A stretch of 58,551 nt of DNA, from the IMG/VR virus record IMGVR_UViG_3300015371_000041, positions 1 to 58,551 of that record, one strand, 5' to 3'. Source of the stretch: a virus. The translations under genes and the position numbers were made by a program. Shown in pieces: positions 1 to 58,551 of the stretch; position 1 is the first letter of the stretch; the number at the start of each line of letters is the position of its first letter. The notes beneath the pieces are model-generated. The model was not told the DNA's origin. It saw only the letters and a list, made by a program, of their open reading frames with translations, and ran no database searches.

Positions 1-39
1 GTGCCCACAGTGGGTCCCGCGCATGCTAAGTTAGCTATA
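1..39. repeat. Terminal repeat (left copy), circular overlap
   Basis: Bases 1-39 match 58513-58551 except at bases 18 (C here, A there) and 22 (C here, A there). The repeat lies inside the polymerase gene and keeps its frame. It is best explained as the overlap left by assembling a circular or circularly permuted genome; the mismatches change one residue (His here, Asn there). Confidence 0.85.
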
Positions 40-2388
40 GCATCTCGAAGTCCTGGTTGGAAGGAAGCTAAAGGTGGAGAACCATTCTCAGGTCCATCAG
101 GTAAGGTACTCAATCATCTATTGGAGACTAATGGAACGAAGAGAGAAGAAACTCTTCTTACTAACACAGTCCTATGTACAACAGATAGCCCAAGTAACGC
201 AGCTATCAAGTGTTGCAGTAATCGACTTCACGCTGATATCGGAAACGCTGATACAGTTATCGCAGCAGGGGGAGAAGCAGCTAAAGCTATACTTGGAGTT
301 GCCAGTATTGCTGGCTCTCGTGGATATGCACACGAAAGAGATAGAAGTGATGGAAGTAAACAAAGAGTCATTGTTACTAACAATCCTGCAATCGTCCTAA
401 AGGATGATTCAACATTCCCTAATCTAGTAAGAGACTTTAGACTTGCGATTAACCCCTTGCCTCCACCTAAACTACCGGAAGTAGAGTGGACTAATGAGCG
501 TGATACAGCAAGAAAATGGCTTCGTAATCTTTACGGGAGACTCATCAGCCCCGGATTTATGGAAGAAGGAATCCCGCTATCGGTCGATATCGAAACCAAG
601 GGACTTAGGCATTGGGCAAGTATTGTCAGTATTGCATTCAGTATTGACGGAAATAAAGCGATTGCAATTGGAGAATCCTTCTTCCGCGATCCAAGTTCAG
701 TCCAAGATTACCTTAGACCAATCCTTGAACATCGAGAGGCTATGTGTCTATGGCACAACGGAAAGTTCGATACAAGAAATCTTAGAGATAAACGAATTGA
801 TGCAACAGTAGATCAAGACACATTACTTTTAAGTTATGCATGTGATGAAAGATCAGACGAGGAACAGGTTCATTCGCTAGACTATTTAGCAATGAACGAA
901 CTCAATTGGCCTTATTATGAACCTTCCGAAGTTAGTAAATGGAAGGCGGCGGTCAGAAGGCTCGAAAGGCAGTTGGAGTATGATAAGCTTGAAGCACTCG
1001 AAACTCCCGACGAGCTATATTATTACAACGCTCTCGATGCCGCAGCGGTTTCTCAACTTTATCCGATCCTTAGACAACGTGCTATTGATGATGATGTGTT
1101 TGATTATTACAATGATTATCTACTTCCTGATAGCAATGCACTTATTTCGGTAGAACTCCGCGGTCTGAACTACGATATCCACAGAGCGGCGGATATTAAC
1201 GAGCAAGAGGTACTACCTGAACTAGATAGACTCAGAGAACATATGCGGCTGAATGTTGGGGATGGAGACTACAATCCTAACTCATCACAACAGAATGCTG
1301 AGTTGGTCTACGACAAGTGGCATGTAGTACATCAGATAGATCGTGGAGAAGCTAAAGAACGATCAGTAGATAAAGCTGTATACACTGAACTAAAAGCCGG
1401 CCGATTTGTTATCGGTGGTGATCCCCCTGATATTGATAAAGAACAACTGCGGAATGACATTATCTTATGGGCAGATTATCTAGCAGATTTTAAGGAACTA
1501 GACAAACAGCGATCTACATACATAGAAGGGTTGATCGGACGTGCCGAGTCAGCTAATGGAAAAATATACACCAGTTTTTCCCTACATACTACTGTCACAG
1601 GAAGGTCGAGTTCTCGCGGACCTAATCTTCAAAACATTACAAGACCAAAGCAGGGACTCCCAAATATCCGATCTCTTTTCTCGGCTTCGGAAGGAAATGT
1701 TATCCTATCCGCAGACTACTCTCAAGCTGAGCTTAGAGCTATCGCTCAACTCTCGGAGGATAGAAAACTGCGAAATATCTATAACGAGGGAGTATCCCTT
1801 CACAAACAAGTAGCTGAGAGATTCTATGGTGCAGACTATAGCTATGAAGATTATGTTCATGCAAAGAACATGGACTTCGGAGTAGCCTATGGTCAGTCGG
1901 CTAAAACATTTCAGGAGAAGCATGATGTACCAATCGAAGAAGGAGAAGAGTTTATCAAATGGTGGTTCAATGAATTCCCAGGAGTCAAGCGATGGAGGCA
2001 ATCCGTCGCTAGAGAGGTTAAAGCTAACTCTTTTGTACAAACACCATTTGGTCACAAACGAAGATTTTATCTCATCACTTATGAAAACAAAGGCGCGGTA
2101 TATCGAGAAGCTATTAACTGTATTCCGCAAAACATTGCAGGTAGACTCACGCTGTGGGCTGTGCGTCAGCTTGTTAACATGGGCCTTCCTGTTGTTAATA
2201 GCGTACATGACTCTATTGTTCTTGACGTACCTAAGTCTGACGTAGAAGAAGTCGCGCATACAGTCAAAGAAGTAATGGAATCAGCACCTAAGAAAACTAT
2301 TGGTTGGGACTTCCCATTTGAAGCTGAATTTACAGTAGGCTCATCTTGGGGAGAACTTGACGAAATGGAATTGGGGATCGCAGCCTAA
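1..2388 (+). CDS. DNA polymerase I (family A) with N-terminal UDG-like domain, 3' part
   Basis: Main part of the replicative polymerase; the first 26 codons lie at 58435-58512 because the circle is cut here. The N-terminal ~150 residues resemble family 4 uracil-DNA glycosylase: SPGWKEAKGGEPFSGPSGK matches the GEAPG...PFVGPAG motif but lacks its acidic residue, and the HPS motif is replaced by NNPA. A 3'-5' exonuclease follows (Exo I SVDIETKG, D196/E198; Exo II WHNGKFDTRN ~251-260; NALDAAAV ~343-350). The polymerase domain shows motif A ADYSQAELR (D572), motif B KNMDFGVAYG (K622-G631) and motif C VNSVHDSIV (HDS 736-738). All polymerase and exonuclease residues are present. The next gene starts at its stop (TAATG). 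Residue numbers count from base 1; base 1 is a GTG inside the gene, not its start. Confidence 0.95.
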   Translation: MPTVGPAHAKLAIASRSPGWKEAKGGEPFSGPSGKVLNHLLETNGTKREETLLTNTVLCTTDSPSNAAIKCCSNRLHADIGNADTVIAAGGEAAKAILGVASIAGSRGYAHERDRSDGSKQRVIVTNNPAIVLKDDSTFPNLVRDFRLAINPLPPPKLPEVEWTNERDTARKWLRNLYGRLISPGFMEEGIPLSVDIETKGLRHWASIVSIAFSIDGNKAIAIGESFFRDPSSVQDYLRPILEHREAMCLWHNGKFDTRNLRDKRIDATVDQDTLLLSYACDERSDEEQVHSLDYLAMNELNWPYYEPSEVSKWKAAVRRLERQLEYDKLEALETPDELYYYNALDAAAVSQLYPILRQRAIDDDVFDYYNDYLLPDSNALISVELRGLNYDIHRAADINEQEVLPELDRLREHMRLNVGDGDYNPNSSQQNAELVYDKWHVVHQIDRGEAKERSVDKAVYTELKAGRFVIGGDPPDIDKEQLRNDIILWADYLADFKELDKQRSTYIEGLIGRAESANGKIYTSFSLHTTVTGRSSSRGPNLQNITRPKQGLPNIRSLFSASEGNVILSADYSQAELRAIAQLSEDRKLRNIYNEGVSLHKQVAERFYGADYSYEDYVHAKNMDFGVAYGQSAKTFQEKHDVPIEEGEEFIKWWFNEFPGVKRWRQSVAREVKANSFVQTPFGHKRRFYLITYENKGAVYREAINCIPQNIAGRLTLWAVRQLVNMGLPVVNSVHDSIVLDVPKSDVEEVAHTVKEVMESAPKKTIGWDFPFEAEFTVGSSWGELDEMELGIAA

Positions 2389-2600
2389 TGTTCATTGAGT
2401 TTTGTCCTCGTTTGTACATAGCAGGAGGGAATCACCATGAATGTTGGATTGCATACGAGACACCTATTTTTTCGACCCATACATTGAGTATAGAAGAAAG
2501 AGTAAGATGGGAATGGGGAGAAGCTTGCTGGACATCGAGAATACTAGCAGAAGGTGAAGAGGCTAGTATTGCCCTGAGACAAATGTGGGAGACAGTCTAA
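2388..2600 (+). CDS. Hypothetical protein, 70 aa
   Basis: Starts at the TAATG overlap with the polymerase stop and ends in another TAATG overlap, so it looks translationally coupled in the replication operon. The protein is aromatic-rich (several Trp) with Cys/His near the start (FCPRLYIAGGNHHECW) and an acidic helical C-terminus. I do not recognise the family. A role close to replication is suggested only by position. Confidence 0.7.
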   Translation: MFIEFCPRLYIAGGNHHECWIAYETPIFSTHTLSIEERVRWEWGEACWTSRILAEGEEASIALRQMWETV

Positions 2601-2833
2601 TGAATCTACAAGAAACTAAAGAACATACAGCTAAAGAACGCATCAAGGCTTATATCTATTTCGGTATCGACGCAGAAATGGATCGAATAGAAAACGATAT
2701 AGAAGCTAATGTGCATAATGGTGATGATAAGGATTACCATGCAAGACAAGACAGAATCTTTTCTGAGAAAATCAGATATGCCAATAAGCGAATCGAGGAT
2801 CTACAGGTGTATCTAGGGATTGATAATGCATGA
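2600..2833 (+). CDS. Hypothetical helical protein, 77 aa
   Basis: ATG at 2600 overlaps the previous stop and has GGGAG seven bases upstream, so it is preferred over a GTG 15 bases earlier. The protein is charged and predicted helical (EHTAKERIKAYIYFGIDAEM...), with no recognised domain. The stop overlaps the next start (ATGA). Confidence 0.75.
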   Translation: MNLQETKEHTAKERIKAYIYFGIDAEMDRIENDIEANVHNGDDKDYHARQDRIFSEKIRYANKRIEDLQVYLGIDNA

Positions 2834-3030
2834 AAAAGTCAGTTAACAAAGAAAATATGGAAGAGTATCTAGCAGCAATGCGGCGTATCACCGAGGTAGG
2901 TCAAGTGATTTATAGACCCGCTTCCAATAGATATGATATCTATATAAAAGTGGGTAAACTATCACTAATATCAATAGTCTTGTTAGGCGTCGGCTTTGCG
3001 CTCGGTGCTGCGCTAGGGCTGCTACTGTGA
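2830..3030 (+). CDS. Small single-pass membrane protein, 66 aa
   Basis: ATGA overlap with the upstream gene. The N-terminal half is soluble and charged. Residues ~43-66 are a clear transmembrane segment (LSLISIVLLGVGFALGAALG). The last ~45 bases are noticeably GC-rich compared with the rest of the gene. Function unknown. Confidence 0.75.
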   Translation: MKKSVNKENMEEYLAAMRRITEVGQVIYRPASNRYDIYIKVGKLSLISIVLLGVGFALGAALGLLL

Positions 3031-3395
3031 ATGCCCCCAGGGATAGAATTATTTATGAACCGTTGTTAATAAAAGAGGCAACGAGAGCTGGTAGATTAAT
3101 TGGATCTATCTGGGTAGATAAAAAAGGGTATGTTTTTGTTAAAACAAATAATGGACAAAAACCAGTTCATCGATTAATTATGGAAGCTTTTCTTAAGAGA
3201 GAATTAAATCCGGGAGAATCTGTTCATCATAAAAATGGTGATCGTAGTGATAATAGACTAAGTAATCTGGAGCTTAGATATACTACCTATAAAGCACATG
3301 GTTATGGTATGACACATTGCCGACATTGCGGCGGTCTACTTGGCCCAGGCGAGAATGACCGCCTGACGGTAGAACGCCCGAGAACGGCGCTGTAA
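3027..3395 (+). CDS. HNH endonuclease
   Basis: Starts at a GTG that overlaps the previous stop. The core is a typical phage free-standing HNH nuclease: VHRLIMEAFL, then ESVHHKNGDRSDNRLSNLEL carrying the two His and the Asn of the beta-beta-alpha-metal fold. A CRHCGG pair near the end may bind zinc. Such genes often behave as homing endonucleases. The HNH core (about 3036-3310) is AT-rich and A-rich, while the sequence on both sides (about 2985-3035 and 3318-3495) is strikingly GC-rich, which suggests the core was inserted into older sequence. Confidence 0.9.
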   Translation: MNAPRDRIIYEPLLIKEATRAGRLIGSIWVDKKGYVFVKTNNGQKPVHRLIMEAFLKRELNPGESVHHKNGDRSDNRLSNLELRYTTYKAHGYGMTHCRHCGGLLGPGENDRLTVERPRTAL

Positions 3396-3979
3396 TGGCG
3401 TCTGACGAATCCCCAGGCGATCCGCGACCTACCAGCCCTGCCCCCGAACCGGCGCGAGAGAGGCTGCTACGGGCGCTGGCGCTCGATCCTGGCGGTACTA
3501 CAGGATATGCTATATGTGATATACATAATATGTATAGAGAAGGTGAATGGATCACTTTAGAGGAAGCTGAAAGACGTAAACCGAAAGTTAGTATAGGATG
3601 GGAACAAGCTAAACTTTCAGAATCAGAACTAACTGAATTGCTAGAAACAGTAGTACCAGATGTAATTATCTGCGAAGATTTCGAGTATAGAAATCGAGCC
3701 AGAGCTGGATTGGATTTAACCCCTCCCAGGCTCATTGGTGTTGTAAAACTATATGCTCAGAGTACAGGTATTAAGTTGATACTGCAAAAGGCAGCAGTAG
3801 GCAAAGGTCATTACTCAGACCATCGCCTAAAGACTCTAGAGCTATATAGAAGGGGAACTCCGCATGGAAGAGATGCACTTAGGCATCTACTTCATTGGCT
3901 AACTTTCAAAGGTGGAAACGAACATATCGACTTCTTCCAGGTAGAGATAGAAGTTCTATCCGTCGATGCTATCCTATAG
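3395..3979 (+). CDS. RuvC-like Holliday junction resolvase
   Basis: Ribonuclease-H-fold nuclease of the RuvC type, expected to cut branched DNA during recombination or before packaging. LALDPGGTTGYAICD (residues ~28-42) holds the first catalytic Asp, IICEDFEYR the catalytic Glu, and HGRDALRHLLHWL near the C-terminus the last acidic residue. The start overlaps the HNH stop (TAATG). The first ~27 residues are a Pro/Glu/Arg-rich extension encoded in GC-rich DNA unlike the rest of the gene. RuvC or RuvC-like DUF family cannot be separated by eye. Confidence 0.8.
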   Translation: MASDESPGDPRPTSPAPEPARERLLRALALDPGGTTGYAICDIHNMYREGEWITLEEAERRKPKVSIGWEQAKLSESELTELLETVVPDVIICEDFEYRNRARAGLDLTPPRLIGVVKLYAQSTGIKLILQKAAVGKGHYSDHRLKTLELYRRGTPHGRDALRHLLHWLTFKGGNEHIDFFQVEIEVLSVDAIL

Positions 3980-3986
3980 GAGAAAA

Positions 3987-4232
3987 ATGACTGATATCCA
4001 AACAACCGACTTTTTGGTAGAAGTTGCTGATCCTCATGCTCTTGATAGTCTTTTGATCTCTTTACCAGGAGCCAACGCAAATCTAATTGAGCATGATACC
4101 GATATTCCGGTCTTTCTCAAAGTTGATGGTTATTATGTTATGCGTGTATTCGGTGATCCTGGTTTTTTAAAGTTTGCTTGTGAAGCTCAAGGTTACTGCA
4201 AAATAATTAGACAATTAGACGAATTGGTTTAA
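3987..4232 (+). CDS. Hypothetical protein, 81 aa
   Basis: ATG at 3987 follows TAGGAGA and is preferred over an in-frame ATG 21 bases upstream. A compact alpha/beta-looking protein (DFLVEVADPHALDSLLISLP) of unknown function. It is the last gene of the rightward block; its TAA overlaps, tail to tail, the TAA of the leftward gene. Confidence 0.75.
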   Translation: MTDIQTTDFLVEVADPHALDSLLISLPGANANLIEHDTDIPVFLKVDGYYVMRVFGDPGFLKFACEAQGYCKIIRQLDELV

Positions 4233-4462
4233 TCATCCTCTGACTGAACGGGAGTCTCTGCACCAATAGCCCCTAGTTGCCCTACTATCAATGCAAGAAT
4301 ACTCAATGCCCATACCAGGGAAACTGCGCTCTTGTATGGGAATTGAAACGGTATGCTAAGGATAAAGAGAATACCTAGCCAAGTATTAAACGCGCCTCTA
4401 CCTCTCGGTGAGAATCGAGTTGTTAACCAGTCATATGGTGCGTAGTAAATTCTCTTTAGCAT
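4229..4462 (-). CDS. Small membrane protein, 77 aa, last late gene
   Basis: Two hydrophobic segments (NTWLGILFILSIPFQF and SLVWALSILALIVGQLGAIG) after a basic N-terminus, with an acidic tail. It may be an accessory lysis protein given its place after the holin-like gene, but this is inference. The G-run of the preceding hairpin arm lies seven bases before the ATG and could serve as ribosome site, so the hairpin may control its translation. Confidence 0.75.
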   Translation of the reverse strand: MLKRIYYAPYDWLTTRFSPRGRGAFNTWLGILFILSIPFQFPYKSAVSLVWALSILALIVGQLGAIGAETPVQSEDD

Positions 4463-4466
4463 AAAT

Positions 4467-4530
4467 TAACCCCCCTACTACAGCAAGCGCCAGGAGATAA
4501 CGCTAAGTAGGGGGGTTATCCTTTTTATTC
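4467..4530 (+). terminator. Terminator at the convergence of the two gene blocks
   Basis: A perfect 13-bp inverted repeat (4467-4479 with 4506-4518, TAACCCCCCTACT and its complement) with a small inner AGCG/CGCT pairing. On the plus strand it is followed by TCCTTTTTATT, a good U-tract. It would stop rightward transcripts shortly after they pass into the leftward block. On the minus strand it lies between the holin-like gene and the last small gene, without a strong U-tract. Confidence 0.75.
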
Positions 4531-4533
4531 TAG

Positions 4534-4935
4534 TTAGGCTTTTGGTGGTGCTTCGTTTTCATTACCAGCCAATGCCAATTCGACACCTTGTTTTGCAGAA
4601 GGTGACTTCTTAAGTTCAAGAACTGAGTTAGCAATAGAAGCTGCCCAAGCTGCCATCATTCCTACATAGATTGCTCCTGCTACGTCTCCTAGATCAATCC
4701 AAGGTATGATGATCTTTTCGTGACCAGCAACCACACCCCCGGCGTAGATTACATAATACGGTAGCAACTTAAACAGAATATCATTGCGGAGAAAGTCTAC
4801 AAGATAGGACAAACGGAAGTTACCTATCTTGAATGCGGCGAGTACTCCCATTATCAGGTCAACCAACACCAATAGGAGTGCAGCAGAAACTTTCTCATCA
4901 TGCATGAATTCTGATAGTAGTTGTCCCCAAGTCAA
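4534..4935 (-). CDS. Holin-like membrane protein
   Basis: 133 aa with three likely membrane segments: SAALLLVLVDLIMGVLAAF (~18-36), a middle one around LLPYYVIYAGGVVAG, and GAIYVGMMAAWAASIANSVL. The C-terminus is charged. This pattern and the position directly downstream of the endolysin and glycosidase fit a phage holin that opens the membrane at lysis. Translation appears to start at TTG 4935, seven bases after GGGAGA. Confidence 0.75.
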   Translation of the reverse strand: MTWGQLLSEFMHDEKVSAALLLVLVDLIMGVLAAFKIGNFRLSYLVDFLRNDILFKLLPYYVIYAGGVVAGHEKIIIPWIDLGDVAGAIYVGMMAAWAASIANSVLELKKSPSAKQGVELALAGNENEAPPKA

Positions 4936-4948
4936 GATTTATTCTCCC

Positions 4949-5926
4949 TTATAGAAGTGCCGCAATAGCGTCAAACGCTAGCTTCTTGGTAAAGTCCCTG
5001 TTGATTATACCGAATTTGTCCTCCCTCCCATTAAGCGTATCACTATGATTCATCAAGCTATAGATATAGAAGCCGGCTATATAATCTGCTGCCTGTGACT
5101 TCTTAATTCGATCTATTAGCTTATCTCGTTGGACTTCTTCGCTAGTATTGTATGTGCTAACTCCACTCTCAGTTAGATAAAGTGGCTTACCCATGAGTGC
5201 ATAGATATCATCATTCAATCCCATACCATTAACTGTATCATCTGAGTATGGATGCCACCCTATACCATCGCAATAATTTACGGCACCAGCATTCTTAGCC
5301 TTAGTATAGAACTCCAATGCATTCATGGTGTCTGCGTTGGTTGTCATATACTGTGCCAATCCTGCGAAGATTATGGGGCAACGCTTGGCACAACGAGTGT
5401 ATGCAGTTTTGAGATATGAAGTATAGAGAACGGGATCGGGAGTAACTCCCCATGCCCATTTACCGTTAACCTCGTTGCCTACCTCAATACGACTAACCTT
5501 AGCTCCGAACTTTGTCAGTACAGCATCTACGCTATCTGCTACTACTCCATCCCGCAGATGTGTCATTAGAGGAACTAGATTAAGTCCCTGCTTATTAGCC
5601 TCGATAGCGGCTCTATTGAATGGCGCGGAGTTGGGATAGGAATAGTCCATCCTAACTTCTGTCACACCTAGATCTACTGCAAACCGCATGTATGTTTCAA
5701 GTTCACCAGCAGATAGATCAGATGGTGTATTTGGACCCCAACCAGTCGCAATACCTATAACCGTAGTCTTGGGCATAGGCGGCGGTGGAGTCAACAAACC
5801 ATAGATGTTATCTATGTGTTTGAATGCTTCCAACCAGTTAGTACCAGTAGTGCCCGTCTTGGTATAACCACTTGTAGTTTTCTTTAGTGATGCTACCGCA
5901 AGATCAAGTTCACTTTTGATGTCCAC
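4949..5926 (-). CDS. Glycoside hydrolase, TIM-barrel clan A type
   Basis: 325 aa. After an N-terminal ~50-residue region and a proline run there is a TIM-barrel-like domain. Two glutamates sit where clan GH-A enzymes have their catalytic pair: VGNEVN (E152, acid/base) and LTESG (E253, nucleophile). GWHPYSDD between them also fits. The enzyme probably cuts a cell-wall or capsule polysaccharide; the substrate cannot be told from sequence. It lies between endolysin and holin-like gene, suggesting a part in lysis rather than in the tail. GTG start overlaps nothing upstream except the endolysin stop (TAGTG). Confidence 0.8.
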   Translation of the reverse strand: MDIKSELDLAVASLKKTTSGYTKTGTTGTNWLEAFKHIDNIYGLLTPPPPMPKTTVIGIATGWGPNTPSDLSAGELETYMRFAVDLGVTEVRMDYSYPNSAPFNRAAIEANKQGLNLVPLMTHLRDGVVADSVDAVLTKFGAKVSRIEVGNEVNGKWAWGVTPDPVLYTSYLKTAYTRCAKRCPIIFAGLAQYMTTNADTMNALEFYTKAKNAGAVNYCDGIGWHPYSDDTVNGMGLNDDIYALMGKPLYLTESGVSTYNTSEEVQRDKLIDRIKKSQAADYIAGFYIYSLMNHSDTLNGREDKFGIINRDFTKKLAFDAIAALL

Positions 5927-6660
5927 TATTTACCTACATTCACGAAACAGATTACATCTGACTTGTTCCTCGTCATAGGCAAAACCTCTCCACCATTGGA
6001 TGCATTACTATGACCTGTATTTCCGCCGACTGTGGTAAATTGCCCAGGTATCCTCGTCCAGTTACCAAAGAACTCTATATGATCTGCTTTACCATCATTG
6101 TCCCAATCAAAGAGCGCAAGATTACCCGTCTGAGGGAAGTATGTAATTGTAAGGTAGTTTCTGCCTGCTCTGGCATCATCTACAATATATGGACAGTAGG
6201 CGTAATTCTTTCCTCTCCTGAATGCCCTACTTTTAGCTACTGTCGCACACCATGTTACGAACATTGCACACCAAGGTCCGATGACTCCATACCATAGAGA
6301 GAACTTAACTCTATTGGAACCGAACGGACTTTCCTTGGTACCTATCCATTTTTGCGCTTCTTCCCACATCTTCAAACGTACAGGCTTGTTCTTGGCTATG
6401 CGTTTCCTATTAGCAATTCTAGTTTTCATCAACGGGGTAGGTTTCTTTTCCCCCGTGAGATAACTCATAAACAAATCACCCGCACGTTGGTCAGGCTTTC
6501 TATAACCCAGCCAATACTTACCTCTATAAACAGCCCTCGCTGTATCAGGGCCAAATTCCCCATCTACTAGACCCTGTAACCATTTCCTTATCTTAAGTGC
6601 CTCTTGGAGCTTGGTTACTTCTGGTCCTTTGGTATGAGGACTAGTAAGTGATAGTTTCAT
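5926..6660 (-). CDS. Endolysin: peptidoglycan-binding domain plus CHAP amidase/peptidase
   Basis: 244 aa. Residues ~8-60 form a PG_binding_1-like domain (GPEVTKLQEAL...GEFGPDTARAV). The C-terminal domain is CHAP-like: PWCAMFVTWC holds the likely nucleophile C131, and ADHIEFF holds H194. It would cut peptidoglycan from inside the cell at the end of infection. No signal peptide is seen, in keeping with holin-dependent export. Start ATG follows AGGAGG closely, and the gene overlaps its neighbours by a few bases. Confidence 0.9.
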   Translation of the reverse strand: MKLSLTSPHTKGPEVTKLQEALKIRKWLQGLVDGEFGPDTARAVYRGKYWLGYRKPDQRAGDLFMSYLTGEKKPTPLMKTRIANRKRIAKNKPVRLKMWEEAQKWIGTKESPFGSNRVKFSLWYGVIGPWCAMFVTWCATVAKSRAFRRGKNYAYCPYIVDDARAGRNYLTITYFPQTGNLALFDWDNDGKADHIEFFGNWTRIPGQFTTVGGNTGHSNASNGGEVLPMTRNKSDVICFVNVGK

Positions 6661-7100
6661 GGTCCTCCTAAACCTGTCTGCTTAATGCAGTTCTCCTGTT
6701 TGTTATGAACAACTCTTTTAAATTTTTTAATAATAGCCTTCTCCTGTTCGGTATGACTACGCGGATTAATCTGAGGATCAAGAAGTATCTCTGTAAAACT
6801 ACCGTAAGTTTGGACGCACGATGAAACCCGTGATTGCTGGATTTTCTCTAGAAGATCCCTATTCTCTTTTATTCGTTTTCTATTCTGTACTGCAAGGCGA
6901 TGATTTTCTTTGGCAATCTTTTTGGCTGTCGCCGCATTCTGACTTATTTTGCTGAACCCTATAGCTACAGCAAATACGAGAATGATCCATGCCATTATTG
7001 CATACCGCGCGAATTGATAGACTAAAAGATTGTAGACATTCCAGACAAAACGCAGCCAGGTATGTTCAGGGTACGGATTTACTCTATTTCTGTGGGGCAT
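6657..7100 (-). CDS. Membrane-anchored coiled-coil protein of the lysis cassette
   Basis: 147 aa. A basic N-terminus, one membrane segment (FARYAIMAWIILVFAVAIGF), then a long charged helical region (AKKIAKENHRLAVQNRKRI...) likely to form a coiled coil, and two cysteines in the C-terminal part. It resembles spanin-like or holin-partner proteins in layout, but the family is not recognised. It starts at the TAATG overlap with the 33-aa gene upstream. Confidence 0.75.
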   Translation of the reverse strand: MPHRNRVNPYPEHTWLRFVWNVYNLLVYQFARYAIMAWIILVFAVAIGFSKISQNAATAKKIAKENHRLAVQNRKRIKENRDLLEKIQQSRVSSCVQTYGSFTEILLDPQINPRSHTEQEKAIIKKFKRVVHNKQENCIKQTGLGGP

Positions 7101-7201
7101 TAATGTCCTGACAAATAGACCATAAAGAATATGGTTAGGATAATAGCTATATAAGTGGTCAAACCCAGCAAAACTCGGTGACTACTCAACCAGTGCCTCA
7201 T
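7100..7201 (-). CDS. Tiny membrane protein, 33 aa
   Basis: Starts at ATGA with the upstream gene's stop and ends at TAATG with the downstream start, so it is coupled on both sides and very likely translated. The sequence MRHWLSSHRVLL then a single hydrophobic helix (TYIAIILTIFFMVYL). It fits a pinholin- or holin-regulator-type peptide, but function is inferred from size and place only. Confidence 0.7.
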   Translation of the reverse strand: MRHWLSSHRVLLGLTTYIAIILTIFFMVYLSGH

Positions 7202-7389
7202 TTTCCATTTTTACTTCCTTTCGACCCACTCGAAGTTACTGCCCTTCTAACATAATCGAGTCCCATCATGCCAGCAGCTAGGATAAGCAATGAAGGCCGA
7301 TCTACCTCGTCAACAACAGTTTCCCAAATGGCAATGAGTAAACCGCATACTTTGACAATTCTAGGCCATTGTTCGTCGAAATCGAACAT
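7198..7389 (-). CDS. Small two-helix membrane protein, 63 aa
   Basis: Hydrophobic stretches VCGLLIAIWETVV and SLLILAAGMMGL separated by a short polar loop, with a Ser/Gly/Lys tail. Could be a second holin. No clear Shine-Dalgarno site precedes ATG 7389. The stop overlaps the next start. Confidence 0.7.
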   Translation of the reverse strand: MFDFDEQWPRIVKVCGLLIAIWETVVDEVDRPSLLILAAGMMGLDYVRRAVTSSGSKGSKNGK

Positions 7390-7399
7390 GCTTCATAAA

Positions 7400-7876
7400 C
7401 TAGTCGGGTTTGCATGGTGGGTTAGGAGGTTTCGGTTTCTTAGGTTTAGTTGGGCATTGTCCTGATGGTGGTGGTACTGTAGGTGTTGGAGCACCAGGAG
7501 GTATAATAACGGTTACTGTTCGGGTTAGTGTTACAGTCACAGTACGTATTACTCCTGACTCTCCCTTTGGTCCAACAGGTCCTCTAGGTCCAATTGGTCC
7601 TCTAATACCTCTAGGTCCAATAATTGACTTACCGTTATCTCCTTTGCTTCCTTTGTCACCCTTTGCACCTGTTTTACCAGTTGCACCTTTGGGTCCTATA
7701 GGACCTCTCGGGCCTGGAATACCTTGCAAGCCTGGGATACCTTTTGCACCTTTGACTATACTCTCAATTGTCACTACCTTTTCTTCTAGTTTGTTTCTTG
7801 CTCTATGATCTACCACCCCCACAGCGGCGGCTGTAGCGGCTACTAACAGGATATAGGCTAGGATACTCCTGTTCAT
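7400..7876 (-). CDS. Membrane-anchored collagen-like protein
   Basis: About 158 aa from ATG 7876 (an in-frame GTG at 7885 is an alternative). Residues ~4-20 are a membrane segment (SILAYILLVAATAAAVGVV). A helical stalk follows, then roughly 20 Gly-X-Y triplets with Pro, Lys and Asp (GIPGLQGIPGPRGPIGPKG...), a Thr/Val-rich segment and a Pro/Lys tail with two Cys. Collagen repeats are common in phage fibres, but here the gene opens the lysis cassette and carries a membrane anchor. It may bridge membrane and wall or decorate the infected cell; this is inference. Confidence 0.8.
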   Translation of the reverse strand: MNRSILAYILLVAATAAAVGVVDHRARNKLEEKVVTIESIVKGAKGIPGLQGIPGPRGPIGPKGATGKTGAKGDKGSKGDNGKSIIGPRGIRGPIGPRGPVGPKGESGVIRTVTVTLTRTVTVIIPPGAPTPTVPPPSGQCPTKPKKPKPPNPPCKPD

Positions 7877-7894
7877 CCATTCCACTTCCCCTAT

Positions 7895-8740
7895 CTAAGT
7901 CTCCAAAGAAAGACTGTGAACGCTAATACCAGTTAGAGTCCACTCAAATGATAGAGTACCACCAAATGTATGTGCTGCTTCTAGAACTACAAATGCTGGT
8001 GCTTTGTCCTCATCTACACACATAATCTTTGTTGTGCTGAAATTACCCGTAGTGTATTCTACATTTCTTATTAGGGGGAAATTTTGTCCTGCTATTAGAC
8101 CAGTATCCTCTGCCATAATAGCCATATTTAAATACCATCTATATGGCCCATCGGGGAAAACTTCTTCTGTATCAGTACCATTTACGGCGGAGATATGTGC
8201 GTGAGCATTGATGATGTATGTACCCTTATCGAGAACCCCCATAAGAGGATAAACATTTAGAGGACCGCCCCAGGTAGGTACTGTGACTAAGCCAGTGGTA
8301 AATGGTGGCGCAAAAGATGTTCCACCAAGGGTATAGTATTCAAATGGTTCAGCAGGACCAATTGCTGATGTTACAAGATTACCAAAACCATCGACTCCTG
8401 CTGTACTAAGATATCCAGGCGGAGTTGGTGCGACAAACATTTGCATCACACCATAATCTAGATTAGGTCTTTGATCTGCTGGAATCTGCCACCATTCTAG
8501 ATCATTCTTGGGATTTATATGGCCTTCTTGGAATACCCAAAAAGTCTCTGGATTATTAACGTCTCTAACTGTTTGCCCATCTACAGCATCATCAGGGAAA
8601 TGTTGGTGATGGTACTTGGGAAGAGTAGGAACCTTCATCATCTTCTTATGTTCGTCTAGGCGTAGATTTACCTGGCGACTTAGAGCATCTATATCATCCC
8701 ATATATCTCTACGCCTAGGTGCGCCTCTATTAACCGTCAT
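7895..8740 (-). CDS. Minor tail / receptor-binding-type protein
   Basis: 281 aa. The N-terminus is basic and helical (RRRDIWDDIDALSRQVNLRL), followed by a short linker region and a Gly/aromatic-rich C-terminal domain with beta-strand character (GTYIINAHAHISAV, FEWTLTGISVHSL) like C1q/TNF-type phage fibre tips. It follows the baseplate genes and overlaps the preceding one by ATGA, so a distal tail tip role is likely. Confidence 0.6.
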   Translation of the reverse strand: MTVNRGAPRRRDIWDDIDALSRQVNLRLDEHKKMMKVPTLPKYHHQHFPDDAVDGQTVRDVNNPETFWVFQEGHINPKNDLEWWQIPADQRPNLDYGVMQMFVAPTPPGYLSTAGVDGFGNLVTSAIGPAEPFEYYTLGGTSFAPPFTTGLVTVPTWGGPLNVYPLMGVLDKGTYIINAHAHISAVNGTDTEEVFPDGPYRWYLNMAIMAEDTGLIAGQNFPLIRNVEYTTGNFSTTKIMCVDEDKAPAFVVLEAAHTFGGTLSFEWTLTGISVHSLSLET

Positions 8741-9882
8741 CCCTGAACACCGCCAAACAATCCACTCTGATTAATTTCCTCTAGATCCAACTCACAAACC
8801 TCATCTCCCTGATTGCTCACTTTGACAGTCATTCGTCGAATGACATATCCATTGTTTGAGCTATTAGATTCCCAGTTCTCTCGTACCCATATAGCTGCAC
8901 CCGGATAAAAATTGAAATAAAAGTCTGGTATATTTTCGACATCTACAGTTAGCCCTATATGCCTAGCGGGATATGCAGCTTTTGAGAAATGAATCTTAGT
9001 CTTTCTTGCAAGCTGATCCTGATTCATTGTTTCTGCAAAATCTACTGTACCATCCCATCTACCAAACCTAGCCTGAGTTTGTTCATCACCATATGCTCTG
9101 CCTATACGAGTAGCTGTACCACTACCCAAACCAAGTATATGGGTCATTTCAGGTCCAGTATTCTCAAACTCTGCATCGATAAATGGTGTAGGATGGATAT
9201 AACCATCCAGAACCCAGTTACATGAGTTAGGATCAGTTCTTGCTTCCTCGGGGAATCTCTCAGGATTTTCAACGTGTATCACTTTATCTGGTGAATCCCA
9301 AAAATCGAATCCTGCAAGTTCTGATTCTGATAGCGTTAGCATAATATCGTAGATACTTTGTGTATCTCCCAATTCAAGTCGAAATCCAACATTAGGACTC
9401 ACAAATGAGAATACATCAAGTAATGTCTCTAGCCCGAATGGATTACCGTGAGGTCTAGCAAAGATAGCGTCAAACATATCTTGAATAATACTCCAAGGAG
9501 TACCAATTCTCTGATACGCAATACCAGCATCCTCTACTGCTGTACCACCGAGGAATGTATTAGGTGCTAGCGGATCAAATGGGTAATGTCTATTCTGTAA
9601 ATACCACATCCATGATTTGCCTTGAACATGCAAGACTTCTTCACCCTTTTTGGTGTTAACCATAGAGTGAATGCCTGCCGTTATCAAAGACCCATCACGG
9701 TACAATTCATAGGTTGATCTTTTCGGCCCGACGAATCCCCATCGCATTGTAGGATGAGCCAGTGATACGTCATATGATATATCGCTGGCATCTTTTAGCA
9801 CCAGGCCGAATTCGAGATTAAGTGGTCTTACACTATCAAGTACGTTATTCTCATCTTTGTGTATTACAATCCACTCTGCCAT
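8737..9882 (-). CDS. Baseplate / tail hub protein, Gp37-like
   Basis: 381 aa. The layout resembles the siphovirus ReqiPepy6 Gp37-like family found in actinophages: MAEWIVIHKDENN, FGLVLKDASDISYDVSLAHP, YELYRDGSLITAGI, then a GKSWMWYLQNR motif. It would form part of the tail-tip hub downstream of the distal tail protein. Start overlaps the preceding stop by TAATG. Confidence 0.6.
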   Translation of the reverse strand: MAEWIVIHKDENNVLDSVRPLNLEFGLVLKDASDISYDVSLAHPTMRWGFVGPKRSTYELYRDGSLITAGIHSMVNTKKGEEVLHVQGKSWMWYLQNRHYPFDPLAPNTFLGGTAVEDAGIAYQRIGTPWSIIQDMFDAIFARPHGNPFGLETLLDVFSFVSPNVGFRLELGDTQSIYDIMLTLSESELAGFDFWDSPDKVIHVENPERFPEEARTDPNSCNWVLDGYIHPTPFIDAEFENTGPEMTHILGLGSGTATRIGRAYGDEQTQARFGRWDGTVDFAETMNQDQLARKTKIHFSKAAYPARHIGLTVDVENIPDFYFNFYPGAAIWVRENWESNSSNNGYVIRRMTVKVSNQGDEVCELDLEEINQSGLFGGVQG

Positions 9883-10352
9883 TAGATATTGTAGAATCGT
9901 CCCGAGTTTCGTCCGACGAAGATACCGGAGAAGTTGCGAAAAGTGATTGAGAATTCAGTTACACTCGGATACAAAGCTTTCATTGGCAACTGTGGGTAAT
10001 CATCAAGAGCGACATCGGCTATCATGGGTTCAAGATCGGTATATGTAATAGTCAACACTCCACTAGGACGCTCATCATTGATTACACCAGGAGGCACAAG
10101 TATGTTCAAAACTCTTATACGTTCAGCGATATATGCAGAAGCCGTACTAAGTAGTAGATCCCCTCCACAGTGGATCAATGTTGCACCCTGGATAGTTCTG
10201 GTAGGCCATTCACCAGGCTCTTGCATCCTATCTACGCGGTTAGCCTTCATTGTACCTTCAACTTCAAATTCTTTCAAAGGCCATGTTGCATTATTGAAGG
10301 ATACGGTTTGACCATTTAGATTGGTAAACTGTACGCCGTTATCTTCAAGCAT
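9882..10352 (-). CDS. Distal tail-like protein
   Basis: 156 aa, mostly beta-strand in character, directly after the tape measure gene, which is the usual place of the distal tail (Dit) protein. Start ATG lies next to the tape-measure stop. The family assignment rests on synteny more than on motifs. Confidence 0.5.
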   Translation of the reverse strand: MLEDNGVQFTNLNGQTVSFNNATWPLKEFEVEGTMKANRVDRMQEPGEWPTRTIQGATLIHCGGDLLLSTASAYIAERIRVLNILVPPGVINDERPSGVLTITYTDLEPMIADVALDDYPQLPMKALYPSVTEFSITFRNFSGIFVGRNSGRFYNI

Positions 10353-13300
10353 TTATACGACTCCCCAATTGAGTCGATTAGCCCTACGATTCTTCTGATG
10401 AAGTCTAGTCTTGCGGAGTGTAGTAGACAAGTCCTCTTTGTTATTGTGGACGTGGATATTCTCGGTATGATGTACCGTTAGATTTCTACTATTGCGAGGA
10501 TTCCTATTCGGTCTATTAGAAACAGCATCCGGCTTCAATCCACCCTTACCGCCGTGCAGCCAGTTAAGGAATATACGTTTCATTTCCTTATTGATATAAG
10601 ACCCTTCATCTTTCATTCCCCGCATAAACTGTAGAGCAGCTTTACGACCATGCCTACGCCATTGAACCAATTGGTTATTGAAATCAACCACTGTGGCCTT
10701 CTTGATATCCTCCTGACCCCGCTTCCACAGCCGCACGTATTCTTTCAACTGTTTAGGAGTCATTTTCAAGATACCGCGAAGTATAGGTTCCGCAGACGGA
10801 CCAGCTTCTCGCAATTGCTTAACCAACTTCTCAGGTACTCTACCAGCTACCTTACCAAGTTCATTCCTCCAACGCTCGAAGTTCTTAACTTGGTCACGTA
10901 TATCTCCCAGCAAATCTCTACCCGTAGGAATGCCACCAAATTGCATAGCATTCTGCGCTCTAACACCTTCTGTTATTGAGCCAAATGCTGCTTCGTTCTG
11001 CTGCTGAAATTCGTCATACACCTGGCGCATGTTATCTATAGCTTCCTGACGAATATCTTGAGCATTCTTTATACGTTTCTTTGTAGCCTTGTTATCGGCA
11101 TTTATAACAGCTTGGATGCCTTCCAATTCTGCGCCCTTATATCTACTTTGAATTTCGTTCATTATTTGGGCAGCGCGTATTTGTTTTGCGAGATTAGAAG
11201 GATCTTTTGCTGCTGCCTTATTTGCTCTGATAGCAAGTTTGATCCATTGCTCTCTTGAACGGTTCGATAGTTTCAAAGCCTTAGCAACTCTTGTTGCATG
11301 AAGAATGGCTTGTCTATTTAATTTTTGATCCGCAGCAATCTGATCTTTACGACCAAGAGCTATCGCTTGTTTTGGAGTTATCTGCATCCATTTACTACCA
11401 GTCCACCGATACATATGACCCTGATATAGAGTCATAAATCCCTTGGCTACCTTACGATGCATTGATTTCAGATTCTTTTGTTCTCGTTCCGACATAGCTC
11501 TAGCGGTTCTAGTCTTTTCAGAGTCAAGGAAATCAGGTGTAAACTTATCGGCGAATTTATCTATAGAACGCAAGAATGGAAGATGCTTTTGGAGCCAATT
11601 TCTTGGCCTCTTTTCCATATCTCTTAGCTTATCAGCAACGATAGCAACCGTTACTACAATAGCAATAGGTCCGATCGTTTTTAGGTATTGTAGCAAACGC
11701 AAAAGTCCCGCTACTTTAGGAGTCGCCGCTACTGCTGCTGTTCTTACTCCAAACATAGCTCCGGCCAATCTCACGAGAACTGGTATTCCCGCTCCTATCC
11801 TAATCAGTTTGGATAGAAGTAGAGTCCCAAAAACTATTTGTAGGATATTGCCTGTACCGCCGACTTTATTCCCTAGCTCATTCAGTACCTTGATTACTTT
11901 AATCACTTGGTCATGGAATCGAATCATAAGATAGATCAATGCTGGAAAAACACCAAGCATGATAGCAAGTCTGGTAGTGGCGGAACCAGCCTCACCCGCC
12001 AAGAGTTTCAATACAGTCTTGTTGCTAAAGATAGCCTTCTCGAACCATCGGAACTGTGCCGCTAAACGCATAACCGTACCGCCAATAACGGCTAGTGTTC
12101 CACCTACGAGAAGTGCTACACCGCCCCAAATTCCAACAGTAGCAATTGCATGTTTCGTGCTTTGATCCAAGCTATTAAACCAATGAACAGCTTTTTGCAA
12201 ACCACCTATAATTTGCATCATAGCCGGGATAACCTCTGCGCCGACAGTGATAGCTAGTACATGCAACTGATTTACAAACAATTTCCATTTCTGCTCAGGC
12301 GTAGCCCGGAGAGACTTAAGTGACTTTAGAAATTCTCCATTGTCCTTGATGACACTCTTACGCAGAGCATTGTACTGGATAAACTGCCGCAAGAGAGGCT
12401 GTAATCCTCTACGAGCCTGTGCTGTACCAGCTATACCTGTAGCCCCAGCCGTTCCCTTTGTAATATCCTTAATGAATAGAAGAAGTGATCTTCTGTTTTT
12501 GGCTACCTCGGGAAAATCGTGAGCTATTTGACCAAGAATCTCATGGAGTGGTCTATAGTCACCCGCAGCATTACGAATACTTATGTGATGTTTCTTAAGT
12601 CCTTCTTCTGCTCGTTGCAAAACTTCTGTTAGGCGCGCAAATGAAACCGCAGCCTGTTTTGCTGGCATATGACGAGATAGGAATGCCAATGTACCAGACA
12701 TTTCTTCAAAGGTTTGACCAAATGCTTTAGCCGCTGGAGAAGCCTGAGCTAGTGTAGCTGTAAATTGAGCAAAAGTCATTTGTCCAAATCGGACAGCAGC
12801 AAATGCAGTATTTAGTTTATCCTCTAGAGTACTAGTATCAACTGCTGCATTTTTACCTGCTTTGGCAAACTGGTTCAATATAACAATCATTGCACTTGTA
12901 ACATCTTCTAGCGGAGCCAATCCTGCAACAGCAGCCTTGTTAGCCATTTCAAGGATACCCATTCCCTGTGCTGCTTGTTCTGATGCATTACCCTGTAGGG
13001 TCAATGACGAAAAGATCTGATATGATGCTTTCGCCATTTCATCGGCACTAGCAGGGAATCTTAACATCTGATCGAGGATTGCCTTCGATGTTACATCAGT
13101 AACTCTTTGTACTTCTTGGAAATTATTTCCAACCTGGGTAGCAGCAAGAGTTACCTGCTCATTAAACTTCATTGCTGCTCTTCCCATAAGGCCGAATGCA
13201 ATAACAGTTAATGCACCTGCATATTGCGCCGATCTACCGAAATCGGACATCGCTCTGGCTCGTAAAGCAATTCGATCCCACTTCTGTTGTTTCATAGAAG

Positions 13301-13982
13301 CATTAACAGCACGCTGTTCTGCTTCTACCTCGGCTAGCTGCATCCCAAGGATATTAAGCTGTCTGATTAAATGAGTTGTTTCAGCTGATGCCATTTCCTC
13401 ACTAGCAGCAAGTCTTTGCAACTCTAACTCTACACCTTTTATCTGGTTTCTAACATTTATTGCTGCACTATCAAGAACTTTGAACCGTCCGGCAAGATCA
13501 CCACCAGCCATTTGTGCACCTGTCAATTGTCGAGTTAGCATATTGACACGATGCGCAGCCGTTATACCTCTTTCAGTGGCAAGATCCTCTTCTTTCAATG
13601 AATTGAGCCGTCTCTGTGCAACCTCTAATCTATGTTGAAGGTCAAGTTGTGTTGTTTGATTTTTATAGATCGCAGTATCTACCTTACTGCGTTCCAGAGC
13701 GGAGTTTCTCAAACGACTCTGTAAGGCTACTTGCCTAGACATTGCAGCTTGTACAGCCTGTGCATTACGAAGATCCCCTACTGGACTCAAAGCACGGGCT
13801 ACCATTCGTTTCTGCTGTGCTTGCAAACGCTTCTGCTGAATATTCAATCTTTCAAGTCTAGCAGCCGCTTGGTCGCCAGCGGCACCTAGCTTATGAAAAT
13901 CTGCTTGCAACGCGCGCAAGGGTCTAGTGGCAAAGTTGCCTACTCTTACGAAGTAATAGAGTTCTCTAGCTCTCAACGCCAC
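10353..13982 (-). CDS. Tail tape measure protein
   Basis: 1209 aa, the largest gene. Long helical N-terminal region rich in Gln, Arg and Ala, a middle part typical of TP901-type tape measures (ASADEMAKASYQIFSSLTLQ, EMSGTLAFLSRHMPAKQA), then several hydrophobic segments (ATVGIWGGVALLVGGTLAVI and others) and a charged helical C-terminus. It sets tail length and helps DNA entry. It starts at GTG 13982, overlapping the end of the frameshifted chaperone gene by 17 bases. Length predicts a tail of about 180 nm using the usual ~1.5 angstrom per residue rule. Confidence 0.95.
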   Translation of the reverse strand: MALRARELYYFVRVGNFATRPLRALQADFHKLGAAGDQAAARLERLNIQQKRLQAQQKRMVARALSPVGDLRNAQAVQAAMSRQVALQSRLRNSALERSKVDTAIYKNQTTQLDLQHRLEVAQRRLNSLKEEDLATERGITAAHRVNMLTRQLTGAQMAGGDLAGRFKVLDSAAINVRNQIKGVELELQRLAASEEMASAETTHLIRQLNILGMQLAEVEAEQRAVNASMKQQKWDRIALRARAMSDFGRSAQYAGALTVIAFGLMGRAAMKFNEQVTLAATQVGNNFQEVQRVTDVTSKAILDQMLRFPASADEMAKASYQIFSSLTLQGNASEQAAQGMGILEMANKAAVAGLAPLEDVTSAMIVILNQFAKAGKNAAVDTSTLEDKLNTAFAAVRFGQMTFAQFTATLAQASPAAKAFGQTFEEMSGTLAFLSRHMPAKQAAVSFARLTEVLQRAEEGLKKHHISIRNAAGDYRPLHEILGQIAHDFPEVAKNRRSLLLFIKDITKGTAGATGIAGTAQARRGLQPLLRQFIQYNALRKSVIKDNGEFLKSLKSLRATPEQKWKLFVNQLHVLAITVGAEVIPAMMQIIGGLQKAVHWFNSLDQSTKHAIATVGIWGGVALLVGGTLAVIGGTVMRLAAQFRWFEKAIFSNKTVLKLLAGEAGSATTRLAIMLGVFPALIYLMIRFHDQVIKVIKVLNELGNKVGGTGNILQIVFGTLLLSKLIRIGAGIPVLVRLAGAMFGVRTAAVAATPKVAGLLRLLQYLKTIGPIAIVVTVAIVADKLRDMEKRPRNWLQKHLPFLRSIDKFADKFTPDFLDSEKTRTARAMSEREQKNLKSMHRKVAKGFMTLYQGHMYRWTGSKWMQITPKQAIALGRKDQIAADQKLNRQAILHATRVAKALKLSNRSREQWIKLAIRANKAAAKDPSNLAKQIRAAQIMNEIQSRYKGAELEGIQAVINADNKATKKRIKNAQDIRQEAIDNMRQVYDEFQQQNEAAFGSITEGVRAQNAMQFGGIPTGRDLLGDIRDQVKNFERWRNELGKVAGRVPEKLVKQLREAGPSAEPILRGILKMTPKQLKEYVRLWKRGQEDIKKATVVDFNNQLVQWRRHGRKAALQFMRGMKDEGSYINKEMKRIFLNWLHGGKGGLKPDAVSNRPNRNPRNSRNLTVHHTENIHVHNNKEDLSTTLRKTRLHQKNRRANRLNWGVV

Positions 13983-14651
13983 GTTGCTCTAACCTCTTAT
14001 CTAACCGCGCTTCGGCTTCCGCTTTAGCGTTTGCTTTCTTATCTTCTGCTTCTTCAACAACATTATCCGCTATCTTAATCTTTTCCAGCCGAACGACTAC
14101 GGAACCTGGTTGGTCGAATAACCCGCCTGCGTGTGGTAGAACATGAAATGTCTCACACAGACGGGTTATCCGAATCCATTGGTTAACCTCTTTAGTTAAC
14201 CTGGGTCCGTAGTGGTACTCGGAATGCTCTGTTCTGTCTTGGAGGACGAGGAGAGCAGATTGGTAAAATTTTCCAATTCTTCCTCATCATCCTCTTGATT
14301 CATTTCCTCGATGTAACGCTCAATCTCTTGTCCAATCTTCGGATCAAGAACTTTAAGCGTCATTACGTTACCAAAGTTTAGTTTTCCGCCCTGGTCATCT
14401 TCGAGGTTATGATCTACGATACAGTGTGAGAATTCAAAGAATCGAGTCCATTGCATTGCCGACTCAAATATTACTTTAGAGGTTTCCTGCTTACTCTTAT
14501 TACCAGGCTTCTGTTCGATACTCATTTGCATGGCTTTGTCTCGACGTTCAAGCATTTCATCGAATGACAACTGCCTGAGTTCGACATAGCCACCTTCGCA
14601 AGTACGAAGTTCCTTTCGTACTGCTTCATTCGTATATGTTGCTTTGGGCAT
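13966..14651 (-). CDS. Tail assembly chaperone, frameshifted long form (GT-like)
   Basis: Made by a -1 shift at 14265-14271. After GAA-AAT-TTT the shifted frame reads KFYQSALLVLQDRTEHSEYH, continues through LTKEVNQWIRITRLCETFHV and DQPGSVVVRLEKIKI, and stops at 13966-13968, just inside the tape measure gene. The extension has a coherent sequence with a basic/Ala-rich helical C-terminus and no stop in between, unlike the zero frame. Equivalent fusions are made in lambda and most siphophages and help tail assembly on the tape measure. About 228 aa in total. Confidence 0.88.
14196..14651 (-). CDS. Tail assembly chaperone, short form (G-like)
   Basis: 151 aa, between the major tail protein and tape measure as in lambda G. 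Acidic and helical, ending in a Ser/Thr-rich tail after the slippery site (LSSSSKTEQSIPSTTTDPG). The start has AAGGAG upstream. The tail after residue ~128 is probably just what is read when ribosomes do not shift. Confidence 0.85.
   Translation of the reverse strand: MPKATYTNEAVRKELRTCEGGYVELRQLSFDEMLERRDKAMQMSIEQKPGNKSKQETSKVIFESAMQWTRFFEFSHCIVDHNLEDDQGGKLNFGNVMTLKVLDPKIGQEIERYIEEMNQEDDEEELENFTNLLSSSSKTEQSIPSTTTDPG
14265..14271 (-). other. -1 ribosomal frameshift site A AAT TTT
   Basis: On the minus strand the zero-frame codons are GAA AAT TTT ACC, giving the heptamer A AAT TTT, a canonical X XXY YYZ slippery site (X=A, Y=T). It lies about 75 bases before the zero-frame stop and feeds directly into the open -1 frame of the GT extension. 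Confidence 0.85.
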
Positions 14652-14714
14652 AGCTTTTCTCCTTAAGTAAGCTATTAGGGTGAATCTATTAGATTACTTG
14701 CTCCCGGTAGATGA

Positions 14715-14789
14715 TTATTCGTCGCTAGGTTCTGGTTCTGGTTCCGGCGTAGGTTCCTCTGGAGTAGGTTCCTCAGTTTCCCTCAACAT
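14715..14789 (-). CDS. Acidic Pro/Glu-repeat micropeptide, 24 aa
   Basis: A strong ribosome site (AAGGGGGTG) precedes ATG 14789. The peptide begins MLRETEEPTPEEPTPEPEPE and has a (E)EPTPE / EPEP repeat, with a strong negative charge. It sits between the major tail protein and the tail chaperone, where no gene of normal size fits. Unknown role; it could be an unstructured assembly or regulatory peptide. Confidence 0.55.
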   Translation of the reverse strand: MLRETEEPTPEEPTPEPEPEPSDE

Positions 14790-14804
14790 TGTTACACCCC
14801 CTTA

Positions 14805-15788
14805 CTATGTAATATTAGTTACCGATTTGCAATGGAGTTCGTATGCGTCCCCACCTGATACTGCCAAACCTCGACCAGTTACACCAGCCATTACGATATC
14901 GCCAAGACCAGGAAGATCAACCTCATATGTCTCATACGCGAATCGGTTAAGCTGGACTTTAACAGCATCCACAGTGGACGATGCGTAGGTCGTTGCACCC
15001 TGCGTGGATTCCATCTTGATTCCGCGCTGAGTGGTATTGATGAAGTTGTTATACTCGGTTTTGTTGATGAAATCGAGTTCAGTGTTGAATCCGATTTCTG
15101 TTTCATGGAATGCGATGTAACTTGCAGCCCTATCCTTCTTGATACGATTCTCAGCAGTAGGATTATGGTTGACTGTCATAGTCATACCATTGAAGTCAGT
15201 AGATGCAGCAGCAAACGTAGGTGCAGCACCGAAGTCGGATGCTACGAATATTGCATGTGCATCTGCACCCAACAAATCAGGATCACTCCATGTAGGCGTC
15301 CAAGGTCCAGCAGGTGTACTCTCCGATAGACCAAGCATATTCATGTTACATCTAAGAACACCATCTTCAATAGTGAATTCATATTGACCAACTACGCAAC
15401 CTGCATATCCCCATAGAACGTCATTACGGATGATGCCAATAGAGAGTGACTTTGCAGGAGCGCCCACAGAGGCCATTTTGTTCGGAACTGCCTTATATAC
15501 GTATGGCCCTGTACCTGTCTTAGTAACGGTATGACGTGATGCATACAAGAAGTATGGCAAGAAGTGAGTATCTACCTCAAAGTTGATTGTACCTTCGATG
15601 TGATAGAAACCCTGCTTAACATCAGATACCATTACCTGCTGACGAAGCTGCGGCGAAAAGTATCTATCTTCAACGTATCGAAACTCTTCTGAAATGATGG
15701 GTACCCATACAGTCGGATCTACGAACGTACCCATAGTTGTCTCAATTGCAATTCCAACTGCGCCACCACCACCAAGTCCAACAGGCAT
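14805..15788 (-). CDS. Major tail protein (tail tube)
   Basis: 327 aa, beta-rich, placed directly before the tail chaperones as in most siphophages. It begins MPVGLGGGGAVGIAIETTMG with the typical GIAxETTxGT pattern of phage tail tube proteins (DUF/TP901 type). The gene ends in two successive stops (TAG TAA). Confidence 0.8.
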   Translation of the reverse strand: MPVGLGGGGAVGIAIETTMGTFVDPTVWVPIISEEFRYVEDRYFSPQLRQQVMVSDVKQGFYHIEGTINFEVDTHFLPYFLYASRHTVTKTGTGPYVYKAVPNKMASVGAPAKSLSIGIIRNDVLWGYAGCVVGQYEFTIEDGVLRCNMNMLGLSESTPAGPWTPTWSDPDLLGADAHAIFVASDFGAAPTFAAASTDFNGMTMTVNHNPTAENRIKKDRAASYIAFHETEIGFNTELDFINKTEYNNFINTTQRGIKMESTQGATTYASSTVDAVKVQLNRFAYETYEVDLPGLGDIVMAGVTGRGLAVSGGDAYELHCKSVTNIT

Positions 15789-16057
15789 TAGCTTTCACCA
15801 CCTTCCTTATCTTTCTCGGTAGTAGTTGCAGTTTCCTCATCTGATTCAGGAACCTTTGCAGTTGCGGTTCCCGATACATCAAAACCTTCTCCACTCAATG
15901 CATCCCTCACTGGAATGCCTCTCTCATCAACGAAAGCCTGTTCTTCCTCTTTCGTTATTTCTCTAGCCTTTCCATTTGTAAAGTTTCCCATACTACTGAT
16001 CGAAAAAACATGATCGTCTGGAAAGGCTTTGTTCGTTACTTTTACGGTAAGGCTCAT
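15788..16057 (-). CDS. Hypothetical structural protein, 89 aa
   Basis: Between the tail terminator-like gene and the major tail protein. N-terminal half is beta-like (SLTVKVTNKAFPDDHVFSIS), C-terminal half acidic and disordered. AGGAGGG precedes ATG. Possibly a small head-tail joining or tail protein; not recognised. Confidence 0.7.
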   Translation of the reverse strand: MSLTVKVTNKAFPDDHVFSISSMGNFTNGKAREITKEEEQAFVDERGIPVRDALSGEGFDVSGTATAKVPESDEETATTTEKDKEGGES

Positions 16058-16065
16058 CTACCCTC

Positions 16066-16530
16066 CTATTTAAATCTCGTTTGGCTGAGTCCAGTCCACA
16101 TTATTCTTGATCCCACTACGGCTTCCCCTCTACCTCTATTGATAAAAGCTGGATCTTCTGCGGATACATGACCAAAGATTATTTGCGGATCTATGTTCGT
16201 TGGGTAATCCGCAAATAGTCGAAGGTTATCATGCATCGCGTTTCTTACTGCTGTTACAAGCAGCAGATCCTCTCTCGTTCTTATTCTGTGACTCTCTGAA
16301 AGCTTTGCATGGTATATCCACATTTCTAGAACGAATGTCATTTGGAACGTGTGCGTACCGTGGATTTCTCTCAAAACAGGTCCAGCGGTTATCAGTATAG
16401 CTGGATATTCTGGAATCAGCCTTTCTTCACCATATCCAACAAATGCAAGTCCCAATTCTCCTGATCTATCTTCAATGTATTCATGGACATAATCGAGTAC
16501 CTGTTCCGGTTCCTTAAAATACTCTGCCAT
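16066..16530 (-). CDS. Tail terminator-like protein
   Basis: 154 aa. Predicted alpha/beta pattern (YFKEPEQVLDYVHEYI..., ILITAGPVLREIHGTHTFQM, FVLEMWIYHAKLSESHRIRT) typical of gpU-like tail terminators, and the position just before the tail tube supports it. TAATG overlap with the gene upstream. Confidence 0.6.
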   Translation of the reverse strand: MAEYFKEPEQVLDYVHEYIEDRSGELGLAFVGYGEERLIPEYPAILITAGPVLREIHGTHTFQMTFVLEMWIYHAKLSESHRIRTREDLLLVTAVRNAMHDNLRLFADYPTNIDPQIIFGHVSAEDPAFINRGRGEAVVGSRIMWTGLSQTRFK

Positions 16531-17144
16531 TAGCCAACCATCGGACCAAACGAAGTACCACCACTAGGAGTCCTAACTAGCATCTGTGTTCTAGTTCCTG
16601 AACCAACCATCCTAAGTAGCGTACCCTCTACCCATCTATCAAAAACTGCGAATAGCTGCTCTTCACCGCGAGTATCAAGTCCGGCAAATGCTCTTTTAGG
16701 TAGAGCGCCTGTCTTTCTACTTGGTATACCCTCTTCGTGGTATATCCAGTATGGAGGTAGACTAGAGCCAACCATTGCTACTTCTCCGCCACCATATGAA
16801 CCTGCACTAACCGATCCACTGATAACTTCAAAGTTATTAGGATCAGTAGCAGCATATTCTAGCTCATATGTACGTTGAAGGATATCTCCTAGATTTTCTT
16901 GACGCGCTTCATAGCTCTCAGACCATTGCTGCCAAGGCATATTGTCATAATCTTCTTGGTTATCGAAATGCTCTTGGATATTCTGAGCAATGATATGTCG
17001 TGCTGCATCAAGAGGTACTGCAAATCTTGTCAATTCAGATTCGGCAATACTTATATCGTGAGCTGCCATGATGGGATTACGTTCATCATCCCATCCAGCC
17101 TTTCCGCTAGGACGTATATTAATCCCAAACGGTCTGCTAGGCAT
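16530..17144 (-). CDS. Head-tail joining / neck protein
   Basis: 204 aa. Contains DNMPWQQWSESYEARQENLG and GIPSRKTGALPKRAFAGLD, motifs shared by phage virion morphogenesis / HK97 gp10-like proteins (the 'xxPxRxFxG' segment near the end is typical). It overlaps the upstream gene by eight bases. Expected at the head-tail connector. Confidence 0.6.
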   Translation of the reverse strand: MPSRPFGINIRPSGKAGWDDERNPIMAAHDISIAESELTRFAVPLDAARHIIAQNIQEHFDNQEDYDNMPWQQWSESYEARQENLGDILQRTYELEYAATDPNNFEVISGSVSAGSYGGGEVAMVGSSLPPYWIYHEEGIPSRKTGALPKRAFAGLDTRGEEQLFAVFDRWVEGTLLRMVGSGTRTQMLVRTPSGGTSFGPMVG

Positions 17145-17649
17145 CTACTTTAACCCCTAGTCCAGTTCTACCAGGCTCGACGCTGAACAACTTATCGTCA
17201 ACCGAGAACATCGGACCAGCATCGGTATCATTAGGCCAGAAATCTGCTGATGTTAGTGAGGTTGATGTTTCAGGTTCCTCGACTACATCATCAAGTACGA
17301 TGGTACCATTGATGATTCCCATAAGCAAGGCCATTGCTTCATCATACAGACCTTGCGCGTATTGTGGATTCTCTAGTGAATCTTCGCTATACCGTTCACG
17401 ATAATAGAATGCTGCGATGAACCGACCCGCAATTGCCCTAATCAATTGTGGAACATATCCTACAACTAGAGGATCTGTTTCCGTCGGGTCGGTCCATCCA
17501 GCAAGTGTTGTAGCACTATAGACACTTGCCAAGTATCCCCTAATGATGCGTTGTGCATCTACACCCTTTAGGTCGAGTATAGGTGCTTCCATTTCCAACT
17601 TATCAGTTGGGAGGAACATATTTACATCATCAAGAGTGGCAAGTGCCAT
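17137..17649 (-). CDS. Head-tail connector (adaptor) protein
   Basis: 170 aa, with a helical core (VPQLIRAIAGRFIAAFYYRER, GLYDEAMALLMGII) like gp6/DUF1320-type adaptors and an acidic C-terminal extension. Located two genes after the major capsid, which is where adaptors are usually found. Confidence 0.6.
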   Translation of the reverse strand: MALATLDDVNMFLPTDKLEMEAPILDLKGVDAQRIIRGYLASVYSATTLAGWTDPTETDPLVVGYVPQLIRAIAGRFIAAFYYRERYSEDSLENPQYAQGLYDEAMALLMGIINGTIVLDDVVEEPETSTSLTSADFWPNDTDAGPMFSVDDKLFSVEPGRTGLGVKVDA

Positions 17650-17656
17650 CTAGTTA

Positions 17657-18007
17657 CTACCCTTCGTCCTTAGTTGATTTCTTGCCACCGCTCTGAACCT
17701 TAGCCTGCTGTCCAGTTGCGGTAACAGCTTCCAACTGCTCTACGGCCTGACGAGTCTGAAACGTATTAAGTGATTCATCTTCCCACTTCCAACCATCAGG
17801 AGGCGCTGTATCACTCAATACACCTTCGGCATGAAGCCCCTGCCATTCAGGATCATCCTCTCCATCCAATCCCAAATCAGCAGGAGTTACTTTATCGCCG
17901 ATTTCCTTATACAGCCGCTTATGAATGGTACCTACACCACCAGGCTGCATACCTTCCAAACTCTCAACCTCGGCACCAATCTGAATTCGTGCAAGTGCAT
18001 ACGCCAT
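17657..18007 (-). CDS. Hypothetical head protein, 116 aa
   Basis: Directly after the major capsid gene with an AGGAGG site. Starts MAYALARIQIGAEVESLEG, has a GxxKxTPADLGLDG-like segment and a polar Gln/Lys tail. Unknown; its place suggests a head or connector role. Confidence 0.65.
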   Translation of the reverse strand: MAYALARIQIGAEVESLEGMQPGGVGTIHKRLYKEIGDKVTPADLGLDGEDDPEWQGLHAEGVLSDTAPPDGWKWEDESLNTFQTRQAVEQLEAVTATGQQAKVQSGGKKSTKDEG

Positions 18008-18024
18008 TTAGATATCCTCCTTCC

Positions 18025-19050
18025 TTAGACGGCTGCAACAGCGGTCTTGATAAGATAACCAGCGAGGTTATTGACGATCTTCAAGTCGAACCGATAGCTA
18101 ACGCGAACAACATCAGTCTTGCGACCTTCCTCGCGCCACCTATCAGTCGGTCGAATATCACCATTCGGATAAGGACGTGCAAACGTCTTACCGAATGTCT
18201 GAATATTCATACCATCGCTATTATCGACAATACCCATCCAAACGTCCTGTCCCCAGAACGATGCAATGGATTCCGTAGCGTCAATGTTATCTGCTGTATT
18301 CTCCTTTGAGTCTACAACAAATACATTCATTGCCTGAGCTACACCTTCGGGAAGTCCCAAGATAGCGCGCCATGCATCAGCATTAAACACTGATGTGTAC
18401 GTGTACCTAGCAACAACCCTAGGATGGTTCTCAATCACACCAACTGCATCGAACGGAATGACCAACGTATTAGGCCACTGACCAGTTGCCTTATAGATAG
18501 TCTGTGCCGCTGTTCGCAAGTTAGCGACTGGATCACTTGTTGAAGAAACACCGCCGGTGTAGTCAGACCACTTAGAAGCACCTGACAACGTAACGGTGTT
18601 ACCACCTGTGTAGTTAGATGCATTGCGGATAAGTGTAGCTACCTGTGACTCATGCTCCAACAGCAATGCGCGAGTAACAAGTTCCGTTGCATCCCTATGA
18701 GGATCAATGTCCAATGCACCGCCGAGATTAGTCTGACCAACCCCACCTGGACTATTGAGTTCCTCTTCTTCTTCATCGTATACTGGAGACTGGAGTGAGT
18801 ATTCTTTAACGAGAAACGTATCTTCACTCCACTTGCGTCCAGAAATCTCATTCGCAACCGTACCAGGGGCACGATGTGCGAATGCTGCACGCATCCAGTT
18901 ACTTCTATCGAATACACGATAACGACCATTGCGTGTATTCACTCTGGTAATCGGCAATAGCCTTTCACCATAGAGATTCTGCGGTTTGAACCCAACCGAG
19001 AAACCGGACAGGATGGGATCAAATACCTGGAGATCACCAGGATCATACAT
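18025..19050 (-). CDS. Major capsid protein
   Basis: 341 aa. Follows protease and decoration genes. Sequence fits HK97-fold capsid proteins of the P22/Mu-like branch: PILSGFSVGFKPQNLYGERL near the N-terminus, KWSEDTFLVKEYSLQSPVYD, and WPNTLVIPFDAVGVIENHPR in the central domain. Strong AGGAGGG site, as expected for the most abundant virion protein. Confidence 0.9.
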   Translation of the reverse strand: MYDPGDLQVFDPILSGFSVGFKPQNLYGERLLPITRVNTRNGRYRVFDRSNWMRAAFAHRAPGTVANEISGRKWSEDTFLVKEYSLQSPVYDEEEEELNSPGGVGQTNLGGALDIDPHRDATELVTRALLLEHESQVATLIRNASNYTGGNTVTLSGASKWSDYTGGVSSTSDPVANLRTAAQTIYKATGQWPNTLVIPFDAVGVIENHPRVVARYTYTSVFNADAWRAILGLPEGVAQAMNVFVVDSKENTADNIDATESIASFWGQDVWMGIVDNSDGMNIQTFGKTFARPYPNGDIRPTDRWREEGRKTDVVRVSYRFDLKIVNNLAGYLIKTAVAAV

Positions 19051-19067
19051 TTATTCCCTCCTTTCCG

Positions 19068-19466
19068 TTAGGCCGAAACTGGGCCAGGACTGATATCGAG
19101 GTGGACACCGACATCTTGACCAGAACCAGTACAAGGTTCATCACAAATGCCAATGAACCTAGCACCAGTGTTGGCAGCAATTGCCTTACCTGTACCATCA
19201 ATACCAACTGCGGCACCTTCTGAAATTGCTCCAGCACTTTCCATTACAACTCGACCTTCTGTCATAACAGATGCTTTCTTACCCTTTGCGAACTCAGCAG
19301 CACTTACGCTGAACAAGGCTACTCCGATAACCATATCACCTTCTGCTGTAACCGGAGTTACCTTCTGCGTACCATCACCAACAAACTTAACTGCTCGCTT
19401 CTTAGTGATAGCGGCCGCAACAGGGTATCCTTTTGCAAGTACGAAGTTCTGCGATCGAATAGGCAT
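19068..19466 (-). CDS. Capsid decoration protein (DUF2190-like)
   Basis: 132 aa, small beta-rich and Gly/Ala-rich protein just before the capsid gene. Pattern AxVxxGDMVIGVALFSVSAA and GRVVMESAGAISEGAAVGI matches DUF2190 head decoration proteins, which bind and stabilise expanded capsids. Confidence 0.8.
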   Translation of the reverse strand: MPIRSQNFVLAKGYPVAAAITKKRAVKFVGDGTQKVTPVTAEGDMVIGVALFSVSAAEFAKGKKASVMTEGRVVMESAGAISEGAAVGIDGTGKAIAANTGARFIGICDEPCTGSGQDVGVHLDISPGPVSA

Positions 19467-19479
19467 TAACTACCCTCCT

Positions 19480-20910
19480 TTATGCTCTTACGGTTGTGCG
19501 GAAATAGGCTTCTGCCAATTCGGGATACTTCTCTCCTGCGACCTTAACTGCTGCGTCGTATTCAAGGTTATCCTCATTCATAACACTCTTTACGGCCTCA
19601 CTAAATGCCATTCGAGGATTATCCGTCTCTCGAAACGTGATAGACTTATCCTCTTCCCTAGTACCCCTCTCACCAATCTCGATGATTGCCTTATCATCAC
19701 CAATCGACTTGAGAAGATCCTCAAGGTCTACAACTGTTCCACTACCCTCAGAGAACTTCTTATGCGTATTGGCAATCTTTTCGAGAACCAACTGACTAAA
19801 CTGGTGCTTACCCTCTGGACCAATCTTAACCTGACCAACTTCCTCACTAAACTTAATAGCTTTGCTTTCAAGTCGCTCACGACGCATCTCTGCCAATTCC
19901 CTAGCCTGCTCAGGAAATGCCTCAGAGAACTTCTTAGTCTCTGAGAACTGCTTTGCAACTTCCCTAAGAGGACCAACTTCTTCCTTCAAATCATCTACGG
20001 CCTTGACAATATCTGCATCCTCAGCAAGACCAAGAGTTTCTCGCAACTTTGCGTCTAGATCCTTCTCATTCTCATTCACGTCATCCTCTTTCGTATTGGT
20101 CTGTGGCCGTCCTTCCTCATCTACCTTATCACTATTACCAGGGACAGTTAGATGTCTGTCACCAGCAGAATCATCAGGATTAGTCTGAGGATCAGGTTCC
20201 CCTCCACCTGGCTCTGCATGTTCTTCTGCTGCATGTTCGTTCTTTACTTCAGTATCCAATTTGCCTCCTTCTTTCTCATCATAGAGTTCTGAGAAGTTGA
20301 TAGGCATAATATTCTTGGCGATTGGCCTGTTCGTAAATCCTCCACCTACGATAACATCACGATGAATCAAACCATCGTTATCAGGCCATAGATCCTCCCA
20401 ATCCAAAGAGAAGTATTTCCATTCATCATCTTCTATTTCCTTTTTAGCTGTGGGAGTGGGTTCAATACCCAACCAAAGTGAATCGCCTCTTACTTCAACT
20501 TCTCGCATCCAACCAGATGCTTTATTACCTTTCGATACGTCCAAACCATGTTCGTAGTCTGTAGCTATCTCCTGACCACGAACATTGTTGTGGAAGTTCT
20601 TGACAAAGTTGTTAAGCTTATCCGGCGTTACAACAACCTCGCCATACTGCATTGTTTGATATTCCCTTGCGGGTAGTGCTTCAAGCCAAAGAAGATTGTC
20701 TTTAAACTCGGCAAACCTCATAGGCTTGACGTATGAGATTAGTTCACCCATTTTCCTACTTTCCGGTACGTTTGCATACAGAGCTTTCTGCTGTGATTTA
20801 GCACTAGACTCCGTAGCATGACACGCTACCTTTCTTCCTGTCTTTTGGTTAAAGACTCCCCAAGGTTTATCTGGAGGACATTCACTACTCTGTTTAACTA
20901 TCCAGGGCAT
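19480..20910 (-). CDS. Prohead protease fused to scaffold, Mu gpI-like
   Basis: 476 aa. The N-terminal half is a Mu-gpI-type protease: EIATDYEHGLDVSKGNKASG (DYEH at 118-121), WLGIEPTPTAKKEI, then GGGFTNRPI. The C-terminal ~250 residues are acidic and coiled-coil-like with repeated KFSE motifs, as expected of a scaffold that is processed on maturation. An extreme N-terminal Cys/Lys-rich segment resembles a small ribosome-associated-like tail seen in some phage proteases. Followed by decoration and capsid genes. Confidence 0.85.
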   Translation of the reverse strand: MPWIVKQSSECPPDKPWGVFNQKTGRKVACHATESSAKSQQKALYANVPESRKMGELISYVKPMRFAEFKDNLLWLEALPAREYQTMQYGEVVVTPDKLNNFVKNFHNNVRGQEIATDYEHGLDVSKGNKASGWMREVEVRGDSLWLGIEPTPTAKKEIEDDEWKYFSLDWEDLWPDNDGLIHRDVIVGGGFTNRPIAKNIMPINFSELYDEKEGGKLDTEVKNEHAAEEHAEPGGGEPDPQTNPDDSAGDRHLTVPGNSDKVDEEGRPQTNTKEDDVNENEKDLDAKLRETLGLAEDADIVKAVDDLKEEVGPLREVAKQFSETKKFSEAFPEQARELAEMRRERLESKAIKFSEEVGQVKIGPEGKHQFSQLVLEKIANTHKKFSEGSGTVVDLEDLLKSIGDDKAIIEIGERGTREEDKSITFRETDNPRMAFSEAVKSVMNEDNLEYDAAVKVAGEKYPELAEAYFRTTVRA

Positions 20911-22346
20911 TAACTTACGTTATTTCCTTTGCCCATATTACCGCCACGGTCTGCCCGCGTATTAGTGGTAGAAGTTCCACCACCATTTTGACCACCTGCG
21001 TTTTCTCCAACCTTTTCAGATACATTCCATATCTTCTTAACATCAGCATCTGAGAATGCAGGTCTTGGCTCAAGCTTACGCGGCATCTGCCAAAGCTTAC
21101 GAGTATACTGCTCAGTATCCATATCAGGAGTAATGATGTTCTTATCAACCAAATTAGCTAGACCCGCTGCGAATTGCTGCTGATCGCGCGTATCGCCTAG
21201 ATTCCTTACACCCAACTTAGGATACCTGTCTGTATCGAAGTTATACCCTACGATCCAGGGAATGAGATACATATTAATAGAGTCACAGATAATACTAGCC
21301 AATGCTCTATTAGCCTTCATAAAGATATCCTGCTGCGATGCAGATGTAGCTCTTGCGCCTCCCTCACTTATACCCGCAATGAGAAACTCTGCGAGTACGT
21401 TAAGCATAATCATCGCGTTATGATGATTGACTGAATCAATTGCATTGACCAACTGACCAGGCAAATCCATAAACACAAACTCGTAACCTAGAGGTTCAAG
21501 TACACCTGCATGTTCATTCGTGCGGATATTCTTAACTAGCTCTAGTGCAGCTAGTTTGTCAGCTTCTTTAATTCCCGGCGGTATCTTAGCTTTAGGTACG
21601 CCGATACCATGACGTTCTTTCTGGATCGCATCTACTTTATAAAGATGCTGAATATAATAGTAATGAGGATACGCTGATCGGAGCATACTCTTACCATAAA
21701 GATCCCCTGTATCATCCTCATTCGGAAATACAATTGCCTTCTGGATAGGAATAGTTATTTCGTCTATCTTACCGTCTTTGCGGATAGCTTGCTGGACAAT
21801 CTCCACAGGGCCACCATTGTCGTCGTATACAAATTGCTTTATTGACGATAGTGGTCTTGGAGCAAGCTTACGAAGCATATTGTACTTCTTATGATTAGCA
21901 CCCTTACGCTTAGGTGCCCAATCCCTTACCTCGAAAACAGTTTCAAATACACTTGATCCATTGTCTACAAATTTACATATTCGCTGTAGATTTATAAGCC
22001 AAGGATTTGAACATGCTTCCATGAGATTAAACATAGCGAACTCTGAAATGAGTTGGTCCTCATCATCGTCGGATGCTGGTTCCATGTAATACTCTGCACC
22101 CATGATGGACGATTTAACAGACCTAAGAGAAGCTCTACTAGCTGCGTGGAAATTCGACATCTGATAATAGGTACGAAGCTCTTGTCTCTTCGTAGACAAT
22201 TCAGGGACGATTTCCCGTATTGGTGCAGCTATAGAAGAACCCTTTTCTTGTTCACTTTCCTTGGGTGCATCTACAGCACCCGTAGAAACAAGAGAAGTAC
22301 CTGAACGGTACTTTCGCGGTGTGAGTATCTGTCTTAGTCCTGCCAA
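20910..22346 (-). CDS. Portal protein, Mu gp29/DUF935-like
   Basis: 478 aa. Key segment DLYGKSMLRSAYPHYYYIQH with KAIVFPNEDDTG just before is characteristic of DUF935-type portals; GGARATSASQQDIFMKANRA further on also fits. It forms the ring through which DNA enters the head. Likely start is TTG 22346 with GAGTAGG upstream. It lies between terminase and protease. Confidence 0.88.
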   Translation of the reverse strand: MAGLRQILTPRKYRSGTSLVSTGAVDAPKESEQEKGSSIAAPIREIVPELSTKRQELRTYYQMSNFHAASRASLRSVKSSIMGAEYYMEPASDDDEDQLISEFAMFNLMEACSNPWLINLQRICKFVDNGSSVFETVFEVRDWAPKRKGANHKKYNMLRKLAPRPLSSIKQFVYDDNGGPVEIVQQAIRKDGKIDEITIPIQKAIVFPNEDDTGDLYGKSMLRSAYPHYYYIQHLYKVDAIQKERHGIGVPKAKIPPGIKEADKLAALELVKNIRTNEHAGVLEPLGYEFVFMDLPGQLVNAIDSVNHHNAMIMLNVLAEFLIAGISEGGARATSASQQDIFMKANRALASIICDSINMYLIPWIVGYNFDTDRYPKLGVRNLGDTRDQQQFAAGLANLVDKNIITPDMDTEQYTRKLWQMPRKLEPRPAFSDADVKKIWNVSEKVGENAGGQNGGGTSTTNTRADRGGNMGKGNNVS

Positions 22347-22347
22347 C

Positions 22348-23730
22348 CTAATAACCTACTCTATCATCCAATGTTATACCTTTTTTCATTGTGAAGTAGG
22401 ATTCTCCCTCAGAACCAAGTTGGGGGGCATTGTAGACGGTACTCAGACTCGTTCCGGCTCCAAGAACAAAGTATTCAGCATGGAAATATCTAAGAGCATC
22501 AGGACCATGATCGTCACGATCAACTTGTCCTTCCTTAGCATTCATTCCATTCTTAGAAGGCTTATATTGGAGAGCCTGCATTTGTCTAATAAGGTTAGCA
22601 CATGAGGGATCTATATATAGTTGTGGTCTACCATCAGGCTGTAGTTGTAGCTTACGCTTGACAGCTTCAATACCACGATTCCAGGGTACTTCCCTAGACC
22701 TAGCAACGATAGGCCCAAAATGAATAGCCATAGTTGCAATCTCATCAGCACCAGAAGGATCACCAAACATTGCATCAACATGGTACTGAGGTGGATTCTC
22801 TCGATTCTTCAATACAATGGCGTGATCCCATGTGGAAAGGTGACGCACTTGATATTCGCGCCAGACGTATACGTTGTCGGATGGGTCCACCATGATGTCC
22901 AAACAGACCAAGGGATCATTGAATCCCCAGTCGAAAACCCAATAGTTTGACCAAGAGGGTTGGTAGTCAATCTGTTTAACGTGAATGACTTGATCGAACT
23001 CTTCATATATCTGCCCTTCAAACGAAGTGAACTCAGCAGCATACTCTTGTTTCCAGAATGCACGAGATACAGTAGCCTTAATAGCAAGCAACTTCGGATT
23101 GTACTTACCACCAGGATAACGCGCAGCATTTTCCCAAGTAGGAAAGCGCCAAGATTCGTATTGACGCATAGATGGGTCTTGACCAAGTTGCCATAGACCT
23201 TGATACCAGTTAAAGCCTTGCGGTGTAGATGGAAAATCAGCAAAACCATCTTTATCAGACAAAGCCGGCTCGATATACATTTCCCATGTTTCTTGTGTAT
23301 GCCTAGCAGCCTCAGACATAATTACACCATCCAAACCCTCACCCAATAGAGAGTCTGGATTAGTAGCAGAAGCGCATTGCAATACTGTATTCCAGGGGAA
23401 CTTGATCCGCATATGGCCTTGCTCAACATTATAAGAAATCTTAAGATTCTTCGTAAGACCCAATCTGCGAGTGTAGATATCGTGAATAACACGAAACTCC
23501 TTCTCAGCAAGTTTATACGTCGGGCCTACAATCCAATACCATGCATCAGGCTTAAGAATCTCAAAAGCCATATCACTACCGCAAGCGAGAGACTTACCCC
23601 AACGGCGTCCACAGCAGGGGATTCTTCTCTTAGCTTTCGACTTATGATAGGAAGCCTGACCTATCGAGTGAGGTACATACTCGATAAGCTCGAAGAACTT
23701 GTCTTTGCTAAGATCAGTGAATTCGTACAT
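22348..23730 (-). CDS. Terminase large subunit
   Basis: 460 aa. ATPase: Walker A CCGRRWGKS (39-47), Walker B LDGVIMSEA (133-141). Nuclease: FDWGFNDP (D267) and, near the end, DHGPDALRYFHAEYF. It pumps DNA into the head and cuts concatemers. Start overlaps the previous stop (TAATG). Confidence 0.95.
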   Translation of the reverse strand: MYEFTDLSKDKFFELIEYVPHSIGQASYHKSKAKRRIPCCGRRWGKSLACGSDMAFEILKPDAWYWIVGPTYKLAEKEFRVIHDIYTRRLGLTKNLKISYNVEQGHMRIKFPWNTVLQCASATNPDSLLGEGLDGVIMSEAARHTQETWEMYIEPALSDKDGFADFPSTPQGFNWYQGLWQLGQDPSMRQYESWRFPTWENAARYPGGKYNPKLLAIKATVSRAFWKQEYAAEFTSFEGQIYEEFDQVIHVKQIDYQPSWSNYWVFDWGFNDPLVCLDIMVDPSDNVYVWREYQVRHLSTWDHAIVLKNRENPPQYHVDAMFGDPSGADEIATMAIHFGPIVARSREVPWNRGIEAVKRKLQLQPDGRPQLYIDPSCANLIRQMQALQYKPSKNGMNAKEGQVDRDDHGPDALRYFHAEYFVLGAGTSLSTVYNAPQLGSEGESYFTMKKGITLDDRVGY

Positions 23731-24032
23731 TAAGATATAACTAGGAAATCGAATGGCCCAAGTACGGGAGTCTCGGGCAAGAGTGTAAATTTAACAAGCA
23801 GTTCATAACGATCGGGTATGATGTCTACATCGGTAGTATCAATCAGACAGTGAGCTGTCATACCAGCAGGTACAGTAAGATCAGCATTGGTCTCAGCAAT
23901 GACAATCTCTTTATCTGATTCCCGACGTACCCAAAACTTAGGAGCAGTACCATCAAGATCAGTCAACTCACCTAGGCGATCACGCACATTTACGGGTACA
24001 TGCTCAACAGTCCCTTTGACCAGTTCAATCAA
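23730..24032 (-). CDS. Small Ig-like/adhesin module protein, 100 aa
   Basis: Beta-rich protein ending in GPFDFLVIS. It shares its layout (xxTxPKFxV..., ...LxDTTxx..., GPFDxxVI end) with the gene at 27047-27367, so the two look like paralogues. Similar domains occur in phage baseplate upper proteins. TTG 24032 is the likely start and overlaps the repeat-protein gene by eight bases. Confidence 0.6.
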   Translation of the reverse strand: MIELVKGTVEHVPVNVRDRLGELTDLDGTAPKFWVRRESDKEIVIAETNADLTVPAGMTAHCLIDTTDVDIIPDRYELLVKFTLLPETPVLGPFDFLVIS

Positions 24033-26055
24033 CTTTAGACCACCACCTTCTGAAAAGGATAGACGCGGAATATTTCAACTCAAGCATTTTACTAAAATAT
24101 CGGTTGTATGCGAGACTATCCTTCCAACGCATCTGACCAAGAGATGCTATCAGGTCATAAATTTTATATAGTTCATATGCGAAAGGTGTCAATCGCAAAT
24201 AGATGGTGGCTTCATCTTGCATTACCGAAGAATATTCCTCAGTAGCAAAAGGCACCAATCTAATAACCTCAGTATTAGTATCTACATAGGCAGCAACATC
24301 ATCAGACGATGGAGTCTCAAATAGATACACTACATTGGAATCATCGCTGATACGCTGTTCTGTGGTAGAAGGTTCGAGTCTTACACGTTCAGTGTCGGCA
24401 TCAATAAAAATAACAAACTCGTTACTAAGAACCGTAAATGCAAGACGTTCAGTAGCGGCATCAACAAAGGCAGCTATATCGGCCGATGTGGGAACAAGGT
24501 TAACTGTCCCGGTATCTGCGTCAGAAAATACCGCTGCATCGGTGTAGGTTGGAATGAGAGAAAGTGTTTCAGTATTGGCATCCACGAAGTCTGCGGTATC
24601 AGTGGCGCTCGGTAAAAGGGAAAGAGACTCAGTTGCTGCATCTGTAGTAGAACCTCCGAAGGATTCATCAGCAGAAGGTGTAAATCTTAAATCTTCGGTA
24701 TTTTGATCGATGTAATCCGCAATATCTGAAGTTGAAGGCACCAGGGTAATGCGTTCGGTGTCAGCATCCGTTCCTTGGAAACTTTGCGTATCCGATGGAG
24801 TAAGACTAAGTAGTTCAGATGCTGAGTCCGACGCTTCGAGAATATCACTCGCAGAAGGTGATAGCGATATACGTTCAGTGTTTGAATCAACGTAGTCTGC
24901 TTGGTCGGTACTACTAGGTGTAAGTGCCAACGTTTCTGTAGCCACATCATAAGTAGTATGTTCCTCCGCAGTAGTAGAAGGGACAAGTGCCAACACTTCC
25001 GTATTACTATCTACAAAATCCGCTATATCCGAACTAGATGGAGTGAGGAATAGTGTTTCGGTATCAGCATCAGTATAATCAACGGAGCCGGCTTCTTGGC
25101 TATCAGTACCCGAAGGTGTTAATAGGAGGTATTCCGTATCCGCATCATAGGTTGTATGTTCTTCGGCGGCACTAGGTGTAAGTACCAATGTTTCTGTATC
25201 CGCATCGAAAGTGGTATGCTCTTCCGTTGCAGAAGGTGTAAGTGCCAAAATCTCAGTATTACTATCTACGTATTGAGCAGTATCAGTACTAGACGGAGTA
25301 AATGATACTCTCGCATCCGAGACGGGAGAATCAACTCTAACCGCAAAAATTAGGTCCTGAGTTACGGGAGTCCATGAGGCTCCAGAGTTGGCGCTATTCG
25401 AGTTAGTTCCATTAGGATAATTTCCTGGTGACAATGATCGACTTATCCCGTAAGCATTCAATCCATCAGTTATCGTCCGTTTGATAACTATCCAATAACT
25501 AGTCGATGCTGTTAGTGAGAGATATGCACTCAACGGTACGTTCGTAATGCTCTCTACAGCCCCACCTATATTGGCAGCAGGAATAGTACCACTGGCAAGC
25601 ACGGTTCCACTAGGGGCACCAGCATTATCGGTTTGTATTTCCCACGGTAGCGCATCTGTAGGAGAACCAACGAGCTTATATATCTTTAAACTAAACGACT
25701 TCATAAGCCCGTTTGAGTTTAACATAAAGGATTGTGCTCTCTGCTGATTACTGTCAGACAGAGTAATAACATTCAGCGTTGGAGTTCCGAGCAAGTCAAT
25801 ATCATTAGCTCCGACCTCAACAAACTGAGCAGTTTCTACAGCACTTATAGTAAATGCCAATCGCTCAGTTGCCTCATCTACAAAGTCTGCTGCTTCTACA
25901 CTACTTATGGTAAATGCTAGACGTTCAGTATCAGCGTCATAAGTTGTATATTCTTCCGTAGCGGAAGGCGTTAAGGCTAACCTTACTTCGGCCGCATCTA
26001 CAGTTTCTAGAACGTCCCAAGTGTCAAACCAAAACGCCTTCCAGCTAATAGGCAT
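24025..26055 (-). CDS. Repeat-rich tail/adhesin protein with inserted beta domain
   Basis: 676 aa. Built of about 20 imperfect repeats of two alternating kinds, e.g. TYDADTETLVLTPSAAEEHT and IADFVDSNTEVLALVPSTT. Between repeats, residues ~85-245 hold a different domain (RAQSFMLNSNGLMKSFSLKI, WEIQTDNAGAPSGTVLASG) resembling choice-of-anchor/fibre-associated beta domains. The C-terminus is non-repetitive and basic (QMRWKDSLAYNRYFSKMLEL). Likely a surface fibre or whisker. Confidence 0.75.
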   Translation of the reverse strand: MPISWKAFWFDTWDVLETVDAAEVRLALTPSATEEYTTYDADTERLAFTISSVEAADFVDEATERLAFTISAVETAQFVEVGANDIDLLGTPTLNVITLSDSNQQRAQSFMLNSNGLMKSFSLKIYKLVGSPTDALPWEIQTDNAGAPSGTVLASGTIPAANIGGAVESITNVPLSAYLSLTASTSYWIVIKRTITDGLNAYGISRSLSPGNYPNGTNSNSANSGASWTPVTQDLIFAVRVDSPVSDARVSFTPSSTDTAQYVDSNTEILALTPSATEEHTTFDADTETLVLTPSAAEEHTTYDADTEYLLLTPSGTDSQEAGSVDYTDADTETLFLTPSSSDIADFVDSNTEVLALVPSTTAEEHTTYDVATETLALTPSSTDQADYVDSNTERISLSPSASDILEASDSASELLSLTPSDTQSFQGTDADTERITLVPSTSDIADYIDQNTEDLRFTPSADESFGGSTTDAATESLSLLPSATDTADFVDANTETLSLIPTYTDAAVFSDADTGTVNLVPTSADIAAFVDAATERLAFTVLSNEFVIFIDADTERVRLEPSTTEQRISDDSNVVYLFETPSSDDVAAYVDTNTEVIRLVPFATEEYSSVMQDEATIYLRLTPFAYELYKIYDLIASLGQMRWKDSLAYNRYFSKMLELKYSASILFRRWWSKVD

Positions 26056-26058
26056 ACT

Positions 26059-26703
26059 TTACAGCGGCCAGTCTATTTCTGCCCAAACGACATCAGCATC
26101 TACAATATGCGTAGTACCAGCGGCACTAGCAGTAATAGCAAAGATAGATCCGGGTGGAAGAATATATGCACCAGCAGTTTCAAGATCAAACCCGTACTGA
26201 CCAGCACCAGCAGCAATAGCAGCAGGACCACCAGCAGGCAACTGGTATGCAGCTTGACCGGCAGCAAGATACCCAGTCAAAGCCGTTGCGTTATATGCCT
26301 GCATGGAACTAACTCCACCCTGCAATGAAATATCAACGATCGTACCAGCAGGAGTAGTTGAAATATCTCCAGAAGTAAGACCACCAACAATATAAAACGG
26401 TCCACCAGGCGTACCAGAACGAGTCTGTGTCCTTACCTTGGTAATAACTGCTGCACGAGTGTTACCGATTGGATTATAAATACCAACAATCGGCTGCAAT
26501 GCTGCCGCAAGCGCACCAAGGTTGTTAGCTGTTACTGTAAAACCAACAGCACCCAACGCAAACATACGCTTATTGCGAGCAGCCTCAAAGTAACGACCAA
26601 AACCAACATCGTTAACAATGAGTTCTGAGTATGGACCAGCACGACCATCTACTTCAACATTCCAACCTGCTCTACGTTCACCTGCAACGAGTTCGGCGAG
26701 CAT
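26059..26703 (-). CDS. Structural protein, Gly/Ala-rich, 214 aa
   Basis: Gly/Ala-rich with beta-strand features (AALQPIVGIYNPIGNTRAAV, GPFYIVGGLTSGDISTTPAG) and a jelly-roll-like C-terminus. AAGGAGT precedes ATG. Probably a virion surface protein; family not recognised. Confidence 0.65.
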   Translation of the reverse strand: MLAELVAGERRAGWNVEVDGRAGPYSELIVNDVGFGRYFEAARNKRMFALGAVGFTVTANNLGALAAALQPIVGIYNPIGNTRAAVITKVRTQTRSGTPGGPFYIVGGLTSGDISTTPAGTIVDISLQGGVSSMQAYNATALTGYLAAGQAAYQLPAGGPAAIAAGAGQYGFDLETAGAYILPPGSIFAITASAAGTTHIVDADVVWAEIDWPL

Positions 26704-27039
26704 CTACTCCTTACCTCCTACTGTAGATTCTACATAGTTTGCTGTATTACCCTTAATATCAAGTCTCATTCCTTTAGCCATCATTAGTATCAAAGATCCA
26801 ATCCCCCTATTCAGCAATCGCATCTCTTCCAGTAATTCGTCATTCGATACAGGTATGGCTTTATTGAATTGTGGACCCTTCTCAAGAGGTTGTCCATCAC
26901 TATCTGTAATTACAACAGCTTCTTCGTATTCAGATGCATCAATTCTAGTACCAGACGTATCGTCAGGAACTAGAACAACATATGCTCTTAATTTCTTGCC
27001 AGATGAATCTGGCGGGAGTTCAATGTATCCCTCAGCCAT
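26704..27039 (-). CDS. Hypothetical structural protein, 111 aa
   Basis: N-terminal beta part (GYIELPPDSSGKKLRAYVVL) and a helical C-terminal part (DELLEEMRLLNRGIGSLILM). Resembles small accessory proteins next to phage fibre genes. Good AGGAGGGG site. Confidence 0.65.
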   Translation of the reverse strand: MAEGYIELPPDSSGKKLRAYVVLVPDDTSGTRIDASEYEEAVVITDSDGQPLEKGPQFNKAIPVSNDELLEEMRLLNRGIGSLILMMAKGMRLDIKGNTANYVESTVGGKE

Positions 27040-27046
27040 ACCCCTC

Positions 27047-27367
27047 CTAAATTACGAAGATGTCGAATGGGCCTTCTCTTGGTACTTCTGATCCGATAGT
27101 CCAAAAGAAGAATATCTGATACCAACCTGGTGCCCAAGGCCCAGACGTTGTATCTACCAATGCCTGTAGTGTCATATTTGTCACGTTACAGTTAACATCA
27201 TTCTGTTTAACTGTGCCAGGGGCATCGGCTCCACCATTATCGACAACTATAACATCGAATTTAGGAGTCGTGCCTACAAGAGTTGTAACAACGCCGGTAG
27301 TATCTACAACTTCGGCGATGACATACTCTTTAGTTCCTTGAGCTAGCCTAATTGCGGATACTGCCAA
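27047..27367 (-). CDS. Small Ig-like/adhesin module protein, 106 aa
   Basis: Apparent paralogue of the gene at 23730-24032: both have TTPKFxV / TAPKFWV, an LVDTT / LIDTT segment and end in GPFDIFVI / GPFDFLVI. TTG 27367 after GGGAGG is the likely start. Confidence 0.65.
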   Translation of the reverse strand: MAVSAIRLAQGTKEYVIAEVVDTTGVVTTLVGTTPKFDVIVVDNGGADAPGTVKQNDVNCNVTNMTLQALVDTTSGPWAPGWYQIFFFWTIGSEVPREGPFDIFVI

Positions 27368-27376
27368 AGTTCCTCC

Positions 27377-27859
27377 CTAACAAAGAATCTCTGATGCTGT
27401 GCCTATTATATTTGTATGCCAGCGATTATCGAGACTTCCTACAGTCCAATACGAATGTGGACTCTGCATATTCCAACGCTTAAATAGGTCAATGTCGAAA
27501 TCGGGATTAGCGGGTGCATAACATTCGTGTGAAGTAATCGTAAATCGGAAATCTTCTGTACCAACATCATACGATTGCTTTGATTCCAACGCCGATACTG
27601 ACAACGCTAGTGTCTTGGTAGCTGCATCTACATACTGTGCAGCTTCTACACTAGATACTGTAAATCGAAAATCTTCCGTAGCCGCATCTATATTTCCTGT
27701 TAACGTATCTGTACCAGAAGGAGTAAGAGCAATTCTCTCAGTATCAGAATCCACATAATCAGCCACATCAGTGCTAGAAGGAGTAAAAGCAAGCGTAACA
27801 GTCGCGGCATCTTCATTTGCGGCATCTGATGTTAGCTGAGGTAGGTTGCGGTTTAGTAT
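27377..27859 (-). CDS. Short repeat protein, paralogue of the 676-aa adhesin
   Basis: Carries the same repeat (ADYVDSDTERIALTPSGTDT, DAATEDFRFTVSSVEAAQYV) and ends with a distinct Trp-rich tail. The repeat sequence continues upstream of the first canonical start (GTG 27766) for another ~30 codons with no ATG, GTG or TTG. I place the start at ATA 27859, seven bases after GGAAGG and overlapping the previous gene's end. Alternatives are a -1 shift from the previous gene at a CCCC run near 27878, or a sequencing change of ATG to ATA. Confidence 0.6.
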   Translation of the reverse strand: MLNRNLPQLTSDAANEDAATVTLAFTPSSTDVADYVDSDTERIALTPSGTDTLTGNIDAATEDFRFTVSSVEAAQYVDAATKTLALSVSALESKQSYDVGTEDFRFTITSHECYAPANPDFDIDLFKRWNMQSPHSYWTVGSLDNRWHTNIIGTASEILC

Positions 27860-28197
27860 TTGAGTACCTTCCAGGGGAAGTTACGACTTGTACCCGCTGC
27901 TTGCTTCAATGTGAATCTAAGAGAGCCTGAATCAGTTAGCTCGTTAGCTATGGGTACAGATATAGCAATCAAATCATCTGCGTCTTGAGCGTTCGTTCTT
28001 ATTTCCCTATATGCAACTCTTCGTGTACCACCAGTTAGAATTATCTGATAGACTCTGAGTTCTAGAGAATCGCCGGCCGCCATATTGACCAAATCAACAT
28101 GTAGCGTAAATACACCAGCAACAGCTACATCTAGCAAAGTATGTTCTGTTGTTACTGTTGCTGTCTGAGTTCCTGAGCCTTGTGCTGTTACTGCCAC
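27853..28197 (-). CDS. Hypothetical beta-rich structural protein, 114 aa
   Basis: GTG 28197 directly after the previous stop. Beta-sandwich-like sequence (VFTLHVDLVNMAAGDSLELR, TGGTRRVAYREIRTNAQDAD). Located inside the adhesin cluster. Its end overlaps the next frame, which may be reached by a -1 shift. Confidence 0.65.
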   Translation of the reverse strand: MAVTAQGSGTQTATVTTEHTLLDVAVAGVFTLHVDLVNMAAGDSLELRVYQIILTGGTRRVAYREIRTNAQDADDLIAISVPIANELTDSGSLRFTLKQAAGTSRNFPWKVLKY

Positions 28198-28725
28198 TTA
28201 AAACCCCGATTCTGTCCAGGTAAAGCCCATTAGTGGATAAATAGCAAATGCACCTGCGGCTGGTGTAAATGTTGCAGGCAAAGGCAATGCACTATCTTCC
28301 TGCATCAATCCATTTACGCGCAATACACTAGCTCCTGCACCCGCCGAAGCTTGAATTCTCATACTGGTACTCGATGCAGCCATTGCCATGTAATAAGACC
28401 CTGGCGCTAGTAGTATTTCTGCTGTAGCATTTGCTATCTGAGTTGCTGATGTACCTGATTGTGCAGTTGATCCTGTAGAAGCTAGTTTGTTCCCCAGGAT
28501 ATCATAGATACCCATATCAATGTTACCTGCTACGGCTGATCCATTCAACCAGAAAAATCTCTTTATTCTGTATTCAAAATCTATTTGGAATGGAACGTAC
28601 AAAGCCCTATTGTTAGCAGGCCAAGCGGAACTTGTTGGAGAACCTCCAGAGAATCCATTTGCAGCTATAGGTCCAACAGACCATCTATTGTACGTTGTTA
28701 TAGCTACTGGAACTTCTACTCTCAT
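28198..28725 (-). CDS. Fibre/adhesin paralogue A, 175 aa
   Basis: Shares with the next upstream gene (28722-29276) the segments ALYVPFQI / ALYIPFII, NIDMGIYDILGNKLASTGST / NIDVGIYDYNGVRKVSSGST and LLAPGSYYMAMA / LLAPGYWFMAMV. The two look like a tandem duplication of a beta-rich adhesin or capsid/tail decoration domain. ATGA overlap couples them. Confidence 0.7.
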   Translation of the reverse strand: MRVEVPVAITTYNRWSVGPIAANGFSGGSPTSSAWPANNRALYVPFQIDFEYRIKRFFWLNGSAVAGNIDMGIYDILGNKLASTGSTAQSGTSATQIANATAEILLAPGSYYMAMAASSTSMRIQASAGAGASVLRVNGLMQEDSALPLPATFTPAAGAFAIYPLMGFTWTESGF

Positions 28726-29276
28726 GCTGATCCTAGCGTAAAACTAAATTGGGGTATCTTACTCTCAGTCGAACCTGTACTTGCAAATGTCGCATTTGCG
28801 GGTAGTGGAAATGCGCTTGCTTCTTCTCTAACTCCTGCGTATCTACAAAAAGCCCCAAGGTCCATAGCTGCACCAAGCATTGTATGAGTAGTGTTATCTA
28901 GAACCATTGCCATGAACCAGTATCCTGGTGCTAGCAGCGTATCGGTAATGTCAATACTCTGTACCGCAGTAGCACCCGCTAGAGCTGTAGAACCAGAACT
29001 TACTTTCCTAACTCCATTGTAATCGTATATCCCTACGTCAATGTTACCACTTACCGTACTGCTATTAATCCACATACATCTCTTTATCAGTATAGGCTTC
29101 CCAATAATGAAGGGTATATACAATGCTTTGCTACCAGTACCCCAGGTTTGGCTAGTGGTCCATTTACGGTTAACGCTTTGTGTAAAATCACTTAATGGAG
29201 TGCATTGACCAGAAGAGCATATTACGCCCTCCATATCTTCAATGCCAAAACCTCTTGGTGTTGGAAATTCTGTCAT
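28722..29276 (-). CDS. Fibre/adhesin paralogue B, 184 aa
   Basis: Upstream member of the tandem pair (see 28198-28725), with an extra N-terminal segment containing VICSSGQC. No convincing ribosome site precedes ATG 29276, which is unusual for this genome. Confidence 0.7.
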   Translation of the reverse strand: MTEFPTPRGFGIEDMEGVICSSGQCTPLSDFTQSVNRKWTTSQTWGTGSKALYIPFIIGKPILIKRCMWINSSTVSGNIDVGIYDYNGVRKVSSGSTALAGATAVQSIDITDTLLAPGYWFMAMVLDNTTHTMLGAAMDLGAFCRYAGVREEASAFPLPANATFASTGSTESKIPQFSFTLGSA

Positions 29277-29293
29277 GTGTTGTTTAAAATGTT

Positions 29294-29359
29294 AGCCCCG
29301 GAGTATTCCTGTTTACCCTTAGCGTCATCGGGGGGTATCTTGGGAACAGAGCCGGGGCT
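29294..29359. repeat. Inverted repeat between late genes
   Basis: AGCCCCGG (29294-29301) pairs with CCGGGGCT (29352-29359), loop ~50 nt, in the ~130-bp gap before the tandem adhesin genes. It could be an mRNA processing or attenuation hairpin in the late transcript. Confidence 0.45.
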
Positions 29360-29367
29360 GGTATATC

Positions 29368-29406
29368 CTAGTAACCCTTCTTCTTCATTGGCTTCTTCTT
29401 ACCCAT
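29368..29406 (-). CDS. Possible lysine-rich micropeptide, 12 aa
   Basis: ATG 29406 starts MGKKKPMKKKGY right after the upstream stop. Very short Lys-rich peptides occur between structural genes of other phages, but there is no clear ribosome site, so it may be chance. Confidence 0.25.
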   Translation of the reverse strand: MGKKKPMKKKGY

Positions 29407-29408
29407 AA

Positions 29409-29972
29409 CTAACCCGCCTTCAATGTAGGCGTTACCTTTTCAGTATCTCCGTTAGCAAAGGTTCGTGTAGCCGCAGTATCACCTGCAAAGTAAAGCTGCC
29501 CTGCGTTTAGTGTGCTACCATCAGTAAGTACCCAACTGTTAGCACCGTTAGGGCTAGGTGCGCCGCTGAATGCACCAAACGTAACCTGATCGGCCGTTGT
29601 TGACTGGCCTCCGGTGCTAAATGTTGAATCAAACGTCGAGGTACCCCAGTCAATGCTTCCTGTGTTAATGCTCTTGGCAATTGTCTGCCTAGCATAACCG
29701 TTAGCTGTAGTGCTACCTATCTCGTTAACATTGCTTCCCGAAACAGTAGCACTCCAAACACTGTTTCTAGCCATGTTGCTACCTGTACCTACAACTGTGG
29801 TGCTAAGTGCTAGTGTCCAGCTTGCAGGTGGCGTAATGCTTCCGCTGGCACCCATCACATAGTCAGTAACCAACTGGCTCATTCTCTGAAAAGCCAAAAC
29901 AGCATTCAGTTCTCTATTATGCTCAAGCGGTGTTTCCTTATGGTGCAAATGCATCCCTGGCTCGTTTAGCAT
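29409..29972 (-). CDS. Phage structural protein (fibre-associated), 187 aa
   Basis: N-terminal helix then a Thr/Ser/Gly-rich beta domain ending DGSTLNAGQLYFAGDTAATR and FANGDTEKVTP, a pattern common in tail-fibre-linked proteins of actinophages and cyanophages. Likely a virion surface protein. Confidence 0.7.
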   Translation of the reverse strand: MLNEPGMHLHHKETPLEHNRELNAVLAFQRMSQLVTDYVMGASGSITPPASWTLALSTTVVGTGSNMARNSVWSATVSGSNVNEIGSTTANGYARQTIAKSINTGSIDWGTSTFDSTFSTGGQSTTADQVTFGAFSGAPSPNGANSWVLTDGSTLNAGQLYFAGDTAATRTFANGDTEKVTPTLKAG

Positions 29973-30428
29973 TTATTCCACCGCCTTCAAAAAGCTAAGG
30001 TCTGCTTTCGCGGTTTCTTCCATCTTAAACTGGCTCTCATGTGCTTTAGGCTCAGGCACCATCGAGTTACTCATATCCCTAATGGCTGCTGCTACAGTCT
30101 GCACATGCACAACTCCCTGCATTTCACTTTCTTTAATGGTATCGTTAAATACCTTCTTTACATCGGCAACATCCATAAGCTGGTCCTCGCCATAATCAGC
30201 AGGGTGCTGGTCATAAATCAAAACGTCTTTAATTCGTTCTGCAACCCAGCTTCCAATTCTAGTTTCACCTGGGTTAAGGTCATTCCTCAGTGCGCTTTGG
30301 CTTGTACCTGGCTCACCATTAATAGCTCGCCTATGGTGTTCACTAAGCGCGCTCTGCATTTCTTCATCTGTTTCATAATAAGCTACGCTCTTATTACCCG
30401 TTTCGTAAATTATCTCTACAAACGGCAT
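29973..30428 (-). CDS. Hypothetical protein, 151 aa
   Basis: Soluble, acidic, helical protein (MPFVEIIYETGNKSVAYYET..., KVFNDTIKESEMQGVVHVQT). AGGAGG upstream. Third gene of the late transcript. Family not recognised. Confidence 0.7.
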   Translation of the reverse strand: MPFVEIIYETGNKSVAYYETDEEMQSALSEHHRRAINGEPGTSQSALRNDLNPGETRIGSWVAERIKDVLIYDQHPADYGEDQLMDVADVKKVFNDTIKESEMQGVVHVQTVAAAIRDMSNSMVPEPKAHESQFKMEETAKADLSFLKAVE

Positions 30429-30857
30429 TTAATGCTCTACCTCCTTCTCTTCAAACTGCTGTCTGTGTGCTTCCGCTAGCGCGTGCGGTATTTCATCATC
30501 AATAACTGCATCTACAATGCTAATTATGCCTAATGCCGCAAGTCTTTGGCTAGCTATAGGTGTGGCAAAACGGCCACTTAGTCTTAGTAGCCGGTGTTCA
30601 TCTTCAGTGTGCTCTTTGGTAGCATGAGTAGCAGCCCAATCGTCACGCCTATTTTTAGCTAGTTTCGCTATTAGGCTGTTCTCAGGCTCGTGTCCTGGTG
30701 GTACCCGTAAATCGAGCGGCCCTTGAAACACACCGCCACAGAGCCTACATGCAACGTAAGGTTTGTTACTGTCGAATACATTTTCAGGTACACCAAAAAC
30801 AAGACCTGCCATAATTACTTGCTTAAGGCTTTGTACCTTACGATTAATTAGAGTCAT
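30429..30857 (-). CDS. Putative zinc-binding protein, 142 aa
   Basis: CRLCGG (residues ~37-42) followed later by HATKEHTEDEH could form a CCHH-type metal site. Basic N-terminus. Overlaps the upstream gene by 14 bases. May bind nucleic acid near packaging; uncertain. Confidence 0.6.
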   Translation of the reverse strand: MTLINRKVQSLKQVIMAGLVFGVPENVFDSNKPYVACRLCGGVFQGPLDLRVPPGHEPENSLIAKLAKNRRDDWAATHATKEHTEDEHRLLRLSGRFATPIASQRLAALGIISIVDAVIDDEIPHALAEAHRQQFEEKEVEH

Positions 30858-31218
30858 TGCTCTTCTCTATAGCTGCAAACATTCGAGCCAAAGGATCATT
30901 GTCGTCCTTAATACTAGTTGCACTAGCAATAGCCCAAATAGTGCGAGCGGCAGCGAGCCGCGTGGTATCTTTATCGGCTCCTGTAACTAGTTCAGCTATC
31001 GTACTAAGAGCAGTAGACAAATGCTGCAATGCAAATGCCCTAGCTTTAGTTCGTACTTCGTCTTGGTTCTCATCCCCGGATATCTGTGCATCAAGCATTC
31101 CGTCAATTACACGGCGCTGTTTATTAACTAGATGCATTAGTTCCTTTTGGGATGCATCATCTTCACTTACAAGCTTATCTATCTCTGATTCATCAATGTC
31201 TTTAAACTCGTCACTCAT
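30844..31218 (-). CDS. Possible terminase small subunit, 124 aa
   Basis: First gene of the late block, with GCGGAGG upstream. The sequence ALSTIAELVTGADKDTTRLA, followed by AARTIWAI, resembles the C-terminal pattern of several phage small terminases (A-L-x-T-L...APxxxRxAAAxxIL). Acidic N-terminus. No other gene looks like a small terminase, and the large subunit lies 7 kb downstream in the same transcript, so the assignment is tentative. Confidence 0.4.
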   Translation of the reverse strand: MSDEFKDIDESEIDKLVSEDDASQKELMHLVNKQRRVIDGMLDAQISGDENQDEVRTKARAFALQHLSTALSTIAELVTGADKDTTRLAAARTIWAIASATSIKDDNDPLARMFAAIEKSNDSN

Positions 31219-31246
31219 TGGTACCTCCGCAGGTCATGGATATGGT
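31218..31246 (+). promoter_or_regulatory. Candidate rightward promoter for the non-coding region and early block
   Basis: TTGGTA (31218-31223), 17-bp spacer, TATGGT (31241-31246). The -10 is the same as at the 41.8 kb promoter. Transcription would start near 31253 and cross the whole non-coding region into the early block. The -35 is weak. Confidence 0.4.
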
Positions 31247-31252
31247 ACACGC

Positions 31253-32010
31253 GCGAGAGCCTATACAGGTCTCAGACTCAACTCTAAAGTATGTTACAAA
31301 ATTTCGTTGTTATGGCTAAAAACATTTTAGGGGGTCAGATACATAGCGGGAGATAGTGTACCATAGTCCTATATCGCACGGATACAGTCCCTTAGCGTTT
31401 CAATAGGTCATGTGGCACCTTTCTATCAACTAGGGCTAGCGTGGCTACAGCGAGGCAAACACGGGCAAATAGAGGGTGTCCTGAGGCATAGCCGTGCCAG
31501 GGAGGTCAGACCAGGGTAGGCCGAATTCGCTAGAGGTACTCGCGCGCGGGCGTGTAACAAGGGGAAAATTTAGTAACAATCGACTCGACCAAACACAAGG
31601 AACGCCAAAAACAACCTAAGACACCTTGCAATAAGTGCGCTATTTGCGAACTATTCGGAGCCTGTAGGTTGAATTCAGGGGTTGACAGAAACGAGACTCA
31701 AACCGTTCTTCATACACACGCCAGCCGGGAGGCAGCACACAACACGCACACAAACCGACACACAACGCGAGAGGCAAGCGAAAGCCTCTAGCTAGGTTGG
31801 ACGCAAAAAGCCGAAAGGCTGTAGTCCTAGAACACACGGCCTAGCGAACGCAAACAACGTGCAGGACGGATACGCACTAGTGAAACCGAACAAGCGCAAA
31901 GGGTGACACTGAGGGCTAACGGGTCAAGCGAAAACGGATAGAGACTTCCAAGTAGCTAGAAAGACCGAGCCAAGGTAAGAGCCACGCATACGCGCGAGAG
32001 TGAGAGTAAC
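31253..32010 (+). ncRNA. Putative large structured non-coding RNA
   Basis: No convincing gene exists from 31219 to 32133. The plus strand is AC-rich with many short helices: AGCC-GAAA-GGCT near 31809-31820 inside a GGAC/GTCC helix; AGAGGC/GCCTCT around a GCGAAA loop (~31770-31790); CAAGG/CCTTG (~31597-31628); a GCAATA/TATTTGC hairpin (~31628-31648); CACG/CGTG (~31835-31860); and TGAC/GTCA (~31904-31926). Long-range matches include GCGTGGC (31439-31445) with GCCACGC (~31980-31986) and CTCGCGCG (~31539) with CGCGCGAG (~31990 and ~31250). GNRA loops read on the plus strand. Size and style resemble large phage RNAs such as ROOL or GOLLD, but I cannot assign a family; it could also contain the origin. 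Confidence 0.5.
31348..31362 (-). promoter_or_regulatory. Candidate leftward promoter element for the late block
   Basis: The minus strand reads ATGGTACACT, an extended -10 (TGG TACACT) like TGG TACAAT at 33.3 kb. No good -35 is seen 17 bases upstream, so it may need an activator or be false. It lies ~135 bases before the first late gene. Confidence 0.25.
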
Positions 32011-32066
32011 TAGAGGGGGTCATAGACCATTCAATGCGGATTATTCCGAGTAACCCTGGCTACCTA

Positions 32067-32093
32067 CCTAGTAGGTTGAATGAGGGGTTAGGC
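32067..32093. repeat. 27-bp inverted repeat, left arm
   Basis: Pairs with 32449-32475 with 24 of 27 matches, including a perfect 15-bp run (AATGAGGGGTTAGGC, 32079-32093). A looser direct copy (GTAGGTTGAAT...GGGGTTGA) lies near 31663-31686. Confidence 0.8.
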
Positions 32094-32133
32094 GTCTTTT
32101 CACACAACGCACCACTAACCCGATTGGAGAATC

Positions 32134-32442
32134 ATGGAATTCGTACTCAACGCAATGAGTGAGGCAGAGATCGCGGCAGAACTGAATCGCTCGCAGGGAC
32201 GCAAGAGCGAGTGGAAGTCAGTCCTGGCGGAAATCCTCGCAAGCGAGGGTTGCGACATCACGAAGGCATTCGGCATCCGGCTCGCATTCCCCGGCCGCAA
32301 GAATGCAAGTGTTGTCGCAGGACTCCGCAAGGCTGCAAAGGATGCAAAGCACGACACGCTCACGATTCGGGTTACTCCCGATACAGACGACAGCGTGAAC
32401 ATCACGAATAGCGTCAAGGTCGCAGCAAGCGACAGCAAGTAA
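32134..32442 (+). CDS. First early protein, 102 aa, unknown
   Basis: GGAGA precedes ATG. The protein starts MEFVLNAMSEAEIAAELNRS and has a helical N-terminal part, GRKNASVVAGLRKAAKDAKH, and a beta-like C-terminus (TLTIRVTPDTDDSVNITNSV). Codon choice is more GC-rich and more regular than in neighbouring genes (CGC, GGC, ATC, AAG), as in a highly expressed gene. It is enclosed by a 27-bp inverted repeat. No family recognised; possibly an early host-takeover or DNA-binding protein (inference). Confidence 0.75.
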   Translation: MEFVLNAMSEAEIAAELNRSQGRKSEWKSVLAEILASEGCDITKAFGIRLAFPGRKNASVVAGLRKAAKDAKHDTLTIRVTPDTDDSVNITNSVKVAASDSK

Positions 32443-32448
32443 CACCTT

Positions 32449-32475
32449 GCCTAACCCCTCATTGAGCCAACTAGG
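32449..32475. repeat. 27-bp inverted repeat, right arm
   Basis: Right arm of the inverted repeat that encloses the single gene at 32134-32442. It ends a few bases before the ribosome site of the next gene, so an mRNA stem between the arms would lie close to that start. Confidence 0.8.
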
Positions 32476-32484
32476 GAGGTAAAA

Positions 32485-32718
32485 ATGGCTAGGCCGAATC
32501 GTGAAATAGGGCTAACGGTTCCGCAGGCAGTAGGGGGGCCGGTTCCGGCGTTTAGGGAGGATGGCGGAAGGCGGAAGGGTCGCAGTATGAAAAAGTATCC
32601 GAGGGGTAGCAAGCGCGGTTATGTAACCGTGGAACAAGCTATGGCTGCAAAGGCAGAACATGAAAACGTCATTTACGATTCAACGCTACGTTGTCTCGTA
32701 TACAAGCGGGAGGTTTAG
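32485..32718 (+). CDS. Small basic protein, 77 aa
   Basis: GGGAGG site. Very basic (RRKGRSMKKYPRGSKRG), with a helical C-terminal half. Probably binds nucleic acid; otherwise unknown. Confidence 0.7.
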   Translation: MARPNREIGLTVPQAVGGPVPAFREDGGRRKGRSMKKYPRGSKRGYVTVEQAMAAKAEHENVIYDSTLRCLVYKREV

Positions 32719-32720
32719 TT

Positions 32721-32882
32721 ATGCGTCGAATGATTGTTATTCCGATGCTTGACCATACGACGGAGGAAGAAGCTTTTGAACTCGCTGTAGAAATACAGCA
32801 AGTGTTTCAGTTTCACTTCGGGCCGAAAGTAGTTATTAAGGTGCCCGAGGAGGATTATCAGCTTTACTGCGAAACTATTTAA
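32721..32882 (+). CDS. Hypothetical protein, 53 aa
   Basis: ATG 32721 follows GGGAGG and is preferred over a TTG 30 bases earlier. Short alpha/beta protein (MRRMIVIPMLDHTTEEEAFE) of unknown function. Confidence 0.65.
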   Translation: MRRMIVIPMLDHTTEEEAFELAVEIQQVFQFHFGPKVVIKVPEEDYQLYCETI

Positions 32883-32898
32883 AAAGGGGGTGATTTAA

Positions 32899-32961
32899 GT
32901 GTTTCGTTTTTTCCGATCCCGCATTTCCGTTGTAACTAGGATTTCGTGGTATACCCGTTAA
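32899..32961 (+). CDS. Possible Arg-rich micropeptide, 20 aa
   Basis: GTG 32899 lies seven bases after GGGGGTGA, one of the strongest anti-16S matches in the window. The peptide starts MFRFFRSRISVVTRISW. It lies before the structured element and could be a leader peptide. Unproven. Confidence 0.35.
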   Translation: MFRFFRSRISVVTRISWYTR

Positions 32962-32965
32962 GGCG

Positions 32966-33202
32966 ATTTACGGGTGAATCTGGATTGTCACTAAGACTTT
33001 CCGATTTATCCGTAAATTTCTTTAATGTACCAATTTTTTTGTATAAGAGTGGTGGTCAAAGTAAAAAAGTTTCTTCTTAGAAGGGGTAGGGAACGTGTAC
33101 CAGAAAAGAGTCCGGTAAAGTCGTTAAAATTTTTCCGGTTGACTATGACCACCACTCTTTCTTGGTACACATTCCCTACTTTGTCGAAGAAGAAACTTTT
33201 TT
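32966..33202 (+). ncRNA. Structured element with two mutually exclusive pairings
   Basis: ATTTACGG (32966-32973) pairs with 33010-33017. Then two large pairings cross: a 14-bp perfect one (33045-33058 with 33146-33159, AAGAGTGGTGGTCA), and a long hairpin made of a perfect 16-bp stem (33063-33078 with 33187-33202) followed by a ~27-bp stem with few mismatches (33085-33111 with 33154-33180). Both cannot fully form at once because positions 33154-33159 are shared. There is no plausible gene here. It may be a switching RNA or leader, or a site for a DNA-binding protein. Either strand is possible. Confidence 0.6.
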
Positions 33203-33275
33203 GGCCTCAGCGGTTTTGTTATTACGGAAAACGTCAAAAGCCGCGTTATCCCCGTTATTTCATGTCACAAAGTCA

Positions 33276-33304
33276 TTGAATCCAATGCCCCATTATGGTA
33301 CAAT
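33276..33304 (+). promoter_or_regulatory. Early promoter P33.3
   Basis: TTGAAT (33276-33281), 17-bp spacer, TACAAT (33299-33304) with TGG just before, an extended -10. It precedes the array of small genes by about 50 bases. Confidence 0.65.
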
Positions 33305-33354
33305 GGCTCGGCTTTAGCGTTACGGGAGATTGCACAGAAAGGAGGGTTATAACA

Positions 33355-33585
33355 ATGCCCGCACGTTTTCTCCACGAAACATTCCCCCATCATGTACTCA
33401 AAGAAATGATGGAGGATACAGTGGAACTTGCTGATAGGTTCCCTGGTCTTATCGGTTACGATGTCGTTGAGCATGTTCAGTTTGTTCACGATGTCAAGAT
33501 TCATCCTGATACATGCCTATATCGTGCTATCCTTGCTGCATACCGCAATGAGGATATCAACGCAGGCATGGCTTTCCTTCACTAG
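33355..33585 (+). CDS. Hypothetical protein, 76 aa
   Basis: Clear GGAGGG site before ATG 33355. Helical, His-rich (MPARFLHETFPHHVLKEMME). First gene after promoter P33.3. Function unknown. Confidence 0.75.
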   Translation: MPARFLHETFPHHVLKEMMEDTVELADRFPGLIGYDVVEHVQFVHDVKIHPDTCLYRAILAAYRNEDINAGMAFLH

Positions 33586-33593
33586 CTTTAAGC

Positions 33594-33618
33594 GGGTATA
33601 TCATTCCACGGTATACCC
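33594..33618 (+). promoter_or_regulatory. Intergenic stem-loop (GGGTATA family)
   Basis: GGGTATA (33594-33600) pairs with TATACCC (33612-33618). One of several similar hairpins between early genes; no U-tract follows, so a processing or stability role is more likely than termination. Confidence 0.5.
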
Positions 33619-33649
33619 ATTTAAGGTTATCGAGGAAGGAGGTTAATTA

Positions 33650-33922
33650 ATGGCCGAGACACAGTTTCTTTTCAACGGTGTATCCATGAGAGAAGATGAT
33701 TTCATGGATGCTATCAACGCTTCTCAAGAGGCAATGATTCTTGAGGAACAAACGATCGTCAAGCACTACAACGTAGATCATGAAACTGCGAATAACATCA
33801 TGTATATTCGCGGTCGATCACGTTGGACAGTAGCAAAGGAACTGGAACTAGTCGAGCGGTATCATGCAGGCAATCCAGTTTCGCACTATGAGGTTTACTC
33901 AGGCGAGTTTCTTCTCGCCTAA
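33650..33922 (+). CDS. Hypothetical protein, 90 aa
   Basis: GGAGG site before ATG. Helical protein (EDDFMDAINASQEAMILEEQ; RGRSRWTVAKELELVERYHA, perhaps HTH-like). The end of the gene and stop form a 7-bp stem-loop (33901-33907 with 33914-33920). Unknown. Confidence 0.7.
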   Translation: MAETQFLFNGVSMREDDFMDAINASQEAMILEEQTIVKHYNVDHETANNIMYIRGRSRWTVAKELELVERYHAGNPVSHYEVYSGEFLLA

Positions 33923-33946
33923 AAGTAAATCATCCGTTCCAGGGCT

Positions 33947-34018
33947 CTTTCATAGCTGTAGAGGAATGAAAGCTACACACGGATGTAAGCATTTAAGTAG
34001 ACTGGAAATCTTAAATGC
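33947..34018 (+). promoter_or_regulatory. Two consecutive stem-loops between early genes
   Basis: CTTTCAT (33947-33953) pairs with 33966-33972, then GCATTTAAG (33989-33997) pairs with CTTAAATGC (34010-34018). The second arm covers an in-frame ATG of the next gene. Confidence 0.5.
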
Positions 34019-34038
34019 AAACGAAAGGAGGGATTGAG

Positions 34039-34212
34039 ATTAAAGGGAAATGGATAAAGCCAACTGACACACTGATCCATCATGGAGAGCATGAAGTCAC
34101 GAAAGTAACTCCTATGGGCAGGCGTGTTGTAGTTAAGTGCAAGGGGATCATGTTTAGTCTCGATCCCGAAACTCACTATCGAGTGAGGCCATATGAAAGT
34201 AATCGAGTGTGA
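34039..34212 (+). CDS. Hypothetical protein, 57 aa, probable ATT start
   Basis: Reading frame is open from ATG 34015, but that ATG lies inside a 9-bp stem, upstream of the strong AAGGAGGG site (34025-34032). The first codon at normal distance (six bases) after it is ATT 34039. Starting there gives (M)KGKWIKPTDTLIHHGEHEV..., a compact beta-rich protein. Unknown function. Start is inferred. Confidence 0.6.
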   Translation: MKGKWIKPTDTLIHHGEHEVTKVTPMGRRVVVKCKGIMFSLDPETHYRVRPYESNRV

Positions 34213-34357
34213 TAAAAGACCTACTCCCTCGGGTTACACAAAAGAGGGATATGCGTACTATCGTTTGGATGATATGCCTGACGATTGTGCGTTTTGCAAA
34301 AGGCCCATTGCATTGCATGAGCCTGTTAGTAAAAACCGTCGAAACCGTTGGCGTTAG
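34193..34357 (+). CDS. Cys-pair microprotein, 54 aa
   Basis: Overlaps the previous gene by 20 bases. MKVIECDKRPTPSGYTKEGY followed by CAFCKRP and a basic end (KNRRNRWR). The CxxC plus His suggests metal binding. Not recognised. Confidence 0.6.
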   Translation: MKVIECDKRPTPSGYTKEGYAYYRLDDMPDDCAFCKRPIALHEPVSKNRRNRWR

Positions 34358-34365
34358 TTTAACAT

Positions 34366-34398
34366 GAGCATATCTTCAAATTGAGGGTATGCTCTTTT
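34366..34398 (+). terminator. Stem-loop with short U-tract
   Basis: GAGCATA (34366-34372) pairs with TATGCTC (34388-34394), followed by TTTT. A weak terminator or attenuator between early genes. Confidence 0.45.
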
Positions 34399-34423
34399 AA
34401 GCTAACTGCGAAAGGAGGGTATT

Positions 34424-34618
34424 ATGGGCACTATCGAGATTAAGTGGGGCCTCGGTAATATTAAGTATCGAGGCATTCGCCAGAACATTAAGCTCTGGCA
34501 TCTGCTTATCGACGGTCATACGATTGGTAGTTACCTTAGCGAGAAGTCTGCTAAGGCAGCAGCGTATGACTATCTAAAGAAGAACCCTCAGAAGATTCAC
34601 GATACAACGATTAAGTAG
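34424..34618 (+). CDS. Hypothetical protein, 64 aa
   Basis: GGAGGG before ATG. Beta-hairpin-like start (GTIEIKWGLGNIKYRGIRQN) and a basic helical end (SAKAAAYDYLKKNPQK), similar in outline to small AP2/integrase-type DNA-binding folds, but not assigned. Confidence 0.7.
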   Translation: MGTIEIKWGLGNIKYRGIRQNIKLWHLLIDGHTIGSYLSEKSAKAAAYDYLKKNPQKIHDTTIK

Positions 34619-34634
34619 AGGGGAGGTTTAAACG

Positions 34635-34919
34635 ATGACCGAGCAGCAAGTGTTTAGCGCATTGCGTAAGGTAATAGCGGATTGCGATAGGTTGCAAGAC
34701 ACCTATCCGCCATGCCAACTACGCGAAATGCTCACACAAGACGGTTACAATAACGCCGAGTGTGACGAAATAATCACCTACTGTGCCGATAACGGATTTA
34801 ACTATTGCATTGATCCGATCATCAGGCATAAAGATGGTGAGTATTGCCCCAAGTTTGCAAGTTATTGGGGACCAGATCAACTTAAGAGTCGGATTGATTG
34901 GCTCGTACCTCGCACTTAA
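34635..34919 (+). CDS. Hypothetical protein, 94 aa
   Basis: Helical, Cys-containing, ends with YWGPDQLKSRIDWLVPRT. GGGAGG upstream. Lies one base before the SprT-like gene. Unknown. Confidence 0.7.
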   Translation: MTEQQVFSALRKVIADCDRLQDTYPPCQLREMLTQDGYNNAECDEIITYCADNGFNYCIDPIIRHKDGEYCPKFASYWGPDQLKSRIDWLVPRT

Positions 34920-34920
34920 G

Positions 34921-35475
34921 ATGGAATTCTTCATCGAACCGATAACTGACGAAGTTGAAATTGCTAAGTATTTGGGTGAACCAAATCAAGCAATTAAAGC
35001 TGAAGTCGATGCTGCAATAGCTAAAGCACTTAGCAGATTTGAGGAACACTTTGATCGAAAGTTTACGCCCCCTGTGGTGCTTTATGATCTAGTAGGGCAT
35101 ACTGCGGGATGGGCTATTGGTATGCATACGATACGCTTGAATATCGAATGCTTATACAACGAGTACCATGACGATATGATAGAGCGTATCGTACCGCATG
35201 AAATAGCTCATATTGTGCAAACAGTTCTTTATCCCGATAGTAAACCGCATGGTGGGGAATGGCAATACCTTATGCACATACTAGGTTTGCCAGCGGATAG
35301 AACGCATAGCTTTAAAACAAAAGCAGCGCGTAAACACCCTAGACCATACATTTACCGTTGCTATTGTAAAGAGCGGCCTATAACACAGCGTTTGCACAAC
35401 AGAATCCAAAACGGGAGTGGACACTACTGCACAAGTTGTAGAGGTACACTTACCTTTGTAAGAAAGGAGGATTAA
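34921..35475 (+). CDS. SprT-like zinc metalloprotease
   Basis: 184 aa from ATG 34921. HEIAH (93-97) with H110 in KPHGGEW is the SprT/Spartan active site (HExxH...HGxxW). The C-terminal part has a zinc ribbon (YRCYCK and HYCTSCRG). Host and eukaryotic relatives act on DNA-bound or DNA-crosslinked proteins; a phage enzyme may clear proteins from replicating DNA (inference). Confidence 0.85.
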   Translation: MEFFIEPITDEVEIAKYLGEPNQAIKAEVDAAIAKALSRFEEHFDRKFTPPVVLYDLVGHTAGWAIGMHTIRLNIECLYNEYHDDMIERIVPHEIAHIVQTVLYPDSKPHGGEWQYLMHILGLPADRTHSFKTKAARKHPRPYIYRCYCKERPITQRLHNRIQNGSGHYCTSCRGTLTFVRKED

Positions 35476-35634
35476 GTGCAGACTTACCATGTAACGGGAG
35501 TCGATGTTTACGGCAAACGATTTAAGATCGTAACAGACAATGCCATTCACGCATTCGGCATTAACCTTTTTCGAGGCTCAGTTTGGGAAGTTGACAAAAA
35601 TGGAAAACGCAAACTACTCCGCAGGGAACCATAG
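35476..35634 (+). CDS. Hypothetical protein, 52 aa
   Basis: GTG 35476 follows AAAGGAGG. Beta-rich start (QTYHVTGVDVYGKRFKIVTD), basic end (KNGKRKLLRREP). Coupled to the SprT gene. Unknown. Confidence 0.65.
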   Translation: MQTYHVTGVDVYGKRFKIVTDNAIHAFGINLFRGSVWEVDKNGKRKLLRREP

Positions 35635-35641
35635 TTTAACT

Positions 35642-35663
35642 GAGGGTATTTAACGATACCCTC
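35642..35663 (+). promoter_or_regulatory. Intergenic stem-loop (GAGGGTAT family)
   Basis: GAGGGTAT (35642-35649) and ATACCCTC (35656-35663), 8 bp with a six-base loop. Member of the recurring hairpin family. Confidence 0.55.
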
Positions 35664-35696
35664 TACTAAGCTATGCAACGAAAGGAGGATAGAAAA

Positions 35697-35927
35697 ATGG
35701 AGGGAACCTACACTCGTAGTCTCCCCGATTACGGTCATCTTATGACTGTTGAGGATTTCCGTAATGCAGTTAAAGAAAGAAGCTTTATCGACTACGATGG
35801 ATTCGGTTATGCCGCCAAACCTATTGACGGTATGATGAGGATGGAAGCTTCCGGGCATACTATTTATCCATCCCGTGTTGATCGAATTCCGAACGATGCA
35901 ACTCATATCGTTTGGTTCAACAAGTAG
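35697..35927 (+). CDS. Hypothetical protein, 76 aa
   Basis: ATG 35697 follows AAAGGAGG. Begins MEGTYTRSLPDYGHLMTVED; mixed alpha/beta. Unknown. Confidence 0.7.
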   Translation: MEGTYTRSLPDYGHLMTVEDFRNAVKERSFIDYDGFGYAAKPIDGMMRMEASGHTIYPSRVDRIPNDATHIVWFNK

Positions 35928-35936
35928 GGAGAAGTC

Positions 35937-36200
35937 ATGTTCAGCCTACCGAGAGTAACATCAACGGAGTTGGAAGGAACATACGAATACACCAACTACG
36001 ATGATGAGAAAGTCAAGTTTACGGTTAAGGGACACTACGATATCTCTACTATTCCAATGAGTAGAGGATTTCAAACTGTTCTGTTTCGTAGAGAAGGTGC
36101 AGTAGGCCCAAACCAAATTGAACTTTGGTATTACGATGGGCACCCTACTCCTGAGAAAGTTAATGAATTGCTCAGGAATGGAGAGTTCTACAAATGGTAG
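35937..36200 (+). CDS. Hypothetical protein, 87 aa
   Basis: Beta-rich (EGTYEYTNYDDEKVKFTVKG). Shares the EGTYxx opening with the upstream gene, which may hint at related folds. Overlaps the next start (ATGGTAG). Confidence 0.7.
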   Translation: MFSLPRVTSTELEGTYEYTNYDDEKVKFTVKGHYDISTIPMSRGFQTVLFRREGAVGPNQIELWYYDGHPTPEKVNELLRNGEFYKW

Positions 36201-36292
36201 ATAATATTAGAGTTATCTGCGGATTGATTGCATGGGCCGGAATAGTCTGGATGCTCGGACTACTCATGGCAAAGTATCTACTAAAGAAATAG
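36194..36292 (+). CDS. Tiny membrane protein, 32 aa
   Basis: ATG overlaps the previous stop. Single hydrophobic helix VICGLIAWAGIVWMLGLLMA with a Lys end. Function unknown; could alter the host membrane. Confidence 0.6.
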   Translation: MVDNIRVICGLIAWAGIVWMLGLLMAKYLLKK

Positions 36293-36305
36293 GAGGTGAA
36301 TAAAC

Positions 36306-36401
36306 ATGGAGCGTAAAGAACTCGTTGATTTGATCTTGAATCATCCGAACGTCGTCAAGAACAAGACGAATATCAAGGTAACAGTAAAGGCAGGTAAGTG
36401 A
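36306..36401 (+). CDS. Hypothetical microprotein, 31 aa
   Basis: Strong AGGAGGTGA site precedes ATG. MERKELVDLILNHPNVVKNK followed by a short basic strand. TGATG overlap with the next gene supports translation. Confidence 0.6.
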   Translation: MERKELVDLILNHPNVVKNKTNIKVTVKAGK

Positions 36402-36574
36402 TGATCTATAAATTGGAAGTGACTCGGATTCGATTGAGATTCTTCTATAGACTTAGTCGAATCAATCTACGATGTTGGCGCAAACTAGTTTGTATCTATC
36501 TTGCTGGTAGGTTGGTGAAACTGGCATTTCGCATTAGTCCTGACCTCATGAAAACTATGGGTTATCGTGGCTAA
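36401..36574 (+). CDS. Basic amphipathic protein, 57 aa
   Basis: TGATG overlap with the previous gene. Arg-rich with hydrophobic spacing (RIRLRFFYRLSRINLRCWRK, LVKLAFRISPDL). Could bind membrane or RNA. Unknown. Confidence 0.55.
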   Translation: MIYKLEVTRIRLRFFYRLSRINLRCWRKLVCIYLAGRLVKLAFRISPDLMKTMGYRG

Positions 36575-36617
36575 TTGGGACGATGGATACAGGGCACCAT
36601 TGAAGGGAGTTAGTAAC

Positions 36618-36806
36618 GTGGAAGAATTTACTGATATTGATGCAGAACAGCTTTTGCATTTATTGCATCGGTATGTAACAACATACACTCCCGATCTTCC
36701 GCAGACAATTCCTGCAATGGCGGAGGATTTGGCAATGAGTATGGATGAGACAACTGATCTTGCTGATAAGTGCAGACGAGAAATCGAGCAGGCTTACTAT
36801 GCCTAA
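36618..36806 (+). CDS. Hypothetical acidic helical protein, 62 aa
   Basis: GTG 36618 lies eight bases after AAGGGAG and is preferred over the GTG at 36567, which has no ribosome site. Helical and acidic. Unknown. Confidence 0.6.
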   Translation: MEEFTDIDAEQLLHLLHRYVTTYTPDLPQTIPAMAEDLAMSMDETTDLADKCRREIEQAYYA

Positions 36807-36924
36807 GCTACTGACAAGTCAAGAAAAGCATGAATTGGTTTACATTCCTGCTGCATTGATTCATCCCACAGTGGCTATTGCGAGTCACCAACTCCGCAAG
36901 TTGGTAGAAAAGATCACAGCATGA
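36799..36924 (+). CDS. Hypothetical microprotein, 41 aa
   Basis: Overlaps its neighbours by eight and four bases. MPKLLTSQEKHELVYIPAAL... helical. Unknown; retained because of the overlaps on both sides. Confidence 0.5.
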   Translation: MPKLLTSQEKHELVYIPAALIHPTVAIASHQLRKLVEKITA

Positions 36925-37229
36925 AGATCATCACGAATAACCATGCTCGTGATCCTCTTTATTGGCATGAACTTACAGATAAAGAACGAGCAAAGTTTGA
37001 TTACTATACTGAGGAAAGACTTTCTCAGGAAGATCCAGAATTCGTAAGGTACAAAGGTGAGATTTACGACCTCAATGATGTTGAAATGATAAGAGGTTAT
37101 CAACCAGAAGAATTCCGCGATTGGGATGGTATCGTAACCGAAACATTCTTTAGCGGAATCCTCTTTAAGTTCATCCAGTACGGTAGTGAAGAAGAAAGGG
37201 CAGTAGTTTGTGGGAGGTACTATACTTAA
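36921..37229 (+). CDS. Hypothetical protein, 102 aa
   Basis: ATGA start. Acidic, aromatic-rich (HARDPLYWHELTDKERAKFD). Unknown. Confidence 0.7.
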   Translation: MKIITNNHARDPLYWHELTDKERAKFDYYTEERLSQEDPEFVRYKGEIYDLNDVEMIRGYQPEEFRDWDGIVTETFFSGILFKFIQYGSEEERAVVCGRYYT

Positions 37230-37248
37230 CGAAGGGAGGTTTACCAAA

Positions 37249-37434
37249 ATGGTACAACAGATTTCAGAGCGCACTACGGGACTAGGCGACAAATTGGAAA
37301 TCACGTTTGATACAGTCGCCGAGACACTACCCTTTACGGTAGTATTTAATGACACAGCCAAGTTTTCATGCATTTCATGGCATGAGGCAGAAGATTTGTA
37401 TGACCACTTCTATTCAAAGGTAGTGGCAGTATGA
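37249..37434 (+). CDS. Hypothetical protein, 61 aa
   Basis: ATG 37249 follows GGGAGG; a GTG 39 bases earlier is in frame but less likely. Beta-rich with a helical end. Stop overlaps the next ATGA. Confidence 0.65.
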   Translation: MVQQISERTTGLGDKLEITFDTVAETLPFTVVFNDTAKFSCISWHEAEDLYDHFYSKVVAV

Positions 37435-37700
37435 AAGAGTACACAATTCCAATCGAGAATGGTATGATCGTAAAGCATGGCTCTAAGCTTCGCTTTACGA
37501 TTAAAAGTGGAAACACAATTCTCGAGGATGACCTTACCGATGCAAAGTCTATCGGTGGAGCTATGACTAGAGCTAGTTTCATGTATAATGCTAACTCATA
37601 TAGTGGTGGAGTTAGTTGGTGGAATCCTTCAACTGGTATGCCCATTACAAGACCAAAGGTTACAATTAGGGCCAGGAAGGAAGATATTGTAAATGAGTGA
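37431..37700 (+). CDS. Hypothetical protein, 89 aa
   Basis: Begins MKEYTIPIENGMIVKHGSKL; beta-rich with Gly/Ser segment. Unknown. Confidence 0.7.
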   Translation: MKEYTIPIENGMIVKHGSKLRFTIKSGNTILEDDLTDAKSIGGAMTRASFMYNANSYSGGVSWWNPSTGMPITRPKVTIRARKEDIVNE

Positions 37701-37857
37701 AATTCTTGGTATGGTAAAAAGAGTTTGTCCTAACTGCAAGGAAGAATCAATCCTTGTTCTCGATAAGGATAAGTATAAGAGATGGTTAAATCGAGAAGCA
37801 AACATTCAAAACATCTGGCCGGAAATGGCTCCAGCAGAACGTGAACAAATCACATGA
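37693..37857 (+). CDS. Zinc-ribbon-like microprotein, 54 aa
   Basis: Overlaps the previous gene by eight bases. RVCPNCKEESILVLDKDKYK has one CxxC knuckle, followed by a helix. Resembles half of a zinc ribbon. Unknown. Confidence 0.6.
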   Translation: MSEILGMVKRVCPNCKEESILVLDKDKYKRWLNREANIQNIWPEMAPAEREQIT

Positions 37858-37881
37858 ATATCTCGGACCGGAGGAAGATTA

Positions 37882-38217
37882 ATGGATATCTATTGCCCTA
37901 AGTGCGGTGAGCCTTGGGAAATTGACTCATTCCACGAGAAGATTGTAGAAGAAGGATACGATTTCGGAGAGGCTAAAGCGATGTATCCCGATTCTACAAT
38001 TCGACAGATGGAGTACGAAAAGCAATACTGGAATCCCATGATGACAAAGTTCCGACAACAAGGCTGTGGTGTTGTGTTTGAACACGATTCATGTAAGCCA
38101 AGGAATAACGGAGTTACGGCAGCATCGGCAGCAGCATTTGAATTGATGGGTGATGATGTCGATGGAATCGCATCTATGATGGAGGATGCCGAAATGATGG
38201 GAATGTTCGATGACTGA
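37882..38217 (+). CDS. Zinc-ribbon protein, 111 aa
   Basis: CPKCGEPW at residues 5-12 and CGVVFEHDSC later form a likely zinc site; C-terminus is Met/Asp-rich and acidic. GGAGG precedes ATG. Similar proteins occur in actinophage early regions; function unknown. Confidence 0.7.
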   Translation: MDIYCPKCGEPWEIDSFHEKIVEEGYDFGEAKAMYPDSTIRQMEYEKQYWNPMMTKFRQQGCGVVFEHDSCKPRNNGVTAASAAAFELMGDDVDGIASMMEDAEMMGMFDD

Positions 38218-38443
38218 TCCTATTGACAATATGCTCACTCTCGCAGCAAGAGAGATTGGCACACTGGTAACGGCAGAAAATCAAAACTCAATCGACTTTG
38301 CAATTCATCGAGTACCAGTAAATTTGTTAAAGGGTGACGATTGGGAACTTGATATCGTTAATGGCGGAAAGCCGGATGCATTTGTAGTAGCACGAAAAAG
38401 TATCGGGAAGATCGATCTAACCGCATACATCGAACACAAATAG
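38210..38443 (+). CDS. Hypothetical protein, 77 aa
   Basis: Eight-base overlap with the previous gene. Begins MTDPIDNMLTLAAREIGTLV. Ends eight bases before the tRNA. Confidence 0.7.
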   Translation: MTDPIDNMLTLAAREIGTLVTAENQNSIDFAIHRVPVNLLKGDDWELDIVNGGKPDAFVVARKSIGKIDLTAYIEHK

Positions 38444-38450
38444 ATTCACC

Positions 38451-38523
38451 GGGCCTATAGCTCAATGGTTAGAGCACCTGTCTCATAAACAGGAGTGTCT
38501 AGGTTCGAGTCCTAGTAGGCCCA
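38451..38523 (+). tRNA. tRNA with CAU anticodon (Met or, more likely, Ile2)
   Basis: Complete cloverleaf: acceptor GGGCCTA/TAGGCCC, D arm GCTC/GAGC, anticodon arm CCTGT-CTCATAA-ACAGG, T arm CTAGG-TTCGAGT-CCTAG, discriminator A; CCA is not encoded. The anticodon is CAT. The acceptor has C4-G69 and C5-G68, which are known to favour lysidine modification by TilS in E. coli, so it may read ATA (Ile) codons, which are frequent here. Elongator Met cannot be excluded. Confidence 0.93.
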
Positions 38524-38544
38524 ATAAGCAATAAAGGAGAGATA

Positions 38545-38712
38545 ATGGCTGTAGGTGGAACTTATCTAATCATCTTTCGATGGAAGATGTTTGGATTCAT
38601 TCCTCGTAAAGCTTGCTTTATAAATCCAGAGTGGAAAACATGGGCTGAGGCTTATCACGCAGCCAGTATGCTTTCTGATCTTGGTAATGTTGAGATAAAG
38701 GAGGTAGTATGA
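38545..38712 (+). CDS. Hypothetical protein, 55 aa
   Basis: AAAGGAG before ATG, right after the tRNA. MAVGGTYLIIFRWKMFGFIP; has the look of a small beta-hairpin plus helix. Stop overlaps the next start. Confidence 0.6.
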   Translation: MAVGGTYLIIFRWKMFGFIPRKACFINPEWKTWAEAYHAASMLSDLGNVEIKEVV

Positions 38713-39005
38713 AAATCAAGGCAGAAATCATGCCCAATGATCGGAAGTATTATGGAACGGAAATTCAACTAACGAATGAAGAAGGTAAAACGGCTTCATT
38801 TGTTGTTTGGGTTAATTCCATTTCCGATTACGTTCCTAGCGAACGAGAGATTGACTTTGTAGGAGAAGATGGAAAGTTCTATTGGCGAGACGAGCATGAT
38901 AATTCTGTTTGGGAATACGAGATTTGCGACGATCACTACGAGACACAAACAGCATTGAATATCTGTAATAAGATTGTCGAAGCTCTCAATGGAACGGAGG
39001 TATAA
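38709..39005 (+). CDS. Hypothetical acidic protein, 98 aa
   Basis: ATGA start with AAGGAGG upstream. Beta-rich (TEIQLTNEEGKTASFVVWVN). Unknown. Confidence 0.7.
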   Translation: MKIKAEIMPNDRKYYGTEIQLTNEEGKTASFVVWVNSISDYVPSEREIDFVGEDGKFYWRDEHDNSVWEYEICDDHYETQTALNICNKIVEALNGTEV

Positions 39006-39006
39006 C

Positions 39007-39351
39007 ATGATTATCAAGGAACCATCGAATGAACCTGAACCCATCTACATTGATGCGGTTTATTGGATTCATAAGCATAGTGTAGCATTGCACTATGGTG
39101 GACCCGAAGAAGGTGGATGGTGGTTTGATACAGGAGTACCGACAGGTTTTAGTTTTGGGCCTATTGTCGGAGAAGATGCAGCATACGATCAAGCTAGAAA
39201 GATGAATGAGCTTGAACATGAGCGGCGCGAAAGAGAAGAAGATTACGATTACAGTTCTGTACTGAGTTACAAGAGTGACCATTTCAGTTACTCAGTAGAG
39301 GATTATCCTGTACCAGTACCATACCCCGAGTTTAGGCCACACTATGAGTAA
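39007..39351 (+). CDS. Hypothetical protein, 114 aa
   Basis: ATG 39007 follows ACGGAGG; a TTG 33 bases earlier is less likely. Contains HYGGPEEGGWWFDTGVPTGF and a charged helix (MNELEHERREREEDYDYSS). Similar GGPEEGGWWYD-type proteins occur in actinophages; function unknown. Confidence 0.7.
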   Translation: MIIKEPSNEPEPIYIDAVYWIHKHSVALHYGGPEEGGWWFDTGVPTGFSFGPIVGEDAAYDQARKMNELEHERREREEDYDYSSVLSYKSDHFSYSVEDYPVPVPYPEFRPHYE

Positions 39352-39610
39352 CTTTCCAGAACTTGATACTGAGACTAGATATAAGGTAGAAGGTTACGGT
39401 GGCATCGCGTTCTATACTCTTGGTTACAAGCTAGAGCGTGATCAGAATTACGAATGGACAGGAATTGAAATTGAAGATAGAGAGTTTGTTCAGATGGTGA
39501 TGGTTGGGGATGATTACGTTCATATCATTCCTACCGAGGATATTACTCCTATCTCTGATGACGAATATTGTCCTGAGTGTGGACAGATTGGATGCAAAGC
39601 ATATGGATAG
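39344..39610 (+). CDS. Hypothetical protein with C-terminal Cys cluster, 88 aa
   Basis: Beta-rich, ending CPECGQIGCKAYG, a partial zinc ribbon. Eight-base overlaps with both neighbours. Confidence 0.7.
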   Translation: MSNFPELDTETRYKVEGYGGIAFYTLGYKLERDQNYEWTGIEIEDREFVQMVMVGDDYVHIIPTEDITPISDDEYCPECGQIGCKAYG

Positions 39611-39779
39611 TTACGAAGTACAAAGTATAGTTGATGATACAGTTAATGATAAAGTCTCATCCCTTCGTTATGATCTGGAATCACAGATCAATATGAATGA
39701 GAGGGAAGTAAGAGATTACGTTAGGGAACTCAATACCCGAATTGATGCACTTTGGGAGGAGTTGAGAAATCGTGAGTGA
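39603..39779 (+). CDS. Coiled-coil microprotein, 58 aa
   Basis: ATG 39603 inside the end of the previous gene. Heptad-like sequence VSSLRYDLESQINMNEREVR then LNTRIDALWEEL suggests a coiled coil. Unknown. Confidence 0.65.
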   Translation: MDSYEVQSIVDDTVNDKVSSLRYDLESQINMNEREVRDYVRELNTRIDALWEELRNRE

Positions 39780-40110
39780 GATTTGTACTGGTTGCGGCCA
39801 AGTTAACGGTATCCGTGAATACGATGAAAAGCTATGGGATATCTACCATCGTATCGACGATGGACGCTCGACTTATGAGCCGCTAGTATTTGATAGCGAA
39901 TGGTTGCAAGAGAACATTCACGACGAAGAAGATCACGAAGTATTGATGCATACAATGGAAAAGGATATGCACAATCGTGGTCTATGTACTGTTTGTGCTA
40001 GACCTAATCTGGCCGGAGTTGATGAATCTAAGATTATGTCAGAAGAAGATGCGCGAGAAATGCACGATATGTGGGCTATGGAAGCAATGGAAAGAAGGAT
40101 GGGATGCTAG
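39772..40110 (+). CDS. Zinc-binding protein, 112 aa
   Basis: CTGCGQ near the N-terminus and CTVCARP later form a four-Cys pair; the middle is acidic and His-rich. GTG start overlaps the previous stop. Confidence 0.7.
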   Translation: MSEICTGCGQVNGIREYDEKLWDIYHRIDDGRSTYEPLVFDSEWLQENIHDEEDHEVLMHTMEKDMHNRGLCTVCARPNLAGVDESKIMSEEDAREMHDMWAMEAMERRMGC

Positions 40111-40355
40111 ACCCTGATCTGTTTTATCAACACAACGAAACTAGTACAATCAAATGCGGAAGTTGTTGGGAAGTTGATATCGAAAGGACTCGTTCAGGGG
40201 ATTACACGAACGATGAACGAGTCTTTAAAGGTGATTTACAACTACTCAGAAACGATGATCCGCTACAGTGTGATGATTGTCTAGTTCAGAATGAAGCATA
40301 CGATGAACTAGAAACCGAAAGCGGTTTTACAACGGAGAATACAGATGAGATTTGA
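40104..40355 (+). CDS. Zinc-binding protein, 83 aa
   Basis: ATG 40104 overlaps the previous stop. CGSCWEVD and CDDCLVQ give a second four-Cys arrangement. Acidic C-terminus. Unknown. Confidence 0.65.
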   Translation: MLDPDLFYQHNETSTIKCGSCWEVDIERTRSGDYTNDERVFKGDLQLLRNDDPLQCDDCLVQNEAYDELETESGFTTENTDEI

Positions 40356-40539
40356 ATTCAAAGAAGAGACAAATGAATTCTCTCTAGTTGTAGCTTGTTT
40401 GGCTAGAGCAACACCAACACCAGGTTCAGTAGAATTGTATGAACGTATGTTTGATACAATGAATGGGTCCGAAATGGTTGAATATCATAAATTGTTCGAT
40501 ACATTGGAGTTTAGTCCATGTCTAAATACGATCGGCTAG
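40345..40539 (+). CDS. Hypothetical protein, 64 aa
   Basis: CGGAG upstream of ATG. Helical (VACLARATPTPGSVELYERM). Overlaps both neighbours. Unknown. Confidence 0.6.
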   Translation: MRFEFKEETNEFSLVVACLARATPTPGSVELYERMFDTMNGSEMVEYHKLFDTLEFSPCLNTIG

Positions 40540-40775
40540 TTTGGAATATGGTAGCGAAAAGGATCAGAGATAAGTTTACGGATACAGTAGAAGGTGAAGG
40601 ACACCAGAATACCGTAAGGAAACTTTATAGATCAGGAGTTCTCGCAGAACTAGCAATTGATTTCGCAAAAGGTTTTAAACGAGACAATCCAAACTTCGAT
40701 CCTATTAAGTGGTTGGATCAATGCTCACCCGATCCAGATACATACATGCTTAGTGAACTATGGGAGTATTCGTGA
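40518..40775 (+). CDS. Hypothetical protein, 85 aa
   Basis: Overlaps the previous gene by 22 bases. Helical (YDRLVWNMVAKRIRDKFTDT...). Unknown; ends LSELWEYS. Confidence 0.65.
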   Translation: MSKYDRLVWNMVAKRIRDKFTDTVEGEGHQNTVRKLYRSGVLAELAIDFAKGFKRDNPNFDPIKWLDQCSPDPDTYMLSELWEYS

Positions 40776-41056
40776 CATTTCCTAGTATCACAACTAAAGA
40801 GAAAGCAACTGATAGAGCCAACATTCGGGTTGGTGAAATTGCAACAAAGTTGATTGGTGAAATCGAAAAGCAGCTAGTTACAAAATGGGTTCCTGGTGAT
40901 CGTATTACCATTTGGCTTAGGGATCTTTTAGGAAGTGTTGATTACCCGAATAAAAAAGCAGTTATCAATACAATCCTTGCAATGTACGAAAGCGCAGGAT
41001 GGGAAGCAACCTATAATTCTAGCCAACGTGATGGAGATTGGATCGAGATTAAATAA
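40772..41056 (+). CDS. Hypothetical protein, 94 aa
   Basis: GTGA overlap start at 40772, five bases after GGGAG; ATG 40760 is an alternative. C-terminal segment GWEATYNSSQRDGDWIEI is typical of small phage proteins with a 'W-x-V-x-...-RDG-x-x-I' ending. Unknown. Confidence 0.65.
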   Translation: MTFPSITTKEKATDRANIRVGEIATKLIGEIEKQLVTKWVPGDRITIWLRDLLGSVDYPNKKAVINTILAMYESAGWEATYNSSQRDGDWIEIK

Positions 41057-41292
41057 TGGGTAAACGAAAACTAGCAGCTACGACTAGAGGATTTAATCAC
41101 GCAACTAGTCAGAGTTGTTTTAACAATGAGGGTATTACAGCACATCTACGAGGATGGGATTTCGGTATTGAAATTACCATGCGACATACTGAGAATGGTC
41201 CGATGTATGAATTCTGGTTGACGGGAGGTTCTAATAATCCAGGACGTACAGAGCAAATGTTCTTGACAGACATCGACGAAGATGCAATCTAA
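41056..41292 (+). CDS. Hypothetical protein, 78 aa
   Basis: TAATG start. Basic N-terminus then beta-rich (EITMRHTENGPMYEFWLTGG). Unknown. Confidence 0.65.
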   Translation: MGKRKLAATTRGFNHATSQSCFNNEGITAHLRGWDFGIEITMRHTENGPMYEFWLTGGSNNPGRTEQMFLTDIDEDAI

Positions 41293-41518
41293 ATACTGCG
41301 GAGAACTGACGAAAGATGGTATGCCATGTAATATGCTCAAAGGGCATCATGTTAAGTACCATCGCTATAGAGATTTTGACGGTACAATGGAGTGGAGAAT
41401 ACTAAGCGCAAGAGGGACAGTTTTAGAGTACGGTAGTGCTAAACTTCCACTTCATGCAGCTATCTCCAAATGGTCTTTTCAACGCAAGAAATTCACTATT
41501 GAAGTGGAGGTACGATGA
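41282..41518 (+). CDS. Hypothetical Cys/His protein, 78 aa
   Basis: Opens MQSKYCGELTKDGMPCNMLK and GHHVKYH, a CxxxxxxxxxC...HH pattern possibly binding zinc, then a beta-rich part. Overlaps both neighbours. Confidence 0.65.
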   Translation: MQSKYCGELTKDGMPCNMLKGHHVKYHRYRDFDGTMEWRILSARGTVLEYGSAKLPLHAAISKWSFQRKKFTIEVEVR

Positions 41519-41766
41519 GAACACACAATGAGACTTTAAACTATCTCCGAGATAATCCTATCGAGCCTAATTCAATATGGATAGCTATTGGTAGTGATGG
41601 AGAAGTGATTAGGAGAATTAGAATTCTAGGCGGATATATCGAAAAGGATGGATCATTAGGAGATAGATATATATACGAAGAAATGCCCGCCAAAATCTAT
41701 ACGTATACCCATCTTGGAATTACACCAGGCTACAATCTCGGACGTATCTTTGAAAAGGAGAGTTAA
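41515..41766 (+). CDS. Hypothetical protein, 83 aa
   Basis: ATGA start, GGAGG upstream. Beta-rich (NSIWIAIGSDGEVIRRIRIL). Last gene before promoter P41.8. Confidence 0.65.
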   Translation: MRTHNETLNYLRDNPIEPNSIWIAIGSDGEVIRRIRILGGYIEKDGSLGDRYIYEEMPAKIYTYTHLGITPGYNLGRIFEKES

Positions 41767-41773
41767 ATAGACC

Positions 41774-41802
41774 TTGACTTTTAGGTCACGGTATGATATG
41801 GT
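41774..41802 (+). promoter_or_regulatory. Promoter P41.8
   Basis: TTGACT (41774-41779), 17-bp spacer, TATGGT (41797-41802) preceded by TGA (extended -10). It directly precedes the HNH gene. Confidence 0.7.
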
Positions 41803-41835
41803 TCTGTATCGAGTTCTAGAGCAGTTACGGGATCT

Positions 41836-42168
41836 ATGAGAGAACTCTCCGATAACGAGCTTATCCTACTTTCGCGGGAAAGGGGGCTTAAACACCTGCT
41901 CGCACGTTGCACCATTATCGGAGATTGCTGGATTTTCCAAGGTGTAGTTGATGATTGGGGATATGGCAGATACAATTATGAAGGAAAATATTATCGTGCC
42001 CATCGCCTTGCTTATCAATTCATAAAAGGTGAAATCGAAGATGGTATGCACCTCCATCATATTGACATCTGCACTTCTAAACTATGTATCAATCCAGATC
42101 ATCTAGAATTGCTAACACCTACAGAGCATGGGAAACTGCACACGAAGAATTTTGGTTATAGATATTAA
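41836..42168 (+). CDS. HNH endonuclease
   Basis: 110 aa. YYRAHRLAYQFIKGEIEDGM then HLHHIDICTSKLCINPDHLEL is the HNH core of phage free-standing nucleases (two Cys replace part of the usual spacing). It has its own promoter, as expected for a mobile gene. Only a weak ribosome site. Confidence 0.9.
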   Translation: MRELSDNELILLSRERGLKHLLARCTIIGDCWIFQGVVDDWGYGRYNYEGKYYRAHRLAYQFIKGEIEDGMHLHHIDICTSKLCINPDHLELLTPTEHGKLHTKNFGYRY

Positions 42169-42178
42169 GGAGTATGGT

Positions 42179-42586
42179 ATGACGGAAATACCAGTAAGCG
42201 AGTGGTTGGCAAAGCGCGATGCTTGGACAATTTACGACGCAGAAAAAATCCTTATGGATTTACACGAAAACACACCATGCGGCGTAATCTTTTGGGATTA
42301 CTCAGATGAGGTAACTGATCCATTCTTCGTCATTACATATCCTGGCGGTAAAGATGTAGACCTATACCCCTCCACAGCGGCGGATATTTACCGTCAAATA
42401 GAAGCGAGAGGTTTAGGTGGGAACTTTTCTCCGGGCTTTAGTGAATGGTTTGTTGCGGGATACATACTCGCCAGTAGATTGAGTATGTTGATTAGTGGAA
42501 AACCTAGTACCAAGATGGGTAGAGGCTCCATGTTCCAAGAAGCAATCGAGAATATTAAGGAGATTGAAGATGCCCAAGGTGTATGA
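42179..42586 (+). CDS. Hypothetical protein, 135 aa
   Basis: ATG 42179 after AAGGAG. Mixed alpha/beta (WTIYDAEKILMDLHENTPCG, FSPGFSEWFVAGYILASRLS). Unknown. Confidence 0.7.
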   Translation: MTEIPVSEWLAKRDAWTIYDAEKILMDLHENTPCGVIFWDYSDEVTDPFFVITYPGGKDVDLYPSTAADIYRQIEARGLGGNFSPGFSEWFVAGYILASRLSMLISGKPSTKMGRGSMFQEAIENIKEIEDAQGV

Positions 42587-42782
42587 TAGGGATTCAATTG
42601 TGGTTGCGGAAATCGAGGGCGATTTACTAAGAGACTTCTTCGATGAAATTTTGATCGAAGGTAAGACTCTCAAAGAAACTCTAAATGATTACAAACCAGA
42701 AGTTGCAGAACAGCTATCTAACTATATCGTAGCTCGGCTCGCAGAAGTCGAACCTGGTTATCTACCTTATCATGGGCTATAA
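42570..42782 (+). CDS. Hypothetical acidic protein, 70 aa
   Basis: ATG 42570 follows AAGGAG and overlaps the previous gene. Helical, acidic (DLLRDFFDEILIEGKTLKET). Unknown. Confidence 0.65.
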   Translation: MPKVYDRDSIVVAEIEGDLLRDFFDEILIEGKTLKETLNDYKPEVAEQLSNYIVARLAEVEPGYLPYHGL

Positions 42783-43014
42783 TCTTGTATGGGAATGTAC
42801 CAGATGTAATCAATATGCATACTCCATGCGTGGAGAAGAAGGTATTGACTTCCAATGGATTGTGCGTAACCATAGACTATGTTTTGAACTAGGTAAGGTT
42901 AAAGTTCATTGCGATGCAGATACTACATTAGGTGATCCTTATGTTAATCCAACCCCCAAAATGTGGGAATACGAAGAACGGCCAAAAATAACTGGATTTA
43001 GGAGTGATGAATGA
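42772..43014 (+). CDS. Hypothetical protein with CxxC, 80 aa
   Basis: Begins MGYNLVWECTRCNQYAYSMR; a single CxxC and a Cys further on suggest a degenerate zinc ribbon. Overlaps both neighbours. Confidence 0.65.
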   Translation: MGYNLVWECTRCNQYAYSMRGEEGIDFQWIVRNHRLCFELGKVKVHCDADTTLGDPYVNPTPKMWEYEERPKITGFRSDE

Positions 43015-43274
43015 GACATTACACTTTGAGAAGCTCATTCGGCGAATTTTCAGCCGGTACAGAAGTAGATATACTTGGTGAGGCACATGACCAAGAAAGC
43101 GAACTTTATGTAGTGCATGTAATTGGTACTGACTTTGAGGATTCATTCGATATTCCAAAGGATTTGGTAACTGCACGTCGAATGAGAACAGAGACTATCG
43201 ACACTCCTACAAGAAAGGAACGCCGAATTGGGGCTATTAGGAAACAAGATACTACGGCCGGAGGATCGGTATAA
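43011..43274 (+). CDS. Hypothetical beta-rich protein, 87 aa
   Basis: ATGA start. RHYTLRSSFGEFSAGTEVDI looks like an SH3-like barrel; basic C-terminal tail. Unknown. Confidence 0.65.
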   Translation: MRHYTLRSSFGEFSAGTEVDILGEAHDQESELYVVHVIGTDFEDSFDIPKDLVTARRMRTETIDTPTRKERRIGAIRKQDTTAGGSV

Positions 43275-43395
43275 CTTCTTCCGTAAAGCACGCAGTATGC
43301 ACTATCTAAGCTGTAAAGAAGAGTCACCCGAAACAGTTGCGGAATTTGAACAGGCTACAGAAGATCGACGCCATAAGGAGGTTAAGAAAACTTGA
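43228..43395 (+). CDS. Hypothetical microprotein, 55 aa
   Basis: TTG 43228 follows AAAGGA. Charged, helical (RYNFFRKARSMHYLSCKEES). It explains an otherwise empty 120-base gap and ends at a TTGA overlap with the next gene. Confidence 0.55.
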   Translation: MGLLGNKILRPEDRYNFFRKARSMHYLSCKEESPETVAEFEQATEDRRHKEVKKT

Positions 43396-43610
43396 TTACC
43401 GTATCGGCAAAACAGATGACAGCACTAGCACGATTCAATCGTGAATTCAATGTACAGAAACTAGAACTATCTATGGATGGTGATAGTACACTGTCAGTAC
43501 ACGCTTTCCTACATGCCGGAAGGGAGATTAAAGAAAAGAAGTTTCTTATTGACCATGAAGGTGGCCTAGCGGGGATTATCAAAAATGAAAATAGTCCGAC
43601 CAACACTTAA
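43392..43610 (+). CDS. Hypothetical protein, 72 aa
   Basis: TTG 43392 lies ten bases after AAGGAGG. Begins MITVSAKQMTALARFNREFN. Beta/alpha, unknown. Confidence 0.6.
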   Translation: MITVSAKQMTALARFNREFNVQKLELSMDGDSTLSVHAFLHAGREIKEKKFLIDHEGGLAGIIKNENSPTNT

Positions 43611-43830
43611 CATTCTGATCGACAAGCTTGAAGCTCTTAAGGATTCAGAAGAGCGCCTACGGAATAGAGCAGATGATTGGAAGAAAGAACAAGAATATCG
43701 GGATCAAGGTTACATAATCGATCAAAACACTATTGCATGGCATCGAAGTAGATTGGAGAGTGCCATTATCGACTATCGTAAAACTCTAGCCGATGTCTAC
43801 GATTTCATGGGAGACAAGGGATTGGTATGA
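43585..43830 (+). CDS. Coiled-coil protein, 81 aa
   Basis: Charged helical protein (LIDKLEALKDSEERLRNRAD). Overlaps neighbours by 26 and four bases. Unknown. Confidence 0.65.
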   Translation: MKIVRPTLNILIDKLEALKDSEERLRNRADDWKKEQEYRDQGYIIDQNTIAWHRSRLESAIIDYRKTLADVYDFMGDKGLV

Positions 43831-44078
43831 AAGTATATGGAGTGACAGAAGGTACATATTCCGACTATCATGTACTGTGTCTATTCACTAAAAAAGAGTA
43901 TGCTCAGGACTACATTGATAGCATCACTCGAAACTTGGAAGAAGCAAAACGACCCGTATATCCAGAGGATTATGCCGTCGAGGAATTTGAATTGTTCGAT
44001 ATGGTTCCAGTTCTTCACATAGAATATTTTAGTGGTCGAGGCATAGTCAAAGATGAACAAGGAAATGTAGTGTCATAA
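43827..44078 (+). CDS. Hypothetical protein, 83 aa
   Basis: ATGA start. KVYGVTEGTYSDYHVLCLFT then KKEYAQDYIDSI: resembles small proteins that describe a beta-strand plus helix domain found widely in phages (DUF of the 'YSDY' type). Unknown role. Confidence 0.7.
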   Translation: MKVYGVTEGTYSDYHVLCLFTKKEYAQDYIDSITRNLEEAKRPVYPEDYAVEEFELFDMVPVLHIEYFSGRGIVKDEQGNVVS

Positions 44079-44281
44079 TGGATAATTTTTGGCCTGATCC
44101 GTTACAGCTACAGGAAATGCAAGATGCTGTTAATGCTCGTAAAACTCGAGCTACGATTGGAGGTAAAGAATTCACCATTAAGTATAGTGACGATACTTTC
44201 TTCGTAAGTCCAGTTGAAGGATTTGCCCCCTGTGGGCATTTCGATTATATACATACGTTCGATGATCTAAGAATTGAATAG
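44078..44281 (+). CDS. Hypothetical protein, 67 aa
   Basis: TAATG start. Beta-rich (TIGGKEFTIKYSDDTFFVSP). Unknown. Confidence 0.65.
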   Translation: MDNFWPDPLQLQEMQDAVNARKTRATIGGKEFTIKYSDDTFFVSPVEGFAPCGHFDYIHTFDDLRIE

Positions 44282-44289
44282 GGGGTCGT

Positions 44290-44607
44290 ATGGAAAACAG
44301 GGAACTATCGGAAGATGAAATTGGCAAACTACTAAGTGGTGAACGGGAGAAAGGTTCAGGGTCATACACGATACCTGGAACTAACAAGACAAGGAGATAC
44401 GATCCTAACCTTAGAACCGTTACCAATTGGTTCAAGTTGCCTCATGTATTAGGTACAGGTAAAGAATGCGAGATACCTAACCATGATGAAGAAAGACAGG
44501 CTAGAAATGAACCAAGACTTTTCTTTCAAATGCTAGAAGGTAAGTACAAAGACAAATTTATCTGTCGATGGTGTTTCATCGAGAGTAGAGACTTGGATGA
44601 ACACTGA
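44290..44607 (+). CDS. Hypothetical protein, 105 aa
   Basis: GGGGGT upstream. Charged N-terminal helix; C-terminal FICRWCFIESRDLDEH with CxxC. Unknown. Confidence 0.65.
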   Translation: MENRELSEDEIGKLLSGEREKGSGSYTIPGTNKTRRYDPNLRTVTNWFKLPHVLGTGKECEIPNHDEERQARNEPRLFFQMLEGKYKDKFICRWCFIESRDLDEH

Positions 44608-45028
44608 CTTTAAGTACACTCTTGAGTTTTACCGACTTCTTGAGAGTAATGCCGAAAGGGAGATTTTTGACGGAGTTGAGTTAACCGTATATCGTGGTGC
44701 ATTGACCAAGCTGTTTAAGGGACTTGGGGTTAGCCAAAGTTACTACTCTAGGGTGACTGTAGCCCTAAAGTCTCTAGGCTGTATCACGCTGCTTAAACGG
44801 GGGGCGCGAGGGGTAGACTCCATCGTCGCGGTGCATCATCCCCCTGACGAAATGGAGTTTCTAATTCATCACTCTACCCCCTTGACACACTCCCCCCAGG
44901 CTGCTAAGGTTACTGACCAGTTGGCCGATTTGGAAAAGCGACTAGGAGGTTTAGATGTCGTAGAAGCCATAGCTAATCTAGACAGGAGAGTTAAGGTTCT
45001 AGAGCGCAGGGAAAAATCGGGAGGCTGA
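44597..45028 (+). CDS. Putative winged-helix DNA-binding protein, 143 aa
   Basis: Middle part VYRGALTKLFKGLGVSQSYY followed by VTVALKSLGCITLLKRGARG reads like a winged helix (recognition helix then wing). C-terminal ~45 residues are a coiled coil (ADLEKRLGGLDVVEAIANLD). More GC-rich than neighbours. Possibly an early transcription regulator. Confidence 0.6.
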   Translation: MNTDFKYTLEFYRLLESNAEREIFDGVELTVYRGALTKLFKGLGVSQSYYSRVTVALKSLGCITLLKRGARGVDSIVAVHHPPDEMEFLIHHSTPLTHSPQAAKVTDQLADLEKRLGGLDVVEAIANLDRRVKVLERREKSGG

Positions 45029-45031
45029 GTA

Positions 45032-45463
45032 GTGGCAAGGAAAAGGAACCAACCAGTAGTAGATGAATCACCAGTAGAAGAAACCCCAACAGACAATAAC
45101 ACTAATACACAAGGAGTTAATTCAATGAGTTCGATGGACGCTTTTCTCGCAATTGAGGATGACGAGCTTAATTCAGCTATCAGTGGTAGTCGTACCCGCG
45201 GTATCTATGACTCGAATCTACTTGCCTTTTTCGATTCAGGTCGTCGTGGTGTAGAGGTTAATCTTGCCGATGGTATTCACGAGGGTAAAAAGGCTCAGTC
45301 TGTTAAGACTGGATATGAGTCTGCCCGTGAGAAGATTGTGAATGGTAAGAATACCGAGGCTTCTGATGAGCAGGTCGAAGCTGCTAAGGCTACTAAGGTT
45401 ATCGGTAAGACCAATCCCGACCGCGTGTTTCTTGTTCGGTCTGATGTTGGAGCATCCTCGTAA
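45032..45463 (+). CDS. Abundant early protein, 143 aa (or 112 aa)
   Basis: GTG 45032 after GGGAGG gives 143 aa; a second start, ATG 45125 with AAGGAG, gives 112 aa beginning MSSMDAFLAIEDDELNSAIS. The Pro/Glu/Thr-rich first 31 residues look like a dispensable extension. Codon choice in the main part is strongly biased (GCT, AAG, CGT, GGT), unlike nearby genes, which suggests high expression. Unknown function. Confidence 0.7.
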   Translation: MARKRNQPVVDESPVEETPTDNNTNTQGVNSMSSMDAFLAIEDDELNSAISGSRTRGIYDSNLLAFFDSGRRGVEVNLADGIHEGKKAQSVKTGYESAREKIVNGKNTEASDEQVEAAKATKVIGKTNPDRVFLVRSDVGASS

Positions 45464-45476
45464 CTATCCAATCAAG

Positions 45477-45504
45477 ACTAGGGGTATAGAAATATACCCC
45501 TAGT
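45477..45504 (+). promoter_or_regulatory. 12-bp stem-loop with GAAA tetraloop
   Basis: ACTAGGGGTATA (45477-45488), GAAA, TATACCCCTAGT (45493-45504). Perfect and very stable. It lies between the two codon-biased genes and may protect the mRNA end or define a processing site; no U-tract follows. Confidence 0.75.
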
Positions 45505-45528
45505 ACCTAATACATACAGGAGATAATA

Positions 45529-45750
45529 ATGCCTCAGCAATTGGAAGAGTATGATTTCAACCAGGGTGGAACCTCTCGTTACGATTGGGATGCTCTGCTT
45601 GATGGAAATATCTATAAGATGGTTAGCGGAGAAGACTTTTCCGTTAAGCCGACTTCACTTATTACTTCCGCTAAGAAGGCTGCTGCAAAGCGGAATAAGA
45701 CTTTGAAGGTTCGGACTGACGGAACGGACGTAGTTCTCCAGGCTGTTTAA
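45529..45750 (+). CDS. Abundant early protein, 73 aa
   Basis: CAGGAG site. Begins MPQQLEEYDFNQGGTSRYDW; the end AKKAAAKRNKTLKVRTDGTD has a basic helix-strand form seen in small actinophage DNA-binding proteins. Same biased codon use as the previous gene, and enclosed by two perfect 12-bp hairpins. Unknown. Confidence 0.7.
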   Translation: MPQQLEEYDFNQGGTSRYDWDALLDGNIYKMVSGEDFSVKPTSLITSAKKAAAKRNKTLKVRTDGTDVVLQAV

Positions 45751-45770
45751 GTAACACTACAGGAGATTGC

Positions 45771-45797
45771 AAGGGGAGGTATAATATACCTCCCCTT
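45771..45797 (+). promoter_or_regulatory. 12-bp stem-loop after codon-biased gene
   Basis: AAGGGGAGGTAT (45771-45782), AAT loop, ATACCTCCCCTT (45786-45797). Shares GGGAGGTAT/ATACCTCCC with the stem at 46189-46227. Confidence 0.7.
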
Positions 45798-45813
45798 TGC
45801 ATTTAAGGAGACC

Positions 45814-45900
45814 ATGCTTGGTAAATTCCTATCAAATGGGGTTACTGTGCTTCTAACAGTCGTAGTAGTTATCTGGTTGATCTTCTTCTTTCTAGGATAG
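45814..45900 (+). CDS. Tiny membrane protein, 28 aa
   Basis: AAGGAG before ATG. MLGKFLSNGVTVLLTVVVVI then WLIFFFLG: one membrane helix. Unknown. Confidence 0.6.
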   Translation: MLGKFLSNGVTVLLTVVVVIWLIFFFLG

Positions 45901-45907
45901 GAGAAAC

Positions 45908-46093
45908 ATGCCACTATATGACGTAGATGATCTAATGAATGCAGTTGAGAATGACGCAGAACATCTAGAAGGTGACACACCAGTAATAGGTTGCATTAGT
46001 GATGGTAGTGCAGAAACATTTCTCGATCTACTCGGCTTTGAATACAGCGAAGAAACAAACGTGTTGTATCTTAATCTAGGCCCAAGAAGGTAG
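45908..46093 (+). CDS. Hypothetical acidic protein, 61 aa
   Basis: TAGGAGA before ATG. MPLYDVDDLMNAVENDAEHL; acidic with a beta-like end. Unknown. Confidence 0.65.
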   Translation: MPLYDVDDLMNAVENDAEHLEGDTPVIGCISDGSAETFLDLLGFEYSEETNVLYLNLGPRR

Positions 46094-46121
46094 ATAACTG
46101 AGAAATACGGGAAACTCAGGG

Positions 46122-46150
46122 TTGACCTTAGACGCGATCTATGCTAGGGT
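46122..46150 (+). promoter_or_regulatory. Promoter P46.1
   Basis: TTGACC (46122-46127), 17-bp spacer, TAGGGT (46145-46150) with TGC just before. Very similar to P50.9 (TTGACA, 17 bp, TGC TAGGCT). Predicted start near 46157. Confidence 0.75.
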
Positions 46151-46156
46151 GCCTCG

Positions 46157-46455
46157 CTGTAGTCTCCCGTAGGCTGCTCGCGGAATTAGGGAGGTATGGT
46201 GGGTCTGTGCAACTCGCTATACCTCCCCCGCTTAAAAATTTTCCAATTAGAGGTTTCAAACTGCGAGCAATTGGAAGAACATATCTTGAATGGGATACAC
46301 CACCCTCGTGATTATCAATATCTCCGCCGCAGTAGGTATTGGTAACGGTGTATCCCATTGAGGATATGCTCTCTAACCTAATGAGAAGTAACCTTCTCGC
46401 CCACCTTTCCCAAAGGACAGGACGGGGGCATATCCTCAGTACCATGTAAGCTAAC
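46157..46455 (+). ncRNA. Highly structured leader upstream of the transglycosylase gene
   Basis: About 300 nt with no gene. Stems in order: GGGAGGTAT (46189-46197) with 46219-46227; TTCCAATT (46241-46248) with 46269-46276; AATGGGATACACC (46289-46301) with 46347-46359, enclosing an 11-bp inner stem (46312-46322 with 46335-46345); GAGGATATGC (46360-46369) with 46428-46437, enclosing GAGAAG/CTTCTC (46383-46398) and CCTTT/AAAGG (46404-46416) as a multi-way junction. The ribosome site of the next gene follows 18 bases later. Could be a riboswitch-like leader, attenuator or separate RNA. Confidence 0.65.
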
Positions 46456-46469
46456 AGGAGGATGATCCT

Positions 46470-46991
46470 ATCCGTAGTAAGCTTGCGATACTAACTGTTG
46501 TCGCACTAGGGATAACAGGACAAGCACAAGCGCATAACGTAGGACATAAACAGAATGATCGGCTTAGTCAGTATCTCTACTTCAAGACTAATCTAGATCA
46601 TTCACGAAAATTCCTAGCAGAGAATGATGGGTGGCAGTTAATTGGGCATCAGCATAACGTCTGGAAGATCACTAGTCCCGAAATTGCATACCATACTAGA
46701 CTTGCACGAAATTCTTGGCGAGGAATACAGTCTCTTGTTCCTCACAAAAGTCAATGGTTATGCATACACCGTTACGAAGGATCATGGATCGATCCAAATG
46801 CACCTTATTATGGAGGATTGCAAATGGATCTTGGTTTTCAGAGAACCTACGGTAGTAGACTCCTAAGTTCAAAAGGTACAGCGGATAAATGGACACCTAC
46901 TGAACAAATGATAGTAGCTGAGATAGCATACTATTCAGGTAGGGGTTTCTATCCTTGGCCTAATACAGCTAGAAACTGCGGTCTTATCTGA
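46470..46991 (+). CDS. Secreted transglycosylase-like protein (Rpf-type), probable ATC start
   Basis: 173 aa. The C-terminal ~85 residues contain WLCIHRYEGSWIDPNAPYYG, GLQMDLGFQRTYG, WTPTEQMIVAEIAYYSGRGF and YPWPNTARNCGLI, the pattern of actinobacterial transglycosylase/resuscitation-factor-like domains, with the likely catalytic Glu in HRYEGSW. The frame has no ATG, GTG or TTG before this domain. AGGAGG (46456-46461) lies eight bases before ATC 46470; starting there gives a good signal peptide, (M)RSKLAILTVVALGITGQAQA. The gene stands under P46.1, far from the lysis cassette. An indel or other start cannot be excluded. Confidence 0.8.
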   Translation: MRSKLAILTVVALGITGQAQAHNVGHKQNDRLSQYLYFKTNLDHSRKFLAENDGWQLIGHQHNVWKITSPEIAYHTRLARNSWRGIQSLVPHKSQWLCIHRYEGSWIDPNAPYYGGLQMDLGFQRTYGSRLLSSKGTADKWTPTEQMIVAEIAYYSGRGFYPWPNTARNCGLI

Positions 46992-46994
46992 CAC

Positions 46995-47435
46995 ATGGCG
47001 CTATCGTTACCTGAACTCGAAGTATGTCCTGAGTGTGGTAACTTTTGTGATGCGTTAAATGAACATACGGGTTGGTGCTATCAATGTTCTCCCCCGAATT
47101 GCGATAAATGCGGTGGACCTAGAACATCAGATCATAAGACCTGTATATCGTGTCAACGTGAAGCATGGGTAATACGAAATGCAGATCGTTTAGAAGAACT
47201 AATAGCACAGGGGCTAGATTATAGTAATGCAAAAAGTAAGATCGTCAGTGAAAACAGAGCGATTTGTGTTGTCTGTTCCTCAGAGATTCCGGGTAAACAC
47301 AAACAGAATACGCTCTTTTGTAAGAAGAACAAAGAATGCAGGAAAGCCAGAAAGAGGTACATTAGAGGATTAGGTAATGGTAAGTCCAAAGTAGAATCCT
47401 TGGAAGAAGCACTACGGGAGGTTGCACACCATTAG
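46995..47435 (+). CDS. Multi-zinc-ribbon protein, 146 aa
   Basis: At least three Cys clusters: CPECGNFCD, CYQCSPPNCDKCGG, CISCQRE, and CVVCSSEIPGKHKQ with CKKNKEC. The last resembles a 'C...C..H...FC...C' zinc finger in phage and bacterial nucleases. Basic C-terminus. Likely binds nucleic acid. Confidence 0.75.
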   Translation: MALSLPELEVCPECGNFCDALNEHTGWCYQCSPPNCDKCGGPRTSDHKTCISCQREAWVIRNADRLEELIAQGLDYSNAKSKIVSENRAICVVCSSEIPGKHKQNTLFCKKNKECRKARKRYIRGLGNGKSKVESLEEALREVAHH

Positions 47436-47751
47436 AACTCTAACTCATTCACGGCTCGATGAAGATATCGAGATTGATGAAGGTGTTTGGTATTGCATTG
47501 AGCATACGCCATTTCGGTGCCCCGACTGTGGGGTTTTCACGATGTATGCCCATGTACGAATTCAGGGTTTTGGGATCATAATTATCTTTGATGAGAAGGA
47601 TGATGATATCCTCCTTGAAGTTGCTACTAGGATGCAGAAGATTGGTAAAAATCCTAAAATCGTAGAGTATGATCCAGACTTCGGAGAGTCTGTTACTATC
47701 TACGATCTATGTAGAATGATGGAAGTTCCCTACGAAAGAATGGAAACATGA
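47431..47751 (+). CDS. Hypothetical protein with CPDCG knuckle, 106 aa, probable ATT start
   Basis: The only upstream canonical start, TTG 47422, directly touches the GGGAGG ribosome site. ATT 47431 lies nine bases after it and overlaps the previous stop (ATTAG), like the ATGA couplings elsewhere. Protein contains HTPFRCPDCGVFTMYAHVRI. Unknown. Confidence 0.6.
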   Translation: MRTLTHSRLDEDIEIDEGVWYCIEHTPFRCPDCGVFTMYAHVRIQGFGIIIIFDEKDDDILLEVATRMQKIGKNPKIVEYDPDFGESVTIYDLCRMMEVPYERMET

Positions 47752-49469
47752 GTAGACAATTCGGGAGATATGAGGGAGTTCTGCACGATCCAATCGAATT
47801 CCCCATTCGCATAACACGACCAAGACCAAGACTAGCTCCAGAAGATATTCTTACTGAACAAGAGAGATATTCAAAAAAGCCATTTCAGTTGGAGGATCTC
47901 TCTAAGATGGTTAAGAGAGACACTGTTGCTAACTGGTCTGATATGGGAGTCTACAAAACTTCAACCGGGCTGTGGTGGTTGAACGAAAAGACAAAGCATA
48001 TCCAGGCTCCTAAGATGTTGATTATCACAACACGTTCGGGTAAAGGTACATACTGGAAGTTGGCTCCTATCCTTATGCCGACGTGGGAACTTTATAACGT
48101 ACAGCGTAAGAAGATATCACTCGTATTGGGTGATACTGAAATACCTGTAGATGTTCCTATCGAGAAATTCGGTGGGAATTATCCTATGCTCTTGGTAGCA
48201 CACTATGATGTGTTTACTACTAGAGCAAAGCGTAAGACTAAGAAGGAGAAGGAAGAAGAGAACGGTAATGGTAATGGATCGGAGGAACTAGAGGAAGAGC
48301 AGACAGACGGAGTATTTCAACCTTTCGATTCAGATGAACTACAGAAGTTGATCGAGAAACATGCACCATCCCCACAGGGGCTTCTCGATGATATCCTAAA
48401 GACTAAGTGGGATGCAGTAATTCTTGATGAAGCACATAGAATCAAGAATCGTCCTACGAGTTGGACTAAGAATATCAAGAAGCTTAAAGCACCATTTAGA
48501 CAGGTGATGACGGGAACTGGATTCATCAATCGGCCAGATGAGATATGGTCGCTATTCCATTTCCTAGAGCCTCGCACGTTTACTTCATATTGGAGATTTC
48601 GTGAACGATACTGCGATGAAGAAACGGATTTTGTCACGGGTATGCGGGTTATCCGAGGTATCAATCCCGAAACTGAGCAAGAGTTTAAAGACCTTGTGCG
48701 AGAATATGGACCGCGTAGGACAAAACGCGAAGTATTCAAACACTTGCCTGAGCCGCTTCTCTCGCCTGTACCAGTCGAACTTAACAGAACACAACGAATA
48801 ATGTACGATCAGATTCGGAGTGAATTGTATGCTCTGGATCAAGCAGGACTACCATTGGTAGCACCTAATGTCTTGGCTGCACTAAGTAGGCTACGGCAGA
48901 TTTGTGTTGCAACTCCTAGAGTTGTAAGAGATTGGTACGATGAAGAACAGGAACGACGTAGGCAGGAGATTGAACTGATTGAACCCTCTAGTAAACTCGA
49001 TGCAATGATGGAGATTATCGAGGGGCTAGAGTGGGATGCTGAACGTAAGGATCAGGTAGTTGTATTCTCTTGCTTCAAAGATCCCATCAAGCTTGCGATC
49101 AAGAGGTTCGAGAAAAAAGGAATCTCTTACCTGCATATGGAACAGAAGGACAACGATCGAGTTAGATACGAGAAGTGGGGACGCTTCGATACTACTGATA
49201 AACTCTTTCCTAAGAAGGAGTATCAGGTATTCATCTGTACCTTGCAGCTAGGATCAGAGAGTATCTCACTAACCGAAGCATCTACTTGTATCTTCCTAGA
49301 TCGTAGTTGGAGTCCAAAGGATAATGAACAGGGAGTATCTAGAGTTTGGCGTCCTGGTCAGGAACAGGTAGCCAACATAATCCATATCAATGCGGAGGAC
49401 ACAGTTGATGAGCGAATCCTCAATGTCAATAACACAAAGGTCGGATGGTTCAAACAAATCTTTGGATAG
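47748..49469 (+). CDS. SNF2-like helicase
   Basis: 573 aa. Superfamily 2 helicase with an unusual Walker A (SDMGVYKTSTG, K70-T71, instead of DEMGLGKT), DEAH box ILDEAHRIKN (227-230), motif III MTGTGF, and C-terminal helicase motifs FLDRSWSPKDNEQGVSRVWR. A charged insertion (~160-185) separates parts of the first lobe. Such phage helicases act in replication or recombination. The end overlaps the next gene. Confidence 0.9.
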   Translation: MSRQFGRYEGVLHDPIEFPIRITRPRPRLAPEDILTEQERYSKKPFQLEDLSKMVKRDTVANWSDMGVYKTSTGLWWLNEKTKHIQAPKMLIITTRSGKGTYWKLAPILMPTWELYNVQRKKISLVLGDTEIPVDVPIEKFGGNYPMLLVAHYDVFTTRAKRKTKKEKEEENGNGNGSEELEEEQTDGVFQPFDSDELQKLIEKHAPSPQGLLDDILKTKWDAVILDEAHRIKNRPTSWTKNIKKLKAPFRQVMTGTGFINRPDEIWSLFHFLEPRTFTSYWRFRERYCDEETDFVTGMRVIRGINPETEQEFKDLVREYGPRRTKREVFKHLPEPLLSPVPVELNRTQRIMYDQIRSELYALDQAGLPLVAPNVLAALSRLRQICVATPRVVRDWYDEEQERRRQEIELIEPSSKLDAMMEIIEGLEWDAERKDQVVVFSCFKDPIKLAIKRFEKKGISYLHMEQKDNDRVRYEKWGRFDTTDKLFPKKEYQVFICTLQLGSESISLTEASTCIFLDRSWSPKDNEQGVSRVWRPGQEQVANIIHINAEDTVDERILNVNNTKVGWFKQIFG

Positions 49470-49620
49470 TAACGGCGATTTGACTCCGACACTAGTTAAG
49501 ATATATGATTCAACAGCAGCAGATTTGGAATTGCGGAGGGATGATCTAAGGATCAGCAATACAACAGAAGTATTGCGCCAACGGGTACTCAATGCACAGC
49601 CTACGCAGCTTTCATTCTAA
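49408..49620 (+). CDS. Hypothetical protein, 70 aa
   Basis: ATG 49408, nine bases after GCGGAGG, inside the helicase end. Ser/Thr-rich start, then a charged helix (ADLELRRDDLRISNTTEVLR). Unknown. Confidence 0.6.
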   Translation: MSESSMSITQRSDGSNKSLDSNGDLTPTLVKIYDSTAADLELRRDDLRISNTTEVLRQRVLNAQPTQLSF

Positions 49621-50363
49621 TGGCTGCATTCGATAAACGGGGATATATCTGGATTCGTATGTCGGAGGAATACGGGACCAATCATCCTAATTGGCAGATA
49701 ATGAAGATGAATGGTTTTACCGTACCGTGTGTTAGACCACCGGAGATTGATCCCCTCGCAGTAGAGACTATTAAGTCTGCAAGAAAGAATGGATTGTATC
49801 CCGCTCTTTGGGATATCCCTAAGCATCTACCCAATGACAAACGAGAAACTCCTACCGACTTTGCGAACAGACTCAATACGATCATAGATCAGCTAGACAA
49901 GGATGCTGGCTATGTCTACGCAATCATTCCTGATAATGAGGATTTGCCGTTAGAGTGGCACGAAGAGTTTGCACCGAAGTTTGCAGCTATGCGAACTCGT
50001 ATGAAGATTCTTTCCATTGATCCACTCAAAGGTGATATGTGGGGTCAACGAAATATTTATGCCCCATATGTCAATAACGGCTACAAGATAGATATTCAGT
50101 GTTACAATGGGGATATGGATTACTACGATGCTGCTAGGTGTTGGTCTGTAGCAAGTGCTACTCCGGGTGTTAAACCTTGGATGGTCAGAGTAACACTACC
50201 ACCAGGCAAGTTTAATGAAATCATCGCTAGTGGACTTCATAGACTCGGACCTATTGGTATCGGATTGTTTGCACCTACGCAAGATCAGATGAATATAGAA
50301 CTTCCTAAGTATGGCGAATATATCTCAGGTGCTAAACTACCGCAAGTTGTTGCATATAAATAA
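49620..50363 (+). CDS. TIM-barrel-like protein of unknown role, 247 aa
   Basis: Alternating strand/helix pattern (RGYIWIRMSEEYG, NGFTVPCVRPPEIDPLAVET, NGLYPALWDIPK, YVYAIIPDNEDLP, KIDIQCYNGDMDYYDAARCW) suggests a TIM-barrel of glycosidase-like type. It starts at a TAATG overlap in the replication region, not with the lysis genes. No clear catalytic pair. Confidence 0.6.
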   Translation: MAAFDKRGYIWIRMSEEYGTNHPNWQIMKMNGFTVPCVRPPEIDPLAVETIKSARKNGLYPALWDIPKHLPNDKRETPTDFANRLNTIIDQLDKDAGYVYAIIPDNEDLPLEWHEEFAPKFAAMRTRMKILSIDPLKGDMWGQRNIYAPYVNNGYKIDIQCYNGDMDYYDAARCWSVASATPGVKPWMVRVTLPPGKFNEIIASGLHRLGPIGIGLFAPTQDQMNIELPKYGEYISGAKLPQVVAYK

Positions 50364-50860
50364 TGGTCTGGGAATTAATCAGTCGGGGGTATGCTAAGGA
50401 ACATTTCCCCGACTTCGTAGTTAAAGTCGATAAAGAAATGAAGGCTGCTAATAAAGGAGCCAGAGAATCAACTAATAACGGAGATTTTAAAGCAGCACTC
50501 AGAGCCTTACAGAAGGAAGAACGGAAACAGCAGAAGAAACGAGCGCGAGAAGTAGCAAGGAAGATAAATAACTTACCGCCTCAAAAACGTGTTAGGCATC
50601 ACCATACAAAGCATTCACCCGATAACGAGGTAATGATACAGATTGCTGAAATGGCTTGTGAAGGCAAGACTAAACAAGAAATGATGAAAGAGTTTAACTT
50701 TGGGTATTACACAGTTAAGGGTCTGATAGCATCGGCACGAAAGTACGATATGATACCTAAGGATTTGATCGTGAAGGATAAACCAACACGCAACGTAAAT
50801 GCAGTAACGGGCGATTCACCATTCCAGCATGTAACACGGAAAAACCATTATGTGACTTGA
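50363..50860 (+). CDS. HTH-containing DNA-binding protein, 165 aa
   Basis: Basic middle region (KQQKKRAREVARKINNLPPQ) and a C-terminal helix-turn-helix (MACEGKTKQEMMKEFNFGYY, TVKGLIASARKYD). Likely a regulator or terminase-like DNA-binding protein. Promoter P50.9 overlaps its end. Confidence 0.65.
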   Translation: MVWELISRGYAKEHFPDFVVKVDKEMKAANKGARESTNNGDFKAALRALQKEERKQQKKRAREVARKINNLPPQKRVRHHHTKHSPDNEVMIQIAEMACEGKTKQEMMKEFNFGYYTVKGLIASARKYDMIPKDLIVKDKPTRNVNAVTGDSPFQHVTRKNHYVT

Positions 50861-50885
50861 CATAAAACGCCAAGTGTGCTAGGCT
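50857..50885 (+). promoter_or_regulatory. Promoter P50.9
   Basis: TTGACA (50857-50862, consensus -35), 17-bp spacer, TAGGCT (50880-50885) with TGC before it. Drives the recombination/replication genes. Confidence 0.8.
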
Positions 50886-50938
50886 CCGGCCTCGCGCCTA
50901 CGGGGTTTGCACAAGTAAGAGAGAGTCAGGAGGACTCT

Positions 50939-51115
50939 ATGAAAATCGATATAAACGAGAACTTGCAAATCGGCTCACAGTACGATGCCGCGAAGCAAGT
51001 TATCATGGATGGAGTATTTCCTCCACCCTTTATGTCTCATATGAGCGATGCCGCTATGGATGCCTTTGAACAGGCATTCAATGAGGCTATGCTCTTTTTG
51101 TATGGTGAGCTATGA
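50939..51115 (+). CDS. Hypothetical acidic protein, 58 aa
   Basis: ATG 50939 after CAGGAGG, 50 bases downstream of P50.9. Helical (MSDAAMDAFEQAFNEAMLFL). Unknown; ATGA coupled to the nuclease gene. Confidence 0.65.
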   Translation: MKIDINENLQIGSQYDAAKQVIMDGVFPPPFMSHMSDAAMDAFEQAFNEAMLFLYGEL

Positions 51116-52344
51116 CAATTAAAATTCAAGCACCAATAGCACCGCCACCTATACCATCGAAGTTTGACATTATCCCTATCCATGCTTCGGATAGGGGTAC
51201 GTTTAAACGGTGTCGGCGTAAATGGGATTGGTCAAGTCCCATGCGCGAAAACCTCGTACCTAGAGTAGATATGCAAGGTCTATCCATGCCCCTGTGGTAT
51301 GGTTCAGGTTGCCATTGGAGTCTCGCACAATATTATTCACCAACATTGCGGCGCGATCCAGTAGAAGCATTCCAATGGTGGTGGCAATTGCAGATGCATG
51401 GTGGTCTAGTTACCGAGGATCAACTTGATATTACATATGACCGTCATCCTAAGCTAATTGATGGAGAACTTGATACCTACAGAGTAAAAGGTTTGTATGA
51501 CTTGCATCCTGATCCCGATTCGGAAATCTTTGATGAACATTATGAATTGGGTATCGGTATGCTCACTTACTATAAGGAGTACGCAGAAGCTAATGATGAC
51601 TTTGCTGTCATTGTCGAAGAACATACATTCTCCGTACCTGTTTATGATTCTGACGGTAATATTCTCTATGCTGTCGATCCTCGTGACGGTCAGAGAAAGC
51701 AGGTACATATTAGGGGTACACAGGACGCTATCATCCAGAATCTCGAAACAGGACAATTCGGAATCCTAGAGCATAAGTCGGCTATTAGCATCGACGAGAA
51801 CTACCATCGTAAGCTAGAGAAGGATGAACAGTGTACGACATATATGTATGCTGCCGAAGCAGAAGCCGATATGCACGATCTAGAATACGACAAGATATCC
51901 TATGTCCTTTATAATGCGCTTAGAAAGACTTTTCCTAAGCCACCAACAGAACTTAAAAGTGGAATGTTCTCGGTCGATAGGCAGAAGGAATCTACTACTA
52001 TCGAATTGTTGCAAGCGTTCATTGACCAACGCGGTATCCAAGTTATCGTTGATTCAGATGAGAAGCTTACGGGATACGTTGAATATGTCCGAGAGTCCGG
52101 TGCTAAACAGTTCATTGAACGGACTGATGTTCGACGTAATAGATATGAGATTGAATCAGTTGCCAACCGCATTTATCTAGAGACAGAAGATATGCTCGAT
52201 CCTAATGTACGGATATATCCAAACCCCACAGGGGATTGGTCGTGTCTCAATTGCATATTCCGCGCACCGTGTATTGCAAAAGACGACGGATCAAACTGGA
52301 AGATGCTATTGAACGATAATTTCGAGAGGAATTGGACACGATGA
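51112..52344 (+). CDS. Cas4/RecB-like PD-(D/E)XK exonuclease
   Basis: 410 aa. RGTQDAIIQN (catalytic Asp), ILEHKSA (E-x-K) and CTTYMYAAEAEA (motif QxxxY-like) form the PD-(D/E)XK site. CLNCIFRAPCIA near the C-terminus with the early FKRCRRKW fit the four-Cys iron-sulfur cluster of Cas4/AddB-type nucleases. Probably the phage recombination exonuclease that works with the Sak4-like protein downstream. Confidence 0.88.
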   Translation: MTIKIQAPIAPPPIPSKFDIIPIHASDRGTFKRCRRKWDWSSPMRENLVPRVDMQGLSMPLWYGSGCHWSLAQYYSPTLRRDPVEAFQWWWQLQMHGGLVTEDQLDITYDRHPKLIDGELDTYRVKGLYDLHPDPDSEIFDEHYELGIGMLTYYKEYAEANDDFAVIVEEHTFSVPVYDSDGNILYAVDPRDGQRKQVHIRGTQDAIIQNLETGQFGILEHKSAISIDENYHRKLEKDEQCTTYMYAAEAEADMHDLEYDKISYVLYNALRKTFPKPPTELKSGMFSVDRQKESTTIELLQAFIDQRGIQVIVDSDEKLTGYVEYVRESGAKQFIERTDVRRNRYEIESVANRIYLETEDMLDPNVRIYPNPTGDWSCLNCIFRAPCIAKDDGSNWKMLLNDNFERNWTR

Positions 52345-52556
52345 GGCTTTCTATACCAATACAAAGAAGTAGGCTTTGCGTGGGTGATTGGTATACAAAC
52401 GGTCGTGATGTTCGTCAAATAGTCAATATCAAAATAATAACTGTTGAGGTAGAAGATGCCAAGACTGGTGATATCTCAATACACGGTATTGGTGGCTTTA
52501 GACGTAATTGGTGGTTGGTGAAGAGGGAAAAAATTGATTGGGATGGTCATCCATGA
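52341..52556 (+). CDS. Hypothetical protein, 71 aa
   Basis: ATGA overlap, GAGAGG upstream. Beta-rich (VNIKIITVEVEDAKTGDISI). Unknown. Confidence 0.65.
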   Translation: MRLSIPIQRSRLCVGDWYTNGRDVRQIVNIKIITVEVEDAKTGDISIHGIGGFRRNWWLVKREKIDWDGHP

Positions 52557-52744
52557 AAAGATATGTTGTTGTATGGAAACGGCATTTTCGTATGGTCTAT
52601 ATTTATTTTGGTGACTACGATGGTGATATGGGAAACTACTGCTTCCGTTTTGGAATGCTAAACGATAGACCAAATATAGGTAGCACAAAAACTAGGAAGT
52701 GGATGCTTGAAAAGAGGAAAAGAAATGAACAAGTGTACTTGTAG
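52553..52744 (+). CDS. Small basic protein, 63 aa
   Basis: ATG 52553 (ATGA). Aromatic-rich, basic C-terminus (TRKWMLEKRKRNEQVYL). Unknown. Confidence 0.65.
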   Translation: MKRYVVVWKRHFRMVYIYFGDYDGDMGNYCFRFGMLNDRPNIGSTKTRKWMLEKRKRNEQVYL

Positions 52745-52787
52745 CAAGAATGCATGGAATCCAACTTGTCCGGTGCATGGTAAATGA
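52725..52787 (+). CDS. Cys/His micropeptide, 20 aa
   Basis: Overlaps the previous gene by 20 bases and the next by ATGA; AGAGGA upstream. CTCSKNAWNPTCPVHG has a CxC...CxxH metal-site pattern. Very short peptides with CPxHG ends recur in actinophages. Confidence 0.5.
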   Translation: MNKCTCSKNAWNPTCPVHGK

Positions 52788-53104
52788 CAGTTGGAGAACT
52801 CATAAGAGAACTAGCAGATATGCCTCCGCAGATAGAGGTATTCTTCGTTAATCACTCAAAGCCTCTTTCCAAAGCTAAAATTACACAGGTGCTTTTGGAG
52901 AATAATAATGATGCACAATGGGTTATGCTAGACGATTATGTTTCGCTGGATAATAATATACCGCTTGGTTTTTGTTCATGCGGTTGGCAATTGGATTACG
53001 AAGGTAACTGCCCTAATTGTACTCACGAGACAGAAGATGTTAAAGCATATCTCATGGAAAAGAATATTGATCGTGATGATAGCGGAATGGCTGGTACAGG
53101 ATGA
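52784..53104 (+). CDS. Zinc-ribbon protein, 106 aa
   Basis: MTVGELIRELADMPPQIEVF is a widespread small-protein opening; CSCGWQLDYEGNCPNC is a zinc ribbon. Acidic C-terminus. Unknown role. Confidence 0.7.
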   Translation: MTVGELIRELADMPPQIEVFFVNHSKPLSKAKITQVLLENNNDAQWVMLDDYVSLDNNIPLGFCSCGWQLDYEGNCPNCTHETEDVKAYLMEKNIDRDDSGMAGTG

Positions 53105-53370
53105 GTACAACGATAACATTAGTAGTACAAAAGAGGGATAAGCGTGGGGATGCACTCCCCGATGTTACGCTCATTAAAGATTCGTATAAGTTCGAGACAG
53201 ATGCACAAGCTGATGATTATTTCGGAGAGTTGATGGTATGGTTGGATGAACGTCCGATACCTGATCCAGAGATTCATCCATTTCCTAGGAAGAAAGCACG
53301 CGATCCAATGGAAGTAGAAGCAATCATCGAAGATATGATTACACCCGAATGTCTGCATTTACAGAACTAA
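53101..53370 (+). CDS. Hypothetical protein, 89 aa
   Basis: ATGA start. Beta-strand start (TTITLVVQKRDKRG), acidic C-terminus. Unknown. Confidence 0.65.
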   Translation: MSTTITLVVQKRDKRGDALPDVTLIKDSYKFETDAQADDYFGELMVWLDERPIPDPEIHPFPRKKARDPMEVEAIIEDMITPECLHLQN

Positions 53371-53573
53371 CAGAGGACTTTGTTGAGGATCTACTTACAC
53401 CAGATCCAATCTCACATCACGATGTTGAAATGCGTTGTAGCTCTAGAGGTTGTGGATCACCAACATACCATAAACTCAAAGGAGTACCGTATTGCTATTC
53501 ACATATTATTGTTCACGCCAACGCTCTACTACGAGAATATGAGAAGCTAAATGTCAACAATAACAGCAAGTGA
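53349..53573 (+). CDS. Cys/His protein, 74 aa
   Basis: CSSRGCGSPTYHKLKGVPYC YSH gives a possible CCCH zinc site. Overlaps its neighbours by 22 and 23 bases. Unknown. Confidence 0.6.
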   Translation: MSAFTELTEDFVEDLLTPDPISHHDVEMRCSSRGCGSPTYHKLKGVPYCYSHIIVHANALLREYEKLNVNNNSK

Positions 53574-54315
53574 GGATCTAAGGAATAAATTGGGAGTTAA
53601 AAAGCCCGGTGAGACTGAGTGGGTAAATACATTTATCTTTGGTGATCCTAAAGTTGGTAAGACAGCATTCGTGGCAACAGCACAAGATCATCCTGATACT
53701 GCACCGTTGTTGCTATTCGATGTAGAAGGTGGAACGACAACAATTAGGGATCGTACAGATATTGATGTTGTAGAGATCCGTTCGATAGATGATTACAGGA
53801 AGAAAGTAAATGAGCTATACAGAATGGGCGATGATCTACAGAATCATTATCGAACACTCGCTGTAGATAATATGTCCGAGTTGCAGGCTCTCGATCTAAT
53901 CCCCATTATGAAGGAGGCTAAAGCTAAGAATCCCGATAAGGTAGACATTGATGTACCGGGACAAAGAGAATGGGGTAAAACACGAGAACACATGCGATTG
54001 ATTGCCCGTCAGCTTAGGGATCTACCTATCAATCTTATACTTACTGCTCATGTATTCACAGTGGAACGTGAAGGTCAACCTGCAAAGCATTATCCTGGTT
54101 TCGGTGGTAAAGCGAAATCAGACGTTGCAGGATTCATGGACATTGTAGGATACATGACTATGGTACAAGATAGAGGAAAGGAGGCGTACACTCAGGTTCA
54201 GTTTAGAGGTACACGTCAGGTACTTGCAGGAGATAGGTTTGATATACTCGGTGATACAATGCAGAACCCGACATTCCCTGAAATCTGGCAAAAGATTAAG
54301 GGTCAGGAGAGTTAA
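53551..54315 (+). CDS. Sak4-like RecA-fold recombination ATPase
   Basis: 254 aa. Walker A GDPKVGKT (31-38), Walker B LAVDN (103-107), LILTAHVF sensor-like strand and R-finger-like FRGTRQVL. This matches phage AAA/Sak4 proteins that anneal single strands with help from an ssDNA-binding protein. Next to a putative ssDNA-binding gene. Confidence 0.85.
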   Translation: MSTITASEDLRNKLGVKKPGETEWVNTFIFGDPKVGKTAFVATAQDHPDTAPLLLFDVEGGTTTIRDRTDIDVVEIRSIDDYRKKVNELYRMGDDLQNHYRTLAVDNMSELQALDLIPIMKEAKAKNPDKVDIDVPGQREWGKTREHMRLIARQLRDLPINLILTAHVFTVEREGQPAKHYPGFGGKAKSDVAGFMDIVGYMTMVQDRGKEAYTQVQFRGTRQVLAGDRFDILGDTMQNPTFPEIWQKIKGQES

Positions 54316-54608
54316 TGTCTGAGTATGTCCAAGCAGAAGAAGCTAGACCAGCAGGAAGTCTTATTGATATCAGTCTAAATGCACAAGAAGAATTGATCCA
54401 GCATTCTCATGGCCTACTCGATGCACTTGAAGGTAGACTGGAAAGAATACTGGATCATCCTCTCCAAGAAGCAAAGGCTATGGCTGATCTTCCACCTAAA
54501 GCGCCAATTGCTTCTATCAATCTGAATCATGCTCTACAAGAAAGTAACAGAGAAATCGATAAACTGAATAATCGTATCCGTTCTGTACTAGATCGACTAG
54601 AACTCTAA
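54315..54608 (+). CDS. Hypothetical coiled-coil protein, 97 aa
   Basis: TAATG start. Mostly helical (EELIQHSHGLLDALEGRLER, LNNRIRSVLDRLEL). Between Sak4-like and ssDNA-binding-like genes; may bridge them. Confidence 0.65.
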   Translation: MSEYVQAEEARPAGSLIDISLNAQEELIQHSHGLLDALEGRLERILDHPLQEAKAMADLPPKAPIASINLNHALQESNREIDKLNNRIRSVLDRLEL

Positions 54609-54623
54609 CACAGGAGATAACTA

Positions 54624-55124
54624 ATGCCTTTGCTTGACTTGACTGAACGAGAAGATTCTGCACCAGTACCAGCAGGTAGGTATCTTGTTAAGGTAGCAGA
54701 TGCAGAAGATCGGGAATCATCCGGTAAGGGTAAATTGCCGGAAGGTACTCCGATGATTTGGACTAGGCTTGTGATTGAAGAAGCATACTTTGAGCCAGTT
54801 GATGATGAGGGTAATCCGATGGACCCGACTGGTAGGAGCGTATTCAATCAGACTGTCATTCCTCCGAAAGAGGTTGATGGTCAACCGTATAAGAACTACA
54901 AGATGATGAACGGTATTCTGTTCAGGACTCTACTCGCATTCGGTTACACTAAGGATGAGTTGGAGAGTGGAGACTTTGAATTGGATGCTGAGGACTTGAA
55001 GGGTCGTCACGCAGTAGCAACTGTAGGACGTAGAGAATGGACTGATCCCGATACTGAGGAAGTGATTATCAGCAACGAGGTAAAGTCACTTAAACCAGCA
55101 GGAGAGGTATCGGGGGTTATTTAA
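54624..55124 (+). CDS. Putative ssDNA-binding protein (DUF669-like), 166 aa
   Basis: Opens with APVPAGRYLVKVADAEDRES, continues MIWTRLVIEEAYFEP, then a helical/acidic part and a C-terminal strand region. This layout is shared by phage DUF669/DUF2815-like ssDNA-binding proteins. CAGGAGA upstream. Codon use is biased as in the abundant early genes. Confidence 0.65.
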   Translation: MPLLDLTEREDSAPVPAGRYLVKVADAEDRESSGKGKLPEGTPMIWTRLVIEEAYFEPVDDEGNPMDPTGRSVFNQTVIPPKEVDGQPYKNYKMMNGILFRTLLAFGYTKDELESGDFELDAEDLKGRHAVATVGRREWTDPDTEEVIISNEVKSLKPAGEVSGVI

Positions 55125-55145
55125 ACAACAATCTCTAGGCTGCTA

Positions 55146-55172
55146 AAGGGCGGGGCTAATAACCCCGCTCTT
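55146..55172 (+). terminator. Terminator-like hairpin
   Basis: AAGGGCGGGG (55146-55155) pairs with CCCCGCTCTT (55163-55172), 10 bp with one wobble and a 7-base loop. No long U-tract. It may reduce read-through into the primase-helicase gene. Confidence 0.6.
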
Positions 55173-55185
55173 GGCATCCTTAGAT

Positions 55186-57372
55186 ATGCCTACAGTTACT
55201 CCAACAAAACTTAGGGAAGCCTTCTTTAAATTCCTTTTTGGTGAACAAGAAGGATACTTGTGCATTGCTCATGCACCTAGAGGCACACCTATCAAAATGA
55301 AAAAAGAGTTCCGGCAAACATTTTTCAAATGGCCGGATATGAAACCAGAACTTGCGAAATTCCTTGATGAAGAAGTAATGCACAAACATCTTTGGTTTGG
55401 GGTGAATCTCTTTGCAAAACCCGAACGTAGACTTGAATCAGCACTCGCGGGAAGTATTGTCTATGCAGACCTCGATGCATGTAACCCTGATGTTGTCGAG
55501 CCAAAGCCATCTATTACGATTGAATCTTCACCCGGACGTTTTCAGGCATTTTGGAAACTTAATCAAACAATTTCCCCGGATATCAGAGCCGATTATTCAA
55601 GACGGATCGCTTATTTATATTCCGTCAACGGTGCTGATAAAACCGGATGGGACATAACACAACTTTTAAGAGTCCCATTCACAAGGAACTATAAGTATCC
55701 CAATTCCCCTGAAATAATGGTAGTTGCCAACAGTGACGAGGTACTCACTGTTGAACGCTTTGAAGCTATTGAGCAACTACCGGATACAGTTATCGACAAT
55801 GGTGACTCAGGGGATATGCCTGATATCGAGACACTTCCTAATCCAGATGAAGTGATAGCTCGATATGAACATGAACTAAGAAAGACAGATGTAATGAAGT
55901 GGTATGACGTTGAGCCTGACCATAACGATGATTGGTCTGGTATTATGTGGCGTCTGATAAATACGCTGATCGAAGCCGATATGTCAGAGGATGAAGTATT
56001 CTCAATATGTCTCCATGCAAAATGTAACAAGTATGAGAGAGACAAGCGGCCTATCCGGTTCCTATGGAGAGAAGTAACTAAGGCATTCAAAGCGCAGACT
56101 ACACTCAATGTCATACTCGAAGATTTCGCACCGTTAAAAATGCCGGACATACTGCCGCTAGAACCAGCAACAGAAACTATCATTGATAAGTATATGGATT
56201 GGGCAACGGAGGCTACTGATGCTGTACCGATCTTTCACGAGTTGTCAGCTTTTATTGTACTATCAACTTTACTATCGTCAACCATTCAGTTGGAAGTCTC
56301 CTACGGCACAGTCGTACCCAATATTTGGGCGCTCATTCTAGGGGAGTCAACACTAACCCGTAAGACAACGGCTATGACTCTCGCAAGGAATCTCATAGCC
56401 CATATCGACGACACGGCAGAGATAGCTTCTGAGGGGTCTGTAGAGGGTATTCTGCAAGGTCTGTCGCTACGTCCTGGTGAGGCATCTATGTTCTACCGGG
56501 ACGAGGTATCAGGATTTTTCGATGCGATAAACAAGAAAGACTACTTAGCAGGGATGACGGAGGTTTTCACTCATCTATACGACGTACCGAGAATCTTTAG
56601 ACGCTTGCTCAAAAAAGATACTATTGTTGTGGAAAGACCGATCTTCATTTTTTATGGTGGCGGGATACGGGACGAGGTCTATTCAAAACTCAATCCAGAC
56701 AATATACTCTCTGGATTTTTACCTCGTTTTCTTGTCGTGTCCGGGGAAACTGATATGGCACGTATCAGGCCCACCAGTAGATATGGAACTGAGAACCTGA
56801 ATAAGAAGAAAGTTGTATGGGATGCTGTGACTGAAATCTACGATGTCTATACTGCACTTCGACCTATGAAGGTCGCAGGACAAACGATACATCGTAGTGC
56901 TACCATGAATGCAGAACTTACAGATGATGCATGGACTCGGTATCAGGATATCGAAACAGCATTCACTCAAACTGCTTACAATAGTAGTGTTGCAAATTTT
57001 GCGCTTCCTACCTATGAACGTCTAAGTCGTAGTATGCTTAAGATGTCAATGCTCCTAGCAGCAGCTAGACAGGAACCGACATCGGATACCTTCACTGTGG
57101 AATTGACTGATGTTGACAACTCCGCATATTACATAAACCGATGGGGTGCCTATTCGATAGATATGATTAACAATGTCGGCAAGACTACTCAATCGAGAAT
57201 GATAGATCGTATCCGTCAACAGATTGAAGCACACCCAGGTATCCTGCATTCGGTACTCATGCGTAACGCCAAACTACCAAAGCGTGAAATGGATATGGTA
57301 ATAGAAACTCTGATTGATCGTGGTGAAATCCGACGTATCAAAAAGGGAGGTGCAAAGTATTGGCCGAGGTAA
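55186..57372 (+). CDS. Primase-helicase (replicative)
   Basis: About 728 aa from ATG 55186 (TTG 55171 possible; no clear ribosome site for either). The N-terminal ~250 residues look like an archaeo-eukaryotic primase (VYADLDACNP, ITIESSPGRFQAFWKLN). The middle is a DUF3987-like helicase with Walker A GESTLTRKTTA, FYRDEVSGFF as Walker B and GFLPRFLVVSGE. The C-terminus is a winged helix (LHSVLMRNAKLPKREMDMVI). Provides primers and unwinds DNA for the polymerase gene downstream. Confidence 0.85.
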   Translation: MPTVTPTKLREAFFKFLFGEQEGYLCIAHAPRGTPIKMKKEFRQTFFKWPDMKPELAKFLDEEVMHKHLWFGVNLFAKPERRLESALAGSIVYADLDACNPDVVEPKPSITIESSPGRFQAFWKLNQTISPDIRADYSRRIAYLYSVNGADKTGWDITQLLRVPFTRNYKYPNSPEIMVVANSDEVLTVERFEAIEQLPDTVIDNGDSGDMPDIETLPNPDEVIARYEHELRKTDVMKWYDVEPDHNDDWSGIMWRLINTLIEADMSEDEVFSICLHAKCNKYERDKRPIRFLWREVTKAFKAQTTLNVILEDFAPLKMPDILPLEPATETIIDKYMDWATEATDAVPIFHELSAFIVLSTLLSSTIQLEVSYGTVVPNIWALILGESTLTRKTTAMTLARNLIAHIDDTAEIASEGSVEGILQGLSLRPGEASMFYRDEVSGFFDAINKKDYLAGMTEVFTHLYDVPRIFRRLLKKDTIVVERPIFIFYGGGIRDEVYSKLNPDNILSGFLPRFLVVSGETDMARIRPTSRYGTENLNKKKVVWDAVTEIYDVYTALRPMKVAGQTIHRSATMNAELTDDAWTRYQDIETAFTQTAYNSSVANFALPTYERLSRSMLKMSMLLAAARQEPTSDTFTVELTDVDNSAYYINRWGAYSIDMINNVGKTTQSRMIDRIRQQIEAHPGILHSVLMRNAKLPKREMDMVIETLIDRGEIRRIKKGGAKYWPR

Positions 57373-57593
57373 GAGAGATCGAACCTCTGAGTTTGACTGA
57401 ACAAGAACGTACAACTTATCCTATGTACATGGTACATATTTATGATAAGCTTAATGAATTGATCGACGCCTTTAATCAGCACTATCATGGAACACCCGTA
57501 GATTATATGGGAACCTACTATTCAGGAAGGCCTAATACAAAATTCTATGACGATCAACGAACAGATACTAGCAGAAGTTGCAAGACAGGATGA
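57360..57593 (+). CDS. Hypothetical protein, 77 aa
   Basis: TTG 57360 lies nine bases after GGGAGG. Helical (YPMYMVHIYDKLNELIDAFN). Unknown. Confidence 0.65.
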   Translation: MAEVREIEPLSLTEQERTTYPMYMVHIYDKLNELIDAFNQHYHGTPVDYMGTYYSGRPNTKFYDDQRTDTSRSCKTG

Positions 57594-57777
57594 ATCATGG
57601 GGAGTGCAAGATTATCTACCTACTGATCGTTGGATGGAAGTTGTAACCGACGAATTCAATGATCTTAGATGGGCTTGTCGAACTAGACTAATGGAAAAAG
57701 AAGGACACGATATTCCTGATGAGTTGATTCAGACAATCGCAACTCTTTATCGTTGGTACAGAGGACATTATGTTTGA
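57547..57777 (+). CDS. Hypothetical protein, 76 aa
   Basis: Begins MTINEQILAEVARQDESWGV; helical, Trp-rich. It resembles small phage proteins related to the MazG-like fold (AEVxRQDxxWG), but that is uncertain. Overlaps the previous gene by 47 bases. Confidence 0.65.
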   Translation: MTINEQILAEVARQDESWGVQDYLPTDRWMEVVTDEFNDLRWACRTRLMEKEGHDIPDELIQTIATLYRWYRGHYV

Positions 57778-58102
57778 GGATAAGACTCTAGAAGAACTCA
57801 ACGTATTGTGGGAAGAGGAACTTAATAAATGGGATCAGCTAGGTGTTGAGCCTAACCAAGTCATTGAGTTTAATCCTGTGCAGAATAATATGTGGATTAA
57901 GTGTTTGACTCAGTTTCTCATAGATAAAGGTGTCATTGAGGATGAACATGAATGGGTACTGTACTTTAAGCGTATCTTCCTAGAGCATATAATCAGCGCA
58001 CGAGAAACAGTTGAGCCTCAGATACGCGAAATGAAACTAAAAGCTGCTGGTGTAGTAATTCCCAATATGGCTATTCCCCAGGGTAAAATCAGAAAGCACT
58101 AA
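57770..58102 (+). CDS. Hypothetical helical protein, 110 aa
   Basis: ATG with AGAGGA upstream. Acidic helical protein (MFEDKTLEELNVLWEEELNK). Unknown; conserved place before the polymerase suggests a replication link only by context. Confidence 0.7.
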   Translation: MFEDKTLEELNVLWEEELNKWDQLGVEPNQVIEFNPVQNNMWIKCLTQFLIDKGVIEDEHEWVLYFKRIFLEHIISARETVEPQIREMKLKAAGVVIPNMAIPQGKIRKH

Positions 58103-58113
58103 CAGGAGAGAAA

Positions 58114-58428
58114 ATGAAAACACTTATTACAACTGCGGTCGTAGTTCTTATCCTAGTACCTACAGCATTCGCAACAGGTTCGGCACTAGATCCTCGTGTA
58201 CCTGCATTGAAGCGTCAGATTACAAACCTCAATGTCCGCATGAGTGCAGTAGAATCCAGCAATCTAAACAAGATCGACAAGACTTGTGTGCGACTAATTC
58301 CGGTGGTAATTCGACCTGGCTATGTCTATCAAACGAGTAACGGTTCATTCGTTATCTATAAGGCATTTGACGAATGGAATTCACAAATCGACTCCGCACC
58401 CAACAAGATGATGGATTATATTTGCTGA
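58114..58428 (+). CDS. Secreted or membrane protein, 104 aa
   Basis: CAGGAGA before ATG. Signal peptide or anchor (KTLITTAVVVLILVPTAFAT), then a short coiled segment and beta-rich end with two Cys. Unknown; an exported phage protein expressed early could alter the host surface. Confidence 0.7.
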   Translation: MKTLITTAVVVLILVPTAFATGSALDPRVPALKRQITNLNVRMSAVESSNLNKIDKTCVRLIPVVIRPGYVYQTSNGSFVIYKAFDEWNSQIDSAPNKMMDYIC

Positions 58429-58434
58429 TGTGGC

Positions 58435-58551
58435 ATGAACACTTTTCTTGATATCAAACGTAAGCACCCGTTAGCTAACTGCGAAGAATGTCCGTTATTC
58501 GATCAACCCCTAGTGCCCACAGTGGGTCCAGCGAATGCTAAGTTAGCTATA
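58435..58551 (+). CDS. DNA polymerase I with UDG-like domain, 5' part
   Basis: True start of the polymerase gene. ATG at 58435 begins MNTFLDIKRKHPLANCEECP, and the frame runs off the window end. The last 39 bases repeat bases 1-39 in the same frame, so the gene continues there. The CxxC pair (residues 16 and 19), with the Cys residues equivalent to 85 and 97 in the joined protein (the VLC and IKC segments), fits the four-cysteine [4Fe-4S] pattern of family 4/5 uracil-DNA glycosylases. The ribosome site (GATGTGG) is weak. Confidence 0.9.
   Translation, partial: MNTFLDIKRKHPLANCEECPLFDQPLVPTVGPANAKLAI
58513..58551. repeat. Terminal repeat (right copy), circular overlap
   Basis: Right copy of the 39-bp repeat at the window ends, with two mismatches relative to bases 1-39. 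Confidence 0.85.

Follow-up and report, generated by a model that had tools for sequence, protein, structure and literature searches.

The first early gene of the phage genome described here is tightly enclosed by two complementary arms, and the stem that they form is very probably a selected RNA structure of the plus strand. The left arm is located in the last part of a 0.9-kb gap between divergent genes and the right arm lies beyond the gene that follows the gap. Together with eight relatives in which the same enclosure is found, this gives nine phages that keep the pairing and not the sequence, an unusually clean case of selection on the structure of a messenger RNA.

The window, that is the whole stretch of DNA that was analysed, is a complete virus record of 58,551 bases. 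Its ends (1-39 and 58513-58551) overlap over 39 bases at 95%, which suggests a circularly closed, complete genome, probably the case here, or a terminally redundant one. The block below 31,218 reads leftward and contains the genes for terminase, portal, head maturation protease, major head and tape measure proteins, and the block above 32,134 reads rightward and contains those for a helicase, an exonuclease, a Sak4-like annealing protein and a primase; a DNA polymerase gene is found at the start of the record. The gap at 31219-32133 is the point at which the two blocks diverge (Table 1). A SprT-like metallopeptidase gene (Pfam PF10263) lies in the early region at 34783-35475. Beside the terminase gene, an open reading frame of 676 codons (24025-26055) has internal repeats at 24913-25299 (132 bp, 77%), and a search for family matches to its product returned none of weight. 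A near-perfect palindrome of 27 bases is present at 45771-45797.

Table 1. Features of the divergent gap and the adjacent early region (positions are those of the window)
Feature	Position	Strand	Basis
First leftward gene (124 aa), bordering the gap on the left	30844-31218	-	ORF list; homologue in L043
Promoter-like element, core TACAGTCCCT at 31383-31392	31333-31406	+	Core pattern in relatives; alignment
Putative untranslated T-poor leader, T 15%, GC 53%	31395-32060	+	No ORF; z of about -0.4 to -0.6 on the plus strand
Partial copy of the left arm, in the leader	31661-31683	+	Local alignment score 31
Left arm of the gene-enclosing stem	32061-32093	+	29 of 33 positions Watson-Crick, one G.U
First rightward gene, 102 aa	32134-32442	+	ORF list
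Right arm of the stem; its GGAGG (32475-32479) is the ribosome-binding site of the second gene	32449-32481	+	
Second rightward gene, 77 aa	32485-32718	+	ORF list
Long early-region stem, 49-nt arms (33063-33111/33154-33202), 42-nt loop	33063-33202	+	

Relatives were located in viral contigs through the neighbouring leftward gene at 29409-29972. This gave 48 loci, of which one is near-identical to the window and several are mutually redundant; in the relatives, genes for proteins of 151 and 142 amino acids stay syntenic. An alignment of 187 amino acids used as a query returned no new relatives, the L050 protein returned only L050 itself, and the search for relatives in bacterial genomes found none. 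The stretches fetched from cultured Microbacterium and Arthrobacter phages with a similar terminase are one-directional and hold one minimal repeat each.

The stem around the first early gene

The window has four strong inverted repeats, whereas eight shuffled windows have none. The unit bounded by the two arms, 32061-32481, folds with a z of -8.0 to -8.3, against -0.4 to -2.4 for eight control stretches, and the inside of the unit alone gives -2.9. An early open reading frame is enclosed in the same way in eight relatives (L022, L025, L033, L043, L045, L050, L052 and L055), where frames of 101-143 codons sit between arms of 22-29 nt with loops of 343-478 nt, and where the enclosed units have z values of -4.0 to -9.4. 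In all nine cases the arms are just outside the frame and the frame is on the plus strand. The other relatives tested have no gene-enclosing stem of such strength, so that gene enclosure is common in the group and not universal.

The arms of the relatives are unrelated in sequence, yet within each phage they are complementary. L025 and L050 encode enclosed proteins that are 41% identical and have entirely different, complementary arms, and the same is found for L052 and L055, the enclosed proteins of which are 26% identical. Judged from these sequences, both arms have changed with the pairing kept; as the arms cannot be aligned between phages, this is not covariation pair by pair. The imperfect positions also carry a strand signal. 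Read as G.U pairs on the plus or on the minus strand, those of the gene-enclosing stems divide 13:2 and those of all early stems 45:20. The counts are small, but this bias towards the plus strand points to plus-strand RNA rather than to DNA as the structure that is maintained.

The enclosed 102-residue protein has no match in Pfam or PHROG and is weakly similar to early proteins of the relatives. Its predicted structure has a mean pLDDT of 54, which is too low for a fold search, and a sequence search of the PDB gave only designed helical proteins and marginal matches.

Proposed processing of the early message

RNase III cuts the early mRNA of T7 at stems that have no strong sequence consensus, the stem mattering more than the sequence (PMC8708148; PMC4858673), and 12 bp suffice for a minimal T7 RNase III substrate (PMC8708148). 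With arms of 33 nt in the window and 22-29 nt in the relatives, the stems described here exceed this minimum, and none of the features tested on the stem is specific for RNase III. By analogy, there is about an even chance that host RNase III cuts the stem as a double-strand processing site, both the enzyme and the benefit being presumed. The rightward early transcript would be started by the conserved element at about 31383-31392, would cross the T-poor and weakly folded leader and would then enter the stem at 32061. Pairing of 32061-32093 with 32449-32481 would form an imperfect double-stranded stem of 33 nt around the complete first early gene. Cleavage of this stem by the host enzyme would free a short separate message for the first gene, parted from the leader and from the genes that follow, and would make the right-arm ribosome-binding site of the second gene accessible.

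Among known systems, the nearest parallels are the processing stems of the T7 and the pre-rRNA type. The T7 sites, R1.1 among others, are likewise double-stranded stems between early phage genes, without strong sequence consensus and often near the start of the next gene. Whereas R1.1 is a local hairpin between genes, the stem here reaches over several hundred bases and has an entire gene inside it; the other early stems of these phages carry heads of 40-130 nt, and cleavage here is a prediction. The precursors of 16S and 23S rRNA resemble the unit in that complementary flanks form a long-range stem of about 20-30 bp around the product; the enclosed product here, in contrast, is a protein-coding phage message, for which processing is predicted. 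A further likeness is offered by the hok mRNA, in which the 5' end of a message pairs with its own 3' end. Unlike hok, the unit described here has no toxin-antitoxin feature that could be found, and its stem is much longer. If the stems are processing sites, the early mRNA cutting of the T7 type would extend to a large group of uncultured phages and would include stems closed around an entire gene. A more far-reaching proposal is quite unlikely: that an early message with its whole coding region in a long-range stem is released with its ends paired, with pairing alone selected across uncultured soil phages and with a U-poor, rapidly changing leader in front that serves its own purpose, and thus represents a new form of gene control.

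The stem could also act without being cut, as a device for stability and translation that shields the first message at either end and blocks the ribosome-binding site of the second gene until it is opened by ribosomes or by a protein. The position of the GGAGG of the second gene within the right arm in the window suits this proposal, as does the fact that many early stems end beside a ribosome-binding site. In all eight relatives with a gene-enclosing stem, however, the next ribosome-binding site is outside the right arm, so that closure of this site is not a shared feature, and we regard a device of this kind as possible and on balance unlikely.

The divergent gap and its putative leader

The initial annotation presented the gap as a non-coding region with dense RNA structure and as a candidate large phage RNA of the ROOL or GOLLD kind. 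The non-coding part of this description holds, in that the plus strand of 31219-32133 has no open reading frame of at least 60 codons; the longest has 41, and a single GTG-initiated frame of 65 codons is found on the minus strand. The plus strand had been called AC-rich, and a bias is indeed present, the gap being rich in A (31%) and poor in T (18%), with T falling to 5-12% per 100 nt over 31719-32018. GC amounts to 51% in the gap against 43% in the rest of the record. The matching segments that had been pointed out, GCGTGGC at 31439 with GCCACGC at 31981 and CTCGCGCG at 31539 with CGCGCGAG at 31250 and 31991, are likewise in place. Complementary 7-mers are modestly more frequent than by chance (39 against 23 in shuffles, a count reached by 1 of 100), and these words do not sum to a stable fold.

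The dense structure was not borne out. The minimum free energy of the gap is at the level of shuffled sequence (z of -0.05 on the plus and 0.55 on the minus strand), with 150-nt windows that start in the gap ranging from +3.2 to -2.6 on the plus strand, and in place of many helices with GNRA loops a single GNRA hairpin with a stem of at least 4 bp is found where 0.5 are expected. The covariance-model search that had been suggested gives no Rfam match in 31150-32520 even at E <= 5, and a search of the window and 14 relatives at the Rfam gathering thresholds gives no match to ROOL, GOLLD or any other family. With a fold z of about zero as well, the likeness to ROOL and GOLLD is confined to the occurrence of an extensive non-coding stretch in a phage. 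ROOL and GOLLD are often found near tRNA islands (PMC12286853), whereas the gap has no excess of structure and no tRNA array, a single tRNA-Met (38451-38523) being located 6.3 kb away. The gap is thus not a giant structured RNA. What survives of the proposal is that a rightward non-coding RNA segment is plausible and that a structured RNA starts inside the gap, the gap itself not being ornate. A resemblance of the segment GATACAGTCCC to group I introns was dropped because Rfam gives no match. Neither a blastn search of the gap against public phages nor an alignment to the gaps of the relatives gave a match, none of the latter being alignable with the gap of the window.

With a simple gene caller, divergent gaps of up to 2.6 kb appear at the corresponding position in most contigs that extend that far. 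On closer inspection many of these gaps hold a small first gene, so that the lengths based on the caller are overestimates and the long empty gap is a property of only some members. A 71% homology between the gaps of L040 and L046, considered as a non-coding RNA, was rejected on finding that it consists largely of small genes missed by the caller.

With middling confidence, we consider the gap of this tailed soil phage to be its divergent control region together with the untranslated leader of a rightward early transcript. From the position of the conserved element, this leader would start at about 31395. The leader of L045 is also poor in T (14%). With regard to a long-range stem that closes the 5' end of the leader, the window does not stand out, and the only outliers among the relatives are L012 (z -4.4) and L021 (z -2.6). 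The leader contains a partial copy of the left arm, the alignment score of which was reached in none of 1000 shuffles (best 30); a duplex of this copy with the right arm is possible at -24 kcal/mol, the true arm giving -51.7. In addition, the word GGGTTGACAG (31679-31688 in the window) recurs in the leaders of L012, L033 and L042. The L012 copy forms the start of a good sigma-70-like site, TTGACA-17-TAGAAT, and in the window no -10 box stands behind it.

Two other origins for the leader can be considered. It might be a decayed first gene, the frame of which has been lost in the window, since it occupies the position that the first gene has in relatives, 50-70 nt behind the element. Proteins encoded by the first genes of L038, L020 and L016 give weak tblastn matches in one frame at 31685-31783 (E 0.01-0.12), but such matches are at chance level and T-poor sequence favours the residues concerned; L045, which has a gene-enclosing stem, also has a long leader without an obvious gene. 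Decay is therefore a tentative and rather unlikely explanation. Release of the leader as a separate non-coding RNA that works independently, for instance as a decoy or regulator, would fit the lack of an open reading frame, the GC content above the genome mean and the T-poor strand, but with no excess fold stability, no Rfam match and no sequence conservation in the relatives it is decidedly unlikely.

A promoter-like site, TTGGTA-17-TATGGT, had been noted at the start of the gap. The sequence is present, but it overlaps the ribosome-binding site of the leftward gene on the minus strand, and a consensus scan of the region gives no sigma-70-like site for the gap, with a total at the level of shuffles. 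A different element emerged from word statistics over 24 gaps, in the form of TACAGTCCCT. Its core, T[AGT]NAGTNCCT, is found in 23 of the 32 loci that extend far enough, within the 450-nt stretch tested, where 0.047 are expected per locus. The element, TAnAGTnCCT, lies close to the left border of the gap and is often preceded by TGGAGATA..GGnGACGGT and followed by cGTGCAAG. Its alignment, which leaves out L014 and L037 for their poor fit to the wider context, reads TGGAGATAnnnGGnGACGGT, about 25 variable bases and then ATAnAGTnCCTcGTG. The window matches the core and follows the upstream consensus only loosely. The element occurs once per genome, and in L012, L016, L020, L031, L034, L038, L040 and L046 a small first rightward gene is located about 50-70 nt behind it. 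Searches of viral contigs with one pattern of the element gave two known members and unrelated matches, and with a second pattern unrelated matches only.

A TANNNT core is kept across the relatives. As no -35 box is conserved in the alignment, promoter function is something that we infer: the element is probably a rightward promoter in which TANNNT serves as the -10 box and an activator site lies upstream. Its recurrence offers a handle on early transcription in the relatives. A single-copy element could have another role, and the gap might be a replication origin with the element as its initiator site. The minimum of the cumulative GC skew does fall at the gap, but it coincides with the change in gene direction, which explains it, and no iterons were found, so that an origin is improbable.

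Other stems of the early regions

A DNA element such as an invertible cassette or a transposon end, which the short gene between two inverted repeats might suggest, is hardly credible as an account of the repeat, given that the arms are wholly different between relatives where a recombinase would need shared sequence, that the enclosed gene has the same direction in 9 of 9 cases, that no recombinase is encoded inside the repeat and that the wobble pairs are biased to the plus strand. The stem as a plus-strand RNA structure fits a wider pattern. Early regions have 0.35 strong stems per kb and late ones 0.013 per kb. Of the 56 stems that score at least 15, 20 have an end no more than 25 nt from a ribosome-binding site, whereas 8% of random positions lie so close. 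Many early stems are of 20 bp with branched heads and stand directly before sequences such as GAAAGGAGG. The stem of the window is thus one of a system of stems along the early transcript.

Several smaller observations concern these stems. In the window, a stem formed by 33045-33062 and 33142-33159 overlaps the long stem at 33063-33202, such that the two are partly mutually exclusive, as in a switch, and a further strong stem at 46276-46372 has 26-nt arms, a 45-nt loop and a branched head. Early stems of L012, L014, L018, L033, L034 and L057 share a symmetric internal loop with GC opposite GG, for example in ..TGCAT.. / ..ATGGAG.., while the remaining stem sequence differs; this loop may be a recurrent RNA motif. 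Many early stems of L025, L027, L043, L052 and L055 have GTTAGTGA or a variant opposite TCACTAAC and stand just before ribosome-binding sites. Finally, G[CT]ATACnGC is found in or beside stem heads towards the right edge of the gap in L016, L020, L040 and L046, and also in L038.
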